Below, in pieces: positions 1 to 64,000 of a stretch of 64,000 nt of DNA. How positions within the stretch are numbered: position 1 is the first letter of the stretch; each line of letters opens with the position of its first letter. The DNA comes from Modestobacter sp. VKM Ac-2984 (GTDB lineage: Bacteria > Actinomycetota > Actinomycetes > Mycobacteriales > Geodermatophilaceae). The notes under the pieces are model-generated. The model made no database searches. It saw only the letters and a list, made by a program, of their open reading frames with translations, and was not told the origin of the DNA. Location of the stretch: the NCBI RefSeq assembly GCF_026967985.1, contig NZ_JAPVBJ010000001.1, positions 1-64,000 on the forward strand, written 5' to 3'. The position numbers were made by a program, and so were the translations under genes.

Positions 1-165
1 CCGAAGACACCGAAGGGGGATTTGTTACTTGGCACTGACTTTCGGCACGCTGTTGAGTTCTCAAGGAGCGGACGCGCGGCGAACCAGACCCTCTCAGGTC
101 GTCGTCTCCGGCTTGTGTTGTCCTGCTCGGCGCCCGGTCCCGGCCTCGCGGTCGTTCCCGGCGCA
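1..165 (-). other. rRNA operon leader (5' external transcribed spacer), 16S gene beyond window edge
   Basis: Read on the minus strand, positions 66-30 give TCCTTGAGAACTCAA followed by CAGCGTGCCGAAAGTCAGTG. This is the GAGAACTCAA-type conserved element found in the pre-16S leader of actinobacterial rRNA operons, where it belongs to the antitermination and processing region. It lies downstream of a consensus promoter at 200-172 and downstream of tyrS, a known neighbour of an rrn operon in actinobacteria. The mature 16S gene is not in the window. No protein-coding gene is called here; the short overlapping reading frames are spurious. Confidence 0.75.
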
Positions 166-171
166 AAGAGA

Positions 172-200
172 AAGTTACGTGGCTGCGCGGGACGTGTCAA
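172..200 (-). promoter_or_regulatory. rRNA operon promoter, consensus -35/-10
   Basis: On the minus strand the sequence reads TTGACA (200-195), a 17-base spacer, then TAACTT (177-172). This is a perfect -35 hexamer with optimal spacing and a good TANNNT -10, followed about 100 bases later by the conserved pre-16S leader element. Such a consensus promoter is exceptional in this GC-rich DNA and fits an rRNA operon. Transcription would start near 165 and run off the left edge of the window. Additional rrn promoters further upstream, toward the tyrS end, cannot be excluded. Confidence 0.8.
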
Positions 201-299
201 ACCCGGACCGAGTGACGCCCGCCACCTGGCTGGAACGTCGCCGTCACCCGGCGTTCACACGCGGGGGGCGACGGACGGCGGAGCCGGGGACCACCCAGC

Positions 300-1601
300 T
301 CAGGCGGCCCGACCGGCTCCCGGGCAGTGCACGCCGGCCACCGAACGCTTGCCCTTGCGGAGCACGAGCCACCCCCCGGGGAGCCAGTCCCCCGGCGCCG
401 GCACCGCATCCGGGTCGCTGACCCGGACGTTGTTGACGTAGGCCCCGCCCTCCTTGACCGTGCGCCGCGCGTCGGTCAGAGACGACGCCAGGCCCGCCCG
501 CTGGAGCAGGGCGGCCACCGACAGCGCGGGGTCGTCGACCTCCACGGCGCCGGCCTCGGTCAGCGCGGCGGCCAGGGTCTGCGGGTCCAGCTCGGTGAGC
601 TCGGCCCGGCCGAACAGCGCCCGGCCGGCGGCCTCGGCCTGCGCCAGCTCCGGGGCGCCGTGCACCAGTCGGGTGAGCTCCTCGGCCAGGGCGCGCTGCG
701 GCGCCCGGGAGGCGGGACGTTCCTCGGACTCGGCGATCAGCGCCGCCACCTCCTCGGCCGGGCGCTCGGAGAACAGCGGCAGCCAGGCCCGGGCGTCGAC
801 GTCATCGATGTTGAGCCAGTACTGGAAGAACGCGTACGGGCTGGTGTGCTCCGGGTCCAGCCAGATCGTGGCGCCCTCGGTCTTGCCGATCTTCTTCCCG
901 TCGGCGGTGGTGATCAACGGGGTGGCGAGGGCGTGGGCCGCCGCCCCCTCGGTGCGCCGCACCAGGTCCGTCCCGGCGGTGATGTTCCCCCACTGGTCGG
1001 AGCCACCGCTCTGCAGCGTGCAGCCGTGCCGGCGGAACAGCTCCCGGAAGTCGTTGGCCTGCAGGATCTGGTAGCTGAACTCGGTGTAGCTGATCCCCGC
1101 GTCGGAGTTGAGCCGGGCGGAGACCGCCTCCTTGGCCAGCATCCGGTTGACCCGGAAGTGCTTGCCGAGGTCGCGGAGGAAGTCGATCGCCGACAGCGGC
1201 GACGTCCAGTCCAGGTTGTCCACGTAGATCGGCTCCCGCAGCCCCTGCTCGGCCGCCGGCAGGTCGAGGAACGGCGCCACCCTGCGGCGGATCCCGTCCA
1301 CCCAGGTCGCCACCTGGGTGGGGTCGTTCAGCTGCCGCTCGGACGACGGGCGGGGATCGCCGATCAGCCCGGTCGCCCCGCCGACCAGCACGATCGGCTG
1401 GTGGCCGGCCCGCTGCAGGGCGCGCAGCACCATGAACTGGATCAGGTGGCCGACGTGCAGGCTCGCCGCCGTGGGGTCGAAGCCGCAGTAGTACGTGACC
1501 GGGCCCTCCGCGAGGTGGGCGCGCAGGGCGTCCTCGTCGGTGCTCTGGGCGATCAGCCCGCGGCGGTGCAGTTCGTCGATCACGGAATGCGCAGAGGTCA
1601 C
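300..1601 (-). CDS. tyrS: Tyrosine--tRNA ligase
   Basis: Charges tRNA-Tyr with tyrosine in the cytoplasm. It is a 433-residue class I synthetase. The HIGH signature appears as HVGHL at residues 49-53, the tyrosine-site segment SGGSDQWGN at about 198-206, and the KMSKS loop as KIGKT at 237-241. The C-terminus (about 365-425) looks like the S4 RNA-binding domain. The length is normal for bacterial TyrRS. It starts with GTG at 1601, overlapping the mpg stop codon as GTGA, so translation is probably coupled. It is the last protein gene of the arg-mpg-tyrS unit and is followed directly by an rRNA promoter, an arrangement common in actinobacteria. Confidence 0.97.
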   Translation of the reverse strand: MTSAHSVIDELHRRGLIAQSTDEDALRAHLAEGPVTYYCGFDPTAASLHVGHLIQFMVLRALQRAGHQPIVLVGGATGLIGDPRPSSERQLNDPTQVATWVDGIRRRVAPFLDLPAAEQGLREPIYVDNLDWTSPLSAIDFLRDLGKHFRVNRMLAKEAVSARLNSDAGISYTEFSYQILQANDFRELFRRHGCTLQSGGSDQWGNITAGTDLVRRTEGAAAHALATPLITTADGKKIGKTEGATIWLDPEHTSPYAFFQYWLNIDDVDARAWLPLFSERPAEEVAALIAESEERPASRAPQRALAEELTRLVHGAPELAQAEAAGRALFGRAELTELDPQTLAAALTEAGAVEVDDPALSVAALLQRAGLASSLTDARRTVKEGGAYVNNVRVSDPDAVPAPGDWLPGGWLVLRKGKRSVAGVHCPGAGRAA

Positions 1602-2272
1602 GGTCGTCCATCCTGCCTGGGGCCCCGACGCCGCGGCTTCCCGCCCGCCCGGAAGACGCTCACCGAAGGGGCGTCGGTCTCCCAGAACCGCCAGGGCAGC
1701 TCGGTCGCCACGCTGATCCCGACCCGGGGTCCGGCCGAGATGCCCGCCGGTGCCGGGCCGGCGTGCAGCCGCACCGGCGAGGCCGGGTCCAGCAGGTCCG
1801 TCCCCCGGTCGTCGGGGCCGATCGCCAGCGCCTGGGTGAGCCGGGCCGGACCGCGCGCCAGGTCCCGCGGCACCCGGGCGGCCGGGCGCCGGGACGCCGC
1901 GAGCGACTCCCCCACCAGCACCTCACCGGCGCGCATCAGGACCGCCGAGGCGCGCCCGGCCGGGCCGACGACGACGTTGGCGCACCAGTGCACGCCGTAG
2001 CTGAAGTAGACGTACAGCCGGCCGGGCGGACCGAACATGATTTCCGCCCGCGGGGTCGGGCCCCGGTGGGCATGGGACGCCGGGTCCTCCCCCTGTCCCG
2101 AGTAGGCCTCGACCTCGGTGAGCCGGAGCGCGACCTGGCCGCCGGGACGGTCGGTCACCACCCAGCAGCCCAGCAGCGAGCCGGCCACCTCGTCGACCGG
2201 CCCGAGCAGGGCGTCCTCGGTGAGGAGCGGCCCCGACCCGGGCCGGTCGGACGACGGGAGGTCGGCGGCCAC
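1598..2272 (-). CDS. mpg: DNA-3-methyladenine glycosylase (MPG/AAG family)
   Basis: A base-excision repair enzyme of the Aag/MPG fold that removes alkylated purines such as 3-methyladenine. The 224-residue product carries the family hallmarks LTEVEAY (catalytic Glu region), HAHRGPTPR, the LYVYFSYG-type tyrosine segment, and a RGPARLTQAL segment near the C-terminal half. A longer open frame reaches 2410 but would overlap argH by more than 100 bases. GTG at 2272, only 4 bases after the argH TAG at 2277-2279, gives the expected family length. It sits between argH and tyrS, the same order as mpg-tyrS in mycobacteria, and overlaps tyrS by 4 bases. Confidence 0.93.
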   Translation of the reverse strand: MAADLPSSDRPGSGPLLTEDALLGPVDEVAGSLLGCWVVTDRPGGQVALRLTEVEAYSGQGEDPASHAHRGPTPRAEIMFGPPGRLYVYFSYGVHWCANVVVGPAGRASAVLMRAGEVLVGESLAASRRPAARVPRDLARGPARLTQALAIGPDDRGTDLLDPASPVRLHAGPAPAGISAGPRVGISVATELPWRFWETDAPSVSVFRAGGKPRRRGPRQDGRP

Positions 2273-2276
2273 GGGG

Positions 2277-10644
<8,368 letters not shown>

Positions 10645-10765
10645 CGCGCGGGACCGGCGGGGGTCCCAGGTGGCGAGGAGGTCAGGCCCGCCGATCCGCG
10701 ACAGGCTGGTCCGGCTGACACCGCAGCGCAGCAGCCGACGGAGACGACCCCGAGGAGATCCGGCC

Positions 10766-11224
10766 ATGGACGAGAGCAGCCTCCCCGTCCCCGCGACCTA
10801 CGACAGCTGCGGGCACGTCCAGGGCCCCTTCTTCCACGGGACCCGGGTCGCCCTGGTGGCCGGTGTCGAGCTGGTCCCCGGCCATGGCTCGAACTTCCAG
10901 GCGGGCCGGGTGTCCAACCACGTCTACTTCACCGCGCTCGTGGACACCGCCGCCTGGGGCGCGGAGCTGGCGGCTGCACTCGCCGGCGGCGGGGAGCGGG
11001 GACGCATCTACGTCGTGGAGCCCCTGGGCCCGTTCGAGGACGACCCGAACGTGACCGACAAGCGGTTCCCGGGCAACCCCACCCGGTCCTACCGGACCCG
11101 CCACCCGCTGCGCGTCGTCAGCGAGCTGGACAGCTGGCAGGGACACGACCCGGCGGCGCTCCAGGGGATGCTGGACCACCTGGCGCTGCTCCGGGAGCAG
11201 GGCCGGGACCTCATCGAGGACTGA
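10766..11224 (+). CDS. arr: Rifampin ADP-ribosyltransferase (Arr)
   Basis: Transfers ADP-ribose from NAD+ to the C23 hydroxyl of rifamycins, inactivating them. The 152-residue product closely follows the Arr family: FFHGT near the N-terminus (NAD-site His), SNHVYFTA in the middle, RIYVVEPLGPFEDDPN with the conserved aspartates, and KRFPGNPTRSYR. ATG 10766 is preceded by GAGGAG with 8-base spacing. Arr-like genes are common as intrinsic chromosomal genes of soil actinobacteria. It sits between the lipid-kinase gene and a VOC gene in the block inserted between pheT and argC. No integron or transposon features surround it. Confidence 0.92.
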   Translation: MDESSLPVPATYDSCGHVQGPFFHGTRVALVAGVELVPGHGSNFQAGRVSNHVYFTALVDTAAWGAELAAALAGGGERGRIYVVEPLGPFEDDPNVTDKRFPGNPTRSYRTRHPLRVVSELDSWQGHDPAALQGMLDHLALLREQGRDLIED

Positions 11225-11279
11225 CCGTCCCGGTGGCCGCCCACCGATGAGTTCGGCCGTCGCCACCGGTCTGACCGGC

Positions 11280-11684
11280 ATGACGCAGACCCAGCCCCAG
11301 ACCACCACGCTGACCCAGCTCGCCGTCACCATGTTCTCCGTCAGCGACCAGGACGCCGCCCGGGCCTTCTACACCGACGTGCTCGGCTTCGAGGTGCGCG
11401 GCGACGACCGCTTCGGCGAGCACGGCACGGACCGCTGGCTGGAGGTCGCCCCGCCCGGCTCGTCGGCGCGGCTGGCGTTGAACCCGCCGATGGGCGGCTC
11501 CCCCGGCGGCGGCGCGGTCGGGGTCGAGTCGAGCGACGTGCTCGCCGAGCACCGGCGGCTCGCCGCCCGCGGCGACGTCGACCTCGACCCGACTCCGACC
11601 CGGGTGCCCGGCGCGCCGCTGCTGTTCGCGGTCCGCGACCCGGACGGCAACACGGTCTGGGTGGTCGAGGAAGCGGCCGGCTGA
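11280..11684 (+). CDS. VOC (glyoxalase/bleomycin-resistance superfamily) protein
   Basis: A small vicinal-oxygen-chelate fold protein, 134 residues from ATG 11280. The N-terminal beta-alpha-beta unit has DAARAFYTDVLGFEV and the C-terminal half ends with the VRDPDGNTVWVVE metal-site segment (Glu ligand near the end). The substrate cannot be deduced; family members include glyoxalases, dioxygenases and antibiotic-binding proteins. An alternative ATG at 11247 would add 11 residues, and neither start has a clear ribosome-binding site. It follows arr by about 50 bases and may be co-transcribed with it. Confidence 0.85.
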   Translation: MTQTQPQTTTLTQLAVTMFSVSDQDAARAFYTDVLGFEVRGDDRFGEHGTDRWLEVAPPGSSARLALNPPMGGSPGGGAVGVESSDVLAEHRRLAARGDVDLDPTPTRVPGAPLLFAVRDPDGNTVWVVEEAAG

Positions 11685-11746
11685 CGGTCGCCGCACAGCC
11701 GGTCCTCGGACTCTGAGGGCGTTCTGTCAGCAGTGCCGTGCACAGT

Positions 11747-11781
11747 CCCCCCTGCCCCGGCGATGGACGCCGGGCAGGGGG
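11747..11781 (+). promoter_or_regulatory. GC-rich hairpin just before the STAS gene
   Basis: CCCCCTGCCCCGGCG and CGCCGGGCAGGGGG (right arm 11768-11781) form a near-perfect stem of about 14 bp around a short loop. The right arm runs into the GGGGGAGG ribosome-binding site of the STAS gene (11777-11784). It could terminate the upstream arr-VOC transcript or mask the ribosome-binding site of the STAS mRNA. Confidence 0.55.
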
Positions 11782-11793
11782 AGGAACACCGCC

Positions 11794-12111
11794 ATGCGCG
11801 ACGTCCAGCAGCTGTCCGGCGGGATCGACCTGGTCGAGGAGGACGGCGTGACCGTGCTCCGGCTCTGCGGGGAGGTCGACAGCCTGGTGGTCGAGGCCTG
11901 GGACGCGGGCGGGCCGCGCACCCCGGGAGCGGGCGCCGTCGACCTCTCGGCGGCCACGTTCCTGGACGGCCGGGCGTTGCGGCTGCTGGTGCGGGAGACC
12001 GAGCAGACCCGCCGGGCCGGGGGGCTGCCCGAGCTCCGCCGGCCGTCCGCCATGGTCCGGCGGATGCTCGAGATGACCGGCATCGGCGTGCTGTTCACCG
12101 CGGTCTGCTGA
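11794..12111 (+). CDS. STAS-domain protein, divergent anti-sigma factor antagonist
   Basis: A 105-residue single STAS domain, the fold of SpoIIAA/RsbV anti-anti-sigma factors that release sigma factors from RsbW-type kinases. It contains GEVDSLVVEAW near residue 30 and DLSAATFLDGRALRLL at about 50-65. In the family the latter reads DxSxxxFLDSSGLxxL, with the phosphorylated Ser after the Asp. Here that Ser is replaced by Gly (LDGRAL), so control by phosphorylation is probably lost. ATG 11794 follows GGGGAGG with about 9-base spacing. No anti-sigma factor is encoded nearby, so the partner is unknown. Confidence 0.75.
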   Translation: MRDVQQLSGGIDLVEEDGVTVLRLCGEVDSLVVEAWDAGGPRTPGAGAVDLSAATFLDGRALRLLVRETEQTRRAGGLPELRRPSAMVRRMLEMTGIGVLFTAVC

Positions 12112-12138
12112 CCGCCTCGGTCACCGCAGGCCGCGGCT

Positions 12139-12955
12139 TCAGCCGATCGGGTCCTCGGCTCCGTAGGGCTGCAACCGCAGCCGGCGTGCGGCGTCCTGTG
12201 GCGTGGTGGCGCGCAGCACGTCGAGGTCGTCGGCGCCGGCCCGGAAGAACCGCCCCGACCACTGGTCCAGCTCCCCGGCGGCGATCGCCAGGGCCAGGGC
12301 CACGACGTCCTCCGGGCGGGTCCACTCGGTGCGCCCGGCGTGCATCGGCATCGCCCGGGTCATCTCCGTGTCGATCACACCCGGCGCGAGGTCGAAGGCG
12401 CGCACGCCGTGCTCGGCACCGGCCAGGTCGATCGCCTCGGTGATCCGCATCTGGGCCGTCTTGCCGGCCGAGTAGGCGCTGTAGACGTCGCTCCCCCGGG
12501 TGCCCAGGCCGCTGGCGAGCCCGATCACCCGGCCACCGCCGGCGGCCAGCATCCCGGGGACGACGGCGCGGGAGACCAGGAACGGCCCGCGCACCTGGCT
12601 CTCCACGACCTGCCACCACTGGTCGGGGTCGGCCTCCCACAGCGGCACCTCGGCGGCGTCGATGAGGCCGGCGTTGTTGACCAGCAGGGTGACCGGTCCG
12701 AGCTCCGCGACCACCTGGGTGACCGCGGCCTGCACGGCGTCGGGGTCGGTGACGTCGGCGGGCACGGCCAGCGTGCGGGCGCCGGTGGCATCGGCGACCT
12801 CGGCCATCGCCCCGTGCAGCCGGTCGGCCGAACGGGCCAGGCCGGCCACGGTCGCGCCACACTCGGCCAGCCCCTGCGCCAGGTACCGGCCGATGCCGGC
12901 GGAGGCGCCGGTGACCAGCGCGACCGTGCCGGTCAGATCGGCCCCGTCTCGGGCC

Positions 12956-12963
<8 letters not shown>
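12139..12963 (-). CDS. SDR-family oxidoreductase
   Basis: A short-chain dehydrogenase/reductase of 274 residues with an NAD(P)-binding Rossmann fold. TGASAGIG is near residues 19-26, NNAG at about 103-106 and the catalytic YSAGK at roughly 165-169. Substrate unknown. GTG 12963 lies inside the last codons of pheT (8-base overlap), so it is translationally coupled to pheST. A short-chain dehydrogenase here is not part of the classical pheST-argC cluster and is probably a lineage-specific addition. Confidence 0.9.
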
Positions 12964-18897
<5,934 letters not shown>

Positions 18898-18898
18898 C

Positions 18899-19693
18899 CT
18901 ACTCGGCGAGCTGGGTGGCGTAGAGGCAGATCGAGGCGGCCACCGACAGGTTGAGGCTCTCCGCCCGGCCCCGCATCGGGATGCGCACCCGCGCGTCGGC
19001 GAGGTCGGCCAGCGCGGGGTCCAGCCCGCGGGCCTCGTTGCCGAACAGCCACAGCACCGGCCCGCTGAGCAGCCCCTCGTCCCCGGCGGTGTCCAGCGCC
19101 ACCTCTCCCCCGCCATCGGCGGCCAGCACGGTCGTGCCGGCGGCCTGCACCTGCGGCACCAGCTCGGCCAGCGGCGTGCTGCGCACGACGTCGACGTGGA
19201 ACAGGCTGCCGGCGCTGCTGCGCACGACCTTGCCGCCGTAGGGGTCGGCGGAGCCGGCGCCGAACACCACGGTGCGGGCGCCGCAGGCGTCGGCGGTCCG
19301 CAGCACCGTGCCGGCGTTCCCCGGGTCGTTGAGCTCGGCCAGCGCGACCGCCAGCCGCGGTGGGTCGGTCACGAGCGTCCCGGCCGGCACGTCGCGCAGC
19401 GCGCAGACGGCGACCAGCCCCTGCGGCGTCACGGTCTCCGACAGCGAGGCGACCGCCCGGTCGGTGGCCACGTGCACGGGCACCCGGGCGGCCGCCAGCA
19501 GGTCGCGGTGGGTGTCCGCCGCAGCCTCGGTGACGAACAGCTCGAGGACGGCGCCGGGCTCGGACTCGGCCTGCGCCAGTGCCTCGCTGACCGCCTGCCG
19601 CCCCTCGGCGAGGAAGGCGCCGGCGTCGTCCCGGCCGCTGCGCCGGGTGAGCTTGCGGGCACCGGCGACCCGCGTCGAGCGCTCGGTCAGCAG
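18899..19693 (-). CDS. TrmH/SpoU-family (TsnR-type) RNA 2'-O-methyltransferase
   Basis: A SAM-dependent SPOUT methyltransferase acting on rRNA or tRNA ribose. The frame from 19693 gives 264 residues, the usual family length. An N-terminal substrate-binding domain (RVAGARKLTRRSGRDDAGAFLAEG region) is followed by the knotted catalytic domain with ELNDPGNAGTVLRTA, LFGNEARGL and ESLNLSVAASI. No ATG, GTG or TTG opens this frame before the N-terminal domain; the first usable codons are two CTG at 19693 and 19690. GTG 19483 would delete the N-terminal domain. The gene lies between rplT and pheS, where tsnR sits in mycobacteria. The element at 19697-19795 abuts the 5' end. Confidence 0.85.
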   Translation of the reverse strand: MLTERSTRVAGARKLTRRSGRDDAGAFLAEGRQAVSEALAQAESEPGAVLELFVTEAAADTHRDLLAAARVPVHVATDRAVASLSETVTPQGLVAVCALRDVPAGTLVTDPPRLAVALAELNDPGNAGTVLRTADACGARTVVFGAGSADPYGGKVVRSSAGSLFHVDVVRSTPLAELVPQVQAAGTTVLAADGGGEVALDTAGDEGLLSGPVLWLFGNEARGLDPALADLADARVRIPMRGRAESLNLSVAASICLYATQLAE

Positions 19694-19696
19694 TGG

Positions 19697-19795
19697 AAGG
19701 ACCCCGTCCCCCTCACGCCTCGCAAGCTCGGCGCGAGCCTCTGGACGGGGCCGACCGACGTGCGAGTGGTGAGGGGAAACGGGGTCCTCTTTCGA
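19697..19795. repeat. Palindromic repeat element, copy A
   Basis: About 100 bp with inverted ends: AAGGACCCCGTCCCCCTCAC at 19697-19716 pairs with GTGAGGGGAAACGGGGTCCT further right. The left 60 bases resemble 43721-43780 (copy B), sharing AAGGACCCC, an AGCTCG core and ACGGGG. The right arm read in reverse (GACCCCGTTTCCCCTCACCACTCG) matches the copy B left end even more closely. It lies between rplT and the TsnR-like gene, both on the minus strand, and can fold into a 20-bp stem, so it may also act as a terminator. Confidence 0.65.
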
Positions 19796-19808
19796 ACTGG
19801 GGTCGTGC

Positions 19809-20198
19809 TCAGGCGGCCTGGGCGCCGGTCGCCTCGGGGTTCGCGGCGAGCGCGGCCCGGGCGGACTCCACCAGCGTGGCGAAGGTGGCAGGCTCGTTCA
19901 CGGCGAGCTCGGCCAGGACACGACGATCCAGTTCGATCCCGGCGAGCTTGAGGCCCTGCATGAACCGGTTGTAGGTCATGTCGTTCTGCCGGGCCGCGGC
20001 GTTGATCCGGGTGATCCACAGCTTGCGGAAGTCACCCTTGCGGACCTTGCGGTCGCGGTAGTTGTAGGTGGCCGAGTGGAGGATCTGCTCCTTGGCCTTG
20101 CGGTACAGCCGCGAGCGCTGGCCGCGGTAACCGCTGGCCGCCTCGAGGGTCGTGCGGCGCTTCTTCTGGGCGTTGACCGCCCGCTTCACGCGTGCCAC
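19809..20198 (-). CDS. rplT: 50S ribosomal protein L20
   Basis: Binds 23S rRNA early in 50S assembly. The 129-residue product shows the full L20 signature: [14 protein letters not shown] at the start, [16 protein letters not shown] near 47-62 and [15 protein letters not shown] at about 64-78. GTG 20198 is preceded by AGGAG with 7-base spacing. It is the third gene of the infC-rpmI-rplT operon, 37 bases after rpmI. The C-terminal Ala-rich tail is slightly longer than in E. coli, as in other actinobacteria. Confidence 0.98.
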
Positions 20199-20235
20199 GT
20201 GAGAGCTCCTGTCTGCTGGTTACGGGAAGGGACGG

Positions 20236-20430
20236 TCAGAGACCGAGGAGCTTCTTCATCCGGCTGGTGTCCGCCGGAGAGAGCTCTGCGGTGCCGCTGA
20301 TACGGCGCTTCCGGCTCGAGGACTTGTGCTCGAACTTGTGCTGGTTGTTCGTGTGCTCAGCCACCAGCTTCCCGGTGCCCGTGACGCGGATGCGCTTGGC
20401 CGCGCCCTTGTGGGTCTTGTTCTTCGGCAT
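20236..20430 (-). CDS. rpmI: 50S ribosomal protein L35
   Basis: A 64-residue basic ribosomal protein of the 50S subunit. The sequence begins MPKNKTHKGAAKR and ends with RMKKLLGL, matching L35 along its length. ATG 20430 is preceded by GGACGAGG. It lies between infC and rplT in the conserved IF3 operon. A 12-bp hairpin (20459-20486) precedes it and may serve in attenuation or mRNA processing. Confidence 0.98.
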   Translation of the reverse strand: MPKNKTHKGAAKRIRVTGTGKLVAEHTNNQHKFEHKSSSRKRRISGTAELSPADTSRMKKLLGL

Positions 20431-20458
20431 GTCCTCGTCCTTGTTCAGTGTCTGTCCG

Positions 20459-20486
20459 CGCCAGGAGCAGCGAGCTGCTCCTGGCG
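20459..20486 (-). terminator. Hairpin between infC and rpmI (attenuator or processing stem)
   Basis: CGCCAGGAGCAG and CTGCTCCTGGCG form a perfect 12-bp stem with a CGAG loop. It is in the 92-base gap of an operon that is normally co-transcribed, so a partial terminator or an mRNA-processing stem is more likely than a full stop. It has no U-tract. Confidence 0.6.
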
Positions 20487-20522
20487 TGGGCCGTCTCGGT
20501 CGTGCGGGGGCCCTCGCCCGGC

Positions 20523-21110
20523 TCAGGCCGGGGGGGCCTGCTCCCCGGATGCCGCCTGCTTCTCGGCCTTCGCGGAGCGCCGCGCGTCGTCGGTCGCCGC
20601 CTGGTTGCGGTGCGGCGCGATCACCATGACCATGTTGCGGCCGTCCTGCTTGGGGTTGGACTCCACCACCCCGAGGTCGGCCACGTCTCCGGCGAGCCGC
20701 TGCAGCAGCTTGTAGCCCATCTCCGGGCGGGACTGCTCGCGACCGCGGAACATCACGGTGATCTTGACCTTGTCGCCGCCCTTGAGGAAGCGCTCGACGT
20801 GGCCCTTCTTGGTCTCGTAGTCGTGCGGGTCGATCTTGAGGCGCAGCCGCATCTCCTTGATGACGGTGAGCGCCTGGTTCCGCCGGGCCTCACGGGCCTT
20901 CTGCGCGGCTTCGTACTTGAACTTCCCGTAGTCCATGAGCTTGACGACGGGAGGCCGGGCCATGGGCGCGACCTCGACCAGGTCGAGCTCGGAGTCCTGG
21001 GCCAGGCGCAGCGCTTCGCCGATCGGCACGATGCCGACCTGCTCGCCCTCCGGTCCGACCAGGCGGACCTCGGGAACGCGGATGCGGTCGTTGATGCGGG
21101 GCTCGGTGAT
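20523..21110 (-). CDS. infC: Translation initiation factor IF-3, probable ATC start codon
   Basis: Binds the 30S subunit and checks the start codon and initiator tRNA. From ATC 21110 the protein has 195 residues and begins with the [17 protein letters not shown] segment that lines up with the N-terminus of other actinobacterial IF3s. [19 protein letters not shown] and [11 protein letters not shown] are intact, with the usual Lys/Ala-rich tail. AGGAGAGG lies immediately upstream (21120-21113). infC is the classical gene using a rare start (AUU/AUC) so that IF3 represses its own translation. A GTG-type start at 21170 would add 20 unrelated residues and lacks a good ribosome-binding site. Confidence 0.95.
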
Positions 21111-21170
21111 GGCCTCTCCTCTGCTGCTGCGGGGAGGAGTCGCACCCGTCCCGGGTCGCCGACGCAGCAA

Positions 21171-21230
21171 GGCCCCGTGAGCTGGTGCTCACGGGGCCCA
21201 CTCGCCGGGGTGCCGCAGCGAGCACCCCGG
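21171..21230 (-). promoter_or_regulatory. infC leader with two strong hairpins
   Basis: The minus-strand leader of infC contains a CCGGGGTGC/GCACCCCGG stem (21206-21230) and then a perfect 11-bp stem GGCCCCGTGAG/CTCACGGGGCC (21171-21198). The second lies about 60 bases before the ATC start codon. Ribosomal-protein and IF3 operons often carry autoregulatory or attenuating leaders. The structure is visible, the regulatory role is inferred. Confidence 0.55.
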
Positions 21231-21435
21231 GGCGGGGGTGCCGTCGCGGCCGCGCGAGCCAGCCGGGGCCGACCTGCGCGATCCGGGGACCTGGACGCCT
21301 GTACGGCGCCAGGTGGGAGCGGGCTCCTCTTTGGTCAGTGACCGCCGGTCTCTGCAGACGACGGCCGCTGTGGTTCACGCGCCTCGATGTAGCGGGGGGA
21401 GGCGTGCTCACAGTACAGCGCCCGGGCCCCCGGCG

Positions 21436-21945
21436 TCATTCCCGGGGGTACAGCAGGTCCTCGCGCGGCGCGGGGTTGCGCTCCCGGTGGTCGGCCAGCA
21501 GCGCCCGCAGCCCCCGGACGGCGACCAGCGCCCGCTGGCCGTCGGCGGCCTGGATCCCCCCCATCGCCACCTCGTCGTCGTTGCTGAGCAGCAGGCTGGC
21601 CCAGGGCGAGTGCTGGTCGAAGCGCACCGCGCGCACCGCCGACCAGGGCACCTCGTGCTTGATGACGACGTTGCGGATCCGCACCCCGGAGGCGTCGGCG
21701 TCCACCCGGGACCGCCCCAGCGACAGCACCCCCGCCCCCATGGCGAGACCGAGGCCCACCATGGCCACCTGGTCGGAGGTCTGGAAGGCCACCACCCCGG
21801 TGGTCGACTCCTTGAGCAGCAGTGCGACCACGCTCATCACGATCACCAGACCGGCCGCCATCACCGCGGTGATCACCCGCAGGCGGCGCGGGACGGCGGA
21901 GACCGGGTGGGGCGCGGGGTCGGTGGGCGTGGGCTCGGCGGGCAC
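21436..21945 (-). CDS. PH-domain membrane protein (bacterial PH family)
   Basis: A 169-residue protein from GTG 21945. A short polar N-terminus is followed by two hydrophobic segments (about 24-44 and 52-72), then a cytoplasmic domain beginning VDADASGVRIRN with the EVPWSAVRAVRF turn characteristic of small bacterial PH domains. It ends with an Arg-rich tail. The function is unknown; such proteins are widespread membrane-anchored actinobacterial proteins. It is divergent from the regulator gene at 22084 and lies upstream of infC on the same strand, separated from it by the infC leader. Confidence 0.75.
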   Translation of the reverse strand: MPAEPTPTDPAPHPVSAVPRRLRVITAVMAAGLVIVMSVVALLLKESTTGVVAFQTSDQVAMVGLGLAMGAGVLSLGRSRVDADASGVRIRNVVIKHEVPWSAVRAVRFDQHSPWASLLLSNDDEVAMGGIQAADGQRALVAVRGLRALLADHRERNPAPREDLLYPRE

Positions 21946-22045
21946 GCCACCATCCTGCCCGCTCCCGGGAGCGGCGCGCAGACGTGCAGGTCGGGACGGC
22001 CTCACCGGAGCACCGCACCCAGGACGTCCACTCCTGGGGCGGGAC

Positions 22046-22061
22046 GTCACACGGATGGAAC
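22046..22061 (+). promoter_or_regulatory. GlnR/NnaR-type half-box pair upstream of nnaR
   Basis: GTCAC (22046-22050) is followed after six bases by GGAAC (22057-22061), matching the GTnAC-n6-GAAAC pattern of actinobacterial GlnR operators with one mismatch. It is 23-38 bases before the regulator gene start. Only one pair is seen here, so this is weaker evidence than at the cynS and narK promoters. Confidence 0.4.
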
Positions 22062-22083
22062 ACCGAGGACGCACCATGGAGCG

Positions 22084-23235
22084 GTGACCGACAGCCAGCT
22101 CGACCACCCCGTGGCCAGCCCTGCCGGAGAGCCCCCGGTGCCGGACCTGCTGCCACTGGCCGGCTACACCGTCGCGGTGACCGCGGCCCGCCGCAGCGAG
22201 GAGCTGGGCGCGCTGCTGGACCGCCGGGGTGCCCGGGTGCTCTACGCCCCGGCGATCCGGATCGTCCCGCTGTCCGACGACGCCGACCTGGTCGCGGCCA
22301 CCCGGGAGGTGCTCGCCGCACCGGTCGACCTGGTGGTGGCCACCACCGGGGTCGGGTTCCGCGGCTGGCTGGAGGCCGCCGAGGCCTGGGACCTGCCGCT
22401 GCGCGAGCACCTGGCCACCGCCCGGGTGCTGGCCCGGGGACCGAAGGCCCGCGGCGCGATCCGCGGGGCGGGCCTGGTCGACGCCTGGTCCCCGGAGTCG
22501 GAGAGCTCGGCGGAGGTGCTGTCGCACCTGCTGTCCGGGGCGGAGGGCCCGCTGCCCGGCCGCCGGATCGCCGTCCAGCTGCACGGCGACCCGCTGCCCG
22601 AGCTCGTCGCCGGGCTGGTGCGGGCCGGTGCCGAGGTGATCAAGGTGCCGGTCTACCGCTGGGTGTTGCCCGAGGACACCGCTCCGCTGCGCCGGCTGGT
22701 CGCGGTGATCGCCGCGCGCGCCGTCGACGCGGTCACCTTCACCAGCGCACCGGCCGCCGCCAGCCTGCTGCAGGTCGCCGAGGAGGAGGGCGTGTACTCC
22801 GGCGTCCTCAGTGCCCTCACCGACGCGGTGCTCCCGGTCGCGGTCGGCCCGGTCACCGCTGCGCCGCTCGAGGCCGCCGGCGTCCGGTCCGTCCAGCCCG
22901 AGAGGGCCCGGCTCGGTGCGCTGGCCCGCTCGGTCGTCGCCGAGCTGCCGGCCCGGCACCCGGTGCTGCACTCCGGTCCGCACAGCCTCCAGGTCCGTGG
23001 GCACGCCGTCGTCCTGGACGGCCGGCTCGTGGAGCTGGCGCCCGGACCGATGGCGGTGCTGCGCGCCCTGGCCCGGCGTCCCGGCGTCGTCGTCTCCCGC
23101 GCCGACCTGCTCAGCGAGCTCTCCGGTGGCGGCGACGCGCACGCCGTGGAGATGGCCGTGACCCGGCTGCGCGCCGCCCTGGGCGCGCCCGTGGTGCAGA
23201 CCGTGGTCAAGCGCGGCTACCGCCTCGCCGTCTGA
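22084..23235 (+). CDS. nnaR: NnaR-type nitrogen regulator: HemD-like domain plus winged-helix DNA-binding domain
   Basis: The protein has 383 residues from GTG 22084. Residues about 25-280 match the uroporphyrinogen-III synthase (HemD) fold: AGYTVAVTAARRSEEL, TGVGF, and FTSAPAAASL near 225. Residues about 300-383 form an OmpR-type winged helix ending with VKRGYRLAV. This two-domain architecture is that of NnaR, the activator of nitrate/nitrite assimilation that works with GlnR in mycobacteria and streptomycetes. Its place beside cynS, an FNT channel, narK and the nasA-nirBD operon fits that role. Whether the HemD part still makes uroporphyrinogen III for NirB siroheme or only senses is unknown. 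Confidence 0.88.
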   Translation: MTDSQLDHPVASPAGEPPVPDLLPLAGYTVAVTAARRSEELGALLDRRGARVLYAPAIRIVPLSDDADLVAATREVLAAPVDLVVATTGVGFRGWLEAAEAWDLPLREHLATARVLARGPKARGAIRGAGLVDAWSPESESSAEVLSHLLSGAEGPLPGRRIAVQLHGDPLPELVAGLVRAGAEVIKVPVYRWVLPEDTAPLRRLVAVIAARAVDAVTFTSAPAAASLLQVAEEEGVYSGVLSALTDAVLPVAVGPVTAAPLEAAGVRSVQPERARLGALARSVVAELPARHPVLHSGPHSLQVRGHAVVLDGRLVELAPGPMAVLRALARRPGVVVSRADLLSELSGGGDAHAVEMAVTRLRAALGAPVVQTVVKRGYRLAV

Positions 23236-23266
23236 ACCACCTGGCCGGCTGAACCACCTCGCGGGC

Positions 23267-23307
23267 CGGCGTGCCCGGCCGGCCGGGCCGGCCGGGCCGG
23301 CACGCCG
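23267..23307 (+). terminator. Terminator-like palindrome after nnaR
   Basis: GGCGTGCC pairs with GGCACGCC around an inner run of alternating GGCC/CCGG. It lies 30 bases after the nnaR stop and before the cynS promoter. No U-tract, as usual in this genome. Confidence 0.6.
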
Positions 23308-23362
23308 CTGACCGGCGGGGTCGAACGCGTGTCCTGGCCCTCACACCGGTGCCACCGGGCCG

Positions 23363-23427
23363 GTGCGACCGTTGTTCCGTGCGGGTCACGTCGCCGCGTC
23401 TGTCCCGAAACGGCTCCTCCCTAGCGT
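23363..23427 (+). promoter_or_regulatory. cynS promoter with 11-bp-periodic GlnR/NnaR-type operator
   Basis: Pentamers at exact 11-bp steps: GTGCG (23363), GTTCC (23374), GTCAC (23385), GCGTC (23396), GAAAC (23407), followed by a -10-like TAGCGT at 23422. The narK promoter at 25673-25737 shows the same elements at identical distances. GTnAC-n6-GAAAC repeats with 11-bp period are the pattern of GlnR boxes, so binding by GlnR and/or NnaR is likely. Confidence 0.7.
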
Positions 23428-23475
23428 TCGCGTTGCCCGGCCGGACGACCCGGCCGACCGCACCCGAGGAGCTCG

Positions 23476-23925
23476 ATGACCCCCGTCCTCCCGAAGTCCG
23501 ACGCCGCCGCCCTGGTGGTCGCCGCCCGCATCAGGCGTGGCCTGACCTGGGCCCAGCTCGCCGAGGAGATCGGTGCGCCGGTCGTCTGGACCACCGCCGC
23601 CCTGCTCGGCCAGCACCCGATGACCCCGGAGCAGGCACGGTGCGCGTGCCTGCTGCTGGGGCTGGACGAGAGCGTCGAGGAGAGCCTGCGCCTGCAGCCC
23701 TCCCGCGGCGCCGACCCGGCCACCCTGACCGACCCCACGGTCTACCGCTTCCACGAGGCGCTGTCGGTCTACGGGCCGGCGCTCAAGGAGCTGATCCACG
23801 AGGAGTTCGGCGACGGGATCATGAGCGCGATCAACTTCCGCGTCGACATCGCCCGCCGGTCCGACCCGGACGGCGACCGGGTCGTCGTCACCTTCGACGG
23901 GAAGTTCCTGGACTACCGGTGGTGA
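23476..23925 (+). CDS. cynS: Cyanate hydratase (cyanase)
   Basis: Converts cyanate and bicarbonate to ammonia and CO2 (through carbamate), detoxifying cyanate and supplying nitrogen. At 149 residues it is the normal length. The N-terminal helical DNA-binding-like domain (about 1-75) leads into the catalytic domain, where YRFHE and GIMSAINF hold the three active-site residues: R91, E94 and S117, with the same spacing as R96, E99 and S122 of E. coli CynS. ATG 23476 is preceded by GAGGAG. It is followed by an FNT channel gene rather than the carbonic anhydrase (cynT) usual in proteobacteria, and driven by a nitrogen-type promoter. Confidence 0.95.
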   Translation: MTPVLPKSDAAALVVAARIRRGLTWAQLAEEIGAPVVWTTAALLGQHPMTPEQARCACLLLGLDESVEESLRLQPSRGADPATLTDPTVYRFHEALSVYGPALKELIHEEFGDGIMSAINFRVDIARRSDPDGDRVVVTFDGKFLDYRW

Positions 23926-24001
23926 CCGGAGTCCCTGCACCGCCACGCGCCGCCACGCCCGCGTGCGCCGCCACCCCTTCCGCGCAGCCGAGGAGCACCT
24001 C

Positions 24002-24976
24002 ATGTCCTACCTGAGCCCCAAGGACTTCACCACCAAGATGATCGACGCGGGTGAGGCGAAGGTCTTCATGGCCACCCGCGACACGTTGATCCGGGCGTTC
24101 ATGGCCGGGGCCATCCTGGCGCTGGCCGCGGCCTTCGCGGTCACGGTCACCGTGCAGACCGGCCAGCCCATCGTCGGGGCGCTGCTCTTCCCGGTCGGCT
24201 TCTGCCTGCTCTACCTGCTCGGCTTCGACCTGCTGACCGGGGTCTTCACGCTGGTGCCGCTGGCGCTGTTCGACAAGCGGCCGGGCGTGACCGTGCGCGG
24301 CATGCTGCGGAACTGGGGACTGGTCTTCCTCGGCAACTTCGGCGGGGCGATCACCATCGCCGTGATCATGGCGGTGATCTTCACCTACGGCTTCGCCATG
24401 CCGCCGAGCGAGGTGGGCCAGGCGATCGGCTCCATCGGGGAGGGCCGGACGGTCGGGTACGCCGAGTTCGGCGCCGCCGGGATGCTCACGCTGTTCCTGC
24501 GCGCGGTGCTGTGCAACTGGATGGTCTCCACCGGGGTCGTCGCCGCGATGATGTCGACGTCGGTGACCGGCAAGGTCGTGGCCATGTGGATGCCGATCCT
24601 GGTCTTCTTCTACATGGGCTTCGAGCACTCGATCGTCAACATGTTCCTGTTCCCCTCCGGCCTGATGCTGGGCGGCGACTTCTCCGTCTCGGACTACCTG
24701 ATCTGGAACGAGATCCCGACCGTGCTGGGCAACCTGGTGGGCGGGGTGACCTTCGTCGGGCTGACCCTCTACGCCACCCACGCCCGCACCGCGGCGCCCC
24801 GCAACGCCGCCGTCCTCCCGGTGCTCGCCGTGCCGGCCGACACCACGGCCGCCGACACCACCGCCGCCGACACCACGACCGCCGACACCACGACCGCCGA
24901 CACCACGACCGCCGACACCACGACCGCCGACACCACGACCGTGGTGGTCGACACCACCACGGTCGGCGCCCGCTGA
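24002..24976 (+). CDS. Formate/nitrite transporter (FNT) family channel with repetitive C-terminal tail
   Basis: A pentameric-type anion channel of the FocA/NirC family, 324 residues from ATG 24002 (GAGGAG upstream). Six membrane helices are visible between about 35 and 265, with the FNT segments NWGLVFLGNFGG and RAVLCNWMV plus FEHSIVNMF. FNT proteins pass small monovalent anions such as nitrite or formate. The C-terminus (about 279-313) is seven tandem copies of a five-residue ADTT(T/A) unit, unusual for the family. It follows cynS by about 75 bases and is probably in the same operon, so cyanate or nitrite uptake are both plausible. Confidence 0.88.
   Translation: MSYLSPKDFTTKMIDAGEAKVFMATRDTLIRAFMAGAILALAAAFAVTVTVQTGQPIVGALLFPVGFCLLYLLGFDLLTGVFTLVPLALFDKRPGVTVRGMLRNWGLVFLGNFGGAITIAVIMAVIFTYGFAMPPSEVGQAIGSIGEGRTVGYAEFGAAGMLTLFLRAVLCNWMVSTGVVAAMMSTSVTGKVVAMWMPILVFFYMGFEHSIVNMFLFPSGLMLGGDFSVSDYLIWNEIPTVLGNLVGGVTFVGLTLYATHARTAAPRNAAVLPVLAVPADTTAADTTAADTTTADTTTADTTTADTTTADTTTVVVDTTTVGAR
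24836..24940 (+). repeat. Seven 15-bp tandem repeats inside the FNT gene
   Basis: The unit GCCGACACCACGACC is repeated seven times without spacers; units 3-7 are identical, and units 1 and 2 differ by one or two bases near the 3' end. Each unit encodes Ala-Asp-Thr-Thr-Thr (or Ala), so gain or loss of units keeps the frame and changes the tail length only. Confidence 0.95.
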
Positions 24977-25008
24977 CCCCTGACCGGCGCCGGCGGCGCG
25001 CACGGCAC

Positions 25009-25050
25009 GACGACGAGGCGGCCTCTCTCCGGAGGGGCCGCCTCGTCGTC
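25009..25050. terminator. Bidirectional terminator between FNT and DinB genes
   Basis: GACGACGAGGCGGCC and GGCCGCCTCGTCGTC form a perfect 15-bp stem with a 12-base loop, placed between two convergent genes. A typical GC-clamped actinobacterial terminator without U-tract. Confidence 0.8.
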
Positions 25051-25067
25051 GGTCCGCCGGGCCGGCG

Positions 25068-25601
25068 TCAGCGCCAGCGCCAGCGGTAGAGGTCACGGAG
25101 CAAGGCGATCTCCGCACCGTGGTGAGCCAGCTCGTCGGTGGCGTGCACCAGCAGGTCGGCCCAGCTGGAGTCGGAGTACGGCCCCCAGGCCGGCCCGAGG
25201 GGCCGCCACATCCCCTCCTCCCCCAGGTCGGTCATCGCCGTGCGGAACGCGGTCGCGGCGATGTCCAGGTCCCGCAACGCCGAGGCCGCGTCGCCGTGCC
25301 ACTCCCGGCCGGTCAGCGCCAGCTGCCGCCCGGCCGGCGTCTGGGCGAGGTAGTCGGCGAAGCAGCCCGAGGCCAGGTGCCACAGCCGCCAGGCGATCGT
25401 GGTGACCGGCGCCGGCTCCGGGGCCGGGTGGGCCCAGTCCGCGGTCCAGCTGCCGTCGTCCTCGCGGCGCACCGACCAGGCGCCGCTCAGCGGCTCGTCG
25501 AGGTACTCCGCGTCCTCCAGCCCGGCCAGCCGCAGGTCCAGTCGTCCGCGTGCCTCGTCCCAGCCGCGGAGCAGCACGGGCAGCACGAGTCGGTCCGTCA
25601 T
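25068..25601 (-). CDS. DinB-family protein
   Basis: A 177-residue protein with the DinB/YfiT-like four-helix bundle pattern. A WRLWHLASGCFADY segment at about 70-85 contains the first metal-ligand His, and HATDELAHHGAEI at about 152-164 contains the other two. Members are metal-binding helical proteins, some of them thiol-dependent (mycothiol or bacillithiol) transferases. The substrate is unknown. It is convergent with the FNT gene and divergent from narK, whose promoter region it shares. Confidence 0.85.
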   Translation of the reverse strand: MTDRLVLPVLLRGWDEARGRLDLRLAGLEDAEYLDEPLSGAWSVRREDDGSWTADWAHPAPEPAPVTTIAWRLWHLASGCFADYLAQTPAGRQLALTGREWHGDAASALRDLDIAATAFRTAMTDLGEEGMWRPLGPAWGPYSDSSWADLLVHATDELAHHGAEIALLRDLYRWRWR

Positions 25602-25672
25602 GCCCCTGGACGGTAGGACCGACGGCCCCGCGCCGGGCGGTTCCCGGGCCTCACAGCGTCGTCCGGCTGCGC

Positions 25673-25737
25673 GTGCGGGGCATGTACCGCACCGGTCACG
25701 CCGTCGCGGTCGGGTGGAAACGCCCGGTTCCTAGCGT
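25673..25737 (+). promoter_or_regulatory. narK promoter with 11-bp-periodic GlnR/NnaR-type operator
   Basis: Pentamers GTGCG (25673), GTACC (25684), GTCAC (25695), GCGGT (25706) and GAAAC (25717) stand at exact 11-bp intervals, with TAGCGT as -10 at 25732. The distance from GTCAC to TAGCGT is 37 bp, identical to the cynS promoter. This points to common control of nitrate uptake and cyanate use by GlnR and/or NnaR. Confidence 0.7.
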
Positions 25738-25801
25738 CGTCCCCGGCGCCGTCCCAGCCGGGTGGGCGCCCGCGGTCCGGCCTCGAACCAGGGATGAGCT
25801 C

Positions 25802-27238
25802 ATGACAGAGACCCAGCTCCACCGCCCGGGCGCAGCCGCTGCCCCGACCCCTCCCGGCGGCGCCACCGCGGCCCGGGGTGGCAGTCGGTGGATCGAGCAC
25901 TACGCCCCGGAGGACCCGGCGTTCTGGGCCTCACCGCAGGGGAAGCCGGTCGCCCGCCGCAACCTGGTGTGGTCGGTGCTCGCGGAGAACATCGGGTTCA
26001 GCGTCTGGCAGATGTTCAGCGTCGCCACCGCCGTCCTCGCCTCGATCGGCTACGGCTTCACCAGCGACCAGCTCTTCTGGCTGGTCGCCACCGCCGGCCT
26101 GGTGGGCGCGATCATGCGGGTGCCCTACACCTTCATGCCGGCGCTGCTCGGTGGGCGCAACTGGACGGTCGTCAGCGCGGCGCTGCTGCTGGTGCCGGTG
26201 ACCATGCTCGTGGTTGCCGCGACCACCGGGCAGCCCTACTGGTTCTGGGTGCTGACCGCGATCACCTGCGGCTTCGGCGGCGGCAACTTCGCCTCCTCGA
26301 TGGCCAACATCTCCTTCTTCTACCCGGACAAGGAGAAGGGCTTCGCCCTCGGCCTCAACGCCGCCGGCGGCAACATCGGCGTGGCGATCATCCAGCTCGT
26401 CGGCCCGCTGGCCGTCACCGCCGGCACCATCGCGGTGATCGGCGGGAGCACCGGGACGACGGCCGGCGGCGACGCCCGGTACGTGCAGAACGTGGCGCTG
26501 ATCTGGGTGCCGTTCATCGTCCTGGCGGTCGTCGGCGCCTGGTTCGGGATGAACAACCTGTCCGGGGCGAAGGCCAACATCGCCGACCAGGCCGCGATCG
26601 CCCGGCGCAAGCAGACCTGGATCATGTCCTTCCTCTACATCGGCGCGTTCGGCTCCTTCATCGGGTTCTCCGGGGCGTTCCCCCTGGTGCTGGCCAACGA
26701 GTTCGCCGCCGACACCTACCGCTACGCCTTCCTCGGGCCGCTGGTCGGCTCGCTGTCCCGGCCCTTCGGTGGGTGGCTCGCCGACCGGGTGGGCGGTGCA
26801 AAGGTCACGATCGTCACCTTCATCGGCCAGGCCGTGGCGATCGGGGCCGCCATCGCTGCGCTGGGGGCCGGCAGCTTCGGCGGGTTCCTGGCCAGCTTCC
26901 TGGTGCTGTTCGCCGTGGTCGGGATGACCAACGGGTCGACCTACCGGATGATCCCGATCATCTACCGGGCCGAGGCCGCCGCGGCGCGGTCGGCCGACTC
27001 CCCGGCGCAGGTGCTCTACCGGGCGCGCCGGGACACCGCCGCGGCCGTCGGCATCATCTCCGCGGTCGGTGCGCTGGGGGCGGTGTTCATCCCGCGGATC
27101 GTGTCGGAGTCCTACCTCGCCACCGGCAGCGTGGTCACCGCCCTGGGCGCCTTCTGCGGCTTCTACATCGCCTGCGTCGCGGTGACCTGGTTCGTCTACC
27201 TGCGCCGCGGCACCCTGATGCAGCAGGCCGGCGTCTGA
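25802..27238 (+). CDS. narK: NarK-type nitrate/nitrite transporter (MFS, NNP family)
   Basis: Imports nitrate (proton symport) or exchanges nitrate and nitrite across the membrane. The 478-residue protein has about twelve membrane segments from residue 55 on. The nitrate-porter signatures are present: GFGGGNFASSMANISFF near 160 and LSRPFGGWLADRVGG near 318. The N-terminal 40 residues are polar and Ala/Pro-rich. ATG 25802 was chosen as the first Met before conserved sequence; only a weak AGGGA precedes it. The shared promoter with cynS and the nearby nasA-nirBD operon argue for assimilatory nitrate import. Confidence 0.92.
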   Translation: MTETQLHRPGAAAAPTPPGGATAARGGSRWIEHYAPEDPAFWASPQGKPVARRNLVWSVLAENIGFSVWQMFSVATAVLASIGYGFTSDQLFWLVATAGLVGAIMRVPYTFMPALLGGRNWTVVSAALLLVPVTMLVVAATTGQPYWFWVLTAITCGFGGGNFASSMANISFFYPDKEKGFALGLNAAGGNIGVAIIQLVGPLAVTAGTIAVIGGSTGTTAGGDARYVQNVALIWVPFIVLAVVGAWFGMNNLSGAKANIADQAAIARRKQTWIMSFLYIGAFGSFIGFSGAFPLVLANEFAADTYRYAFLGPLVGSLSRPFGGWLADRVGGAKVTIVTFIGQAVAIGAAIAALGAGSFGGFLASFLVLFAVVGMTNGSTYRMIPIIYRAEAAAARSADSPAQVLYRARRDTAAAVGIISAVGALGAVFIPRIVSESYLATGSVVTALGAFCGFYIACVAVTWFVYLRRGTLMQQAGV

Positions 27239-27249
27239 CCGATCGTCCC

Positions 27250-27286
27250 CGGCCGCCCCGCACCCGCCCCGGGTGCGGGGCGGCCG
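27250..27286 (+). terminator. Terminator after narK
   Basis: CGGCCGCCCCGCACCCG and CGGGTGCGGGGCGGCCG form a perfect 17-bp stem with a three-base CCC loop, starting 12 bases after the narK stop codon. Confidence 0.85.
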
Positions 27287-27359
27287 TGCGCTGCCCCGCC
27301 GTGGTGAGACGGGACCCGCGCCAGGTGCGTCACCGGGCGCGGCGGGCCATGATCACCGC

Positions 27360-28154
27360 GTGAGGGAACCCATCGGCGATGAGCGCGTGCCCGGCCGGGA
27401 CCTGGTCGAGACCGGGGAGCTGGTCGCCGGGTCGATGACCCGGGCCGTCGCCGGGCTGCTCTTCGAGCCCGGGTCCAGCCCGCTGCGGCTGGACGATCGG
27501 CTCGCCTCCTGCCTCCGCGACGCCGCCACCTCGGCCGCCGAGCTGCCGCTGACCTGGGAACGCGCGCGGGCCGGCGCCGCCCTCGCCTTCGCCGCCGAGC
27601 TGTCGGTCACCCGCGCCCACCAGGGCCGCCCGGTGCGCAGCGACGGCTTCTTCAGCGTGAGCACCGCGGCCCGGTCGGCCGCCGAGCGGCTGGTCGAGGA
27701 CGTCGTCCAGGCCGCCCGGGAGACCACCGAGGAACGCCGGGTGCGGCACCTCGGCTACCTGGTCGCCGAGGTGGTCGTCTCCCCCGACGTCGACGTGGCG
27801 CTGGCCGCCCGGGCGCTGCAGCTGGCCGAGTTGTGCAGCTGGCGGCAGCTGGTCTTCCTCGCCGCCGTGGGCCGGCGCGACCGGGCCCCGCTGCCGCTGG
27901 GCGCCCTGGAGGACGAACCGCGCGGCTGGCGGGCCTGGGGTGCCCGGGAGGACGTCACGGACCTGCAGCGCAGCGGGCTGCTCGACCCGGCACCGGTCGT
28001 CTCCCGCCCTGGCGCCGTCCGGCCGCGACTGCGCCCGACCGACCTGCGGCTGACGCGCCGCGGGGTGCTGGTGCACCGGCTGCTGGCCCTGGACTTCGTC
28101 CGCGAGGACGACGTCGCCGCCGCCCTCGCCGACCTCGAGCTGCCCCCCGCCTGA
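27360..28154 (+). CDS. Hypothetical protein, GOLPH3-like or unknown helical
   Basis: I do not recognise this 264-residue protein with confidence. From GTG 27360 it is Ala/Arg/Leu-rich with alternating helices, no signal peptide and no membrane segments. Segments such as LTRRGVLVHRLLALDFV near the C-terminus and DVALAARALQLAEL in the middle look helical and globular. An upstream in-frame start at 27273 would add a low-complexity stretch that includes the narK terminator arm and is less likely. It lies between narK and the convergent AraC gene with only 5 bases between stop codons. Confidence 0.6.
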   Translation: MREPIGDERVPGRDLVETGELVAGSMTRAVAGLLFEPGSSPLRLDDRLASCLRDAATSAAELPLTWERARAGAALAFAAELSVTRAHQGRPVRSDGFFSVSTAARSAAERLVEDVVQAARETTEERRVRHLGYLVAEVVVSPDVDVALAARALQLAELCSWRQLVFLAAVGRRDRAPLPLGALEDEPRGWRAWGAREDVTDLQRSGLLDPAPVVSRPGAVRPRLRPTDLRLTRRGVLVHRLLALDFVREDDVAAALADLELPPA

Positions 28155-28159
28155 CCCGG

Positions 28160-28949
28160 TCAGCCCGCAGACCGCGCGTAGGCCGCCGGGGTCGTCGCGA
28201 TCATCCGGCGGAAGTGCCGGGTCAGGTGCGACTGGTCGGCGAACCCGGCTGCGCCGGCCACCTCGGCGGCGGGCATCCCGTCGAGCAGCAACCGCCGGGC
28301 CAGGTCGATCCGCCGGCCGGTCAGGTAGCGGTGCGGCGGCAGGCCGTGCCGCCTGGTGAACGCCCGGACGACGTGGGTCGCGGAGACCCCGAACAGCGCC
28401 GCGGCCTCCTCCAGCGCCAGCCCCTCGGCGACCCGGGCGTCCAGCAGGTCACGCACCCGGTCGGCCACGGCGTCGTCCCGCACGGCCGGCGGAGCGGCCA
28501 CGGCGCGGTCCAGGTGCTGGCCGAGCCGCTCCTGCACGAACGCCCACCGGCTCTGCGCCTCCAAGGCGTCACTACCGGGCCGCACCGCCGCGTGCAGGGC
28601 GGAGAGCCGGGCGCGCAGGGCGTCGTCGTCGAACGCCGGCTGGTCGACGGCCACGCCGACCCGGTCGGCGCCGAGGGTGTCGGCGGCCAGGTAGAGCACC
28701 CGCTTGTGGAAGCCGCCGGGCGACTGCGACCGGCCGTCGTGCGGCACGCCGGGCGGCAACAGCGTGACCTCGGCCCGGGAGGCGCCGTGCGGGTGCCGGT
28801 CCAGGTCGTAGCGGACCACCCCGTCGTCGACCAGCAGCAGCGTCCACGACTCGTGGGTGTGCGCGGGGTGAGACGTGGTCGGTGAAGTGGGCGTGGAAGA
28901 CCTCGGTCAGCCCGGGCACGTCCGGCCGCCAGGCGACCACCTCGCTCAC
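28160..28949 (-). pseudogene. AraC-family regulator with a +1 frameshift
   Basis: The 3' frame (from 28160) encodes an AraC-type C-terminus with two helix-turn-helix motifs, including GVSATHVVRAFTRRHG and AGFADQSHLTRHFRRM. It also reads upstream through HPAHTHESWTLLLVDDG, part of the N-terminal cupin domain. The beginning of that cupin (from GTG 28949: SEVVAWRPDVPGL...FHAHFTDH) is in another frame. The two halves join around 28870-28876, where one extra base on the minus strand (within GTCTCAC) breaks the frame. If it is corrected the protein would be about 262 residues. It is either a recent mutation or a sequencing error. It is divergent from the DUF2000 gene at 29000, a common AraC partner. 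Confidence 0.8.
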
Positions 28950-28999
28950 GTCAGGAACGTACAAGACCCGGCGGACGGCGGTCCGCGACGCTGAGCAGC

Positions 29000-29431
29000 A
29001 TGGACACCCCCGACGAGGCACCCCGCTGGGCCACGAAGATCGCCGTCCTGCTGCGCGAGGACCTCGCCCCCTGGCAGGCGCTGAACGTCACCGCGTTCCT
29101 GGTCAGCGGGGTCACCGCGACCGGCCCGGAGCTGGTCGGCGAGCCGTACGTGGACGCCGACGGCACCGGCTACCTGCCGATGCTGCGTCAGCCGGTGCTC
29201 GTGCTCGCCGGGCCGGCCGCACTGCTGCGCACGGCGCGCACCCGGGCGTTGGAGCGGTCGCTGACCCCCGCCGTCTTCACCGCCGAGCTGTTCAGCACAC
29301 CGGGCGACGTGCAGAACCGGGCCGCCGTCCGCGCGGTCGCCGGCCCCGACCTGGACCTCGTCGGGCTCGCCGTCCACGGCCCGAGGCACGCCGTCGACAA
29401 GGTCATGAAGGGTGCCCGCATGCACCCCTGA
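29000..29431 (+). CDS. DUF2000-family protein
   Basis: A 143-residue protein that begins with WATKIAVLLREDLAPWQALNVTAFL, the start typical of DUF2000, a small alpha/beta fold often encoded next to AraC regulators. The biochemical function is unknown. It is divergently arranged with the frameshifted AraC gene, 50 bases away, and so is the probable regulatory target of that AraC protein. ATG 29000 is the natural start. Confidence 0.85.
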   Translation: MDTPDEAPRWATKIAVLLREDLAPWQALNVTAFLVSGVTATGPELVGEPYVDADGTGYLPMLRQPVLVLAGPAALLRTARTRALERSLTPAVFTAELFSTPGDVQNRAAVRAVAGPDLDLVGLAVHGPRHAVDKVMKGARMHP

Positions 29432-29462
29432 CGCACCGAGCGGTCCACGTCGGGCCGGCCAG

Positions 29463-29870
29463 CTAGACGGTGACGACGAGAGCGCCGTCCTGCTCGGCGA
29501 CCGGGTAGAGCCGGACCGGTGGGGCGCCGCTGGTGCACGCGCCGTCGGACCAGCGGAACGCGTAGAGGTGCAGCGGGCAGACCAGCACGCCGGCGTCGGT
29601 CTGCCCGTCGGCCAGCGGTCCGCCGGAGTGCGGGCAGGCCGCCTGGGTGGCGTGCAGCGACCCGTCGCGCAGCCGGAAGACGGCGACCTGGGTCCCGCCC
29701 GCGACGAACGCCCGGCCCTCCCCCGGCGGCACGTCGTCCACCCGGCCGACCACGTGCGGCACGCCCGCTCCCCCGGTCGCCGGCCCGTCGGTGACCTCGG
29801 TGGCCGGCGTGCCGGCCTTCGGCGGTGCGGTCGTGGGCGCCTCGGGGGCGTCGGAGTGGGTGACGCTCAT
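29463..29870 (-). CDS. nirD: Nitrite reductase small subunit, Rieske-type (NirD)
   Basis: A 135-residue protein with a Pro/Ala-rich N-terminal 35 residues followed by a Rieske [2Fe-2S] domain. The cluster ligands are in CPHSGG (about 79-84) and CPLHLYAF (about 98-105), giving the CxH and CxxH pairs. It is the electron-transfer partner of NirB in the assimilatory NADH-nitrite reductase. ATG 29870 overlaps the nirB stop as ATGA. Last gene of the nasA-X-nirB-nirD operon. Confidence 0.92.
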   Translation of the reverse strand: MSVTHSDAPEAPTTAPPKAGTPATEVTDGPATGGAGVPHVVGRVDDVPPGEGRAFVAGGTQVAVFRLRDGSLHATQAACPHSGGPLADGQTDAGVLVCPLHLYAFRWSDGACTSGAPPVRLYPVAEQDGALVVTV

Positions 29871-32407
29871 CGGACCGGCACCGTCGGCAGGTCGACCAGC
29901 GGCAGCGCGGTGCGGAACTGGCCGGGGGTGGCCGGCTGCGCCCCGTCCTGGCCCCAGGGGTCGGTGTAGGCGTCGATCGAGCGCTGGAGGCCGGCGTCCA
30001 GCGCGGCGAGGACCTCCGCGCTGCCGTCCAGCACCACCGCCCGGACCTGCTCCAGCCCGACGCGGGGCACGAAGTCGTAGGTGCGCTCCAGCCAGTTGGC
30101 GTTCTCCCGGTAGTACTGGACGAACCGGCCGGCCAACTGCATCACCGCCGCGGGTGAGTCGACGGTGGCCAGCAGGTCGCCCTTGCGCACGCTGGCCCCG
30201 GCCGCACCGCCGACGTACACCTCCCACCTGCCGTTGCCGACGGCGACCACGCCGACGTCCTTGACGTAGGCCTCGGCGCAGTTCCGCGGGCAGCCGACCA
30301 CGGCCATCTTGATCTTGGCCGGGCTCTCGATGCCCTGGAACCGGGTCTCCAGGTCGATGCCCAGCTGGGTGGAGTCGCCGAGCCCGAACCGGCAGAAGTC
30401 GCTGCCGACGCAGGTCTTCACCGTGCGCATGCTCTTGCCGTAGGCGTAGCCCGAGGGCATGCCCAGGTCGGCCCACATGCCGGGCAGGTCCTCCTTGCGG
30501 ACGCCGAGCAGGTCGATCCGCTGACCGCCGGTGACCTTGATCATCGGGACCTCGTACTTCTCCGCGACGTCGGCGATCGTGCGCAGCTGGGCCGCCGTCG
30601 TCACCCCGCCCTTCATCTGCGGGACCACGCTGAACGTGCCGTCGCGCTGGATGTTGGCGTGCACCCGGTCGTTGATGAACTTGGCGTCGTTCTCCTGCTC
30701 GTACGCAGCACCCCAGACCAGCCGCAGCAGCGAGGTGAGCCCCATCTTCGACGTGGCGTCCTCCTCCCCGCCCGGGGCCAGGGCGGCGAAGACGGCGGAG
30801 ACGCTGCGCAGCTGCTGGTCCCGGATGGCGGCGATCAGCTCGGGCTTGGCCAGCGGGATGCCCGGCACGTACCAGCTCGCCGAGGCGTCCTCGGTGACGT
30901 CGCCGTCGGCGGCCCACTCCACGACCTGCTTCACCAGCAGCTTGCACGAGCCGCAGCCCTTGCCGGCGCGGGTGGCGTCCATGCAGCCGCCGACGCTGGT
31001 GGTCCCGGCCTTGACGGTGTCGACCAGCGCCTGCTTGGTCACCCCGTTGCAGTTGCAGACCTGCGAGTCGCCCGGCAGCTCGGCGACGCCCACCTCCGCG
31101 GCGCCGTCGGAGAGGTCGACCAGAAGCCGGATCCGCTCGGCGGGCAGCGGGGTGCCCCGGTCGAAGGCCTGGGTCAGGAAGGCGACCTTGCGGGTGTCGC
31201 CGAGCAGGGTCGCGCCGACCAGCTTGTCGTCCCGGACGACGACCGACAGGTGCACCCCGCGCCGCGGCTCGGAGATGACCAGGAACTCGTCGGTGTCCCG
31301 CTCGGGCCGGTTGACGCCCATCGTGGCGACGTCGACCCCGGCGACCTTGAGCTTCGTCGCCGTCCGGGAGCCGTGGTACTCCGCCTCGGGATCGACGCCG
31401 GTGAGCAGGTCGGCGAGCACCCGGGCCTGCTCCCACACCGGGGCGACCAGCCCGTACAGCTCGCCGCGGTGCTGGGCGCACTCCCCGACCGCGTAGACGT
31501 CGGGGTCGTCGGTGCGCAGCTGGTCGTCGACGACGATGCCGCGCTCGACCTCCAGGCCGCTGAGCAGCGCGACCTCGGTGACCGGCCGGATGCCGGCGGC
31601 GATGACCAGCATGTCGGCGTCGATCGCCCGGCCGTCGGCCAGCACGATGCCGCGCACCCGGTCCGGGCCGATCGCCTCGGTGGTGCGGGTGGCCAGGTGG
31701 ACGACGATGCCCAGCGCCTCGACGCTGTGCTTCAGGATCGCTCCGCCGTCGGGGTCCAGCTGCTGGTTCATCAGGTGGGTGCCGGCGTGCACGACCTCGA
31801 CGGCCAGCCCGTGCCCCTGCAGGGCGCGGGCGGCCTCCAGGCCGAGCAGCCCGCCGCCGACGACGACGGCCCGCTCGTGTTCGGCGGCGGCCGCCAGCAT
31901 CGCCCGGGTGTCGTCGATGGTGCGGAAGCCGAAGACGCCGGGGAGCAGCTGCTCCTCGGCGGTGTACAGGCCGGTCATCGGCGGGACGAACGAGCGGCTG
32001 CCGGTGGCCAGCACCAGCTGGTCGTAGGCCGTCGTCGTGCCGTCGGCGGCGTAGACGATCTTGGCGTGGGTGTCGATCCGGTCGACCCGCACCCCGGCGC
32101 GCAGCGTCACGCCCTGGTCGGCGTACCAGTCGTGGCTGTTGAGGACGATGTCGTCCTCGTGCTCCTCCCCGGCCAGGACGTGGGACAGCATGATCCGGTT
32201 GTAGTTGCCGTGCGGCTCCTCCCCGAAGACGGTGATGGCGAACTGCTCGCCGCCGCCGCGTTCGAGCACCTCCTCGACCACCCGCGCCCCGGCCATGCCG
32301 TTGCCGACCACGACCAGCCGCTGCCGCGTGTCGGTCCCGTCGGCGTCGTCCATGGCGAAGTGCAGGGTGCTCACGCCTGCCGGGCGCCCACCCAGGACCG
32401 CCGTCAT
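29867..32407 (-). CDS. nirB: Assimilatory nitrite reductase large subunit (NAD(P)H)
   Basis: Reduces nitrite to ammonia with six electrons from NAD(P)H. The 846-residue protein has an N-terminal FAD/NAD(P) pyridine-nucleotide oxidoreductase (about 30-330, VVVGNGMAG and VVVGGGLLGLEAA). A BFD-like [2Fe-2S] domain follows (CNCNGVTK ... GKGCGSCK), then ferredoxin-like halves and the sirohaem/[4Fe-4S] site TCVGSDFCRFG ... GCPRNCAEA. ATG 32407 overlaps the stop of the small upstream gene as ATGA. The sirohaem requirement links it to the HemD-like domain of the nearby NnaR protein. Confidence 0.97.
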   Translation of the reverse strand: MTAVLGGRPAGVSTLHFAMDDADGTDTRQRLVVVGNGMAGARVVEEVLERGGGEQFAITVFGEEPHGNYNRIMLSHVLAGEEHEDDIVLNSHDWYADQGVTLRAGVRVDRIDTHAKIVYAADGTTTAYDQLVLATGSRSFVPPMTGLYTAEEQLLPGVFGFRTIDDTRAMLAAAAEHERAVVVGGGLLGLEAARALQGHGLAVEVVHAGTHLMNQQLDPDGGAILKHSVEALGIVVHLATRTTEAIGPDRVRGIVLADGRAIDADMLVIAAGIRPVTEVALLSGLEVERGIVVDDQLRTDDPDVYAVGECAQHRGELYGLVAPVWEQARVLADLLTGVDPEAEYHGSRTATKLKVAGVDVATMGVNRPERDTDEFLVISEPRRGVHLSVVVRDDKLVGATLLGDTRKVAFLTQAFDRGTPLPAERIRLLVDLSDGAAEVGVAELPGDSQVCNCNGVTKQALVDTVKAGTTSVGGCMDATRAGKGCGSCKLLVKQVVEWAADGDVTEDASASWYVPGIPLAKPELIAAIRDQQLRSVSAVFAALAPGGEEDATSKMGLTSLLRLVWGAAYEQENDAKFINDRVHANIQRDGTFSVVPQMKGGVTTAAQLRTIADVAEKYEVPMIKVTGGQRIDLLGVRKEDLPGMWADLGMPSGYAYGKSMRTVKTCVGSDFCRFGLGDSTQLGIDLETRFQGIESPAKIKMAVVGCPRNCAEAYVKDVGVVAVGNGRWEVYVGGAAGASVRKGDLLATVDSPAAVMQLAGRFVQYYRENANWLERTYDFVPRVGLEQVRAVVLDGSAEVLAALDAGLQRSIDAYTDPWGQDGAQPATPGQFRTALPLVDLPTVPVR

Positions 32408-32754
32408 CAGACCTCCACCAGGCCCAGGTCGAGCACCAGGTCGCCGGTGACGCCCACCGGTGCGGCGGCGTGCAGCTCGACCACGGTGCCGCCGTCGAGG
32501 TCCTCGACCACCCGCAGCGGCACGTGGCAGTCGCCCTTGGCGCCGATCGGGAACCAGCGCATCGGCTGGCCGTCGCGCACCAGCAGCACGTAGACGAGCT
32601 CGCCGGTGGAGTTGCCGCCGCGGAAGTAGAGCGCCTGGGCGCTCTTGCCCTCGGGGACCTGGTAGCGCAGGGCGGGGTCCAGCGGGCCGGGTTTGCCCAG
32701 GCCCTCGCCGGTGATCGGGTAGACGCCGTGCAGGAAGCGCGGGGTGCTCTTCAC
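32407..32754 (-). CDS. Small conserved protein X of the nas-nir operon, possibly also fused to NasA
   Basis: A 115-residue protein from GTG 32754, preceded by GGAGGAGG with 9-base spacing. It starts with STPRFLHGVYPITGEGLG, contains YFRGGNSTGELVYVLLVRDG and ends with LVLDLGLVEV, a beta-rich soluble protein. There are no cysteine motifs, so it is not a NirD-type Rieske protein. I believe similar proteins occur beside nasA in other actinobacteria, but I cannot name a function. No stop codon separates it from nasA upstream: the nasA frame reads straight through a Pro-rich stretch into it. It overlaps nirB by ATGA. Confidence 0.75.
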   Translation of the reverse strand: MKSTPRFLHGVYPITGEGLGKPGPLDPALRYQVPEGKSAQALYFRGGNSTGELVYVLLVRDGQPMRWFPIGAKGDCHVPLRVVEDLDGGTVVELHAAAPVGVTGDLVLDLGLVEV

Positions 32755-35064
32755 GCTGGTGGTCCTCCTCCGGGATGGGGCGTGCGGGGTGTGGGCCGTC
32801 GGTCGGGCGTGTGGGCCGGGCTGCGGCTGGGTGGCCGGCTCCGGTGGTGGGATGCGCTCCTCGGGCTCGCCGACCCGGGAGACTGCGACCGCGCAGGCCT
32901 TGAAGGCCGGCATCCGGCTCGTCGGGTCCAGGGCCGGGTCGGTGAGGGCGTTGGCGCTGGAGCCGCCGCCCCAGTGGAAGGGGGCGAAGACGACGTCCGG
33001 GCGGATCGTGTCGGTGATCAGCGCGTGGAAGCGGGCCCGGCCGCGCCGGGTGGCGAGCTCCACGACGTCGTCCTGACCGATGCCGAGGGTGCGGGCCAGG
33101 TCGGGGTGGAGCTCTGCCCGCGGGGTGGGGGCGACCAGCTGCAGGCTGCGGGAACGGCGGGTCTGGGTGCCCGACTGGTACTGGGCGAGCACCCGGCCGG
33201 TGGTGAGCACGTAGGGGTACTCGGCGTCGGGGCGCTCGTGGGCGTCGACCTGCTCGACCCGCCAGAACCGGGCCCGGCCGTCGGGCGTGGCGAACCGGTC
33301 GGTGAACAGCCGCGGCGTGCCGGGGTGGTCTCGATCGGGAACGGGCCAGAAGAGGCCCTGCTCGTCGTCGATCCGCCGGTAGGTGATGCCTGAGTAGTCC
33401 GCCGGGCCGCCGGCGCTGGCCCGGCCGAGCTCGGTGAAGACGGTCTCGGCGTCCCCGCTGAAGCCAGACACCCCCAGCCGGCCGGCCAGCTCGGCGAGCA
33501 GCTGCAGGTCGTCGCGGACGCCGTCGGGCGGGTCCATCGCGCGGCGGCGGCGGATCACCCGGCCCTCCAGGTTGGTCATCGTCCCTTCCTCCTCCGCCCA
33601 CATGGCGCTGGGCAGCACCACGTCGGCGAGCTCGGCGGTCTCGGAGAGGAAGAAGTCGCTGACCAGGAGGAAGTCCAGGTCGCGCAGCCGGCTGATCACC
33701 CGCCGGGCGTCGGGGGCGGAGACGGCGACGTTGGAGGCCATCACCAGCAGCGTGCGGACCCCGCCTTCGGTGCCGAGGGCGTCGAGCAGCTCGAAGGCGC
33801 TGCGGCCGGGCCCGGGGAGGTCGTCGGGGTCGACGCCCCAGACGGCGGCGACGTGCTGGCGTGCCTGCGGATCGGTGATCTTCCGGTAGCCGGGCAGCTG
33901 GTCGGCCTTCTGCCCGTGCTCGCGGCCGCCCTGCCCGTTGCCCTGCCCGGTGACGGTGCCCCAGCCGCTGCCCTCGCGGCCGGGCAGGCCGAGGGCCAGG
34001 GCGAGGTTGATCCAGGCCTGGGTGGTGTCGACGCCGCTGCGGTGCTGCTCGGCGCCCCGGGCGGTCAGGATGATCGACCGCCGTCCCCGTGCCAGGGCGA
34101 AGACGGTGCGGCGCTGCTGCTCGACCGGCACCCCGGTGAGCCGCTCCACCCGGTCGGGCCAGTACCCGGCGACCCCGGCCCGGACGGCGTCGAAGCCGGT
34201 GGTGCGCGCGGCGACGTAGGCCTCGTCGACCAGCCCCTCGGCGATCGCGATGTGCAGCAGCCCGTTGGCCAGGGCCAGGTCGGTGGCCGGCAGCGGCTGC
34301 AGGTGCAGCGTGGCGTGGCGGGCGGTGTTGGTGCGGCGCGGGTCGACGACGATGTGCTCGGCGCCGCGCGCCCGGCCGGCGTCGAACCACTGCATCGCCG
34401 GGGGCATCGTGTCGGCCGGGTTGCTGCCGACCAGCACGACGACGTCGGCCTCGGCGATGTCGGAGAGCGGGAAGGGCAGCCCGCGGTCGAGCCCGAACGC
34501 CCGGATCGCCGCGCCGGCCGCCGAGGACATGCAGAACCGGCCGTTGTAGTCGATGGCGCTGGTGCGCAGCGCCACCCGGGCGAACTTGCCGAACTGGTAG
34601 GCCTGCTCGTTGGTCAGCCCGCCGCCGCCGAAGCAGCCGACCGCGTCCAGCCCGTGGTCACGCTGTGTCGCCTGGATCGCCGTGACGACCCGGTCGAGAG
34701 CGACCTCCCAGCTGGCCTCGACCAGCGGGCTGGTCCGGTCGGTGGGGTCGGCGCGGACCAGCGGCCGGGTGAGCCGTTCGGGGTGGTCGAGCAGCTCGGG
34801 GGCCGACCAGCCCTTGGAGCACAACCCGCCGCGGTTGGTCGGGAAGTCGGCGGGCACCAGGGTGGCCGGGCGGTCGCCGGCGGTCATCGTGACCCCGCAC
34901 TGCAGCGAGCAGTACGGGCAGTGGGTCGCGGTGGTGCGCGTGCCCCCGCCTGGACCCCGGCCGGGGGTGGGCAACGAGACGGCGGCGGACACATCTGCGA
35001 GCGTGCGGTGGCCCGGTTTCCCGGTGGGGGCGCTCAGGTCAAGCTCGCGTTCCGTCGCCCTCAC
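32407..35064 (-). CDS. nasA: Assimilatory nitrate reductase catalytic subunit NasA (frame continues into protein X)
   Basis: A molybdopterin-guanine-dinucleotide and [4Fe-4S] enzyme that reduces nitrate to nitrite. The cluster ligands are CPYCSLQCGV near residue 49 and GGLCSKGW near 80. Conserved MPT-binding segments include DYNGRFCMSSA, WAEEEGTMTNLEGR and the C-terminal TGRVLAQYQSGTQTRRS. The recognisable enzyme ends around residue 735 (FKACAVAV). The frame then runs through a Pro-rich linker to the stop at 32407, giving 885 residues in all. The start is uncertain: GTG 35064 adds about 45 residues before the cluster, and later GTG codons (VSAAVSLP) are possible. Confidence 0.92.
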   Translation of the reverse strand: MRATERELDLSAPTGKPGHRTLADVSAAVSLPTPGRGPGGGTRTTATHCPYCSLQCGVTMTAGDRPATLVPADFPTNRGGLCSKGWSAPELLDHPERLTRPLVRADPTDRTSPLVEASWEVALDRVVTAIQATQRDHGLDAVGCFGGGGLTNEQAYQFGKFARVALRTSAIDYNGRFCMSSAAGAAIRAFGLDRGLPFPLSDIAEADVVVLVGSNPADTMPPAMQWFDAGRARGAEHIVVDPRRTNTARHATLHLQPLPATDLALANGLLHIAIAEGLVDEAYVAARTTGFDAVRAGVAGYWPDRVERLTGVPVEQQRRTVFALARGRRSIILTARGAEQHRSGVDTTQAWINLALALGLPGREGSGWGTVTGQGNGQGGREHGQKADQLPGYRKITDPQARQHVAAVWGVDPDDLPGPGRSAFELLDALGTEGGVRTLLVMASNVAVSAPDARRVISRLRDLDFLLVSDFFLSETAELADVVLPSAMWAEEEGTMTNLEGRVIRRRRAMDPPDGVRDDLQLLAELAGRLGVSGFSGDAETVFTELGRASAGGPADYSGITYRRIDDEQGLFWPVPDRDHPGTPRLFTDRFATPDGRARFWRVEQVDAHERPDAEYPYVLTTGRVLAQYQSGTQTRRSRSLQLVAPTPRAELHPDLARTLGIGQDDVVELATRRGRARFHALITDTIRPDVVFAPFHWGGGSSANALTDPALDPTSRMPAFKACAVAVSRVGEPEERIPPPEPATQPQPGPHARPTAHTPHAPSRRRTTSVKSTPRFLHGVYPITGEGLGKPGPLDPALRYQVPEGKSAQALYFRGGNSTGELVYVLLVRDGQPMRWFPIGAKGDCHVPLRVVEDLDGGTVVELHAAAPVGVTGDLVLDLGLVEV

Positions 35065-35123
35065 ACCCGACCGCCCAGGACGGTGCGCCGCGCCGCGCGG
35101 CGCCCCGCGCGGCCGGCGTCCGG

Positions 35124-35179
35124 CGAGTGACAGCTGAGCGGGCTTCCCCGGGCCGGGAAGCCCGCTCAGCTGTCACTCG
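35124..35179. repeat. Perfect 25-bp inverted repeat in a divergent intergenic region
   Basis: CGAGTGACAGCTGAGCGGGCTTCCC (left arm 35124-35148) is matched exactly by its reverse complement at 35155-35179, with a six-base CGGGCC loop. It lies between divergently transcribed nasA and the gene at 35274, where no known transcript ends. It looks like a GC-rich terminator but has no obvious gene to terminate. Confidence 0.85.
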
Positions 35180-35273
35180 GTGCGTCGTCCTGGCGCAGCT
35201 GGGGTCGCCGCCGTGGCGGCGGGCGTCCTACCGTCGACCGACGCGGTCCCGATCGACAGACGGGTGGAAGACG

Positions 35274-35708
35274 ATGCGACGGTGCCTGGTCCTCGCCAAC
35301 CAGACCCTCGGCGGGCCTCGCCTGCTGGAGGCGATCCAGCAGCGGATGGCCGCCCGGGAACACGTCTTCTACGTCGTCGTCCCCGCCACGCCGGTCGCCC
35401 ACCAGCAGCGCGTGAGGTCCGAGGGCGACGCGCCGGCCGATCACGCGCGGGCCCTGGCCGCCCAGCGTCTGACCGATGCGCTGGTGCAGATCCGCGGACT
35501 CGGGGCAGCCGCGGACGGCGAGGTGGGCGACTCCGATCCGCTGCAGGCCGTGCGCCTGGCGTTGCGCCGGTTCAGCGCCGACGAGATCGTGGTGTCGACC
35601 CTGAGTCGGGGGGTCTCCCGCTGGCTGCGGGCCGACCTGCCGAGCCGGGTGTCGCGGTCCTTCGACCTGCCGGTCGAGCACGTGGTGGGCGAGCCGGGGC
35701 CGGACTGA
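35274..35708 (+). CDS. Small universal-stress-like alpha/beta protein
   Basis: A 144-residue cytosolic protein from ATG 35274. It begins RCLVLANQTLGGPRLLEAI, continues FYVVVPATP and ends DEIVVSTLSRGVSRWLRADLP...DLPVEHV. This pattern belongs to a family of small Usp-fold-like proteins widespread in actinobacteria. ATP-binding glycines of canonical UspA are not obvious. Function unknown; a stress-related role is inferred from the fold only. It is divergent from nasA. Confidence 0.7.
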   Translation: MRRCLVLANQTLGGPRLLEAIQQRMAAREHVFYVVVPATPVAHQQRVRSEGDAPADHARALAAQRLTDALVQIRGLGAAADGEVGDSDPLQAVRLALRRFSADEIVVSTLSRGVSRWLRADLPSRVSRSFDLPVEHVVGEPGPD

Positions 35709-35779
35709 CGCCCCGGCGAGCCGAGGCCGGTGCGCCGGGAGGCTGGTGCGCGGCTCGGCTGCGGGGCAGGCTGTCCGCC

Positions 35780-35929
35780 GTGGACGAGCAGACCGAGCAG
35801 CGGCTGGTGCAGGTGGCGACCGATGAGATGCGGGTGCCGTTCTGGGTGGTGCTCGCCGGGGTCGGCGTGGGCTCGTTCTGGACGCTGCTGGGCGTCCTCG
35901 TCGGCACCCGGGTCGCCCGACGGCGCTGA
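35780..35929 (+). CDS. Small single-pass membrane protein
   Basis: A 49-residue product from GTG 35780. An acidic/polar N-terminus (DEQTEQRLVQVATDE) is followed by one hydrophobic segment (about 20-43, PFWVVLAGVGVGSFWTLLGV) and a positive RVARRR tail, a plausible type II topology. No family recognised. It follows the Usp-like gene by 71 bases on the same strand. Its small size leaves doubt that it is translated. Confidence 0.5.
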   Translation: MDEQTEQRLVQVATDEMRVPFWVVLAGVGVGSFWTLLGVLVGTRVARRR

Positions 35930-35971
35930 GCTCTCCCCGTCCGTCCCGGCGATCCGTGCCAGTCTGAGCCG

Positions 35972-36433
35972 GTGTTCGAGGACGGGGGCGAGACCCTGGC
36001 CCTGCTGATGCCGGCGATCGGTGCCGGGGTGGGCGGGCTGTTCGGCCGGTGGCTCCGCCACCAACGGCTGCGGCGCCGGATGCGCGAGGGACGCACCGAG
36101 CTGTCCGCGCGCGCCACGGACGGCTGGGGCCCGTCGCTGCCCCGGAACTGGCGGAGCTACCACGCGACGCCGCGGCGGGGTGAACTCGTGCTGCGTCGGA
36201 GGTTCCGAGGTGACCGGTCGGCCCATGCGGTCCCGGTGCTCAGCGTCGACCCCCAGACCCGCCGGCCGAGAGCCCGCGAGGTGTGGCGCATGCAGGCGGT
36301 GAGGTCCCGGGTGCTGACCGTCCGGACCCCCGAGGGCCGCCTCGAACTCGCCGTCCCCGAGTTCCAGGTGGGCTGGCTGCGGGACCGGCTGGCCGGCGCC
36401 GCCGGACAGCGGGACCGGTCGGACGGTCAGTAG
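35972..36433 (+). CDS. Hypothetical protein with N-terminal membrane anchor (DUF2550-like layout)
   Basis: A 153-residue protein from GTG 35972. A short hydrophobic segment (about 9-27, LALLMPAIGAGVGGLFG) is followed by a very basic stretch (RWLRHQRLRRRMREGR) and a soluble domain with ELVLRRRF, VLSVDPQTRRPRAREVWRM and LELAVPEFQVGWL. The layout resembles DUF2550 membrane-anchored PH-like proteins of actinobacteria, but the match is not strong enough to assign. Its last bases overlap the convergent VOC gene. Confidence 0.6.
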   Translation: MFEDGGETLALLMPAIGAGVGGLFGRWLRHQRLRRRMREGRTELSARATDGWGPSLPRNWRSYHATPRRGELVLRRRFRGDRSAHAVPVLSVDPQTRRPRAREVWRMQAVRSRVLTVRTPEGRLELAVPEFQVGWLRDRLAGAAGQRDRSDGQ

Positions 36434-36804
36434 CGGGAGATCTCCACCAGGTTGGCGTCCGGGTCACGGACGTAGACGCTGCGCATCTCCCCGAGCGCCC
36501 CCTGCTTGCTCACCGGCCCGACCTCGACGGGCACGCCGTGCGCGGCGAGCTCGTCGCGCACCTGGTCCAGCGGGTCCTCGGTGACCAGGCAGAAGTCGGC
36601 CGTGCCGGTGCCGGCCTGCGCGGCCCGGGGCTCGAACTCGGCGCCGCGCACGTGCAAGTTGATCTTCTGCCGGCCGAACCGCAGCGCCGTCCGCCCCTCG
36701 CCGAAGGTCTCCACGGCCATGCCGAGCACCTGCGTGTAGAAGGCGACGGTCCGGTCGAGGTCGGCCACGGTGAGCACCAGGTGGTCGATCCGGTCGATGC
36801 GCAT
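36427..36804 (-). CDS. VOC-family protein
   Basis: A 125-residue vicinal-oxygen-chelate protein. It begins IDRIDHLVLTVADLDRTVAFYTQVLGM and ends VYVRDPDANLVEIS, giving the usual His, His and Glu metal ligands (H8, a His near 50 and the C-terminal Glu). It resembles small glyoxalase-like proteins annotated as virulence- or FosB-related, but the substrate is unknown. ATG 36804 is the start. It is preceded by the ArfB-like gene on the same strand, 37 bases away. Confidence 0.88.
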   Translation of the reverse strand: MRIDRIDHLVLTVADLDRTVAFYTQVLGMAVETFGEGRTALRFGRQKINLHVRGAEFEPRAAQAGTGTADFCLVTEDPLDQVRDELAAHGVPVEVGPVSKQGALGEMRSVYVRDPDANLVEISRY

Positions 36805-36841
36805 GCGCTGGTCCTACACCTCTGCAGCAGGGTGGCGGCGT

Positions 36842-37279
36842 TCAGTCCCACCGGCCGCGCAGCCGCTTGGTCTCCCCGCGCTGCTTCTTCGCGGTGATCC
36901 GCCGTTCCTTGGAGCCGCGGGTCGGCTTGGTCTTCCGCCGGGCCGCCGGCGGGGGTGCGATCGCCCCGCGGAGCAGCGCGGCCAGCCTCGCCCGGGCGGC
37001 TTCGCGGTTGCGCAGCTGCTGCCGGTGCTCGCTGGCGGCGATGGTCAGCACGCCGTCGACCAGCCGGTCGCCGAGCCGCTCGACCAGCCGCCGGCGCTGG
37101 GTCTCGGTGAGCCCGGGCAGCTGCAGTGGCGAGACCGCCAGCTCCACCCGGGAGTCGGCGGTGTTCACGCCCTGTCCGCCGGGCCCGGACGACCGGGAGA
37201 AACGCCAGGACAGCGCCCCGGCCGGGACGACCAGGCGGTCGCTCACCGGCAGGTCCCCGAACGCATCGTCTCCAGCCAC
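36842..37279 (-). CDS. arfB: Alternative ribosome-rescue factor ArfB (GGQ peptidyl-tRNA hydrolase)
   Basis: Rescues stalled ribosomes by hydrolysing peptidyl-tRNA. The 145-residue protein has the class I release-factor catalytic domain with RSSGPGGQGVNT (GGQ at 34-36) and no codon-recognition domain. The C-terminal tail (about 105-145) is rich in Lys/Arg (RRKTKPTRGSKERRITAKK), matching the tail that enters the empty mRNA channel in ArfB/YaeJ. ATG 37279 is used. The VOC gene lies downstream and the SixA-like gene is divergent. Confidence 0.92.
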   Translation of the reverse strand: MAGDDAFGDLPVSDRLVVPAGALSWRFSRSSGPGGQGVNTADSRVELAVSPLQLPGLTETQRRRLVERLGDRLVDGVLTIAASEHRQQLRNREAARARLAALLRGAIAPPPAARRKTKPTRGSKERRITAKKQRGETKRLRGRWD

Positions 37280-37348
37280 GTCGAACAGTCTCCCGGACGG
37301 CGGACGCCGTCACGACCGAGTTCCCGGTCCCGGTGCCAGACTCGGGCG

Positions 37349-37840
37349 GTGCCCCGCCGTCTCGTGCTCGTCCGCCACGCCCAGGCGGGCTCCGCCGCCG
37401 TCGACGCAGACCGCCCTCTGACTGCCGCCGGCGCCCACCGGGCCACCGCGATCGGCGTCTGGCTCGCCGACAACGGCCTGGCACCGTCGCGGGCCCTGGT
37501 CTCCCCCGCCCGCCGGACGGTGCAGACCTGGGAACGGACCGGCGGGGTGGCTCCCGCCCTGGACCCGCGGCTCTACGACAACACCGTCGAGGCGCTGCTG
37601 GCGGTGCTGCGGGAGACCCCCGACGAGGTGGACCAGCTGGCCGTCGTCGGCCACAACCCCTCGATCAGCGTGCTCGTGGCGCTCCTCGACGACGGGCAGG
37701 GGGACGACGCGGCCCGGCGCGGCTCCGCGAGCGGGTTCCCGGCCGGCGGGGTGGCCGTCCTCGAGCTGAGCACGCCGTTCTCCGCCGTGAGCCCCGGCAC
37801 CGCGCGGCTGTCCGCCTTCGCGGTCCCGGGCAGCGACTGA
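37349..37840 (+). CDS. SixA-like histidine phosphatase
   Basis: A 163-residue member of the histidine phosphatase (phosphoglycerate mutase-like) superfamily. LVLVRHAQAG at residues 6-15 carries the RH catalytic motif (H10), and LAVVGHNPSISV near 99-110 the second catalytic His. Size and pattern match SixA-type phosphohistidine phosphatases, though the natural substrate in actinobacteria is not established. GTG 37349 is the start. It is divergent from arfB. Confidence 0.9.
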   Translation: MPRRLVLVRHAQAGSAAVDADRPLTAAGAHRATAIGVWLADNGLAPSRALVSPARRTVQTWERTGGVAPALDPRLYDNTVEALLAVLRETPDEVDQLAVVGHNPSISVLVALLDDGQGDDAARRGSASGFPAGGVAVLELSTPFSAVSPGTARLSAFAVPGSD

Positions 37841-37983
37841 GCGTCACGGGGAGCCACCGGTCGGGTGAACGACCAGGTCCGAGGGGCGCCACCGCCGACA
37901 CCGGGCGGCCCGGTTGTCGCCCGGTCGGCTGAAGCACATCGACTCACCTGGCCGAGTCGGTCACCGGGTGTGACGCTGGGCGA

Positions 37984-38763
37984 GTGACTCAGGACGCCTC
38001 ACCCCGGCTGCACCTGGTGACCGGCAACTCCGTCGCCTCCCTCTCGGACGGCGCGCGACCGGCCGGTCCCCAGCCGGCGGAGGTCGCTACCACCAACCCG
38101 GTGATGGCCGATCTCCTGCGCCGGGCGGAGGCCCTCGACGCCCGGGTCGCCGCGGAGACCACCGCACGTCCGCTGCACCCGGCCTGGCTGGTCGCGGTCG
38201 GGGCGGCGCTGAGCGTCCTGCTCGCCCTGCTGGGCCGGCAGCCGTGGGAGCTGCCCACCCGGGCCGGTGGGTCGGTCACCGACGTCCCGCAGTCGCTGGT
38301 CACCTTCCTGCTGTTGGGCACCGCGCTGTGCGTGTGGGCCGCCGGCCGGCTGACGCGGCCGGCGGCGGTGCTGCGCTCGGCCACCGCCGTCCAGACCTGG
38401 TGGACGCTGCTGGGGGGCGCGGCCGTCGTCTCGCTGGCCGCCACCGTGTCGCTCGCCTCCTTCGCCGGCGTCGAGGGCCCGGGCGACGTGGTGGCGCGCT
38501 GTGCCGTGATCGCGGTGCCCGCCGTCCTCGCGGGGTTCGTCGCCCGGCACGACGGGCGCGCTGCCCGGGTGCGGCTGGCCCTGGGCACCGGGCTGGTCAC
38601 CGTGCCGCTGTGCGGCCTGGGCTGGGCACTGCTGTCCTCCTCCGCCCGGTCGACGGCCGGTCTCGCCGACGTCCTGGCCGTGACCGGGATCGCGGCCGCC
38701 GCCCCGCTGGCCCTGGCCGTCGCCTTCGTGGCGGCCGACCGGCGCCGCCGCACCCCGAACTGA
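37984..38763 (+). CDS. Polytopic membrane protein of unknown function
   Basis: A 259-residue protein from GTG 37984. The first 65 residues are hydrophilic, then about six hydrophobic segments follow (near 67-85, 102-118, 138-160, 169-186, 196-215, 225-250), and the C-terminus is basic (DRRRRTPN). No transporter or enzyme motifs were recognised. The homocysteine methyltransferase gene follows after 19 bases and may be co-transcribed. About 140 bases upstream hold no recognisable feature. Confidence 0.65.
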   Translation: MTQDASPRLHLVTGNSVASLSDGARPAGPQPAEVATTNPVMADLLRRAEALDARVAAETTARPLHPAWLVAVGAALSVLLALLGRQPWELPTRAGGSVTDVPQSLVTFLLLGTALCVWAAGRLTRPAAVLRSATAVQTWWTLLGGAAVVSLAATVSLASFAGVEGPGDVVARCAVIAVPAVLAGFVARHDGRAARVRLALGTGLVTVPLCGLGWALLSSSARSTAGLADVLAVTGIAAAAPLALAVAFVAADRRRRTPN

Positions 38764-38782
38764 CCCGGAGGAGCATGGCGGG

Positions 38783-39697
38783 GTGACCACCCTGGCCGAG
38801 GCACTCCGCACCGGGACCGTCGTGGCCGACGGCGGCCTCTCCACCGAGCTTGAGTTCCGCGGGCACGACGTCACCTCCTCGCTCTGGTCGGCCCGGTTGC
38901 TGCGCGACGACCCGGAGGCCGTCGTCGCCGCGCACGCCGCCTTCGCGAGCGCCGGCGCCGAGGTCGCCACGACCGCCAGCTACCAGGCGTCCTTCCCCGG
39001 CTTCGCCGCCGTCGGGATCGACGCGGGGCAGGCCCGCACGTTGATGGCCCGCTCGGTGCAGCTGGCCCGGGACGGCCTGGCCCGGGCCGGCCGGGACGGC
39101 TGGGTCGCGGCCTCGGTCGGCCCCTACGGCGCCTTCCTGGCCGACGGCTCGGAGTACACCGGCGACTACGTCGAACGCGTCTCCGTCGCCGAGCTGCGCG
39201 CGTTCCACCGGCCACGGCTGGCCGTGCTGGCCGAGGCCGGGGCCGACGTCCTGGCCTGCGAGACGCTGCCTGCGGCCGCCGAGGTGGAGGCGTTGCTGGC
39301 CGAGCTGACCGAGCTGGGCGTGCCCGCCTGGCTGTCGCTGACCTCGACCACCGGCCCGGACGGCGTCCCGCGCACCCGGCGCGGCGAGCCGCTGGCCGAG
39401 GTCTGCGCGATGGCACGGGACGTCGATGCGGTCATCGCCATCGGGGTCAACTGCACCGACCCGGCCGCGGTGCCTGCTGCGGTGGCCGCCGCCGCGGCCA
39501 GCGGGAAGCCGGGAGTGGCCTACCCGAACAGCGGCGAGGTGTGGGACGCCGCCGCCCGCCGCTGGACCGGCCGGCCGGGGGTCGGCGACGTGTCGGGGTG
39601 GCTGGCCGCCGGCGCCCGGCTGGTCGGTGGCTGCTGCCGGGTGCGACCGGACGACGTCCGCGCCATCGCCGACACCGTCCCACTCCCCCGCGAGTGA
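38783..39697 (+). CDS. mmuM: Homocysteine S-methyltransferase
   Basis: Transfers a methyl group from S-methylmethionine (or S-adenosylmethionine) to homocysteine, producing methionine. It has 304 residues, the MmuM length. DGGLSTELE at the N-terminus, IGVNCTDP (first zinc Cys) and VGGCCRV near the C-terminus (the two other zinc Cys) are intact. The start GTG 38783 lies 10 bases after GGAGGAG. A strong terminator begins within its stop codon. Confidence 0.93.
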   Translation: MTTLAEALRTGTVVADGGLSTELEFRGHDVTSSLWSARLLRDDPEAVVAAHAAFASAGAEVATTASYQASFPGFAAVGIDAGQARTLMARSVQLARDGLARAGRDGWVAASVGPYGAFLADGSEYTGDYVERVSVAELRAFHRPRLAVLAEAGADVLACETLPAAAEVEALLAELTELGVPAWLSLTSTTGPDGVPRTRRGEPLAEVCAMARDVDAVIAIGVNCTDPAAVPAAVAAAAASGKPGVAYPNSGEVWDAAARRWTGRPGVGDVSGWLAAGARLVGGCCRVRPDDVRAIADTVPLPRE

Positions 39698-39758
39698 GCA
39701 GTTCCGGTCGCCGACACGTGCGGACACGCTGGCGTCAGCGACCGGAACTGCTCACTCG
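39691..39758. terminator. Bidirectional terminator between mmuM and an SDR gene
   Basis: CGAGTGAGCAGTTCCGGTCGC and its exact complement (39738-39758) form a 21-bp perfect stem with a 26-base loop. The stem starts inside the last codons of mmuM (GAG TGA). It separates two convergent genes. Confidence 0.85.
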
Positions 39759-39786
39759 GCCGGAGAGCCGGTGACCTCAGGCGGCA

Positions 39787-40644
39787 CTACAGGATCGGCC
39801 GGCCGCCGGTGACGGCGATCCGGGCGCCGGAGACGTAGCTCGACTCGTCGCTGGCCAGCAGCACGTACACCGGCGCCAGCTCGGCCGGCTGGGCGGCCCG
39901 GCCCAGCGGGGTGTTGCCACCGAAGGCGGCCACCTTCTCCGCGGGCATGGTGGAGGGGATCAGCGGCGTCCACACCGGCCCGGGCGCGACGCTGTTGGCG
40001 CGGATGCCCTTCTCCCCCAGCAGCTGCGCCATGCTGGCGGTGAAGTTGGCGATGCCGGCCTTGGTCATCGCGTACGGCGCCAGGGTGGGGCTCGGGTTGT
40101 CCGAGTTCACCGACGAGGAGTTGATGATCGAGGCGCCCGGCTGCATGTGCGGCACGGCATCGCGGATCAGGGTGAACATCGCGGTCAGGTTCAGCGCGAG
40201 AGTGTGGTCCCACTCCTCGTCCGTGACCTCGTCCAGCGACTCGTGGTTCATCTGGAACGCCGCGTTGTTGACCAGCACGTCGATCCCGCCCAGCTCCTCG
40301 AGGGCCTTCGGGATGATCGTCTTGGCGTGCGCCCGGTCGGCGAGGTCCCCGGGCATGAGCACGCACGTCCGGCCGGCGTCCTCGACGTACCTGGCCGTCT
40401 CCTGCGCGTCCTCGTGCTCGTCGAGGTAGGCGATCAGGACGTCGGCGCCCTCACGGGCGAAGGCGATGGCGACGGCGCGGCCGATGCCGCTGTCGCCGCC
40501 GGTGATCACGGCGCGCTTCCCGGTCAGCTTGCCGGAGCCGCGGTAGCTCTCCTCGCCGTGGTCCGGCTTCGGGTCCATCTCACCGAGCGTGCCCGGCGGG
40601 GTCTGCTGCTGTTCCGGCTGCGACTCGGGGCGAGGTGACGACAC
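39787..40644 (-). CDS. General-stress SDR oxidoreductase (YdaD/YhdF-like)
   Basis: A 285-residue short-chain dehydrogenase with an N-terminal Gln/Pro-rich extension (about 1-45), the layout of general-stress SDRs such as B. subtilis YdaD/YhdF. AVITGGDSGIGRA is the NADP loop, VNNAA follows near 132, and YAMTKAG carries the catalytic Tyr/Lys. GTG 40644 is chosen because AGGAGGAA stands 7 bases upstream; the frame is open to 40677. Substrate unknown. Confidence 0.9.
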   Translation of the reverse strand: MSSPRPESQPEQQQTPPGTLGEMDPKPDHGEESYRGSGKLTGKRAVITGGDSGIGRAVAIAFAREGADVLIAYLDEHEDAQETARYVEDAGRTCVLMPGDLADRAHAKTIIPKALEELGGIDVLVNNAAFQMNHESLDEVTDEEWDHTLALNLTAMFTLIRDAVPHMQPGASIINSSSVNSDNPSPTLAPYAMTKAGIANFTASMAQLLGEKGIRANSVAPGPVWTPLIPSTMPAEKVAAFGGNTPLGRAAQPAELAPVYVLLASDESSYVSGARIAVTGGRPIL

Positions 40645-40780
40645 GGTGGTTCCTCCTGCGAGGTCGGGCGGCGGCACCCCCGCGCTCTGCTCACGCAGCC
40701 GGCGCCCGTGCGCCGACCCGATGCCGCGTCGTGCTCGCGCCTACCCTCGCCGCTGACCGGTGAACCGGCCGGGTCGACCG

Positions 40781-40927
40781 TCAGGCAGCCCGGCTGGACA
40801 GGCCGGCGGCGCCGGGGAACGGGACCACGGCACTGCCCGGGCGGTCCCACCGCATCTCCAGATGACGACGGCCGGCGCCGTCCACGACGGGCACCCAGCG
40901 ACACTCGGGGCAACGACTCTCACGCAT
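40781..40927 (-). CDS. Probable 48-residue zinc-ribbon protein
   Basis: ATG 40927 opens a short frame encoding MRESRCPECRWVPVV..., with one CPEC motif and basic residues, ending GLSSRAA. The ribosome-binding-like AAGGTGG lies 7 bases upstream. No family was recognised; a single CxxC in 48 residues could bind zinc only as a dimer or with His ligands (a His is present in RRRHLEM-like context). It stands alone on the minus strand, divergent from the helicase gene. Confidence 0.5.
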   Translation of the reverse strand: MRESRCPECRWVPVVDGAGRRHLEMRWDRPGSAVVPFPGAAGLSSRAA

Positions 40928-41096
40928 GTCCGATCCACCTTCCGTTCACCTGTTGTTCACCCAGTGACCGGGATCGGCCGGTTCCACTCCTCCGCTTGAG
41001 GCGTCGTGACCGAACTGTGACCTGAGCCGCACGTGGAGCGGGGTCCGCGGCGTCCGTGCGGGAACGTCCGGGGCGTCGGGCACGCTGTTCCCCACG

Positions 41097-43718
41097 ATGA
41101 CGCTCTCTCCTGCCGGTACCGACTCGACCCCGGCCGACTCCCCCGCTGCCGCGCTGCCCTCGCCGGACGCCCCGCCGCTGATCGCCGACCCCAGCGACCT
41201 CTCGTCGCTGTTCGCCCTGGGCGAGGACCCGGACGCGGTCTTCACCCGGTTCGCCGAGTGGGCGCAGGCGTCGGGCACCACGCTGTACCCGGCCCAGGAG
41301 GAGGCGCTGATCGAGCTGGTCAGCGGCGCCAACGTCGTCCTGGCCACCCCGACCGGGTCGGGCAAGTCGCTGGTGGCCACCGGCGCCCAGTACGCGGCGC
41401 TGGCCACCGACCGGGTGAGCTTCTACACCGCGCCGATCAAGGCGCTGGTCAGCGAGAAGTTCTTCGCCCTGTGCGGGGTCTTCGGCGCCGAGAACGTCGG
41501 CATGCTCACCGGCGACGCGAGCGTCAACGCCGACGCCCCGATCATCGCCTGCACCGCCGAGGTGCTGGCCAACATCGCGCTGCGCGAGGGGCCGGACGCC
41601 GACATCGGCCTGGTGGTGATGGACGAGTTCCACTTCTACGGCGACCCCGACCGCGGCTGGGCCTGGCAGGTGCCGCTGATCGAGCTGCCGAAGGCGCAGT
41701 TCCTGCTGATGAGCGCCACCCTCGGCGACGTCACCGCACTCCAGGAGGACCTCACCCGGCGCACCGGCCGGCCCACCGCGCTGGTCGCCCACGCCGAGCG
41801 GCCGGTGCCACTGCACCACTACTACGCGACGACGCCGATGCACGAGACGATCCAGGAGCTGCTGGACACCAAGCAGGCCCCGGTCTACGTCGTGCACTTC
41901 ACCCAGGCCTCCGCGCTGGAACGCGCCCAGGCGCTGATGAGCGTGAACGTCTCCACCAAGGAGGAGAAGCAGGCGATCGCCGACCTGATCGGCGGCTTCC
42001 GGTTCTCCTCCGCCTTCGGGACGACGCTGTCGCGGCTGGTGCGGCACGGCATCGGCGTGCACCACGCCGGGATGCTGCCCAAGTACCGGCGGCTGGTCGA
42101 GCAGCTGGCCCAGGCGGGGCTGCTCAAGGTCATCTGCGGCACCGACACCCTCGGCGTGGGCATCAACGTGCCGATCCGCACGGTGGTGTTCTCCGCGCTG
42201 AGCAAGTACGACGGCACCCGGATGCGGCTGCTCCAGGCCCGGGAGTTCCACCAGATCGCCGGCCGGGCCGGGCGGGCCGGCTACGACACGGCCGGCACCG
42301 TCGTCGTCCAGGCGCCCGAGCACGAGGTGGAGAACCTCAAGCAGTTCGCCAAGGTCGCCGACGACCCGAAGAAGCGCCGCAAGCTGGTGCGCCGCAAGGT
42401 CCCCGAGGGCATGGTCCCGTGGAGCGAGTCGACCCAGCAGCGGCTGATCACCGCCGAGCCCGAGCCGCTGAGCAGCCACTTCCGGGTCTCGACCGGGATG
42501 GTGCTCAACGTGCTGGCCCGGCCGGGCGACCCGGTGGCGGCGATGCGCCGGCTGCTCACCGACAACCACGAGCCACGTCCACGGCAGCTGAAGCACATCC
42601 GCGAGGTGATCGGCATCGCCCGGTCGCTGATCACCGCCGGGGTGATCGAGCGGCTCGAGGTCCCCGAACCCGACGGCCGCCGCTACCGGCTGACCCTGGA
42701 CCTGCCGCCGGACTTCCAGCTCAACCAGCCGCTGTCGACGTTCGCGCTGGCCGCGATCGGGCTGCTCTCCCCCGGCCCGGACGCCGAGGGCAACGACACC
42801 TACGCCCTGGACGTCGTCTCGGTGATCGAGGCGACGCTGGACGACCCCCGGCAGATCATCTCCGCGCAGTTGAACAAGGCCAAGGGCGAGGCCGTGGCCC
42901 AGATGAAGGCCGAGGGGATCGAGTACGAGGAGCGGATGGAGCTGCTCGAGGAGATCACCTACCCCAAGCCGCTGGAGGAGCTCCTCGAGCACGCCTTCGA
43001 GGTCTACTCCGCCGGCAACCCGTGGGCGCGCGATGCGCAGCTCTCCCCCAAGTCCGTCGTCCGGGACATGTGGGAGCAGGCGATGACGTTCCGGGAGCTG
43101 GTCAACCACTACGGGCTCACCCGCTCCGAGGGGGCGGTGCTGCGCTACCTCTCCGACGCCTTCAAGGCGCTGCGCTCGGGCGTGCCCGCCGACGCCCGCA
43201 CCGAGGAGGTCACCGACATCGTCGAGTGGCTGGGCGAGCTGGTGCGCCAGGTCGACTCCTCGCTGCTGGACGAGTGGGAGCAGCTGACCAGCGCCGACCA
43301 GCCGCTGGACGCGCCCGTCGCCGTCCCGGCCCGCCCCCGCCCGCTGACCGGCAACGAGCGGGCCTTCACCGCGATGATCCGCAACGCCCTGTTCCGCCGG
43401 GTCGAGCTCATCGCCCGGCGGCGCTGGTACGACCTGGGCGAGCTGGACGCCGGCTCCGGCTGGGACGCCGACCGGTGGGGCGAGGTGGTCCAGGCCTACT
43501 TCGCCGAGCACGCCGAGCTCAACACCGGCGGCGACGCCCGCGGCCCGGCCCTGCTGATCATCGACAAGACCGAGCCGCGGCTGTGGCGGGTGCGGCAGAT
43601 CCTCGACGACCCGGCCGGTGACCACGACTGGGGCTTCGACGCCGAGATCGACCTGGACGCCTCGGACGAGGAGGGCGTCCTGGTGATGCGCCTGGTCGAC
43701 GCCGGCCGCAAGGACTGA
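41097..43718 (+). CDS. Ski2-like DEAD/DEAH-box helicase (DUF3516)
   Basis: An 873-residue superfamily 2 helicase, likely acting on RNA. Motif I ATPTGSGKS is at about 83-91, the Walker B box DEFH near 178, motif III MSATL near 205, motif VI HQIAGRAGRAGY near 387. The C-terminal half (about 450-870) has the DUF3516 extension typical of actinobacterial Ski2-like helicases. ATG 41097 gives a Pro/Ala-rich N-terminus of about 30 residues. Upstream (40928-41096) two GTTCACC repeats 11 bp apart are the only visible signal. Confidence 0.93.
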   Translation: MTLSPAGTDSTPADSPAAALPSPDAPPLIADPSDLSSLFALGEDPDAVFTRFAEWAQASGTTLYPAQEEALIELVSGANVVLATPTGSGKSLVATGAQYAALATDRVSFYTAPIKALVSEKFFALCGVFGAENVGMLTGDASVNADAPIIACTAEVLANIALREGPDADIGLVVMDEFHFYGDPDRGWAWQVPLIELPKAQFLLMSATLGDVTALQEDLTRRTGRPTALVAHAERPVPLHHYYATTPMHETIQELLDTKQAPVYVVHFTQASALERAQALMSVNVSTKEEKQAIADLIGGFRFSSAFGTTLSRLVRHGIGVHHAGMLPKYRRLVEQLAQAGLLKVICGTDTLGVGINVPIRTVVFSALSKYDGTRMRLLQAREFHQIAGRAGRAGYDTAGTVVVQAPEHEVENLKQFAKVADDPKKRRKLVRRKVPEGMVPWSESTQQRLITAEPEPLSSHFRVSTGMVLNVLARPGDPVAAMRRLLTDNHEPRPRQLKHIREVIGIARSLITAGVIERLEVPEPDGRRYRLTLDLPPDFQLNQPLSTFALAAIGLLSPGPDAEGNDTYALDVVSVIEATLDDPRQIISAQLNKAKGEAVAQMKAEGIEYEERMELLEEITYPKPLEELLEHAFEVYSAGNPWARDAQLSPKSVVRDMWEQAMTFRELVNHYGLTRSEGAVLRYLSDAFKALRSGVPADARTEEVTDIVEWLGELVRQVDSSLLDEWEQLTSADQPLDAPVAVPARPRPLTGNERAFTAMIRNALFRRVELIARRRWYDLGELDAGSGWDADRWGEVVQAYFAEHAELNTGGDARGPALLIIDKTEPRLWRVRQILDDPAGDHDWGFDAEIDLDASDEEGVLVMRLVDAGRKD

Positions 43719-43720
43719 AG

Positions 43721-43780
43721 AAGGACCCCCGTCCCCCCACCACTCGCGAGCTCGTGGCGGGCCCCTGCACGGGGGCCGGG
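43721..43780. repeat. Palindromic repeat element, copy B
   Basis: Starts AAGGACCCCCGTCCCCCCACC and contains ACTCGCGAGCTCG and GCACGGGGG. It is roughly three-quarters identical to the left 60 bases of the element at 19697, and its reverse complement resembles the right arm of that element. It lies between two convergent genes and can also form hairpins, so it may double as a terminator. Confidence 0.6.
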
Positions 43781-43781
43781 G

Positions 43782-44315
43782 TCAGCGGGCCAGCCGCCGG
43801 AAGGTCGGCCGGGGTGGCGGCGGGACGACGGCGGTCGGGTCGCGCCGGCGGCGGAGCTCCAGGGCCAGGCTCTCCTCCCCGCGGGCCATCGCCCACCGGT
43901 GGTTGGCCTCGAACGCCGGGCGCAACAGCCAGCTGAGTCTGGCCAGCAGCGGCTTGGCCGCGCGGACCTGCCAGTCGTAGGTGATCACCACCTCGGGGCC
44001 CTCCTGCGCGAAGGTCCAGCGGCCACCGCCCACCAGGTCACCGTCCGCAGCGAGGGCGAACCCGGTGTCGGTCATCGGCTCGGTGATCCGCAGCGTCCAG
44101 CGCAGCGTGTAGGGCGCCCAGCCGGTGGTGAACACCTCGACCGTGCGCCCCACGCCGTCCGGCCCGCCGTCGTCGACCGGGACGACGTCGAGGTAGACCG
44201 CCGGCCACCACCGGGGCAGTGCGGCGCTGTCACTGAGCACTGCGCACACCTCGGCGATCGTGCCGGGCACCCGCCAGACGGTGCGGAAGTCGTACGCGGG
44301 CGGGTGTCGGGGCAC
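43782..44315 (-). CDS. SRPBCC (START-like) family protein
   Basis: A 177-residue protein with the polyketide cyclase/START-like helix-grip fold. It starts FRTVWRVPGTIAEVCAVLSD with ALPRWWPAVYL near 32-43, followed by alternating beta strands and a C-terminal long helix (PAFEANHRWAMARGEESL). Such proteins bind lipids or small hydrophobic ligands; the ligand is unknown. GTG 44315 is used; an upstream GTG could add a few residues. It is convergent with the helicase gene. Confidence 0.85.
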   Translation of the reverse strand: MPRHPPAYDFRTVWRVPGTIAEVCAVLSDSAALPRWWPAVYLDVVPVDDGGPDGVGRTVEVFTTGWAPYTLRWTLRITEPMTDTGFALAADGDLVGGGRWTFAQEGPEVVITYDWQVRAAKPLLARLSWLLRPAFEANHRWAMARGEESLALELRRRRDPTAVVPPPPRPTFRRLAR

Positions 44316-44470
44316 GGCTGGCACTCTGCCCACCCGCGCGGGAGCTGTCCATGCCCCAGCCCCGGGGAAGGCGATCGACCCAGACGGGTGATCCAGGTCC
44401 GAGCCCCGGACGCCGAAGACCTGGGTGGACGCACCGGCGAGCAGAGCCGGGCCCGAGGACGAGGACCGCC

Positions 44471-46003
44471 ATGACCCCACCCCCGGCGACGCGGCCGGCG
44501 ACGCGCTGGGCGGTCTTCCGTCGTCCCGCCGAGCTGGTCGAGCGCACCCGCTGGCTGTTCGGCGCCTGCGCCCTGATCTCCCTGGGCCTCACCTCCTTCG
44601 GGGCCGCGGCAGGTGCGGGCAGCTGGCAGCTGGCCGTGATCGCGCTGTCCACGGCCGCCCTGGTCGCCTCCTGGCTGCACCGCTACACCGCACGCCATGG
44701 GTCGGTCGCCCTGGACCTCCTCGACGCCCTCGCCATCTGCGCGTTCGCGCTCGCCTCACCGGTGCCGGCAGTGGCCCTGGGCGTCACCTTCCCCGCGCTG
44801 TGGTTCCGCGCCGTCTACGGCCACACCCGGGAGACCTGGGCGTACACGGCCGCCCAGTGCACCGGCCTGGTCGCCGCACTCGCGCTGTGGGAGGTCGTTC
44901 CCTGGCACGCCACGGCCGCACCGGCTGCCCCGCTGCTCGGCGCCCTGCCGATCGCGCCGCTGCTCGCCGTGGTCTCCCGGCACCTCGTCTCGGTGCTGCA
45001 GCAGCACCAGCACGCGCAGGCCTGGGACGCCACGCTCGCCCGCCTGACCACCCAACTGCTCGGCGTCACCGACGTCGGGCAGATCCGGCAGCACGGCTGG
45101 GAGGCCGCCGCGGAGATCTGCCGGATCACCCCCGGGCTGTCCATGGTCGTCGTCGCCGACGACGGAGCACACCTGGTCGTCCAGCGGTCGGTCGGCCTGC
45201 TCCGGCAGCCCCCCGGCACCCTCGACCGCACCGCGGTCGCCACAGACCTGGCCGACGCCACCACCGCGCAGGAGCCCCGGGGCGTCACCGCGCCGCAGGA
45301 GCTCGTGACCGCGGCCGGTGGGGCGCACTGCTGGGCAGCGATCCCGATGCCGGACGAACCGGACCGGCACCTCCTGCTGGGTGGCAGCGTGCTGCACCCC
45401 GAGGGCGTGGCCCTCGTCCAGTCGCTGGTGGCCCAGGCGGCGCTCGCCGTGCGGGCCACCAGCGCACACCGGGAGCTGGAACTGCAGGCGCGCACCGACG
45501 CCCTCACCGGCCTGGCCAACCGCAGCACCTTCTCCGCCGCCCTGGCGGCAGCCTCCGCCGGCACCGACGGCGACCCGTGGGTGCTCTTCGTCGACCTGGA
45601 CGACTTCAAGCTGGTCAACGACCGGCTCGGCCACGCGGCGGGCGACGAGCTGCTGCGGGCCGTGGGCGCACGGCTGGCCGGCGCCGTCCGTACGCCGGGG
45701 CTGTGCGCCCGGCTGGGCGGCGACGAGTTCGCCGTCCTGGTGCACGCCGCCGACGCCGGGGACGCCGCGGCACTGGCCCGGCGACTGGTCGAGGTGGCCT
45801 CCGCGCCGGTGCAGCTGGCCGTCGGCACGGCGCAGGTGGGCGCGAGCGTGGGAGCCGCCTGCGTGCTGCCCGGCGTCTCCTGGACCAGCACCCTGCAGCA
45901 GGCCGACCTGGCGATGTACGCGGCCAAGGCGGCGGGCAAGAACCGGGTGCAGGTCGCCGGTTCACCGCCACCGGTCACCACCGGGGAACTGACCCGCACC
46001 TGA
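44471..46003 (+). CDS. Membrane-bound GAF-GGDEF diguanylate cyclase
   Basis: A 510-residue protein from ATG 44471 (GAGGACGAGGA upstream). The first 180 residues hold about six membrane segments, then a GAF-like domain (about 190-335) and a GGDEF domain (about 345-500) with TDALTGLANR and RLGGDEFAV near 415. The intact GGDEF motif predicts synthesis of c-di-GMP. It lacks an EAL domain. It is the second c-di-GMP enzyme of the window; the membrane part may sense an external signal. Confidence 0.92.
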   Translation: MTPPPATRPATRWAVFRRPAELVERTRWLFGACALISLGLTSFGAAAGAGSWQLAVIALSTAALVASWLHRYTARHGSVALDLLDALAICAFALASPVPAVALGVTFPALWFRAVYGHTRETWAYTAAQCTGLVAALALWEVVPWHATAAPAAPLLGALPIAPLLAVVSRHLVSVLQQHQHAQAWDATLARLTTQLLGVTDVGQIRQHGWEAAAEICRITPGLSMVVVADDGAHLVVQRSVGLLRQPPGTLDRTAVATDLADATTAQEPRGVTAPQELVTAAGGAHCWAAIPMPDEPDRHLLLGGSVLHPEGVALVQSLVAQAALAVRATSAHRELELQARTDALTGLANRSTFSAALAAASAGTDGDPWVLFVDLDDFKLVNDRLGHAAGDELLRAVGARLAGAVRTPGLCARLGGDEFAVLVHAADAGDAAALARRLVEVASAPVQLAVGTAQVGASVGAACVLPGVSWTSTLQQADLAMYAAKAAGKNRVQVAGSPPPVTTGELTRT

Positions 46004-46058
46004 CTGCCGTGCGCGGGCTCACACGAGGCCGCTGTGACACCCTCGCGCCGATGCGGGC

Positions 46059-46847
46059 ATGACGGTGTGGGAGATGGTCGCGGTGGCCGCCGCCGGGCTG
46101 GCCGCGGGCGGCATCAACGCCGTCGTCGGCTCCGGCACGCTGGTCACCTTCCCCGTGCTGCTGGCCGTCGGGCTGCCACCGGTGACCGCGACCATCACCA
46201 ACTCCCTGGGCCTCGTGCCCGGCAACCTGACCGGGGCGATCGGCTACCGCCGGGAGCTGCACGGCCAGCGCCGGCTGCTGCTCCAGTTGCTCCCGGCGTC
46301 GGTGCTGGGTGCGCTCACCGGCGCCTTCCTGCTGCTGCACCTGCCCGCCTCGGCCTTCGAGACGATCGTGCCGGTGCTGGTCGGGCTGGCCGTCGTGCTG
46401 GTCGCCGTCCAACCCCTGCTGCAGCGCCGGCTGGCTGCCCGGCGGGCCCGGGCGGGCACCGTCGAGGAGGAGCAGGGGATCGGCCGCGGCCGGCTGGCCG
46501 CGCTCTTCGCCGGCGCGTACACGACCGGCACCTACGGCGGCTACTTCGCCGCGAGCCAGGGGGTGCTGCAGATCGGCATCTTCGGGCTGCTGCTCCGCGA
46601 GCCGCTGCACCGGCTCAACGCGATCAAGAACGTGCTGACCCTCGCCGTCAACGCCGTGGCCGCGCTGGCCTACGTGGTCGTGGCGACGGAGCGGATCGAC
46701 TGGGCCGCGGCCGCGCTGGTGGCCGGCGGCGCACTGGTCGGCGGGTACGTCGGGTCGACGCTGGGCCGGCGGCTGCCCACGGCGCTGCTGCGCAGCGCGA
46801 TCGTGGTGCTCGGGGTGACCGCGATCTGGGTGCTGCTGCGCCGATGA
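46059..46847 (+). CDS. TauE/SafE-family permease (first of a pair)
   Basis: A 262-residue integral membrane protein of the sulfite exporter TauE/SafE family, with about eight hydrophobic helices. The family repeat GGINAVVGSGTLVTFPVLL near the N-terminus and GAYTTGTYGGYFAASQG in the second half are both present. Family members move sulfur-containing or carboxylate anions; this substrate is unknown. ATG 46059 is used. It overlaps the next gene as ATGA and the two proteins may work as a pair. Confidence 0.9.
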   Translation: MTVWEMVAVAAAGLAAGGINAVVGSGTLVTFPVLLAVGLPPVTATITNSLGLVPGNLTGAIGYRRELHGQRRLLLQLLPASVLGALTGAFLLLHLPASAFETIVPVLVGLAVVLVAVQPLLQRRLAARRARAGTVEEEQGIGRGRLAALFAGAYTTGTYGGYFAASQGVLQIGIFGLLLREPLHRLNAIKNVLTLAVNAVAALAYVVVATERIDWAAAALVAGGALVGGYVGSTLGRRLPTALLRSAIVVLGVTAIWVLLRR

Positions 46848-47608
46848 GCGCCCTGGAGTTCGGGCTCCTCGTGCTGGCCGGCATCGGCGCCGGGCTGATC
46901 GGCAGCATCGCCGGCCTGGCCTCCCTGATCAGCTACCCCGCGCTGCTGGCCACCGGCCTGTCGCCGGTTGCGGCCAACGTGACCAACACCGTCGCCCTGG
47001 TGCTCAGCGGGGTCGGCGCGGTGAGCGCCTCGCGGCCGGAGCTGACCGGCCAGCGCGCCCGGCTGGTCCGGCTGGGGCCCGTCGCGCTGCTCGGCGGCGT
47101 CGTCGGGGCGGTGCTGCTGCTGTCCACCCCGAGCGGGGCGTTCGAGAAGCTGGTGCCCTTCCTCATCGCCGGAGCGGCGATCGCCATCCTGGTCCAGCGG
47201 CCGCCCCGGGAGCTGGCCGCCGACGCGGCGGCGGGCCGGCCGGCTCGGGACCACTGGAGCCTGGTCGTGGGCACCTTCGCCGCCTCCGTCTACGCCGGGT
47301 ACTTCGGGGCTGCCGCCGGGGTGCTGCTGCTGGCGGTGTACCTGCTGGTCACCGGGGAGGGCGTGCCGCGCAGCAACGCGCTGAAGAACGTCGTCCTGGC
47401 CCTGGCCAACGGGGTGGCCGCGCTGGGCTACGCCTTCTTCGCCGACGTCGCCTGGCTGGCCGCCCTCCCCCTGGCCATCGGCTTCCTGCTCGGCGGTCGA
47501 CTCGGCCCGCGGGTGGTGCGCCGGGTGCCGCAGACGCTGCTGCGCCGGCTCATCGCCGTGGCCGGGCTGGCCCTCGCCGTCCGCCTCGGGCTCGACGCCT
47601 TCGGCTGA
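46844..47608 (+). CDS. TauE/SafE-family permease (second of a pair)
   Basis: A 254-residue TauE/SafE membrane protein with about eight helices, having IGSIAGLASLISYPALL and SVYAGYFGAAAGVLLLAV as the two repeats. It is clearly a paralogue of the gene before it but distinctly diverged. ATG 46844 overlaps the upstream stop as ATGA, indicating translational coupling. Substrate unknown. Confidence 0.9.
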   Translation: MSALEFGLLVLAGIGAGLIGSIAGLASLISYPALLATGLSPVAANVTNTVALVLSGVGAVSASRPELTGQRARLVRLGPVALLGGVVGAVLLLSTPSGAFEKLVPFLIAGAAIAILVQRPPRELAADAAAGRPARDHWSLVVGTFAASVYAGYFGAAAGVLLLAVYLLVTGEGVPRSNALKNVVLALANGVAALGYAFFADVAWLAALPLAIGFLLGGRLGPRVVRRVPQTLLRRLIAVAGLALAVRLGLDAFG

Positions 47609-47686
47609 GGGCGCTCCGGTGGTGCCCCGCCGTCCCGGCCGCCAGGCTGGCCAGGCGCGGCCCCGCGCCCTCGGACAGGAGCGACC

Positions 47687-48433
47687 ATGAACGGCCCTCT
47701 CCCTGCGTCACAGCGGTTCAGCGCCGCCCTCGGTCAGCTGCCGCCGGCCGAGCTGCGCGGGCCGGAGCTGCTCGGCGTCCGGCTCGCCCAGGCCTGCGTG
47801 GCCGCCCTGCCCATCGACGGTGCGGGGCTGAGCATCCACGACGTGCACGGCCGGCGGACGCCGATCGGCGCCAGCGACCCGACGACCTCCCGGGCCGAGC
47901 GCCTGCAGTTCACCCACGGCGCCGGTCCCTGCCTGCGCGCGCACGACGACGGCCACGCCATCGCCTTCGACGCGGCGGACATCGCCCGGAACTGGCCGGA
48001 ACTGCACGGTTCGCTGGTCGGCGAGACGCCCTTCCGCGGCGTCCTGTCGGTGCCGTTGCCGCCGCCGCTGGGGCCCCTGGTCGTCCTCGACCTCTGGGTG
48101 CGCGACCTGGCCTCGCTGTCGGCCACCGACCGGGAGGACGTCGCGCAGGTGACCGAGGCGCTGACCCGCGCCATGGCGGCCACCGTGACCGGCGCCCCGG
48201 TGACGGAGACCCGACGCAGCTGGTGGGACACGCCGGACGCGTCGAGCCGGGCGAAGGTCTGGCAGGCGACCGGCATGGTGAACGTCGCCCTGGGTCTGGA
48301 CACCGCCGACGCCCTGGCCGTCCTCCGGGCGCACGCCTTCGCCACCGACCGGGTCGTGGACGACGTCGCCGACGACCTCGTGACCGGTCGGCTGTCGCTG
48401 GCCGAGCTGCGGACCGCGGGCACCGGCACCTGA
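47687..48433 (+). CDS. GAF-ANTAR domain regulator
   Basis: A 248-residue soluble protein. The GAF-type sensor domain (about 30-170, GAGLSIHDVHGRRTPIG and GPCLRAHDDG) is followed by a C-terminal ANTAR domain (about 183-240, SRAKVWQATGMVNVALGL ... DDLVTGRLSLAEL). ANTAR domains bind RNA hairpins and prevent termination. This architecture is abundant in actinobacteria, usually with unknown signals and targets. ATG 47687 follows GGAGCG-type sequence. No obvious dual-hairpin target lies immediately beside it. Confidence 0.9.
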   Translation: MNGPLPASQRFSAALGQLPPAELRGPELLGVRLAQACVAALPIDGAGLSIHDVHGRRTPIGASDPTTSRAERLQFTHGAGPCLRAHDDGHAIAFDAADIARNWPELHGSLVGETPFRGVLSVPLPPPLGPLVVLDLWVRDLASLSATDREDVAQVTEALTRAMAATVTGAPVTETRRSWWDTPDASSRAKVWQATGMVNVALGLDTADALAVLRAHAFATDRVVDDVADDLVTGRLSLAELRTAGTGT

Positions 48434-48445
48434 CCCGAGCAGCGC

Positions 48446-48474
48446 GACCCGGTCAGCGGGGGCAGAGCTGACCG
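48446..48474. terminator. Terminator between convergent GAF-ANTAR and membrane-protein genes
   Basis: CCCGGTCAGC and GCTGACCGGG form a perfect 10-bp stem with a nine-base loop. It starts 12 bases after the GAF-ANTAR stop codon. Confidence 0.75.
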
Positions 48475-48499
48475 GGCCGTGTGCTGCGAGAACCGGGCG

Positions 48500-49198
48500 T
48501 CAGACGCCGCCGTTGGTCACGTAGGCGCTGAGCAGGAGCACGAAGGCGCTCGCGGTGATCAGCAGCCGGGCCGGGGTGAGGCCGTTGAGCAGGCCGGCGA
48601 TCACCCCGGCGTTCGACGCCCGCACCTCGGCGGCCTGGGCGCCCCGGCGGAGCAACCGGACCTCGTCGGCCAGCAGGGTGCCGCCCGCGCCCAGCAGGCT
48701 CAGCCCGAGCACGACGAACACCAGGGACAGCCGCTGGTCGAAGGTGTCCACCGCCGGCGCCAGGAAGAGCACGACGACCAGGCCCAGCAGCAGACCGAGG
48801 CCTGCGCCGGCCACGGGCGCCCAGGGCCCCATCCGCACCATCGGGCCCCCGCGCCGGGGCATCCGCGGCCGCGGCCGGAAGCCGACCGGCGCGGTCGGGT
48901 GCGGCGCCCCCTGCGGTTCGGCAGCCGGGTCGTCCCGCGGCTCGGGCGCGCCGTCCGCGGCGGGCGCCGGAGACGCCGGGACCGACGCACCCGCGGGCAC
49001 ACCGTCCGGCCTCTCCCCCGCCGGAGCCACCGGCGGTGCCTGCGGCTCCGGCGGTGCCGCATCCGGCGCCGTCGGCGGGGCCACCTCCGGCTCGCCCTGC
49101 GTCCGCTGGTCGGGCACCACCGCCGCCGTCGACCCGGTCTCCGTCCGTCGACCCCGGTCGACCGTTCCGGCCGCCCGCACGTCCTGCTCGTCGCTCAT
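48500..49198 (-). CDS. Membrane protein with long disordered N-terminus
   Basis: A 232-residue product from ATG 49198 (an upstream ATG 49210 adds four residues). The first 120 residues are Pro/Ala/Glu-rich low complexity. A basic stretch RPRPRMPRRGG precedes three hydrophobic segments (about 126-147, 157-175 and 212-228), the loop between the last two carrying RLLRRGAQAAEVRASN. No family recognised; probably a structural or regulatory membrane protein. Confidence 0.7.
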   Translation of the reverse strand: MSDEQDVRAAGTVDRGRRTETGSTAAVVPDQRTQGEPEVAPPTAPDAAPPEPQAPPVAPAGERPDGVPAGASVPASPAPAADGAPEPRDDPAAEPQGAPHPTAPVGFRPRPRMPRRGGPMVRMGPWAPVAGAGLGLLLGLVVVLFLAPAVDTFDQRLSLVFVVLGLSLLGAGGTLLADEVRLLRRGAQAAEVRASNAGVIAGLLNGLTPARLLITASAFVLLLSAYVTNGGV

Positions 49199-49280
49199 CT
49201 GTGTGATCACCTCGGGTGCGGACGGTAGGTGCGCCCTCCGACGAACCCGCGCAGGAACCCGGGTGTGGCGGGTGGGACGC

Positions 49281-49317
49281 GCGGGACCACGGCGGGGAGT
49301 GACCCACCGTGATCCCG
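49281..49317 (-). terminator. Imperfect hairpin downstream of the GH13 gene
   Basis: GCGGGACCACGGCGG and CCACCGTGATCCCGC can pair over 15 bp with two mismatches. It lies between the GH13 gene and the next minus-strand gene and may terminate the GH13 transcript. Confidence 0.5.
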
Positions 49318-49320
49318 CAA

Positions 49321-49360
49321 GGCCACAGCGTCAGCTACAGGGCCACAGTGTCAGCTAGAG
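49321..49360 (-). repeat. 20-bp tandem duplication spanning the GH13 stop codon
   Basis: GGCCACAGCGTCAGCTACAG (49321-49340) is followed directly by GGCCACAGTGTCAGCTAGAG (49341-49360), differing at two positions. The second copy contains the stop codon of the GH13 gene. Confidence 0.85.
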
Positions 49361-51034
49361 GATCCGGCGGCTGTCCTCGGTGACCACCCGCAGCCAGCGG
49401 TACCCGTAGCCCTCCAGCGCCAGCTCGACCGACCCGTCGTCGGCCAGCTGGGCGCCGCCGGCGGTGAGCAGGTCCTCCAGCCGGTGCCCGGCGCCGCAGC
49501 CGGGCACCGTGAGCGGCACCGACAGCGGCTCGGCGCCGAGGTTGTGCACCGCGACCAGTGCCCCGTCGTCCCAGGTGCACAGGTGCGCCAGGACGGCGGC
49601 GTGCGGCTGCTCCAGCAGCTGGAACCCACCCCAGCCGAGCTCTGGGGACTCCCGGTAGCGACGGATGAGCAGCTTCATGAACGACAGCAGCGAGTCCGGG
49701 TCGCGGCGCTGGTCGGCGACGTTGACGAACTCGGGGGCGAAGCCACCGTCGACGACCGGCCGGGTCAGCTCCTCCGCCGCAGCGTCGGAGAACCCGCCGT
49801 TGGCGCCGCTGGTCCGCTGCATCGGGGTGCGCACCGACAGCCGGCTGCCGGCCGAGAGGTCCTCGCCCATCCCGATCTCCTCGCCGTAGAAGAGCACCGG
49901 GGTCCCGGGCAGGGAGAACAGCAGGCTGTAGACCATCCGCACCCGCCGCGGGTCGCCGGCCAGCATCGGCGGCAGCCGGCGGATCAGGCCCCGGTCGTAG
50001 ACCTGCATCTCCTCCTCCGGGCCGAAGGCGGCGAACACCTCGGCGCGCTCGTCGTCGCCGAGCTTGTCCAGGGTCAGCTCGTCGTGGTTGCGGACGAACG
50101 TGCCCCACTGGCTGTCCGGGGAGATCTCCGGGCGGGCGGCCAGCGAGGCGGCCAGCGGCCCGGCGTCACAGCGGGCCAGCGACAGGTACATCTGCTGCAT
50201 CGTGTTGAAGTCGAACTGCATGGTCAGCTCGTCGCCGTCCTGGCCGCCGAAGAACTCGGCCTGCTGCTCGAACGGCAGGTTCACCTCACCCAGCAGCACC
50301 CCGGACCCGGTCCGCCGTCCCAGGAAGGCGCGCAGCGCGCGCAGGTACTCGTGCGGGTCGGGGAAGTGCGCGGCGGAGTCCTCGTCCACCCCGGCGGTCT
50401 CCAGCAGGAACGGGACGGCGTCGACCCGGAAGCCGGCCAGCCCGAGCTGCAACCAGAACCCCATGATCTTGGCGATCTCGTCCCGGACCCGCGGGTTGGT
50501 GACGTCGAGGTCGGGCTGCTCGGCGTAGAAGCGGTGCAGGTACCACGCGTCCGTCTCCGGGCTGTGCGTCCAGATGCCCTCCTCGGCATCGGGGAAGACC
50601 ACCTGGCCCGAGGTGTCCGGCGGCTGGTCCTCCCGCCACACGTAGAAGTCCCGGTACGGGGAGTCCTTGCTGGCCTTCGCCGACTGGAACCAGGGGTGCT
50701 GGTCGGAGGTGTGGTTGACCACCAGGTCCGCGATCACCCGCATGCCCCGGTCGTTCGCGGTCCGGATCATCTCGACCAGGTCGCCGAGGGTGCCCAGCCG
50801 GGGGTCGACGGCGTAGTAGTCGGTGATGTCGTAGCCGTCGTCCCGCCCGGCGGTCGGGTAGAAGGGCATCAGCCACAGGCAGGTGATGCCGAGGTCGGCC
50901 AGGTGGTCCAGCCGCTGGGCCAGCCCCTCGAGGTCGCCGATCCCGTCGCTGTTCCAGTCCATGAACGTCTCGACGTCCAGGCAGTAGACGACGGCGTTCT
51001 TCCACCACAGGTCCGAGGTGTCGGTGATCCGCAT
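49355..51034 (-). CDS. GH13 alpha-amylase-family enzyme (trehalose-synthase-like)
   Basis: A 559-residue glycoside hydrolase family 13 protein acting on alpha-glucans or alpha-disaccharides. The catalytic triad is in place: D205 in GFRVDAVPF (nucleophile), E250 in LLGEVN (acid/base) and D318 in RNHDE. ADLVVNHT near 102-109 is conserved region I. The layout resembles trehalose synthase or sucrose-hydrolase-like enzymes, but the product cannot be named from sequence. ATG 51034 follows GAGGAG by about 7 bases. It is translated 11 bases after the LLM oxidoreductase gene, so the two form a pair. Confidence 0.9.
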   Translation of the reverse strand: MRITDTSDLWWKNAVVYCLDVETFMDWNSDGIGDLEGLAQRLDHLADLGITCLWLMPFYPTAGRDDGYDITDYYAVDPRLGTLGDLVEMIRTANDRGMRVIADLVVNHTSDQHPWFQSAKASKDSPYRDFYVWREDQPPDTSGQVVFPDAEEGIWTHSPETDAWYLHRFYAEQPDLDVTNPRVRDEIAKIMGFWLQLGLAGFRVDAVPFLLETAGVDEDSAAHFPDPHEYLRALRAFLGRRTGSGVLLGEVNLPFEQQAEFFGGQDGDELTMQFDFNTMQQMYLSLARCDAGPLAASLAARPEISPDSQWGTFVRNHDELTLDKLGDDERAEVFAAFGPEEEMQVYDRGLIRRLPPMLAGDPRRVRMVYSLLFSLPGTPVLFYGEEIGMGEDLSAGSRLSVRTPMQRTSGANGGFSDAAAEELTRPVVDGGFAPEFVNVADQRRDPDSLLSFMKLLIRRYRESPELGWGGFQLLEQPHAAVLAHLCTWDDGALVAVHNLGAEPLSVPLTVPGCGAGHRLEDLLTAGGAQLADDGSVELALEGYGYRWLRVVTEDSRRIL

Positions 51035-51045
51035 CGGTCTGCTCC

Positions 51046-52095
51046 TCAGTCCAGGACGGCGGGCTCGGGGGCCTGCGCCGGACGGCGGGGCTCGACCGGG
51101 CCGGGTGGGTCGATCGCGACCGCGGGGGCCGGTGCGGTGACGTCCAGCTGGGGCAGCACGTGCTCCCCGAAGGCGTCCAGGAACGGCACCTGCTCCTTGG
51201 GCACGTGGTGCAGGTAGACCTGGTCGAACCCCAGGTCGACGTACTCCTGGATCCAGGCGGCGTGCTGGGCCAGGTCGCTGGAGATGCGCACCGCCTCCCC
51301 CACGGCCTCCGGGCTGACGTGCGCGCTGGCCTGGTCGAAGGCCGTGGTGCTGTCCAGGTCCCAGCACAGCGGCGGCGGGAAGACGTTGCTGCGCCACTGG
51401 TCGTGGGCCAGCGCGACGGCGCGGTCGGGGTCGGGGTCCCAGGAGACGTGCACCTGGATGGTCAGCGTCCCCTGCCCGCCGGCGTCCCGGTAGGCGGCGA
51501 TCACCTCGCGCAGGGTGTCGTGCGGCTGGTTGATCGTGACCAGGCCGTCGGCCCACTCGGCGTGCCGGGCGGCGGTCTTCGCCGTCACGGCGGGGGCGAT
51601 GAGCGCCGGCTGCTGCTCGGGCAGCGTCCAGATCCGGGCCCGGTCGACGGTGACCAGCCCGTCGTGGCTGACCTCCTCGCCGGCCAGCAGCGCCCGGATG
51701 ATGTCGACACACTCCCGCAGCCGCGCGTCGCGCAGCTCCTTGCGCGGCCAGACGTGCCCGGTGATGTGCTCGTTCATCGCCTCACCGGAGCCCAGCGCCA
51801 CCCAGAACCGGCCGGGGAACATCGAGCCCAGGGTCGCGATCGCCTGGGCGATGATCACCGGGTGGTACCGCTGCCCGGGGGCGTTGACCGCTCCGAACGG
51901 CAGCCCGGTGGTCGCCATAGCCGCACCCAGCCAGGACCAGGCGAACCCCGACTGACCCTGCCGCGGGTTCCACGGCTCGAGGTGGTCGGAGCACATCGCC
52001 GCGGTGAAACCCACCTGCTCGGCGTGCTGCACCGCGCGGAGCAGGTCGCTGGGGTGCACCTGCTCGTGGGAGTTGTGGAAGCCGATCACCGTCAT
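51046..52095 (-). CDS. LLM-class flavin-dependent oxidoreductase (TIGR03885-like)
   Basis: A 349-residue luciferase-like monooxygenase-fold protein. It starts IGFHNSHEQVHPSDLLRAVQHAEQVGF, with MCSDHLEPW near 34-42 and ALGSGEAMNEH near 100-110. It resembles the family that uses FMN rather than F420 and is often found beside GH13 enzymes, but the substrate is unknown. The C-terminal 35 residues are Pro/Ala-rich. ATG 52095 is the start. The next gene follows after 11 bases. Confidence 0.85.
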   Translation of the reverse strand: MTVIGFHNSHEQVHPSDLLRAVQHAEQVGFTAAMCSDHLEPWNPRQGQSGFAWSWLGAAMATTGLPFGAVNAPGQRYHPVIIAQAIATLGSMFPGRFWVALGSGEAMNEHITGHVWPRKELRDARLRECVDIIRALLAGEEVSHDGLVTVDRARIWTLPEQQPALIAPAVTAKTAARHAEWADGLVTINQPHDTLREVIAAYRDAGGQGTLTIQVHVSWDPDPDRAVALAHDQWRSNVFPPPLCWDLDSTTAFDQASAHVSPEAVGEAVRISSDLAQHAAWIQEYVDLGFDQVYLHHVPKEQVPFLDAFGEHVLPQLDVTAPAPAVAIDPPGPVEPRRPAQAPEPAVLD

Positions 52096-52167
52096 GCCGC
52101 ATGCCTACCGGCAGTGGTGATCAACCGCAGGGTGAGTGCAACCGGCAACCATCAGGCGCAGCGGTGA

Positions 52168-53373
52168 TCAGCTGTCCGCGGCCCGCCGGTAGAGCCGCCG
52201 GCCGGGTGCGGAGCTGACCCCGTGCGCGAGGGTGCTGGCCGCGACCGCCAGGGTGCCGGCCGCCCACAGCCGCGGATCGGTGACGCCGTGCTCCTCGCTG
52301 AGGGTCAGGTAGAACAGCGCGCTGACGCCGATCGGCCCGAACCAGCCGAGGAAGACCGCATCGCGCAGCTTGAGCCCGAGCGGTCGGGCCAGCGCCAGCA
52401 GCACGGGTGGCCGCCGCAGCAGCAGCACGGCCACCGGGAAGACGAGTGCCGCCCAGCCGAGGTCGGCCCATGCCGACCAGGGCAGCAGGATGCCCAGCAG
52501 CAGGAACAGCGGGAGCACCACGTACCGGTTGACCCCCTCGTCGATGGTGTCCTGCGGGCCGACCTCGTCCTGGGCGACCGTGAAGTTGTAGGCCAGTCCC
52601 GCGATGAACACCGCGAGGATGCCGTCGGAGTTGGCGATCCGGGCGATGCCGAGCACCGCGACCGCCAGCACCAGCGTGAAGACCAGCGACGCGCCCTGGT
52701 CGACGTCGGAGCGGCTCTGCGCAAAGCTCATCGCACGGCCGGCGATCAGGCCGACCACGATCCCGACGACGACGCCGACGGCGACCTGGTACAGGCCGTC
52801 GAGGGCGGCGTGCCCGAGGGAGTCCCCCAGCACGAGGGCGATCCCCAGCAGCACCAGGGGCAGGGCCAGTCCGTCGTTGGTGCCCGACTCCTCCGACAGC
52901 AGCTGCCGGGTCCGGGCCGGGAGGTGCTCCTCGGCCGGCTTCCCGGTGACCACGCTGGAGGCGAGCACCGGGTCGGTCGGCGTGATGCAGGCGCCGATGA
53001 GGGCAGCCAGCGCCAGCGGGACGCCGAGCACCAGCCAGGCCAGGCCGGCCGAGAGCGCGGCCATCCCGAGCATCCCCACCGTCACCAGCACGGTCGTCGG
53101 GGTGACCACCGGGCGCAGCCGGCGCACCGGGAACCGCAGCGCCACCCCGATCAGGGAGACGGCGAGCAGCACCCGGGACATCTCGTGCACCAGCGGCGTC
53201 TGGATCCCCTCGCTGATCTCGACCAGCCCGAGCACCTGCGGGCCGACGACCACTCCGAGCAGGAGCGCGAGCAGGGGTTCGCTGAAGGGCAGGTCGCGCA
53301 TCTTGCTGGACAGCGCGGCCAGGGCGACGGCCAGGCTGCCGACCAGCGCGTACCCCAGGTGCAGGTCTTCCAT
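52168..53373 (-). CDS. CPA1-type Na+/H+ antiporter
   Basis: A 401-residue monovalent cation/proton antiporter with about twelve membrane segments. CITPTDPVLASSVVTGKPAEEH (residues 129-150) and EESGTNDGLALPLVLL (about 161-176) are typical of the CPA1/NhaP family, and the ND pair (N166-D167) is the ion-binding site. ATG 53373 is preceded by GGAGG with 5-base spacing. Roles in pH or sodium tolerance are inferred from the family. Confidence 0.92.
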   Translation of the reverse strand: MEDLHLGYALVGSLAVALAALSSKMRDLPFSEPLLALLLGVVVGPQVLGLVEISEGIQTPLVHEMSRVLLAVSLIGVALRFPVRRLRPVVTPTTVLVTVGMLGMAALSAGLAWLVLGVPLALAALIGACITPTDPVLASSVVTGKPAEEHLPARTRQLLSEESGTNDGLALPLVLLGIALVLGDSLGHAALDGLYQVAVGVVVGIVVGLIAGRAMSFAQSRSDVDQGASLVFTLVLAVAVLGIARIANSDGILAVFIAGLAYNFTVAQDEVGPQDTIDEGVNRYVVLPLFLLLGILLPWSAWADLGWAALVFPVAVLLLRRPPVLLALARPLGLKLRDAVFLGWFGPIGVSALFYLTLSEEHGVTDPRLWAAGTLAVAASTLAHGVSSAPGRRLYRRAADS

Positions 53374-53500
53374 GACGCCCTCCTCCGCCGGCTCGGGTGC
53401 GGCAGGACGACGCGCCGGTCACGTGCCCCGGCGACCCCTGCCCACCGGCAGCCCGGCGGGAAACACCCGGCCGGACGCTGGTCCCGCGGCCGAGGGGGGC

Positions 53501-55180
53501 TCAGAAGGTGATGCCCAGGGCGACCCCGCCGAGGAAGTAGACCGCGGCGGTGATCAGCACGATGCCGATCACGTTGAGGACGGCGCCGGCGCGGATCATC
53601 TGCCCGATCGTGACGTAGCCGGAGCCGAACACGATCGCGTTCGGCGGGGTGGCCACCGGCAGCATGAACGCGCAGGTGGCAGCCAGCGCCGCGGGCACCA
53701 GGAGCACCAGCGGGAAGAGGTCGAGCCCCAGGGCGACCCCGCCCAGGACCGGCAGGAAGGCCGCCGCCGTCGCCGTGTTGCTGGTCACCTCGGTGAGCAG
53801 CAGGACGACTCCGGCAGTGACGACCACCAGGAGGATGGCCGGCAGCGTCCCCACCGCGCCCACCTGGTTGCCCACGTACTCGTCCAGCCCGCTCGCCTGC
53901 ACCGCGGCGGCCAGGCTCAGGCCGCCGCCGAAGAGCAGCAGCACGCCCCAGGGCAGCTTCTGCGCCTGCTGCCAGTCCAGTGCGGAGACGCCCTCCCGGG
54001 CCTTGACCGGGATGAGGAACAGCGCGACGGCGGCCGCGATGGCGATGGTGGCGTCGTCGAGGTTGGCCACGAACGGCAGCACGTCGGTGAGCGCCGTCCA
54101 TCCGGTCAGCGGCTGGCGGAACACCCACAGCAGGGCGGTGGTCACGAAGACCACCAGCACAGTCCACTCGCCCCGGGACATCGAGCCGAGCTTCTCGATC
54201 TCGGACTGGATCACCCGCTTCCCGCCCGGGATGTCGCGCAGCCCGGACCGGAAGGCCACCTTGGTGAGCACCAGCCAGGCGAGCACCAGGAAGACCGCGG
54301 CCAGCGGCAGGCCCATCAGCATCCATTCGCCGAAGCCCAGCTCGATGTCGTAGTTCTGCTCCACGAAGGCGGCGAGGATGAGGTTGGGCGGGGTGCCGAT
54401 CAGCGTGGCGAGCGAGCCGATGCTGGCCGCGTAGGCGATGCCCAGCATCAGGGCGACGGCGAAGTTCCGGGTGTCGGAGTCCTGGATGAGCTCGGTGACC
54501 GCCGGGCCGCCGTCGCCGGGGGTGTCGCTGCCGCCGTCGGTGTCGGTGGCCGCTTCGACGGCTTCGGCGTCGACGCTGCCGGCGGCCACCCGGTCCAGCA
54601 CGAGCATCAGCACGCTGAGCCCGATGGGCAGCATCAGCACCGTGGTCGCGGTGTTGCTCACCCACATGCTCAGGAAGGCGGTGGCGAGCATGAACCCGGC
54701 GATCAGCCGGGGTGGCTTGGTGCCCACCGCCCGCACGGTGAGCAGCGCGATCCGCCGGTGCAGCTCCCACTTCTGCATGGCCAGGGCGATCATGAAGCCG
54801 CCCATGAACAGGAAGATGTTCGGGTTCGCGTAGGGCGCGGTCGCCTCCTCCACCGACAGCACGCCGAGCAGCGGGAAGGCGACGATCGGCACCAGCGCGG
54901 TCGCCGGCAGCGGGAGCGCCTCGGTCATCCACCAGACGGCGAGCAGCACGCCGATCGCCGCCGTCGTCCGGCCGGCCGTGCTCAGCGCGTCGTCCTGGCG
55001 GAGCAGGAAGTAGACGACCAGCGCGGCGACCGGTCCGCCGATCCGGCCCGCCCACTGGCGGCCGGGCGGGACCGACGTGTCGGTGACGTTCGCCTGCTCA
55101 CCGCCCCGTCCGGTGGCGGGCTTGCTGCGGTCGGTCACCTCGTGCCCGGGTGCCTGCTGCTGACCTGCCCGTCGTGCCAC
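53501..55180 (-). CDS. SLC13-type (DASS) sodium-coupled anion transporter
   Basis: A 559-residue membrane protein of the divalent anion:sodium symporter family with about twelve segments. The two sodium-binding SNT motifs are seen as WVSNTATTVLMLPIG and TSNTATAAAFLPV, and VATPPNAIVFGSG is the signature near the C-terminus. Substrates in the family are dicarboxylates, citrate or sulfate; not resolved here. GTG 55180 is chosen for its AGAGGA ribosome-binding site. A 25-residue acidic loop near residue 200 (DTDGGSDTPGDGGP) is unusual. Confidence 0.9.
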   Translation of the reverse strand: MARRAGQQQAPGHEVTDRSKPATGRGGEQANVTDTSVPPGRQWAGRIGGPVAALVVYFLLRQDDALSTAGRTTAAIGVLLAVWWMTEALPLPATALVPIVAFPLLGVLSVEEATAPYANPNIFLFMGGFMIALAMQKWELHRRIALLTVRAVGTKPPRLIAGFMLATAFLSMWVSNTATTVLMLPIGLSVLMLVLDRVAAGSVDAEAVEAATDTDGGSDTPGDGGPAVTELIQDSDTRNFAVALMLGIAYAASIGSLATLIGTPPNLILAAFVEQNYDIELGFGEWMLMGLPLAAVFLVLAWLVLTKVAFRSGLRDIPGGKRVIQSEIEKLGSMSRGEWTVLVVFVTTALLWVFRQPLTGWTALTDVLPFVANLDDATIAIAAAVALFLIPVKAREGVSALDWQQAQKLPWGVLLLFGGGLSLAAAVQASGLDEYVGNQVGAVGTLPAILLVVVTAGVVLLLTEVTSNTATAAAFLPVLGGVALGLDLFPLVLLVPAALAATCAFMLPVATPPNAIVFGSGYVTIGQMIRAGAVLNVIGIVLITAAVYFLGGVALGITF

Positions 55181-55224
55181 GGTGGGTCCTCTCCTCGACG
55201 CTCGACCGGTGCATCCGGCCCGGG

Positions 55225-57312
55225 TCAGGCCGGTTGCAGGTCGGTGACGACGGCGGCGGGCGCCGGTTCGTGATCCAGCGGACGGCGGGTGAACCGGCCG
55301 GTGCCGTGCGACACCGACCGCAGCGCGCGCGGGTACGTGATCAGCTCCCGCTCCGGCACCTCGGCGTGCACCGTCGTCTCCTCGCGCGCGGGGTCCGCGA
55401 CGCTCCCGGTGACCCGGGCCCGCCGCCCGGCGAGGTCGCCGAGGACCGGGCCGACGTGCTCGGCGGGCACCGTCACCTCCACGGCGCACCACGGCTCCAG
55501 CACCTGGGTGCCGGCCGCGGCGGCGAGCTCCCGCAGAGCGAGCGCGCCGGCGGCGGAGAACGCGGCGTCGGAGGAGTCGACGGAGTGCGCCTTGCCGTCG
55601 ACGAGGACCACCTCCACGTCGACCAGCGGCCGCCCGCTCACCCCGCGGGCGGCCTGGGCGCGCACGCCCTTCTCCACGCTGCCGTGGAACTGGGTGGGCA
55701 CCGCCCCGCCGACGACCCGCTGGCTGAAGGTGACCCCGGACCCGGGTGGCCCCGGCCGGCCCTCGAGGACCACCACGGCGTACTGGCCGTGCCCGCCGGA
55801 CTGCTTGACGTGCCGCCCGGTCACGGTGGCCGGACCGGCGAGCGTCTCCACCAGCGGCACCCGGACCGGCGGGGTCTGCACCGCGACGCCGTACCGGCCG
55901 CGCAGCCGGTCCAGCAGCACCTCGGCGTGCGCGTCCCCCACGCACCAGAGCAACAGCTGCCCGGTGTCCGGCCGCCGCTCCACCCGCACCGCCGGGTCCT
56001 CGGCGACCAGCCGGCTCAGCGCGGCGGCCAACCGGTCCTCGTCGCTGCGCGAGGCCGCCTCGACCGCCACCGGCAGCTGCGGGTCCGGCAGCGGCCAGGG
56101 CGGCACCACCAGCGGGTGCTCCGGGTCGGAGAGGGTGTCGCCGGTCTCGGCGCTGCTCAGCCGGGCGACGGCGCAGAGGTCACCGGCCGGGCACTCGGCG
56201 ACCGGCCGCAGCGTGCTGCCCAGCACGGCGGCGATGCCCCCGACCCGCTCGTCGGCGTCGTGGTCGGGGTGCTGCTCGCCCCAGCCGTGCCCCGATCCGG
56301 CGCCGCAGACGTGCACCGGGGCGTCGGGTCGCAGGGTGCCGGAGAAGACCCGCACGAGCGAGATCCGGCCGAGGTAGGGGTCGGTCGTCGTCTGCACCAC
56401 CTCGGCGACGAGCGGCCCGGCCGGGTCGCAGCCCACGTGCCCGGCCGGCCGTCCGTCCGGCCGGACGACGGGTGGGCACGGGCGCTCCAGCGGCGAGGGG
56501 AAGGCGCTCACCAGCAGGTCCAGCAGCTCGCCCACCCCGAGCCCGGTGGGCGGCGCGGCGCACAGCACCGGGTGGAAGTCCCCGCGGGCGACCGCCGTCT
56601 CCAGGTCGGCGACCAGGTCGGCGACCTCGATCGGCTCACCGGCGAGGTAGCGGTCCATCAGCGTCTCGTCCTCGCTCTCGGCGATCACCCCCTCGATCAG
56701 CTCGGCGCGCAGCCGGTCGCGCTCCGGGTCACCGGGCAGCGGCTCCAGCAGCGAGGTGAGCGCGCCGTCGTCCCCGAGCACGTGCAGCGGGTGGACCCCG
56801 GCGCCGAGCAGCTCCCGGCAGCTCCGCACGACGGCCGGGACGTCGGCCCGCGGCCGGTCGACCTGGGTGACCACGACCGCCCGCGGCAACCCGGCGACGA
56901 CGCACTCGTCCCACACCTGCACGGTGCCCGCGTCCACCCCGGTCACGGCGGAGACGACGACCAGCGCGGCGTCGGCGGCCCGCAGCGCGGCGCGCAGCTC
57001 ACCGACGAAGTCCGGGGCGCCCGGGGTGTCCAGGAGGGTGACCCGGTGACCGGCGTGCTCGACCGTCGCGGCGTGCAGCGAGACCGAGTGCTGGAGCCGG
57101 ACCTCCACCTCCTCGGTGTCCAGGCAGGTGGTGCCGTCCTCCACCCGGCCACCGCGGGGCAGCGCCCCGGCGGCGACCAGCAGCGCCTCGGCCAGGGTGG
57201 TCTTGCCCGCGCCGGCGCGGCCCACCAGCGCCACGTTGCGCACCCGCTCGGGCGGGCGGGGTGCCGGTGCACCCACGCCGGTTCGGTTGCTGCTGCCGCT
57301 GTGCGTCGCCAC
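55225..57312 (-). CDS. EF-G-like GTPase (EF-G2 type)
   Basis: A 695-residue translation-factor-like GTPase. G1 GRAGAGKTT (about 30-38), G3 DTPG and a G4-like TQVD are present, with EF-G domains III-V following. It is shorter and more divergent than canonical FusA, and matches the second EF-G found in many actinobacteria, a protein with weak or absent translocation activity. GTG 57312 follows GGAGG by 5 bases. It is divergent from hrpB and 44 bases upstream of the SLC13 gene. Confidence 0.88.
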   Translation of the reverse strand: MATHSGSSNRTGVGAPAPRPPERVRNVALVGRAGAGKTTLAEALLVAAGALPRGGRVEDGTTCLDTEEVEVRLQHSVSLHAATVEHAGHRVTLLDTPGAPDFVGELRAALRAADAALVVVSAVTGVDAGTVQVWDECVVAGLPRAVVVTQVDRPRADVPAVVRSCRELLGAGVHPLHVLGDDGALTSLLEPLPGDPERDRLRAELIEGVIAESEDETLMDRYLAGEPIEVADLVADLETAVARGDFHPVLCAAPPTGLGVGELLDLLVSAFPSPLERPCPPVVRPDGRPAGHVGCDPAGPLVAEVVQTTTDPYLGRISLVRVFSGTLRPDAPVHVCGAGSGHGWGEQHPDHDADERVGGIAAVLGSTLRPVAECPAGDLCAVARLSSAETGDTLSDPEHPLVVPPWPLPDPQLPVAVEAASRSDEDRLAAALSRLVAEDPAVRVERRPDTGQLLLWCVGDAHAEVLLDRLRGRYGVAVQTPPVRVPLVETLAGPATVTGRHVKQSGGHGQYAVVVLEGRPGPPGSGVTFSQRVVGGAVPTQFHGSVEKGVRAQAARGVSGRPLVDVEVVLVDGKAHSVDSSDAAFSAAGALALRELAAAAGTQVLEPWCAVEVTVPAEHVGPVLGDLAGRRARVTGSVADPAREETTVHAEVPERELITYPRALRSVSHGTGRFTRRPLDHEPAPAAVVTDLQPA

Positions 57313-57419
57313 GCAGACCTCCGGACGTCGTCGTCCCAGGTGCCCACCCTGGCCCCGGATGCCGACCCGGACAAGTCCTGGGCAGGGTCGGGTCTGCACG
57401 GCAGGCGAGACTGGCCCGC

Positions 57420-59897
57420 GTGCTGCCACCGTCGGGGACTCCCGGGACCGACCTGCCGGTCCGCGCGGTGCTGCCCGCCCTCGACACGGCGCTGACCGCG
57501 GCCGGCGCTGCGGTGCTGGTCGCCCCGCCGGGAACCGGCAAGACCACGCTCGTCCCGCTGGCCCTCGCCGGCCGGCTGCCCGGCCGGGTGCTGGTGGCCG
57601 AGCCCCGGCGGGTGGCCGCCCGGGCCGCGGCCCGCCGGATGGCGTCGCTGCTGGGCGAGCCGGTGGGGCGATCGGTGGGCTACAGCGTGCGCGGGGACAG
57701 CCGGCGCAGCGACGCCACCCGCGTCGAGGTGGTCACCACCGGCCTGCTGGTCCGCCGGCTGCAGGCCGACCCGGAGCTGCCCGGGGTGTCGGCCGTGGTG
57801 CTCGACGAGTGCCACGAGCGGCAGCTGGACACCGACCTCGCGCTGGCCTTCACCCTCGACGTCCGGGCCGCGCTGCGCCCGGAGCTGGAGCTGCTGGCCA
57901 TGTCGGCGACCGCGCAGGCCGGCCGGCTGGCCGAGCTGATGGGCGATGCACCGGTGCTCGAGGCGACCGGGTCGCTGCACGAGGTGGAGCCGGTCTGGTG
58001 CCCGCCGAGCCCGCCGGTCGCCCCGCCGCACGGCACCGTCGTGGACCCGCGGCTGCTGACCGCGGTCGCCGAGGCCGTGCGCCGGGCCCTGGCCGAGACG
58101 TCCGGCGACGTGCTGGTCTTCCTCCCCGGCGCCGCCGAGATCGGCCGGGTCGCCGGGCTGCTGACCGGCGTGGACGCCGACGTCCGGCCGCTGCACGGCC
58201 GGCTGCCGCCCGAGCAGCAGGACGCCGCCCTCACCCCGGGGCCGCGGCGCCGGGTGGTGCTGTCGACCGACGTCGCCGAGACCAGCCTGACCGTGCCCGG
58301 TGTGCGCACCGTGGTCGACGCCGGCCTGGCCCGGGTGCCGCGGTTCGACGTGGCTCGCGGGATGGGTGCGCTGGTCACCGTCCGGGTCTCCCGCGCCTCG
58401 GCGGTGCAGCGGGCCGGACGGGCCGGGCGGGAGGCGCCCGGGCGGGTGTACCGGCTCTGGTCGGCCGCCGAGCACGACCGGCTGCCCGCGGCCGCCGAGC
58501 CGGAGGTCGCCCTCGCCGACCTGACCGGGCTGGCCCTGGAGCTGGCGGTCTGGGGTGCCCCGGACGGCGCCGGGCTCGCACTGCCGGACGCACCGCCGGA
58601 GGCCGCGTTCGCCGTGGCCCGGGCGACGCTGCGCCGGCTGGGTGCGGTGGACGACGCCGGCCGGGTCACCCCGCGCGGCCGGGCGCTGACCGCCGTCGGG
58701 GCGCACCCGCGGCTGGCCCGGGCGCTGCTCGACGGCGCCGCGCAGGTGGGCCGGCGGCGGGCGGCGGAGGTCGTGGCCCTGCTGTCGGGTGACGTCACGC
58801 CCCGCTCCGACGACCTGGTCGCCGAGTGGCGGGCGCTGCGCGGTCAGTCCGGCGGCCCGGCGGCGCGCTGGCGGGACGAGGTGGCCCGGCTGACCCGGGC
58901 GGCCCCGTCGGCGCCGGACACCGGACTGCCGGACGACGCCGCCGCCGGGCTGCTGGTCGGGCTGGCGCACCCGGAGTGGCTGGCCCGCCGGCGTCCCGGC
59001 ACCGAGCGCACCTACCTGCTGGCCGCCGGCACCGGCGCGGAGCTCGCGCCGGGGACCGCGCTGGGCGGGGCGGGCTGGCTGGCCGTGGCCGCGGCCGACC
59101 GCGCGCCGGGGCGGCGCGACGCCCGGGTGCGCGCGGCGGTCGCGGTGGACGAGGCGACGGCGCTGGCGGCCGGGGCCGCGGCGCACACCGACGGGCCGGA
59201 GGTGACCTGGCGGGACGGCGACGTGCGGGCGGCCCGGGTCGAGCGGTTGGGTGCGATCGTGCTCGCCGAGCGACCGCTTCCCGACCCGGACCCGGCGGCG
59301 GTGACCGCGGCGCTCGCCGAGGGGCTGCGCCGTGACGGGCTGGCCCTGCTGACCTGGACGCCGGCCGCCCGGGCACTGCGGGAGCGGCTGGCCGCCGCGC
59401 ACGCCGGGCTGGGTGAGCCGTGGCCGGCGGTGGACGACGAGTCGCTGCTCGCCGCGCTGGCCGACGGTCCCGCGCTGTCCGGCGCCCGCAGCCGCCGGGA
59501 CCTCGCCCGGGTGGACCTGACCGCGGCGCTGCGCGGGCTGCTGCCCTGGCAGCTGGCCGGGCGGCTGGACGAGCTGGTGCCCGAACGGGTCGAGGTGCCC
59601 ACCGGTTCGCGGGTGCGGGTGGACTACGGCGACCCCGAGGTGCCGACCCTGTCGGTGCGGGTGCAGGAGGTGTTCGGCTGGGCGGCAGCCCCGGTGGTCG
59701 CCGGCCGGCCGCTGCGCCTGCAGCTGCTCTCCCCCGCCTCCCGGGTGGTCGCCACCACCGCGGACCTGGCCGGCTTCTGGGTCACCGGCTACCCGGCGGT
59801 GCGCAGCGAGCTGCGCGGCCGCTACCCCCGCCACCCCTGGCCGGAGGACCCGGCCACCGCCGTCCCGACCCGCCGGGCGAAGCCCCGCGGGACCTGA
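57420..59897 (+). CDS. hrpB: ATP-dependent helicase HrpB
   Basis: An 825-residue DEAH/RHA-family superfamily 2 helicase. Motif I APPGTGKTT is at about 35-43, the DECH box near 122-125, MSATAQ near 160, and motif VI RASAVQRAGRAGREAPG near 325. The HrpB C-terminal domain (about 480-800) is present. Its RNA or DNA substrate in actinobacteria is not established. GTG 57420 gives the family's usual N-terminus. It is divergent from the EF-G-like gene, with 107 bases between them. Confidence 0.92.
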   Translation: MLPPSGTPGTDLPVRAVLPALDTALTAAGAAVLVAPPGTGKTTLVPLALAGRLPGRVLVAEPRRVAARAAARRMASLLGEPVGRSVGYSVRGDSRRSDATRVEVVTTGLLVRRLQADPELPGVSAVVLDECHERQLDTDLALAFTLDVRAALRPELELLAMSATAQAGRLAELMGDAPVLEATGSLHEVEPVWCPPSPPVAPPHGTVVDPRLLTAVAEAVRRALAETSGDVLVFLPGAAEIGRVAGLLTGVDADVRPLHGRLPPEQQDAALTPGPRRRVVLSTDVAETSLTVPGVRTVVDAGLARVPRFDVARGMGALVTVRVSRASAVQRAGRAGREAPGRVYRLWSAAEHDRLPAAAEPEVALADLTGLALELAVWGAPDGAGLALPDAPPEAAFAVARATLRRLGAVDDAGRVTPRGRALTAVGAHPRLARALLDGAAQVGRRRAAEVVALLSGDVTPRSDDLVAEWRALRGQSGGPAARWRDEVARLTRAAPSAPDTGLPDDAAAGLLVGLAHPEWLARRRPGTERTYLLAAGTGAELAPGTALGGAGWLAVAAADRAPGRRDARVRAAVAVDEATALAAGAAAHTDGPEVTWRDGDVRAARVERLGAIVLAERPLPDPDPAAVTAALAEGLRRDGLALLTWTPAARALRERLAAAHAGLGEPWPAVDDESLLAALADGPALSGARSRRDLARVDLTAALRGLLPWQLAGRLDELVPERVEVPTGSRVRVDYGDPEVPTLSVRVQEVFGWAAAPVVAGRPLRLQLLSPASRVVATTADLAGFWVTGYPAVRSELRGRYPRHPWPEDPATAVPTRRAKPRGT

Positions 59898-59978
59898 CCC
59901 GACCCGTGGCCGACGGCCCACCGACGGGCGACGCACACCACGGCGAGGACGCAACGCCCTCGAGGCAGGCGACCGAGC

Positions 59979-60542
59979 TCATCCGGCGGGTGGGCCGAGG
60001 TCCTCGGCGGTCGCCAGCGCCGTGACCCGGCCCAGCGCCGACCGGGCCGCCGGGTCCAGCTGGTCGATCAGCAGGGAGACACCCAGGAACTCCGCGCCTG
60101 CGGACTCCACGAGGTGGCGGGCAGCCAGGGCCTGACTGCCGCGCTCCGCCCAGTCGTCGACCAGGAGCACCCGTTCGCCGGCCGTCAGCACCGCTTGCAT
60201 CCGCAGGCGATGGCGCAGACCGCGGTAGTCCTGACCTGCCTCCGTCGTGAGCCCCGCGCCGGGGAGCAGTCCGTCCCCCTTCCGCACGGCCACGAACCCC
60301 ACGCCCAGGGCGACGGCGGCGGCGCCGCCGAGCAGGAAGCCCCGCGACTCGATCCCCACGACCCGGGTGACCCGCTGATCGCGCCAGGGGTCCACCAGGC
60401 CGGCCACCACGGCGCGCAGAGCGTCGCCGTCGGCGAACACCCGCCACACGTCGGCATGGCTGCCGATCCACCGGAAGTTCGCGAGCAGTGCCGTCCGTGC
60501 GGGATCCACCGCCGGATCATGCCCGCCCACCTCGGGAACCAT
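59979..60542 (-). CDS. Type I phosphoribosyltransferase (Apt-like)
   Basis: A 187-residue PRTase. VVGIESRGFLLGGAAAVALGVGF is close to the adenine phosphoribosyltransferase pattern, followed by VRKGDGLLPG and the PRPP loop VLLVDDWAERGSQA. The usual TG at the end of the loop is replaced by RG, so the activity is uncertain. ATG 60542 is only 39 bases from the divergent acetyltransferase ATG; two palindromic operators fill that gap. A purine-salvage or a lineage-specific role is possible. Confidence 0.82.
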   Translation of the reverse strand: MVPEVGGHDPAVDPARTALLANFRWIGSHADVWRVFADGDALRAVVAGLVDPWRDQRVTRVVGIESRGFLLGGAAAVALGVGFVAVRKGDGLLPGAGLTTEAGQDYRGLRHRLRMQAVLTAGERVLLVDDWAERGSQALAARHLVESAGAEFLGVSLLIDQLDPAARSALGRVTALATAEDLGPPAG

Positions 60543-60583
60543 TGTGTACTTCTGTACGCATCGATGTGTACGGTCGTACACAT
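60543..60583. promoter_or_regulatory. Double palindromic operator between divergent genes (TetR-type)
   Basis: Two palindromes of the form TGTGTAC-n4-GTAC(A/G)CA lie at 60565-60582 (TGTGTACGGTCGTACACA) and 60543-60560 (TGTGTACTTCTGTACGCA). The centres are 22 bp apart, about two helical turns. They fill the whole 39-bp space between two divergent start codons, so binding would repress both. The likely regulator is the TetR protein encoded two genes downstream. Confidence 0.75.
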
Positions 60584-61151
60584 GACCAGCGACACGCGCT
60601 CGATGTACGAGCGGATGACAGCCGGTGACCCCTACATCGCCGACGACCCCCAGATCGCCGCCGCGAGCACCCGGGCACAGGCGCTGTCGCACCGCTACAA
60701 CGCGATGGACCCCACTGACGGCGCGGCCCGCCGCGCGGTGCTGGAGGAGCTGCTGGGCGCGTTCGGCCCCGGCAGCGAGATCCGCCCGCCGTTCCACTGC
60801 GACTACGGCCGGCACACCACCGTCGGGTCGCGCACCTTCGCCAACTTCGGGCTGGTCTGCCTGGACGTCGCCCCGATCACCATCGGCGACGACGTGCAGC
60901 TGGGCCCGAACGTCCAGCTGCTGACCGCGACCCACCCCCTCGAAGCCGGCCCCCGGCGGGACAAGTGGGAGTCCGCCGAGCCGATCGTGATCGAGGACAA
61001 CGTCTGGCTCGGCGGCGGCGTCATCGTCTGCCCCGGCGTCCGGATCGGCGCGAACACCGTGGTCGGCGCCGGCTCGGTGGTCACCCGGGACCTGCCCGCC
61101 GACGTCGTCGCGGTCGGCAGCCCGGCCCGCGTCGTCCGACCGCTCCCGTGA
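60582..61151 (+). CDS. Sugar O-acetyltransferase (Maa/LacA family)
   Basis: A 189-residue left-handed beta-helix acetyltransferase. The N-terminal MYERMTAGDPYIADDPQ is the usual Maa/NodL start, the hexapeptide repeats run through the middle (NFGLVCLDVAPITIGDDVQLGPNVQL), and the IVIEDNVWLGGG segment with the later VIVCPGVRIGANTVVGAGSVV completes the fold. The catalytic His is in TATHPLE. It acetylates sugars such as maltose or galactosides. ATG 60582 lies within the operator; a -10-like TACGGT 7 bases upstream suggests leaderless mRNA. Confidence 0.92.
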   Translation: MTSDTRSMYERMTAGDPYIADDPQIAAASTRAQALSHRYNAMDPTDGAARRAVLEELLGAFGPGSEIRPPFHCDYGRHTTVGSRTFANFGLVCLDVAPITIGDDVQLGPNVQLLTATHPLEAGPRRDKWESAEPIVIEDNVWLGGGVIVCPGVRIGANTVVGAGSVVTRDLPADVVAVGSPARVVRPLP

Positions 61152-61747
61152 GCCAGGCCCCCGACCCCGAGACGGGCGACCGGCCGGTGCGGCGGCACGA
61201 CCCCGACCGGGCGGCGCGGATCGTCGAGGCGACCGTCGACGTCATCGCCGAGCACGGCGTCGCCGGCACCACCCACCGGCTGATCGCCGCGGCCGCCGAC
61301 GTCCCGCTGGGCTCGCTGACCTACCACTTCACCGGGCTGGACGACCTGCGCGCGCAGGCGTTCGCGCTGCACGCCGAACGGATGGCGGTGAAGTACGAGG
61401 CGCACTTCGCCGACGCCGCCAGCCTCGACGACGTCGTCGAGGCGGTGACCGACCTGGTGCACGCCGACGCCGACGCCGACGACCGCGACTGGGCCGTCGC
61501 CTACGAGCTCTTCCTCGCCGCGCTCCGCGACCCCGCACTGCGCACGGTCACCGAGTCCTGGATGCGCCGCAGCCGCGGGGTGCTCGAGCGGTTCGTCGAC
61601 CCGACCACCTCCCGCGGCGTCGACGCGCTCGTCGAGGGCCTGGTCATGCACAAGGTCCTCTCCATCCGGCCGGTGTCCCGCGCCGAGACCCGCGAGATCA
61701 TCGCCCGGGCCGTGCGCCCCACCACCCCGCAGGAGCTCCCGCGTTGA
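61148..61747 (+). CDS. TetR-family transcriptional regulator
   Basis: A 199-residue repressor. The N-terminal HTH (about 20-66) has RIVEATVDVIAEHGVAGTTHRLIAAAADVP followed by LGSLTYHF, the recognition-helix pattern of TetR. The C-terminal helices form the ligand-binding domain, with no known effector. GTG 61148 overlaps the acetyltransferase stop (GTGA). It probably binds the double palindrome at 60543-60583 and controls this operon and the divergent PRTase gene. Confidence 0.92.
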   Translation: MSQAPDPETGDRPVRRHDPDRAARIVEATVDVIAEHGVAGTTHRLIAAAADVPLGSLTYHFTGLDDLRAQAFALHAERMAVKYEAHFADAASLDDVVEAVTDLVHADADADDRDWAVAYELFLAALRDPALRTVTESWMRRSRGVLERFVDPTTSRGVDALVEGLVMHKVLSIRPVSRAETREIIARAVRPTTPQELPR

Positions 61748-62952
61748 CCAGCACCGACGTCCGCCGGTCACCCGACCCGGCCCGGGTGACCACCGCCATG
61801 CGGGCGGTCTACACCGCCTTCATCGGCGCGGGGTTCGCCTTCGCCAGCTGGGCCAGCCGGATCCCCCAGGTCCGGGACCGGCTCGACCTCGACCCGGCCG
61901 CGCTCGGCCTGGTGCTGCTGGCCATCGCGGCCGGCTCGGTGATCGCCCTGCCGCTGGCCGGCACCCTGATCGGGCGGATCGGCTCGCGCGCCACCGTGAT
62001 CGTCATGGCGCTCGTGCTCGCCGCGGCGATGGTCGTCATCGCGGTCGGCTCGGTCACCTCGGTGACCGTGCTGACGGCCGGGCTGTTCGTGATGGGCCTG
62101 TCCAACGGCGCCTGGGACGTCGGGATGAACGTCCAGGGCGCCGTGGTCGAGCGGCACCTGGGCCGGATCGTCATGTCCCGCTTCCACGCCGGCTTCAGCC
62201 TGGGCACGGTTGCCGGGGCGCTCCTGGGGACGGCGATGGTCGCCCTCGACGTGCCGGTGCCGGTCCACCTTGCCGGGGTCGCGGTGCTGGTCGCGGTGGT
62301 CGTGCCGCTGACCACCCGGGGCTTCGTCCCCGACGTCGACACCGACCCCGACGGCGTCCCGGCCGAGCGGGTGAGCGCACTGGCTGCCTGGCGGGAGCCA
62401 CGCACGCTGGTCATCGGCGTGGTCGTGCTGGCCTTCTCCTTCGCCGAGGGCGCTGCCAACGACTGGCTGGCGGTGGCGTTGATCGACGACCACGGCACCT
62501 CGGCGACCGCCGGCACGCTCGGGTTCGCCCTGTTCCTCACGGCGATGACGCTGGCCCGCTGGTTCGGCGGCTCGCTGCTGGACCGCTACGGCCGGGTGCC
62601 GGTGATCCGGCTGCTGGCCGGGTTGGCCGTCGTCGGGCTGCTGCTGTTCGTGTTCGGTTCCCCGCCGGTCGCCTTCCTCGGTGCCCTGCTCTGGGGCGCC
62701 GGGGCGTCGCTGGGCTTCCCCACCGGGATGAGCGCCGCGGCCGACGACCCGGCGAAGGCCGCCGCGCGGGTGAGCGTCGTCGCCTCCATCGGCTACTGCG
62801 CGTTCCTGGCCGGGCCACCGCTGATCGGGCTGCTCGGGCAGCAGGTCACCGTGCTGCGCGCGCTCACCGTCGTCGCCGTCCTGCTGGGCGTCGCCGTCCT
62901 GGTCGCCGGCTCGCTCCGCCCGCCGGCCGGACCGCCGGAGCAGCAGGTGTGA
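61744..62952 (+). CDS. MFS transporter
   Basis: A 402-residue transporter with twelve hydrophobic segments. FIGAGFAFASWASRIPQVRDRL is at the N-terminus, GRIGSRATVIVMAL carries a motif-A-like sequence and the GNAWDVGMNVQ-type segment near 120 is typical of a sugar/drug-related MFS subgroup (YbjJ-like). The start codon is TTG 61744, overlapping the TetR stop as TTGA. It is the last gene of the acetyltransferase-TetR-MFS operon, so it probably exports or imports the acetylated sugar or a related compound. Confidence 0.9.
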   Translation: MTSTDVRRSPDPARVTTAMRAVYTAFIGAGFAFASWASRIPQVRDRLDLDPAALGLVLLAIAAGSVIALPLAGTLIGRIGSRATVIVMALVLAAAMVVIAVGSVTSVTVLTAGLFVMGLSNGAWDVGMNVQGAVVERHLGRIVMSRFHAGFSLGTVAGALLGTAMVALDVPVPVHLAGVAVLVAVVVPLTTRGFVPDVDTDPDGVPAERVSALAAWREPRTLVIGVVVLAFSFAEGAANDWLAVALIDDHGTSATAGTLGFALFLTAMTLARWFGGSLLDRYGRVPVIRLLAGLAVVGLLLFVFGSPPVAFLGALLWGAGASLGFPTGMSAAADDPAKAAARVSVVASIGYCAFLAGPPLIGLLGQQVTVLRALTVVAVLLGVAVLVAGSLRPPAGPPEQQV

Positions 62953-63009
62953 CGGCCTCCGCAGCCACCCCAGTGGGCAGAGCCCGCCGCGACCGGTGAG
63001 GATCGGGGG

Positions 63010-64000
63010 GTGACCAGCACCGCCCCACCGCCGAAGCCCGCGACCGCCCCGCCCACGGACGCCTGGGGCATCGACGCCAGCTGGCTCGACGCCCTCGACG
63101 AGGAGCACACCGTCTCCCGGTCGACGATCGACCGGCTGCGGGAGGTGATCGGCACCCCGCCCGCGGACCTGCCGGACCGCGCCCCGATCGTCGCCCGGCC
63201 CGGGGACGCCCTGGAGGTCGACCTCGCCGACGTCGAGTGCGAAGACGGGCGGACCCTTCAGATCGACGGCGAGCTGCCCGAGGACTTCCCGCTCGGCTAC
63301 CACCGGCTGCGCACCCCCGACGGCCGGGAGCGGCGGCTGATCGTCTCCCCCGGGCGCTGCTGGCTGCCCGAGGGCTGGCGCGCCTGGGGCTGGGCGGTGC
63401 AGCTCTACGCCACCCGCGGCCGGGAGAGCTGGGGCATCGGCGACCTCGGCGACCTGCGCACCGTGCGCGAGCTCGCCCAGGCGCAGGGCGCGGGCTTCGT
63501 GCTGGTCAACCCGCTGCACGCGGTGGCCCCGACGCCGGCCCAGGAGGACAGCCCCTACCTGCCGGCCACCCGCCGGTTCCGCAACCCGGTCTACCTGCGG
63601 ATCGCCGAGGTGCCCGGCGCCGACGCGGTCGACGTGGAGGCCGAGGCCGGCCGGGCGCTCAACGACGGGGAGCTCATCGACCGCGACGCCATCTGGGCGC
63701 TCAAGCGCCGGGTGCTCCAGCGGGTCTTCGACGCCGGGGTCGACGAGGCGCCCTTCCGTGACTGGTGGTGGCACGAGGGCCAGCCGCTGATGGACTGGGC
63801 CACCTGGTGCGCGATCGCCGACGAGCACGGCCCGGACTGGCACACCTGGCCCGAGCCGCTCCGCGACCCCCGCGGCGCCGCGGTGGCCGACTTCGTGGCC
63901 GGCCACGACCGGGAGATCGCCTTCCACGCCTGGCTGCAGTGGCTGCTCGACGTCCAGCTGCGGGCGGCCACCGAGGGCACCACCGTGATCCAGGACCTGC
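63010..64000 (+). CDS. malQ: 4-alpha-glucanotransferase (amylomaltase), 5' part only
   Basis: The frame opens at GTG 63010 and stays open to the right edge (330 complete codons visible), so the gene is truncated by the window, not in nature. The product begins with a Pro/Thr-rich 17 residues and WGIDASWLDALDEEH. GWRAWGWAVQLYATRGRESWGIGDLGDL and FVLVNPLHAVAPTP are characteristic of MalQ (GH77), as is SPYLPATRRFRNPVYLR. MalQ transfers 1,4-glucan chains in glycogen and maltose metabolism. The catalytic Asp/Glu/Asp triad is expected beyond the edge. Confidence 0.93.
   Translation, partial: MTSTAPPPKPATAPPTDAWGIDASWLDALDEEHTVSRSTIDRLREVIGTPPADLPDRAPIVARPGDALEVDLADVECEDGRTLQIDGELPEDFPLGYHRLRTPDGRERRLIVSPGRCWLPEGWRAWGWAVQLYATRGRESWGIGDLGDLRTVRELAQAQGAGFVLVNPLHAVAPTPAQEDSPYLPATRRFRNPVYLRIAEVPGADAVDVEAEAGRALNDGELIDRDAIWALKRRVLQRVFDAGVDEAPFRDWWWHEGQPLMDWATWCAIADEHGPDWHTWPEPLRDPRGAAVADFVAGHDREIAFHAWLQWLLDVQLRAATEGTTVIQDL

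Follow-up and report, generated by a model that had tools for sequence, protein, structure and literature searches.

The window, which is the whole stretch of 64,000 nucleotides from Modestobacter sp. VKM Ac-2984, contains a gene cluster with the following members.

22084 to 23235, plus strand: nnaR, encoding a HemD-like domain fused to an OmpR-type winged helix (Pfam HEM4 and Trans_reg_C; NCBIfam NF005568, 495 bits)
23476 to 23925, plus strand: cynS, encoding cyanase (TIGR00673, 146 bits, over the cut-off; Pfam PF02560 and PF21291)
24002 to 24976, plus strand: fnt, encoding a formate/nitrite-transporter-family channel (Pfam PF01226, 216 bits; under the NCBIfam cut-offs)
25802 to 27238, plus strand: narK, encoding a nitrate/nitrite MFS transporter (NF011608, 384 bits, and TIGR00886, 279 bits, both under the cut-offs; Pfam MFS_1)
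32407 to 34992, minus strand: nasA, encoding a molybdopterin oxidoreductase of the nitrate-reductase type (Pfam PF00384, PF01568 and PF04879 on 32410-34989; gene order)

The nnaR product has the domain architecture of NnaR, with PF02602 at 40-281 and PF00486 at 314-381. The fnt gene probably belongs to the cynS operon and is co-transcribed with cynS. A hairpin in the nnaR-cynS intergenic region is not supported as a terminator (z of -1.2). The GTG start of nasA at 34992 was picked by position and is a putative leaderless start; nirB, then nirD, lie downstream of this gene.

An initial, sequence-only reading had claimed that five pentamers and a TAGCGT element occur with identical spacing in the cynS and narK promoters, and that the sequences between them differ. 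All elements are indeed found at equal distances. In the cynS site they begin at 23363 (GTGCG), 23374 (GTTCC), 23385 (GTCAC), 23396 (GCGTC), 23407 (GAAAC) and 23422 (TAGCGT), and in the narK site at 25673 (GTGCG), 25684 (GTACC), 25695 (GTCAC), 25706 (GCGGT), 25717 (GAAAC) and 25732 (TAGCGT). When the two 88-bp sites are compared, 34 of 35 motif columns are identical, versus 20 of the 53 remaining columns. The narK site is the best non-self match of the cynS site when all 127,826 88-bp positions of the window are compared, both strands and the cynS site itself included: 54 of 88 nucleotides are identical, against a mean of 26.5 (SD 4.2) over all positions.

Both promoters lie within one 2.4-kb stretch next to nnaR, and their likeness might therefore reflect a recent local duplication without function. 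This explanation is very improbable, however, because the remainder of the two sites has diverged and the motifs have not. The contrast extends to orthologues, where identity between cynS and narK sites is 0.91 in the motif columns, which were selected from both window sites, and 0.48 in the rest (0 of 20000 column permutations). Moreover, the layout is repeated upstream of nasA and, in weaker form, at a second nirB-like gene far from the cluster.

The shared layout resolves into these parts.

23340 to 23367, plus strand: NnaR-type palindrome of cynS, CTCACA-N16-GGTGCG (core of the published motif)
23374 to 23411, plus strand: GlnR-type array of cynS, GTTCC-n6-GTCAC-n6-GCGTC-n6-GAAAC (conserved in relatives)
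23422 to 23427, plus strand: TAGCGT, candidate -10 of cynS (constant 10 bp past GAAAC; a reading from position only)
25650 to 25677, plus strand: NnaR-type palindrome of narK, CTCACA-N16-CGTGCG (pattern match in the genome)
25684 to 25721, plus strand: GlnR-type array of narK, GTACC-n6-GTCAC-n6-GCGGT-n6-GAAAC (genome pattern search and comparison with the cynS site)
25732 to 25737, plus strand: TAGCGT, candidate -10 of narK (constant 10 bp past GAAAC; a reading from position only)

The earlier description of a single operator with an 11-bp period thus stands as to the register, but not as to the single operator. One 11-bp operator for one protein is rejected, since CTCACA, 23 bp upstream of the first step, combines with that step into a palindrome of a known type. 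GTGCG at cynS and narK is the right arm of the published NnaR-type palindrome CTCACA-N16-nGTGCG, whose left arm, at 23340 and 25650, had been overlooked. The remaining four steps make up a GlnR-type array that terminates 10 bp ahead of the -10 element. Because the layout combines an NnaR-type palindrome with a GlnR-type array, the shared element is predicted to be a composite NnaR and GlnR promoter of the GlnR-dependent activator type, to which we assign a probability of roughly 0.88.

Compared with the published operator, ctCACa/c-N16-t/gGTGag, both palindromes have CAC and GTG cores separated by the prescribed distance, and the left arm, gap and GTG are exact. The departures lie in the right arm: the a at its fifth position is C at both sites, and at narK t/g is also replaced by C. 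The stricter published search pattern, which ends in GTGAG, matches neither cynS nor narK, since both have GTGCG. The nasA site on the minus strand ends in GTGAG, yet begins with CGCAC. The sequence CTCACA-N16-nGTGCG occurs three times in the genome, in every case within this cluster. The palindrome by itself is too short to serve as a genome-wide test: CTCACM-N16-nGTGNG has 29 genome matches versus 20 for the reversed control, and CTCACA-N16-nGTGNG has 3 versus 2 and is matched at least once in 86 of 112 family genomes, mostly at scattered positions.

The arrays have the tandem a/b half-sites, 11-bp steps and b-site GAAAC that characterize GlnR boxes, with GTCAC and GAAAC strong and GCGnn weak. 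Neither contains the canonical pair GTnAC-n6-GAAAC; GTCAC and GAAAC are instead n17 apart (22 bp versus the canonical 11). In two relatives (G091 and G100), the GCGnn step is replaced by GAGnn and GAAAC by GTCAC. The pattern GTNCC-n6-GTCAC-n17-GAAAC has 14 matches with at most two mismatches in the 4.56-Mb genome, versus 6 for its reversed control. The cynS and narK sites have no mismatches and the other 12 have two each. Because the pattern was derived from both sites, their perfect agreement arises by construction, and the informative part is the scarcity elsewhere.

A GlnR-type pair was also claimed, and found, ahead of nnaR.

22046 to 22061, plus strand: GlnR box before nnaR, GTCAC-n6-GGAAC, followed by n10-CACCAT-n6-GTG, a possible leaderless start

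This box, whose second half-site is GGAAC in place of the canonical GAAAC, is found in 17 of the 20 nnaR loci examined, the window among them. The composite score upstream of nnaR is not above background (17-20 of 38), and the gene is preceded by a GlnR box alone. A candidate glnR gene is located elsewhere in the genome (G000:C17:52530-52754); its best solved-structure matches are 8hih (E 2e-86), 8hig, 8hml and 4o1h, named GlnR.

The genome holds 10 further OmpR-type winged-helix matches above the Pfam cut-off, besides nnaR and the GlnR candidate. Conceivably, GlnR has a minor role and the GlnR-like boxes serve chiefly a different OmpR-family regulator whose site is similar, such as MtrA or PhoP. 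According to Antczak et al., MtrA and GlnR have almost the same motif, and binding of MtrA to the mycobacterial nirB promoter has been demonstrated. However, nitrogen genes make up the identified targets, NnaR-type sites adjoin the boxes, and the M. smegmatis genes are GlnR-dependent, all of which makes such a regulator an unlikely main reader.

Two site models, R1 and R2, were used for scans. From 35 listed sites, A1 used 17 and A2 used 28; R1 was built from 17 cynS and narK sites only. A divergent narK paralogue and the cynS site of G094 were excluded from the models. This paralogue is 43-47% identical and has an NnaR-like palindrome in 10 of 11 loci, with a different downstream layout. In the Modestobacter genome, R2 yields three strong sites, upstream of narK, nasA and cynS (E <= 3e-15, all three belonging to the model that detects them); the next best match has an E value of 0.07. 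The earlier account had included neither the third copy nor a fourth, weaker one in another part of the genome.

35000 to 35087, minus strand: composite site before nasA, CGCACC-N16-TGTGAG-n6-GGAAC-n6-TTGAC-n17-GAAAC-n10-CACGCT (R2 scan, E 6e-16, with the site included in R2)

The fourth site (G000:C15:99521-99606) precedes the second nirB-like gene and is found by R1 with E 3.5e-4, versus only 0.19 with R2. Over 112 family genomes, R1 identifies 10 sites below E 1e-6 outside the model: eight before narK, one before cynS, and one next to nnaR at the end of a contig. The nasA site was not listed by R1 in this run, and the C15 group was the only one examined among family matches between 1e-6 and 0.01. 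Random genome-wide occurrence, named by the sequence-only reading as grounds for rejecting its proposal, was searched for by pattern counts and the R2 scan and was not borne out.

Within the genus, the cynS site is retained at all 10 nnaR-linked cynS genes (nine by pattern, G094 by eye). In the family, five of 16 genomes with a cynS match have no composite site upstream (G033, G078, G096, G098 and G099); the G078 match (E 2e-4) is too weak to count as cynS. In G076, a member of another genus in which fnt precedes cynS, the site ahead of fnt is no more than suggestive: it agrees at 21 of 38 consensus positions, versus 17 to 19 in the ten other fnt regions. The sites, their spacing, rarity and conservation, and both regulator genes, are direct observations.

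In a run of R1 on 60 of 80 foreign cynS loci, none of the 17 matches with E values up to 1 fell below 0.025, after which arms and steps were inspected directly. In other actinobacterial families, the strict palindrome, a pattern fixed once these loci had been inspected with looser criteria, and with one independent repeat only, is present at six of nine fnt-cynS operons (0.004 expected each). It is found at none of 50 other cynS loci outside the genus: 0 of 8 divergent, 0 of 36 lone, and 0 of 6 with the order cynS-fnt, which is the window's own gene order. One Isoptericola genome has a site yet no nnaR match, and in Kineococcus no site was found at the nnaR-side narK, nirB or nnaR. Palindromes range from 26 to 28 bp across families as the gap between NnaR arms varies; in Rhodococcus, they measure 26 bp at fnt-cynS and 28 bp at narK. 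A half-site at +11 from the NnaR arm is present at 8 of 10 fnt-cynS sites and 12 of 14 narK, nirB or nnaR sites, the latter being those that begin with CTCAC among 16 palindrome matches in 30 upstream regions of 10 genomes (two beginning with CGCAC were dropped).

It is possible, although doubtful, that the promoter is as described but that its true target is the FNT nitrite channel, with cynS an operon passenger and cyanate use incidental. In M. smegmatis, the gene named as NnaR-dependent is the FNT gene MSMEG_5360, whose expression falls in nnaR and glnR deletions, and one FNT (NitM) is nitrite-specific, with uptake that cyanate did not inhibit. However, cynS is promoter-proximal in the window and the genus, and the recurrence of FNT-cynS adjacency, in three arrangements and at 23 of 59 actinobacterial cynS loci, points to a joint function.

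A single NnaR/GlnR regulon for nitrate import and cyanate use, as proposed, remains the best reading of the in silico evidence, and agrees with the FNT and cynS data from M. smegmatis. Published work in Streptomyces and Mycobacterium supplies binding, cooperativity, direction of regulation and nitrogen signal in the following scheme. Under nitrogen limitation, GlnR would activate nnaR via the GlnR-only box. NnaR would occupy the 28-bp palindrome CTCACA-N16-nGTGCG, centered ~80 bp upstream of the inferred start, and GlnR the four tandem half-sites GTnCC, GTCAC, GCGnn and GAAAC, which overlap the -35 region. Together they would activate cynS-fnt, narK, nasA and probably the second nirB-like gene. 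The proximal NnaR arm and the first GlnR half-site are a single 11-bp step apart; thus, both proteins may lie on one helix face and assist each other. A tentative extension is a single continuous NnaR-GlnR complex on the DNA, in which the proximal NnaR arm would start an 11-bp ladder that is carried on by the GlnR array. The register would then be kept across actinobacterial families while the arm gap drifts, NnaR would command a broader range of small nitrogen-containing anions (nitrate, nitrite and cyanate), and FNT would be a cyanate channel.

Because cynS and narK share a two-part predicted site for two nitrogen regulators, cyanate use seems to be part of the nitrate-use program. The same connection is seen in some other actinobacteria and is partly backed by experiments in one mycobacterium. 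The promoter kind is already known; what is added is cyanase as a recurrent target and the 11-bp register between NnaR and GlnR sites. Cyanate use is thereby placed in the nitrate/nitrite regulon of the genus and some other actinobacteria, with a precise candidate site. Cyanase as a target narrows what NnaR might report, and the constant register is a direct structural prediction for NnaR-GlnR cooperation.

In nitrifiers, cynS adjoins focA/nirC, like cynS-fnt here, and the FNT protein has been proposed as a cyanate transporter from genomic evidence only (PMC10753782). These organisms belong to different phyla, and the available text of that report does not mention NnaR or GlnR for the cynS-FNT neighbors. 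Actinomycete GlnR boxes (gTnAc-n6-GaAAc) have in common with the Modestobacter arrays the 11-bp-stepped half-sites with GAAAC last; unlike them, the Modestobacter arrays have strong GTCAC and GAAAC two repeats apart, with a weak step between.

In M. smegmatis, MSMEG_5359 (cynS) and MSMEG_5360 are adjacent by locus number, and fnt and cynS are neighbors in Modestobacter too. The order there is presumably fnt-cynS, judging from the locus numbers, versus cynS-fnt in Modestobacter. Their expression is 21-fold and 22-fold higher, respectively, in the wild type than in the glnR deletion. The MSMEG_5360 promoter shows a gel shift only with NnaR and GlnR together; the mycobacterial evidence for cooperation comes from such combined gel shifts and from a pull-down with a weak result. 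The word "cyanate" is absent from the main text of the NnaR paper. Promoters controlled by NnaR and GlnR in Streptomyces coelicolor and M. smegmatis (narK, nirB and nasA) likewise pair an NnaR palindrome with a nearby GlnR site at a similar distance, and nnaR itself is controlled by GlnR, as the GlnR box at Modestobacter nnaR would suggest here. Unlike these promoters, those of Modestobacter cynS and narK have the right arm GTGCG rather than the published GTGAG, and in Modestobacter it is cynS that is the first gene behind such a promoter.

The cynS (cyanase) and narK genes are each preceded by a predicted composite site, consisting of an NnaR-type palindrome, a GlnR-type half-site array and a candidate -10 element.

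23340-23367: cynS palindrome, CTCACA-N16-GGTGCG
23476-23925: cynS, downstream of the first composite promoter
25650-25677: narK palindrome, CTCACA-N16-CGTGCG
25802-27238: narK, downstream of the second composite promoter

The sequence-only reading had treated five pentamers and TAGCGT as one shared operator, with identical spacing in both promoters and differing sequence between the pentamers. The equal spacing of the six elements is borne out, as is the divergence between them: across the 88 bp that begin with the left arm and end with the -10, the promoters agree in 34 of 35 motif columns and in 20 of 53 other columns. The single-unit anatomy does not stand. GTGCG is the right arm of the NnaR-type palindrome, and GTnCC, GTCAC, GCGnn and GAAAC are four steps that follow it in both promoters. 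GAAAC is followed after 10 bp by TAGCGT in each case; if TAGCGT is the -10 element, the GlnR array would span approximately -59 to -22, with the palindrome centered near -80. Apart from itself, the cynS 88-mer finds its best match in the window at the narK site (54 of 88 positions; mean 26.5, SD 4.2).

Because a periodic pattern might occur at random positions, the genome (4,557,465 bp) was scanned. GTNCC-n6-GTCAC-n17-GAAAC is matched exactly only at the cynS and narK promoters; a further 12 sites match with two mismatches, and the control pattern gives 6. The general palindrome CTCACM-N16-nGTGNG has 29 matches (control 20), among which the three with CTCACA and GTGCG, at 23340, 25650 and 35060, all lie within the cluster. 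A sequence-only profile of 28 sites from three promoters, R2, recovers narK, nasA and cynS with E values of at most 3e-15 and, besides these, no genome match below 0.07. These three sites are part of R2, so the informative point is the gap to the next match.

Two further sites have a similar layout.

Minus strand: nasA composite site, CGCACC-N16-TGTGAG-n6-GGAAC-n6-TTGAC-n17-GAAAC-n10-CACGCT
G000:C15:99521-99606 (another contig of this genome): fourth site, CTCACG-N16-TGTGCG-n6-CTTCC-n6-GTAAC-n17-GAAAC-n10-TAACTT

A GTG lies seven bases downstream of the nasA site. Each of the 18 nasA loci that were scored shows this layout, with minor deviations (the left arm is shifted in G089, and the last step is GGAAC in G076). 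The fourth site was found by R1, a profile of only the 17 cynS and narK sites (E 3.5e-4); under R2 its E value is only 0.19. It precedes a gene that runs for 820 codons or more before the stretch ends and encodes a protein with 39% identity to the NirB of the cluster. This second NirB-like gene (in L213, G000:C15:97000-102500) has its own predicted composite NnaR/GlnR-type promoter. Five relatives also show weak, near-full-length R1 matches (E 3e-4 to 2e-3), and the two that were read, in G103 and G090, each lie upstream of a nirB-like gene. The GTCAC-n6-GGAAC pair reported before nnaR is indeed present, as GTCAC-n6-GGAAC-n10-CACCAT-n6-GTG at 17 of 20 nnaR loci. This box fits control of nnaR by GlnR, which has been published (PMC10704036), and may reflect a feed-forward arrangement.

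In the family, cynS is matched in 16 of 112 genomes. It is linked to nnaR in 10, every one from the genus of the window, and all 10 retain the composite site (nine by pattern and G094, with an arm gap one base shorter, by eye). The site is retained where the pair of cynS and fnt, the adjacent formate/nitrite-transporter-family (FNT) channel gene, is inverted relative to nnaR (G091, G100, G094). In G105, narK comes after nnaR without an intervening cynS, and it has the site. Over the 112 genomes, R1 gave 27 matches below 1e-6, of which 17 are model members; the other 10 lie before narK (eight), before cynS (G094) and beside nnaR where the contig stops (G019). Among weaker matches, only the group of the C15 site was considered. 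In a run at 0.01 with stricter filters, 63 of the 112 genomes had no R1 match.

Relatives carry either of two narK types near nnaR (L055 to L074): one 84-98% identical and in tandem, the other 43-47% identical, on the opposite strand and with its own NnaR-like palindrome in 10 of 11. A DinB-superfamily gene (25071-25601, opposite strand) separates fnt from narK; some relatives, G090 and G101 among them, gave no match for it at this position. Within fnt, a 15-bp tandem repeat (GCCGACACCACGACC; 24836-24941, 7.1 copies, 96% match) encodes an Ala/Asp/Thr repetitive C-terminal tail past the Pfam channel domain.

For other families, we compared the best 80 of at least 596 stretches with cynS, 59 of them actinobacterial as judged by titles. 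A strict palindrome (CTCAC-N15..18-GTGMG within 300 bp upstream; 0.004 expected per region) precedes six of nine fnt-cynS operons: Dietzia twice, M. kyogaense, Isoptericola, Rhodococcus and Kineococcus. The corresponding P of about 4e-13 is optimistic, because the strict form was fixed after a looser look. The other three operons have a looser version, judged by eye. Within the same 300 bp, the strict form is absent from all eight divergent pairs, six cynS-fnt operons and 36 lone cynS genes among the 59 actinobacterial loci. In an independent set of 396 genomes of the phylum, 26 have cynS; the strict palindrome precedes the single fnt-cynS operon that could be scored, and it precedes none of the other 22 loci for which upstream DNA was available. 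Two cynS genes of the same order without adjacent fnt (L259, L260) have a canonical GlnR box, GTCAC-n6-GAAAC, 57-58 bp upstream, and no NnaR palindrome there.

Of 23 genomes with an fnt neighbor, 18 were tried for nnaR and 16 have it; Isoptericola (site present) and Arthrobacter gandavensis (no site) gave no match. As an internal control, palindrome lengths at fnt-cynS and at narK, nirB or nnaR were compared within genomes. They are equal in six (27 bp in two Dietzia, 28 bp in four mycobacteria) and unequal in Rhodococcus (26 versus 28); no palindrome was found at the nnaR-side genes of Kineococcus.

The register was then scored as the start of a half-site, loosely [GT]NNA[CT], counted from the right arm, at 24 sites outside the family chosen by palindrome rather than register (lengths 26 to 28 bp). 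A half-site stands at +11 in 8 of 10 fnt-cynS and 12 of 14 narK/nirB/nnaR sites, at +22 in 12 of the latter 14, at +43 in 11 of them, and at +44 in 6 of the 10 fnt-cynS sites. The +11 half-site is not matched at fnt-cynS of Isoptericola and Rhodococcus. The 11-bp spacing first noted from the sequence thus extends past this genome.

Published data from M. smegmatis concern the same gene pair. Transcripts of MSMEG_5360 (FNT) are reported to be lower in nnaR and glnR deletions, and a shift of its promoter needs NnaR and GlnR together (PMC6277429); a GlnR ChIP site is recorded there (PMC3662644). Under nitrogen starvation, wild-type levels of MSMEG_5359 (cynS) and MSMEG_5360 are listed as exceeding those of a glnR deletion 21-fold and 22-fold (PMC4222082), so control of cynS by GlnR is already in a published table. 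A study of nitrogen limitation in continuous culture also lists MSMEG_5359, with a value of 4.64 (PMC4617892). A role of FNT as cyanate transporter was proposed from genomic evidence only (PMC10753782), and one FNT was found to be nitrite-specific (PMC4390861). A literature search that misses most subscription journals and supplements yielded no report of NnaR controlling cynS as a recurrent feature of actinobacteria.

The cynS/narK promoter is of a known kind, rightly spotted from sequence and here corrected in its anatomy. The analysis usefully adds two points: cyanase recurs as a predicted NnaR/GlnR target, and the NnaR-type and GlnR-type sites keep a fixed register to each other. In Modestobacter sp. 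VKM Ac-2984, these elements would presumably confer promoter activity, binding and cooperation of NnaR with GlnR. The four steps resemble the a-b-a-b GlnR arrays reviewed in PMC10704036; unlike those described there, the strong GTCAC and GAAAC stand 22 bp apart here. The M. smegmatis NnaR motif, c-t-C-A-C-a/c-(16N)-t/g-G-T-G-a-g, which lies near GlnR sites (PMC6277429), is matched in its core by both palindromes. Compared with the version used to search M. abscessus, which has a 13-16 bp gap and a GTGAG end (PMC11162112), C replaces A at the cynS and narK sites.
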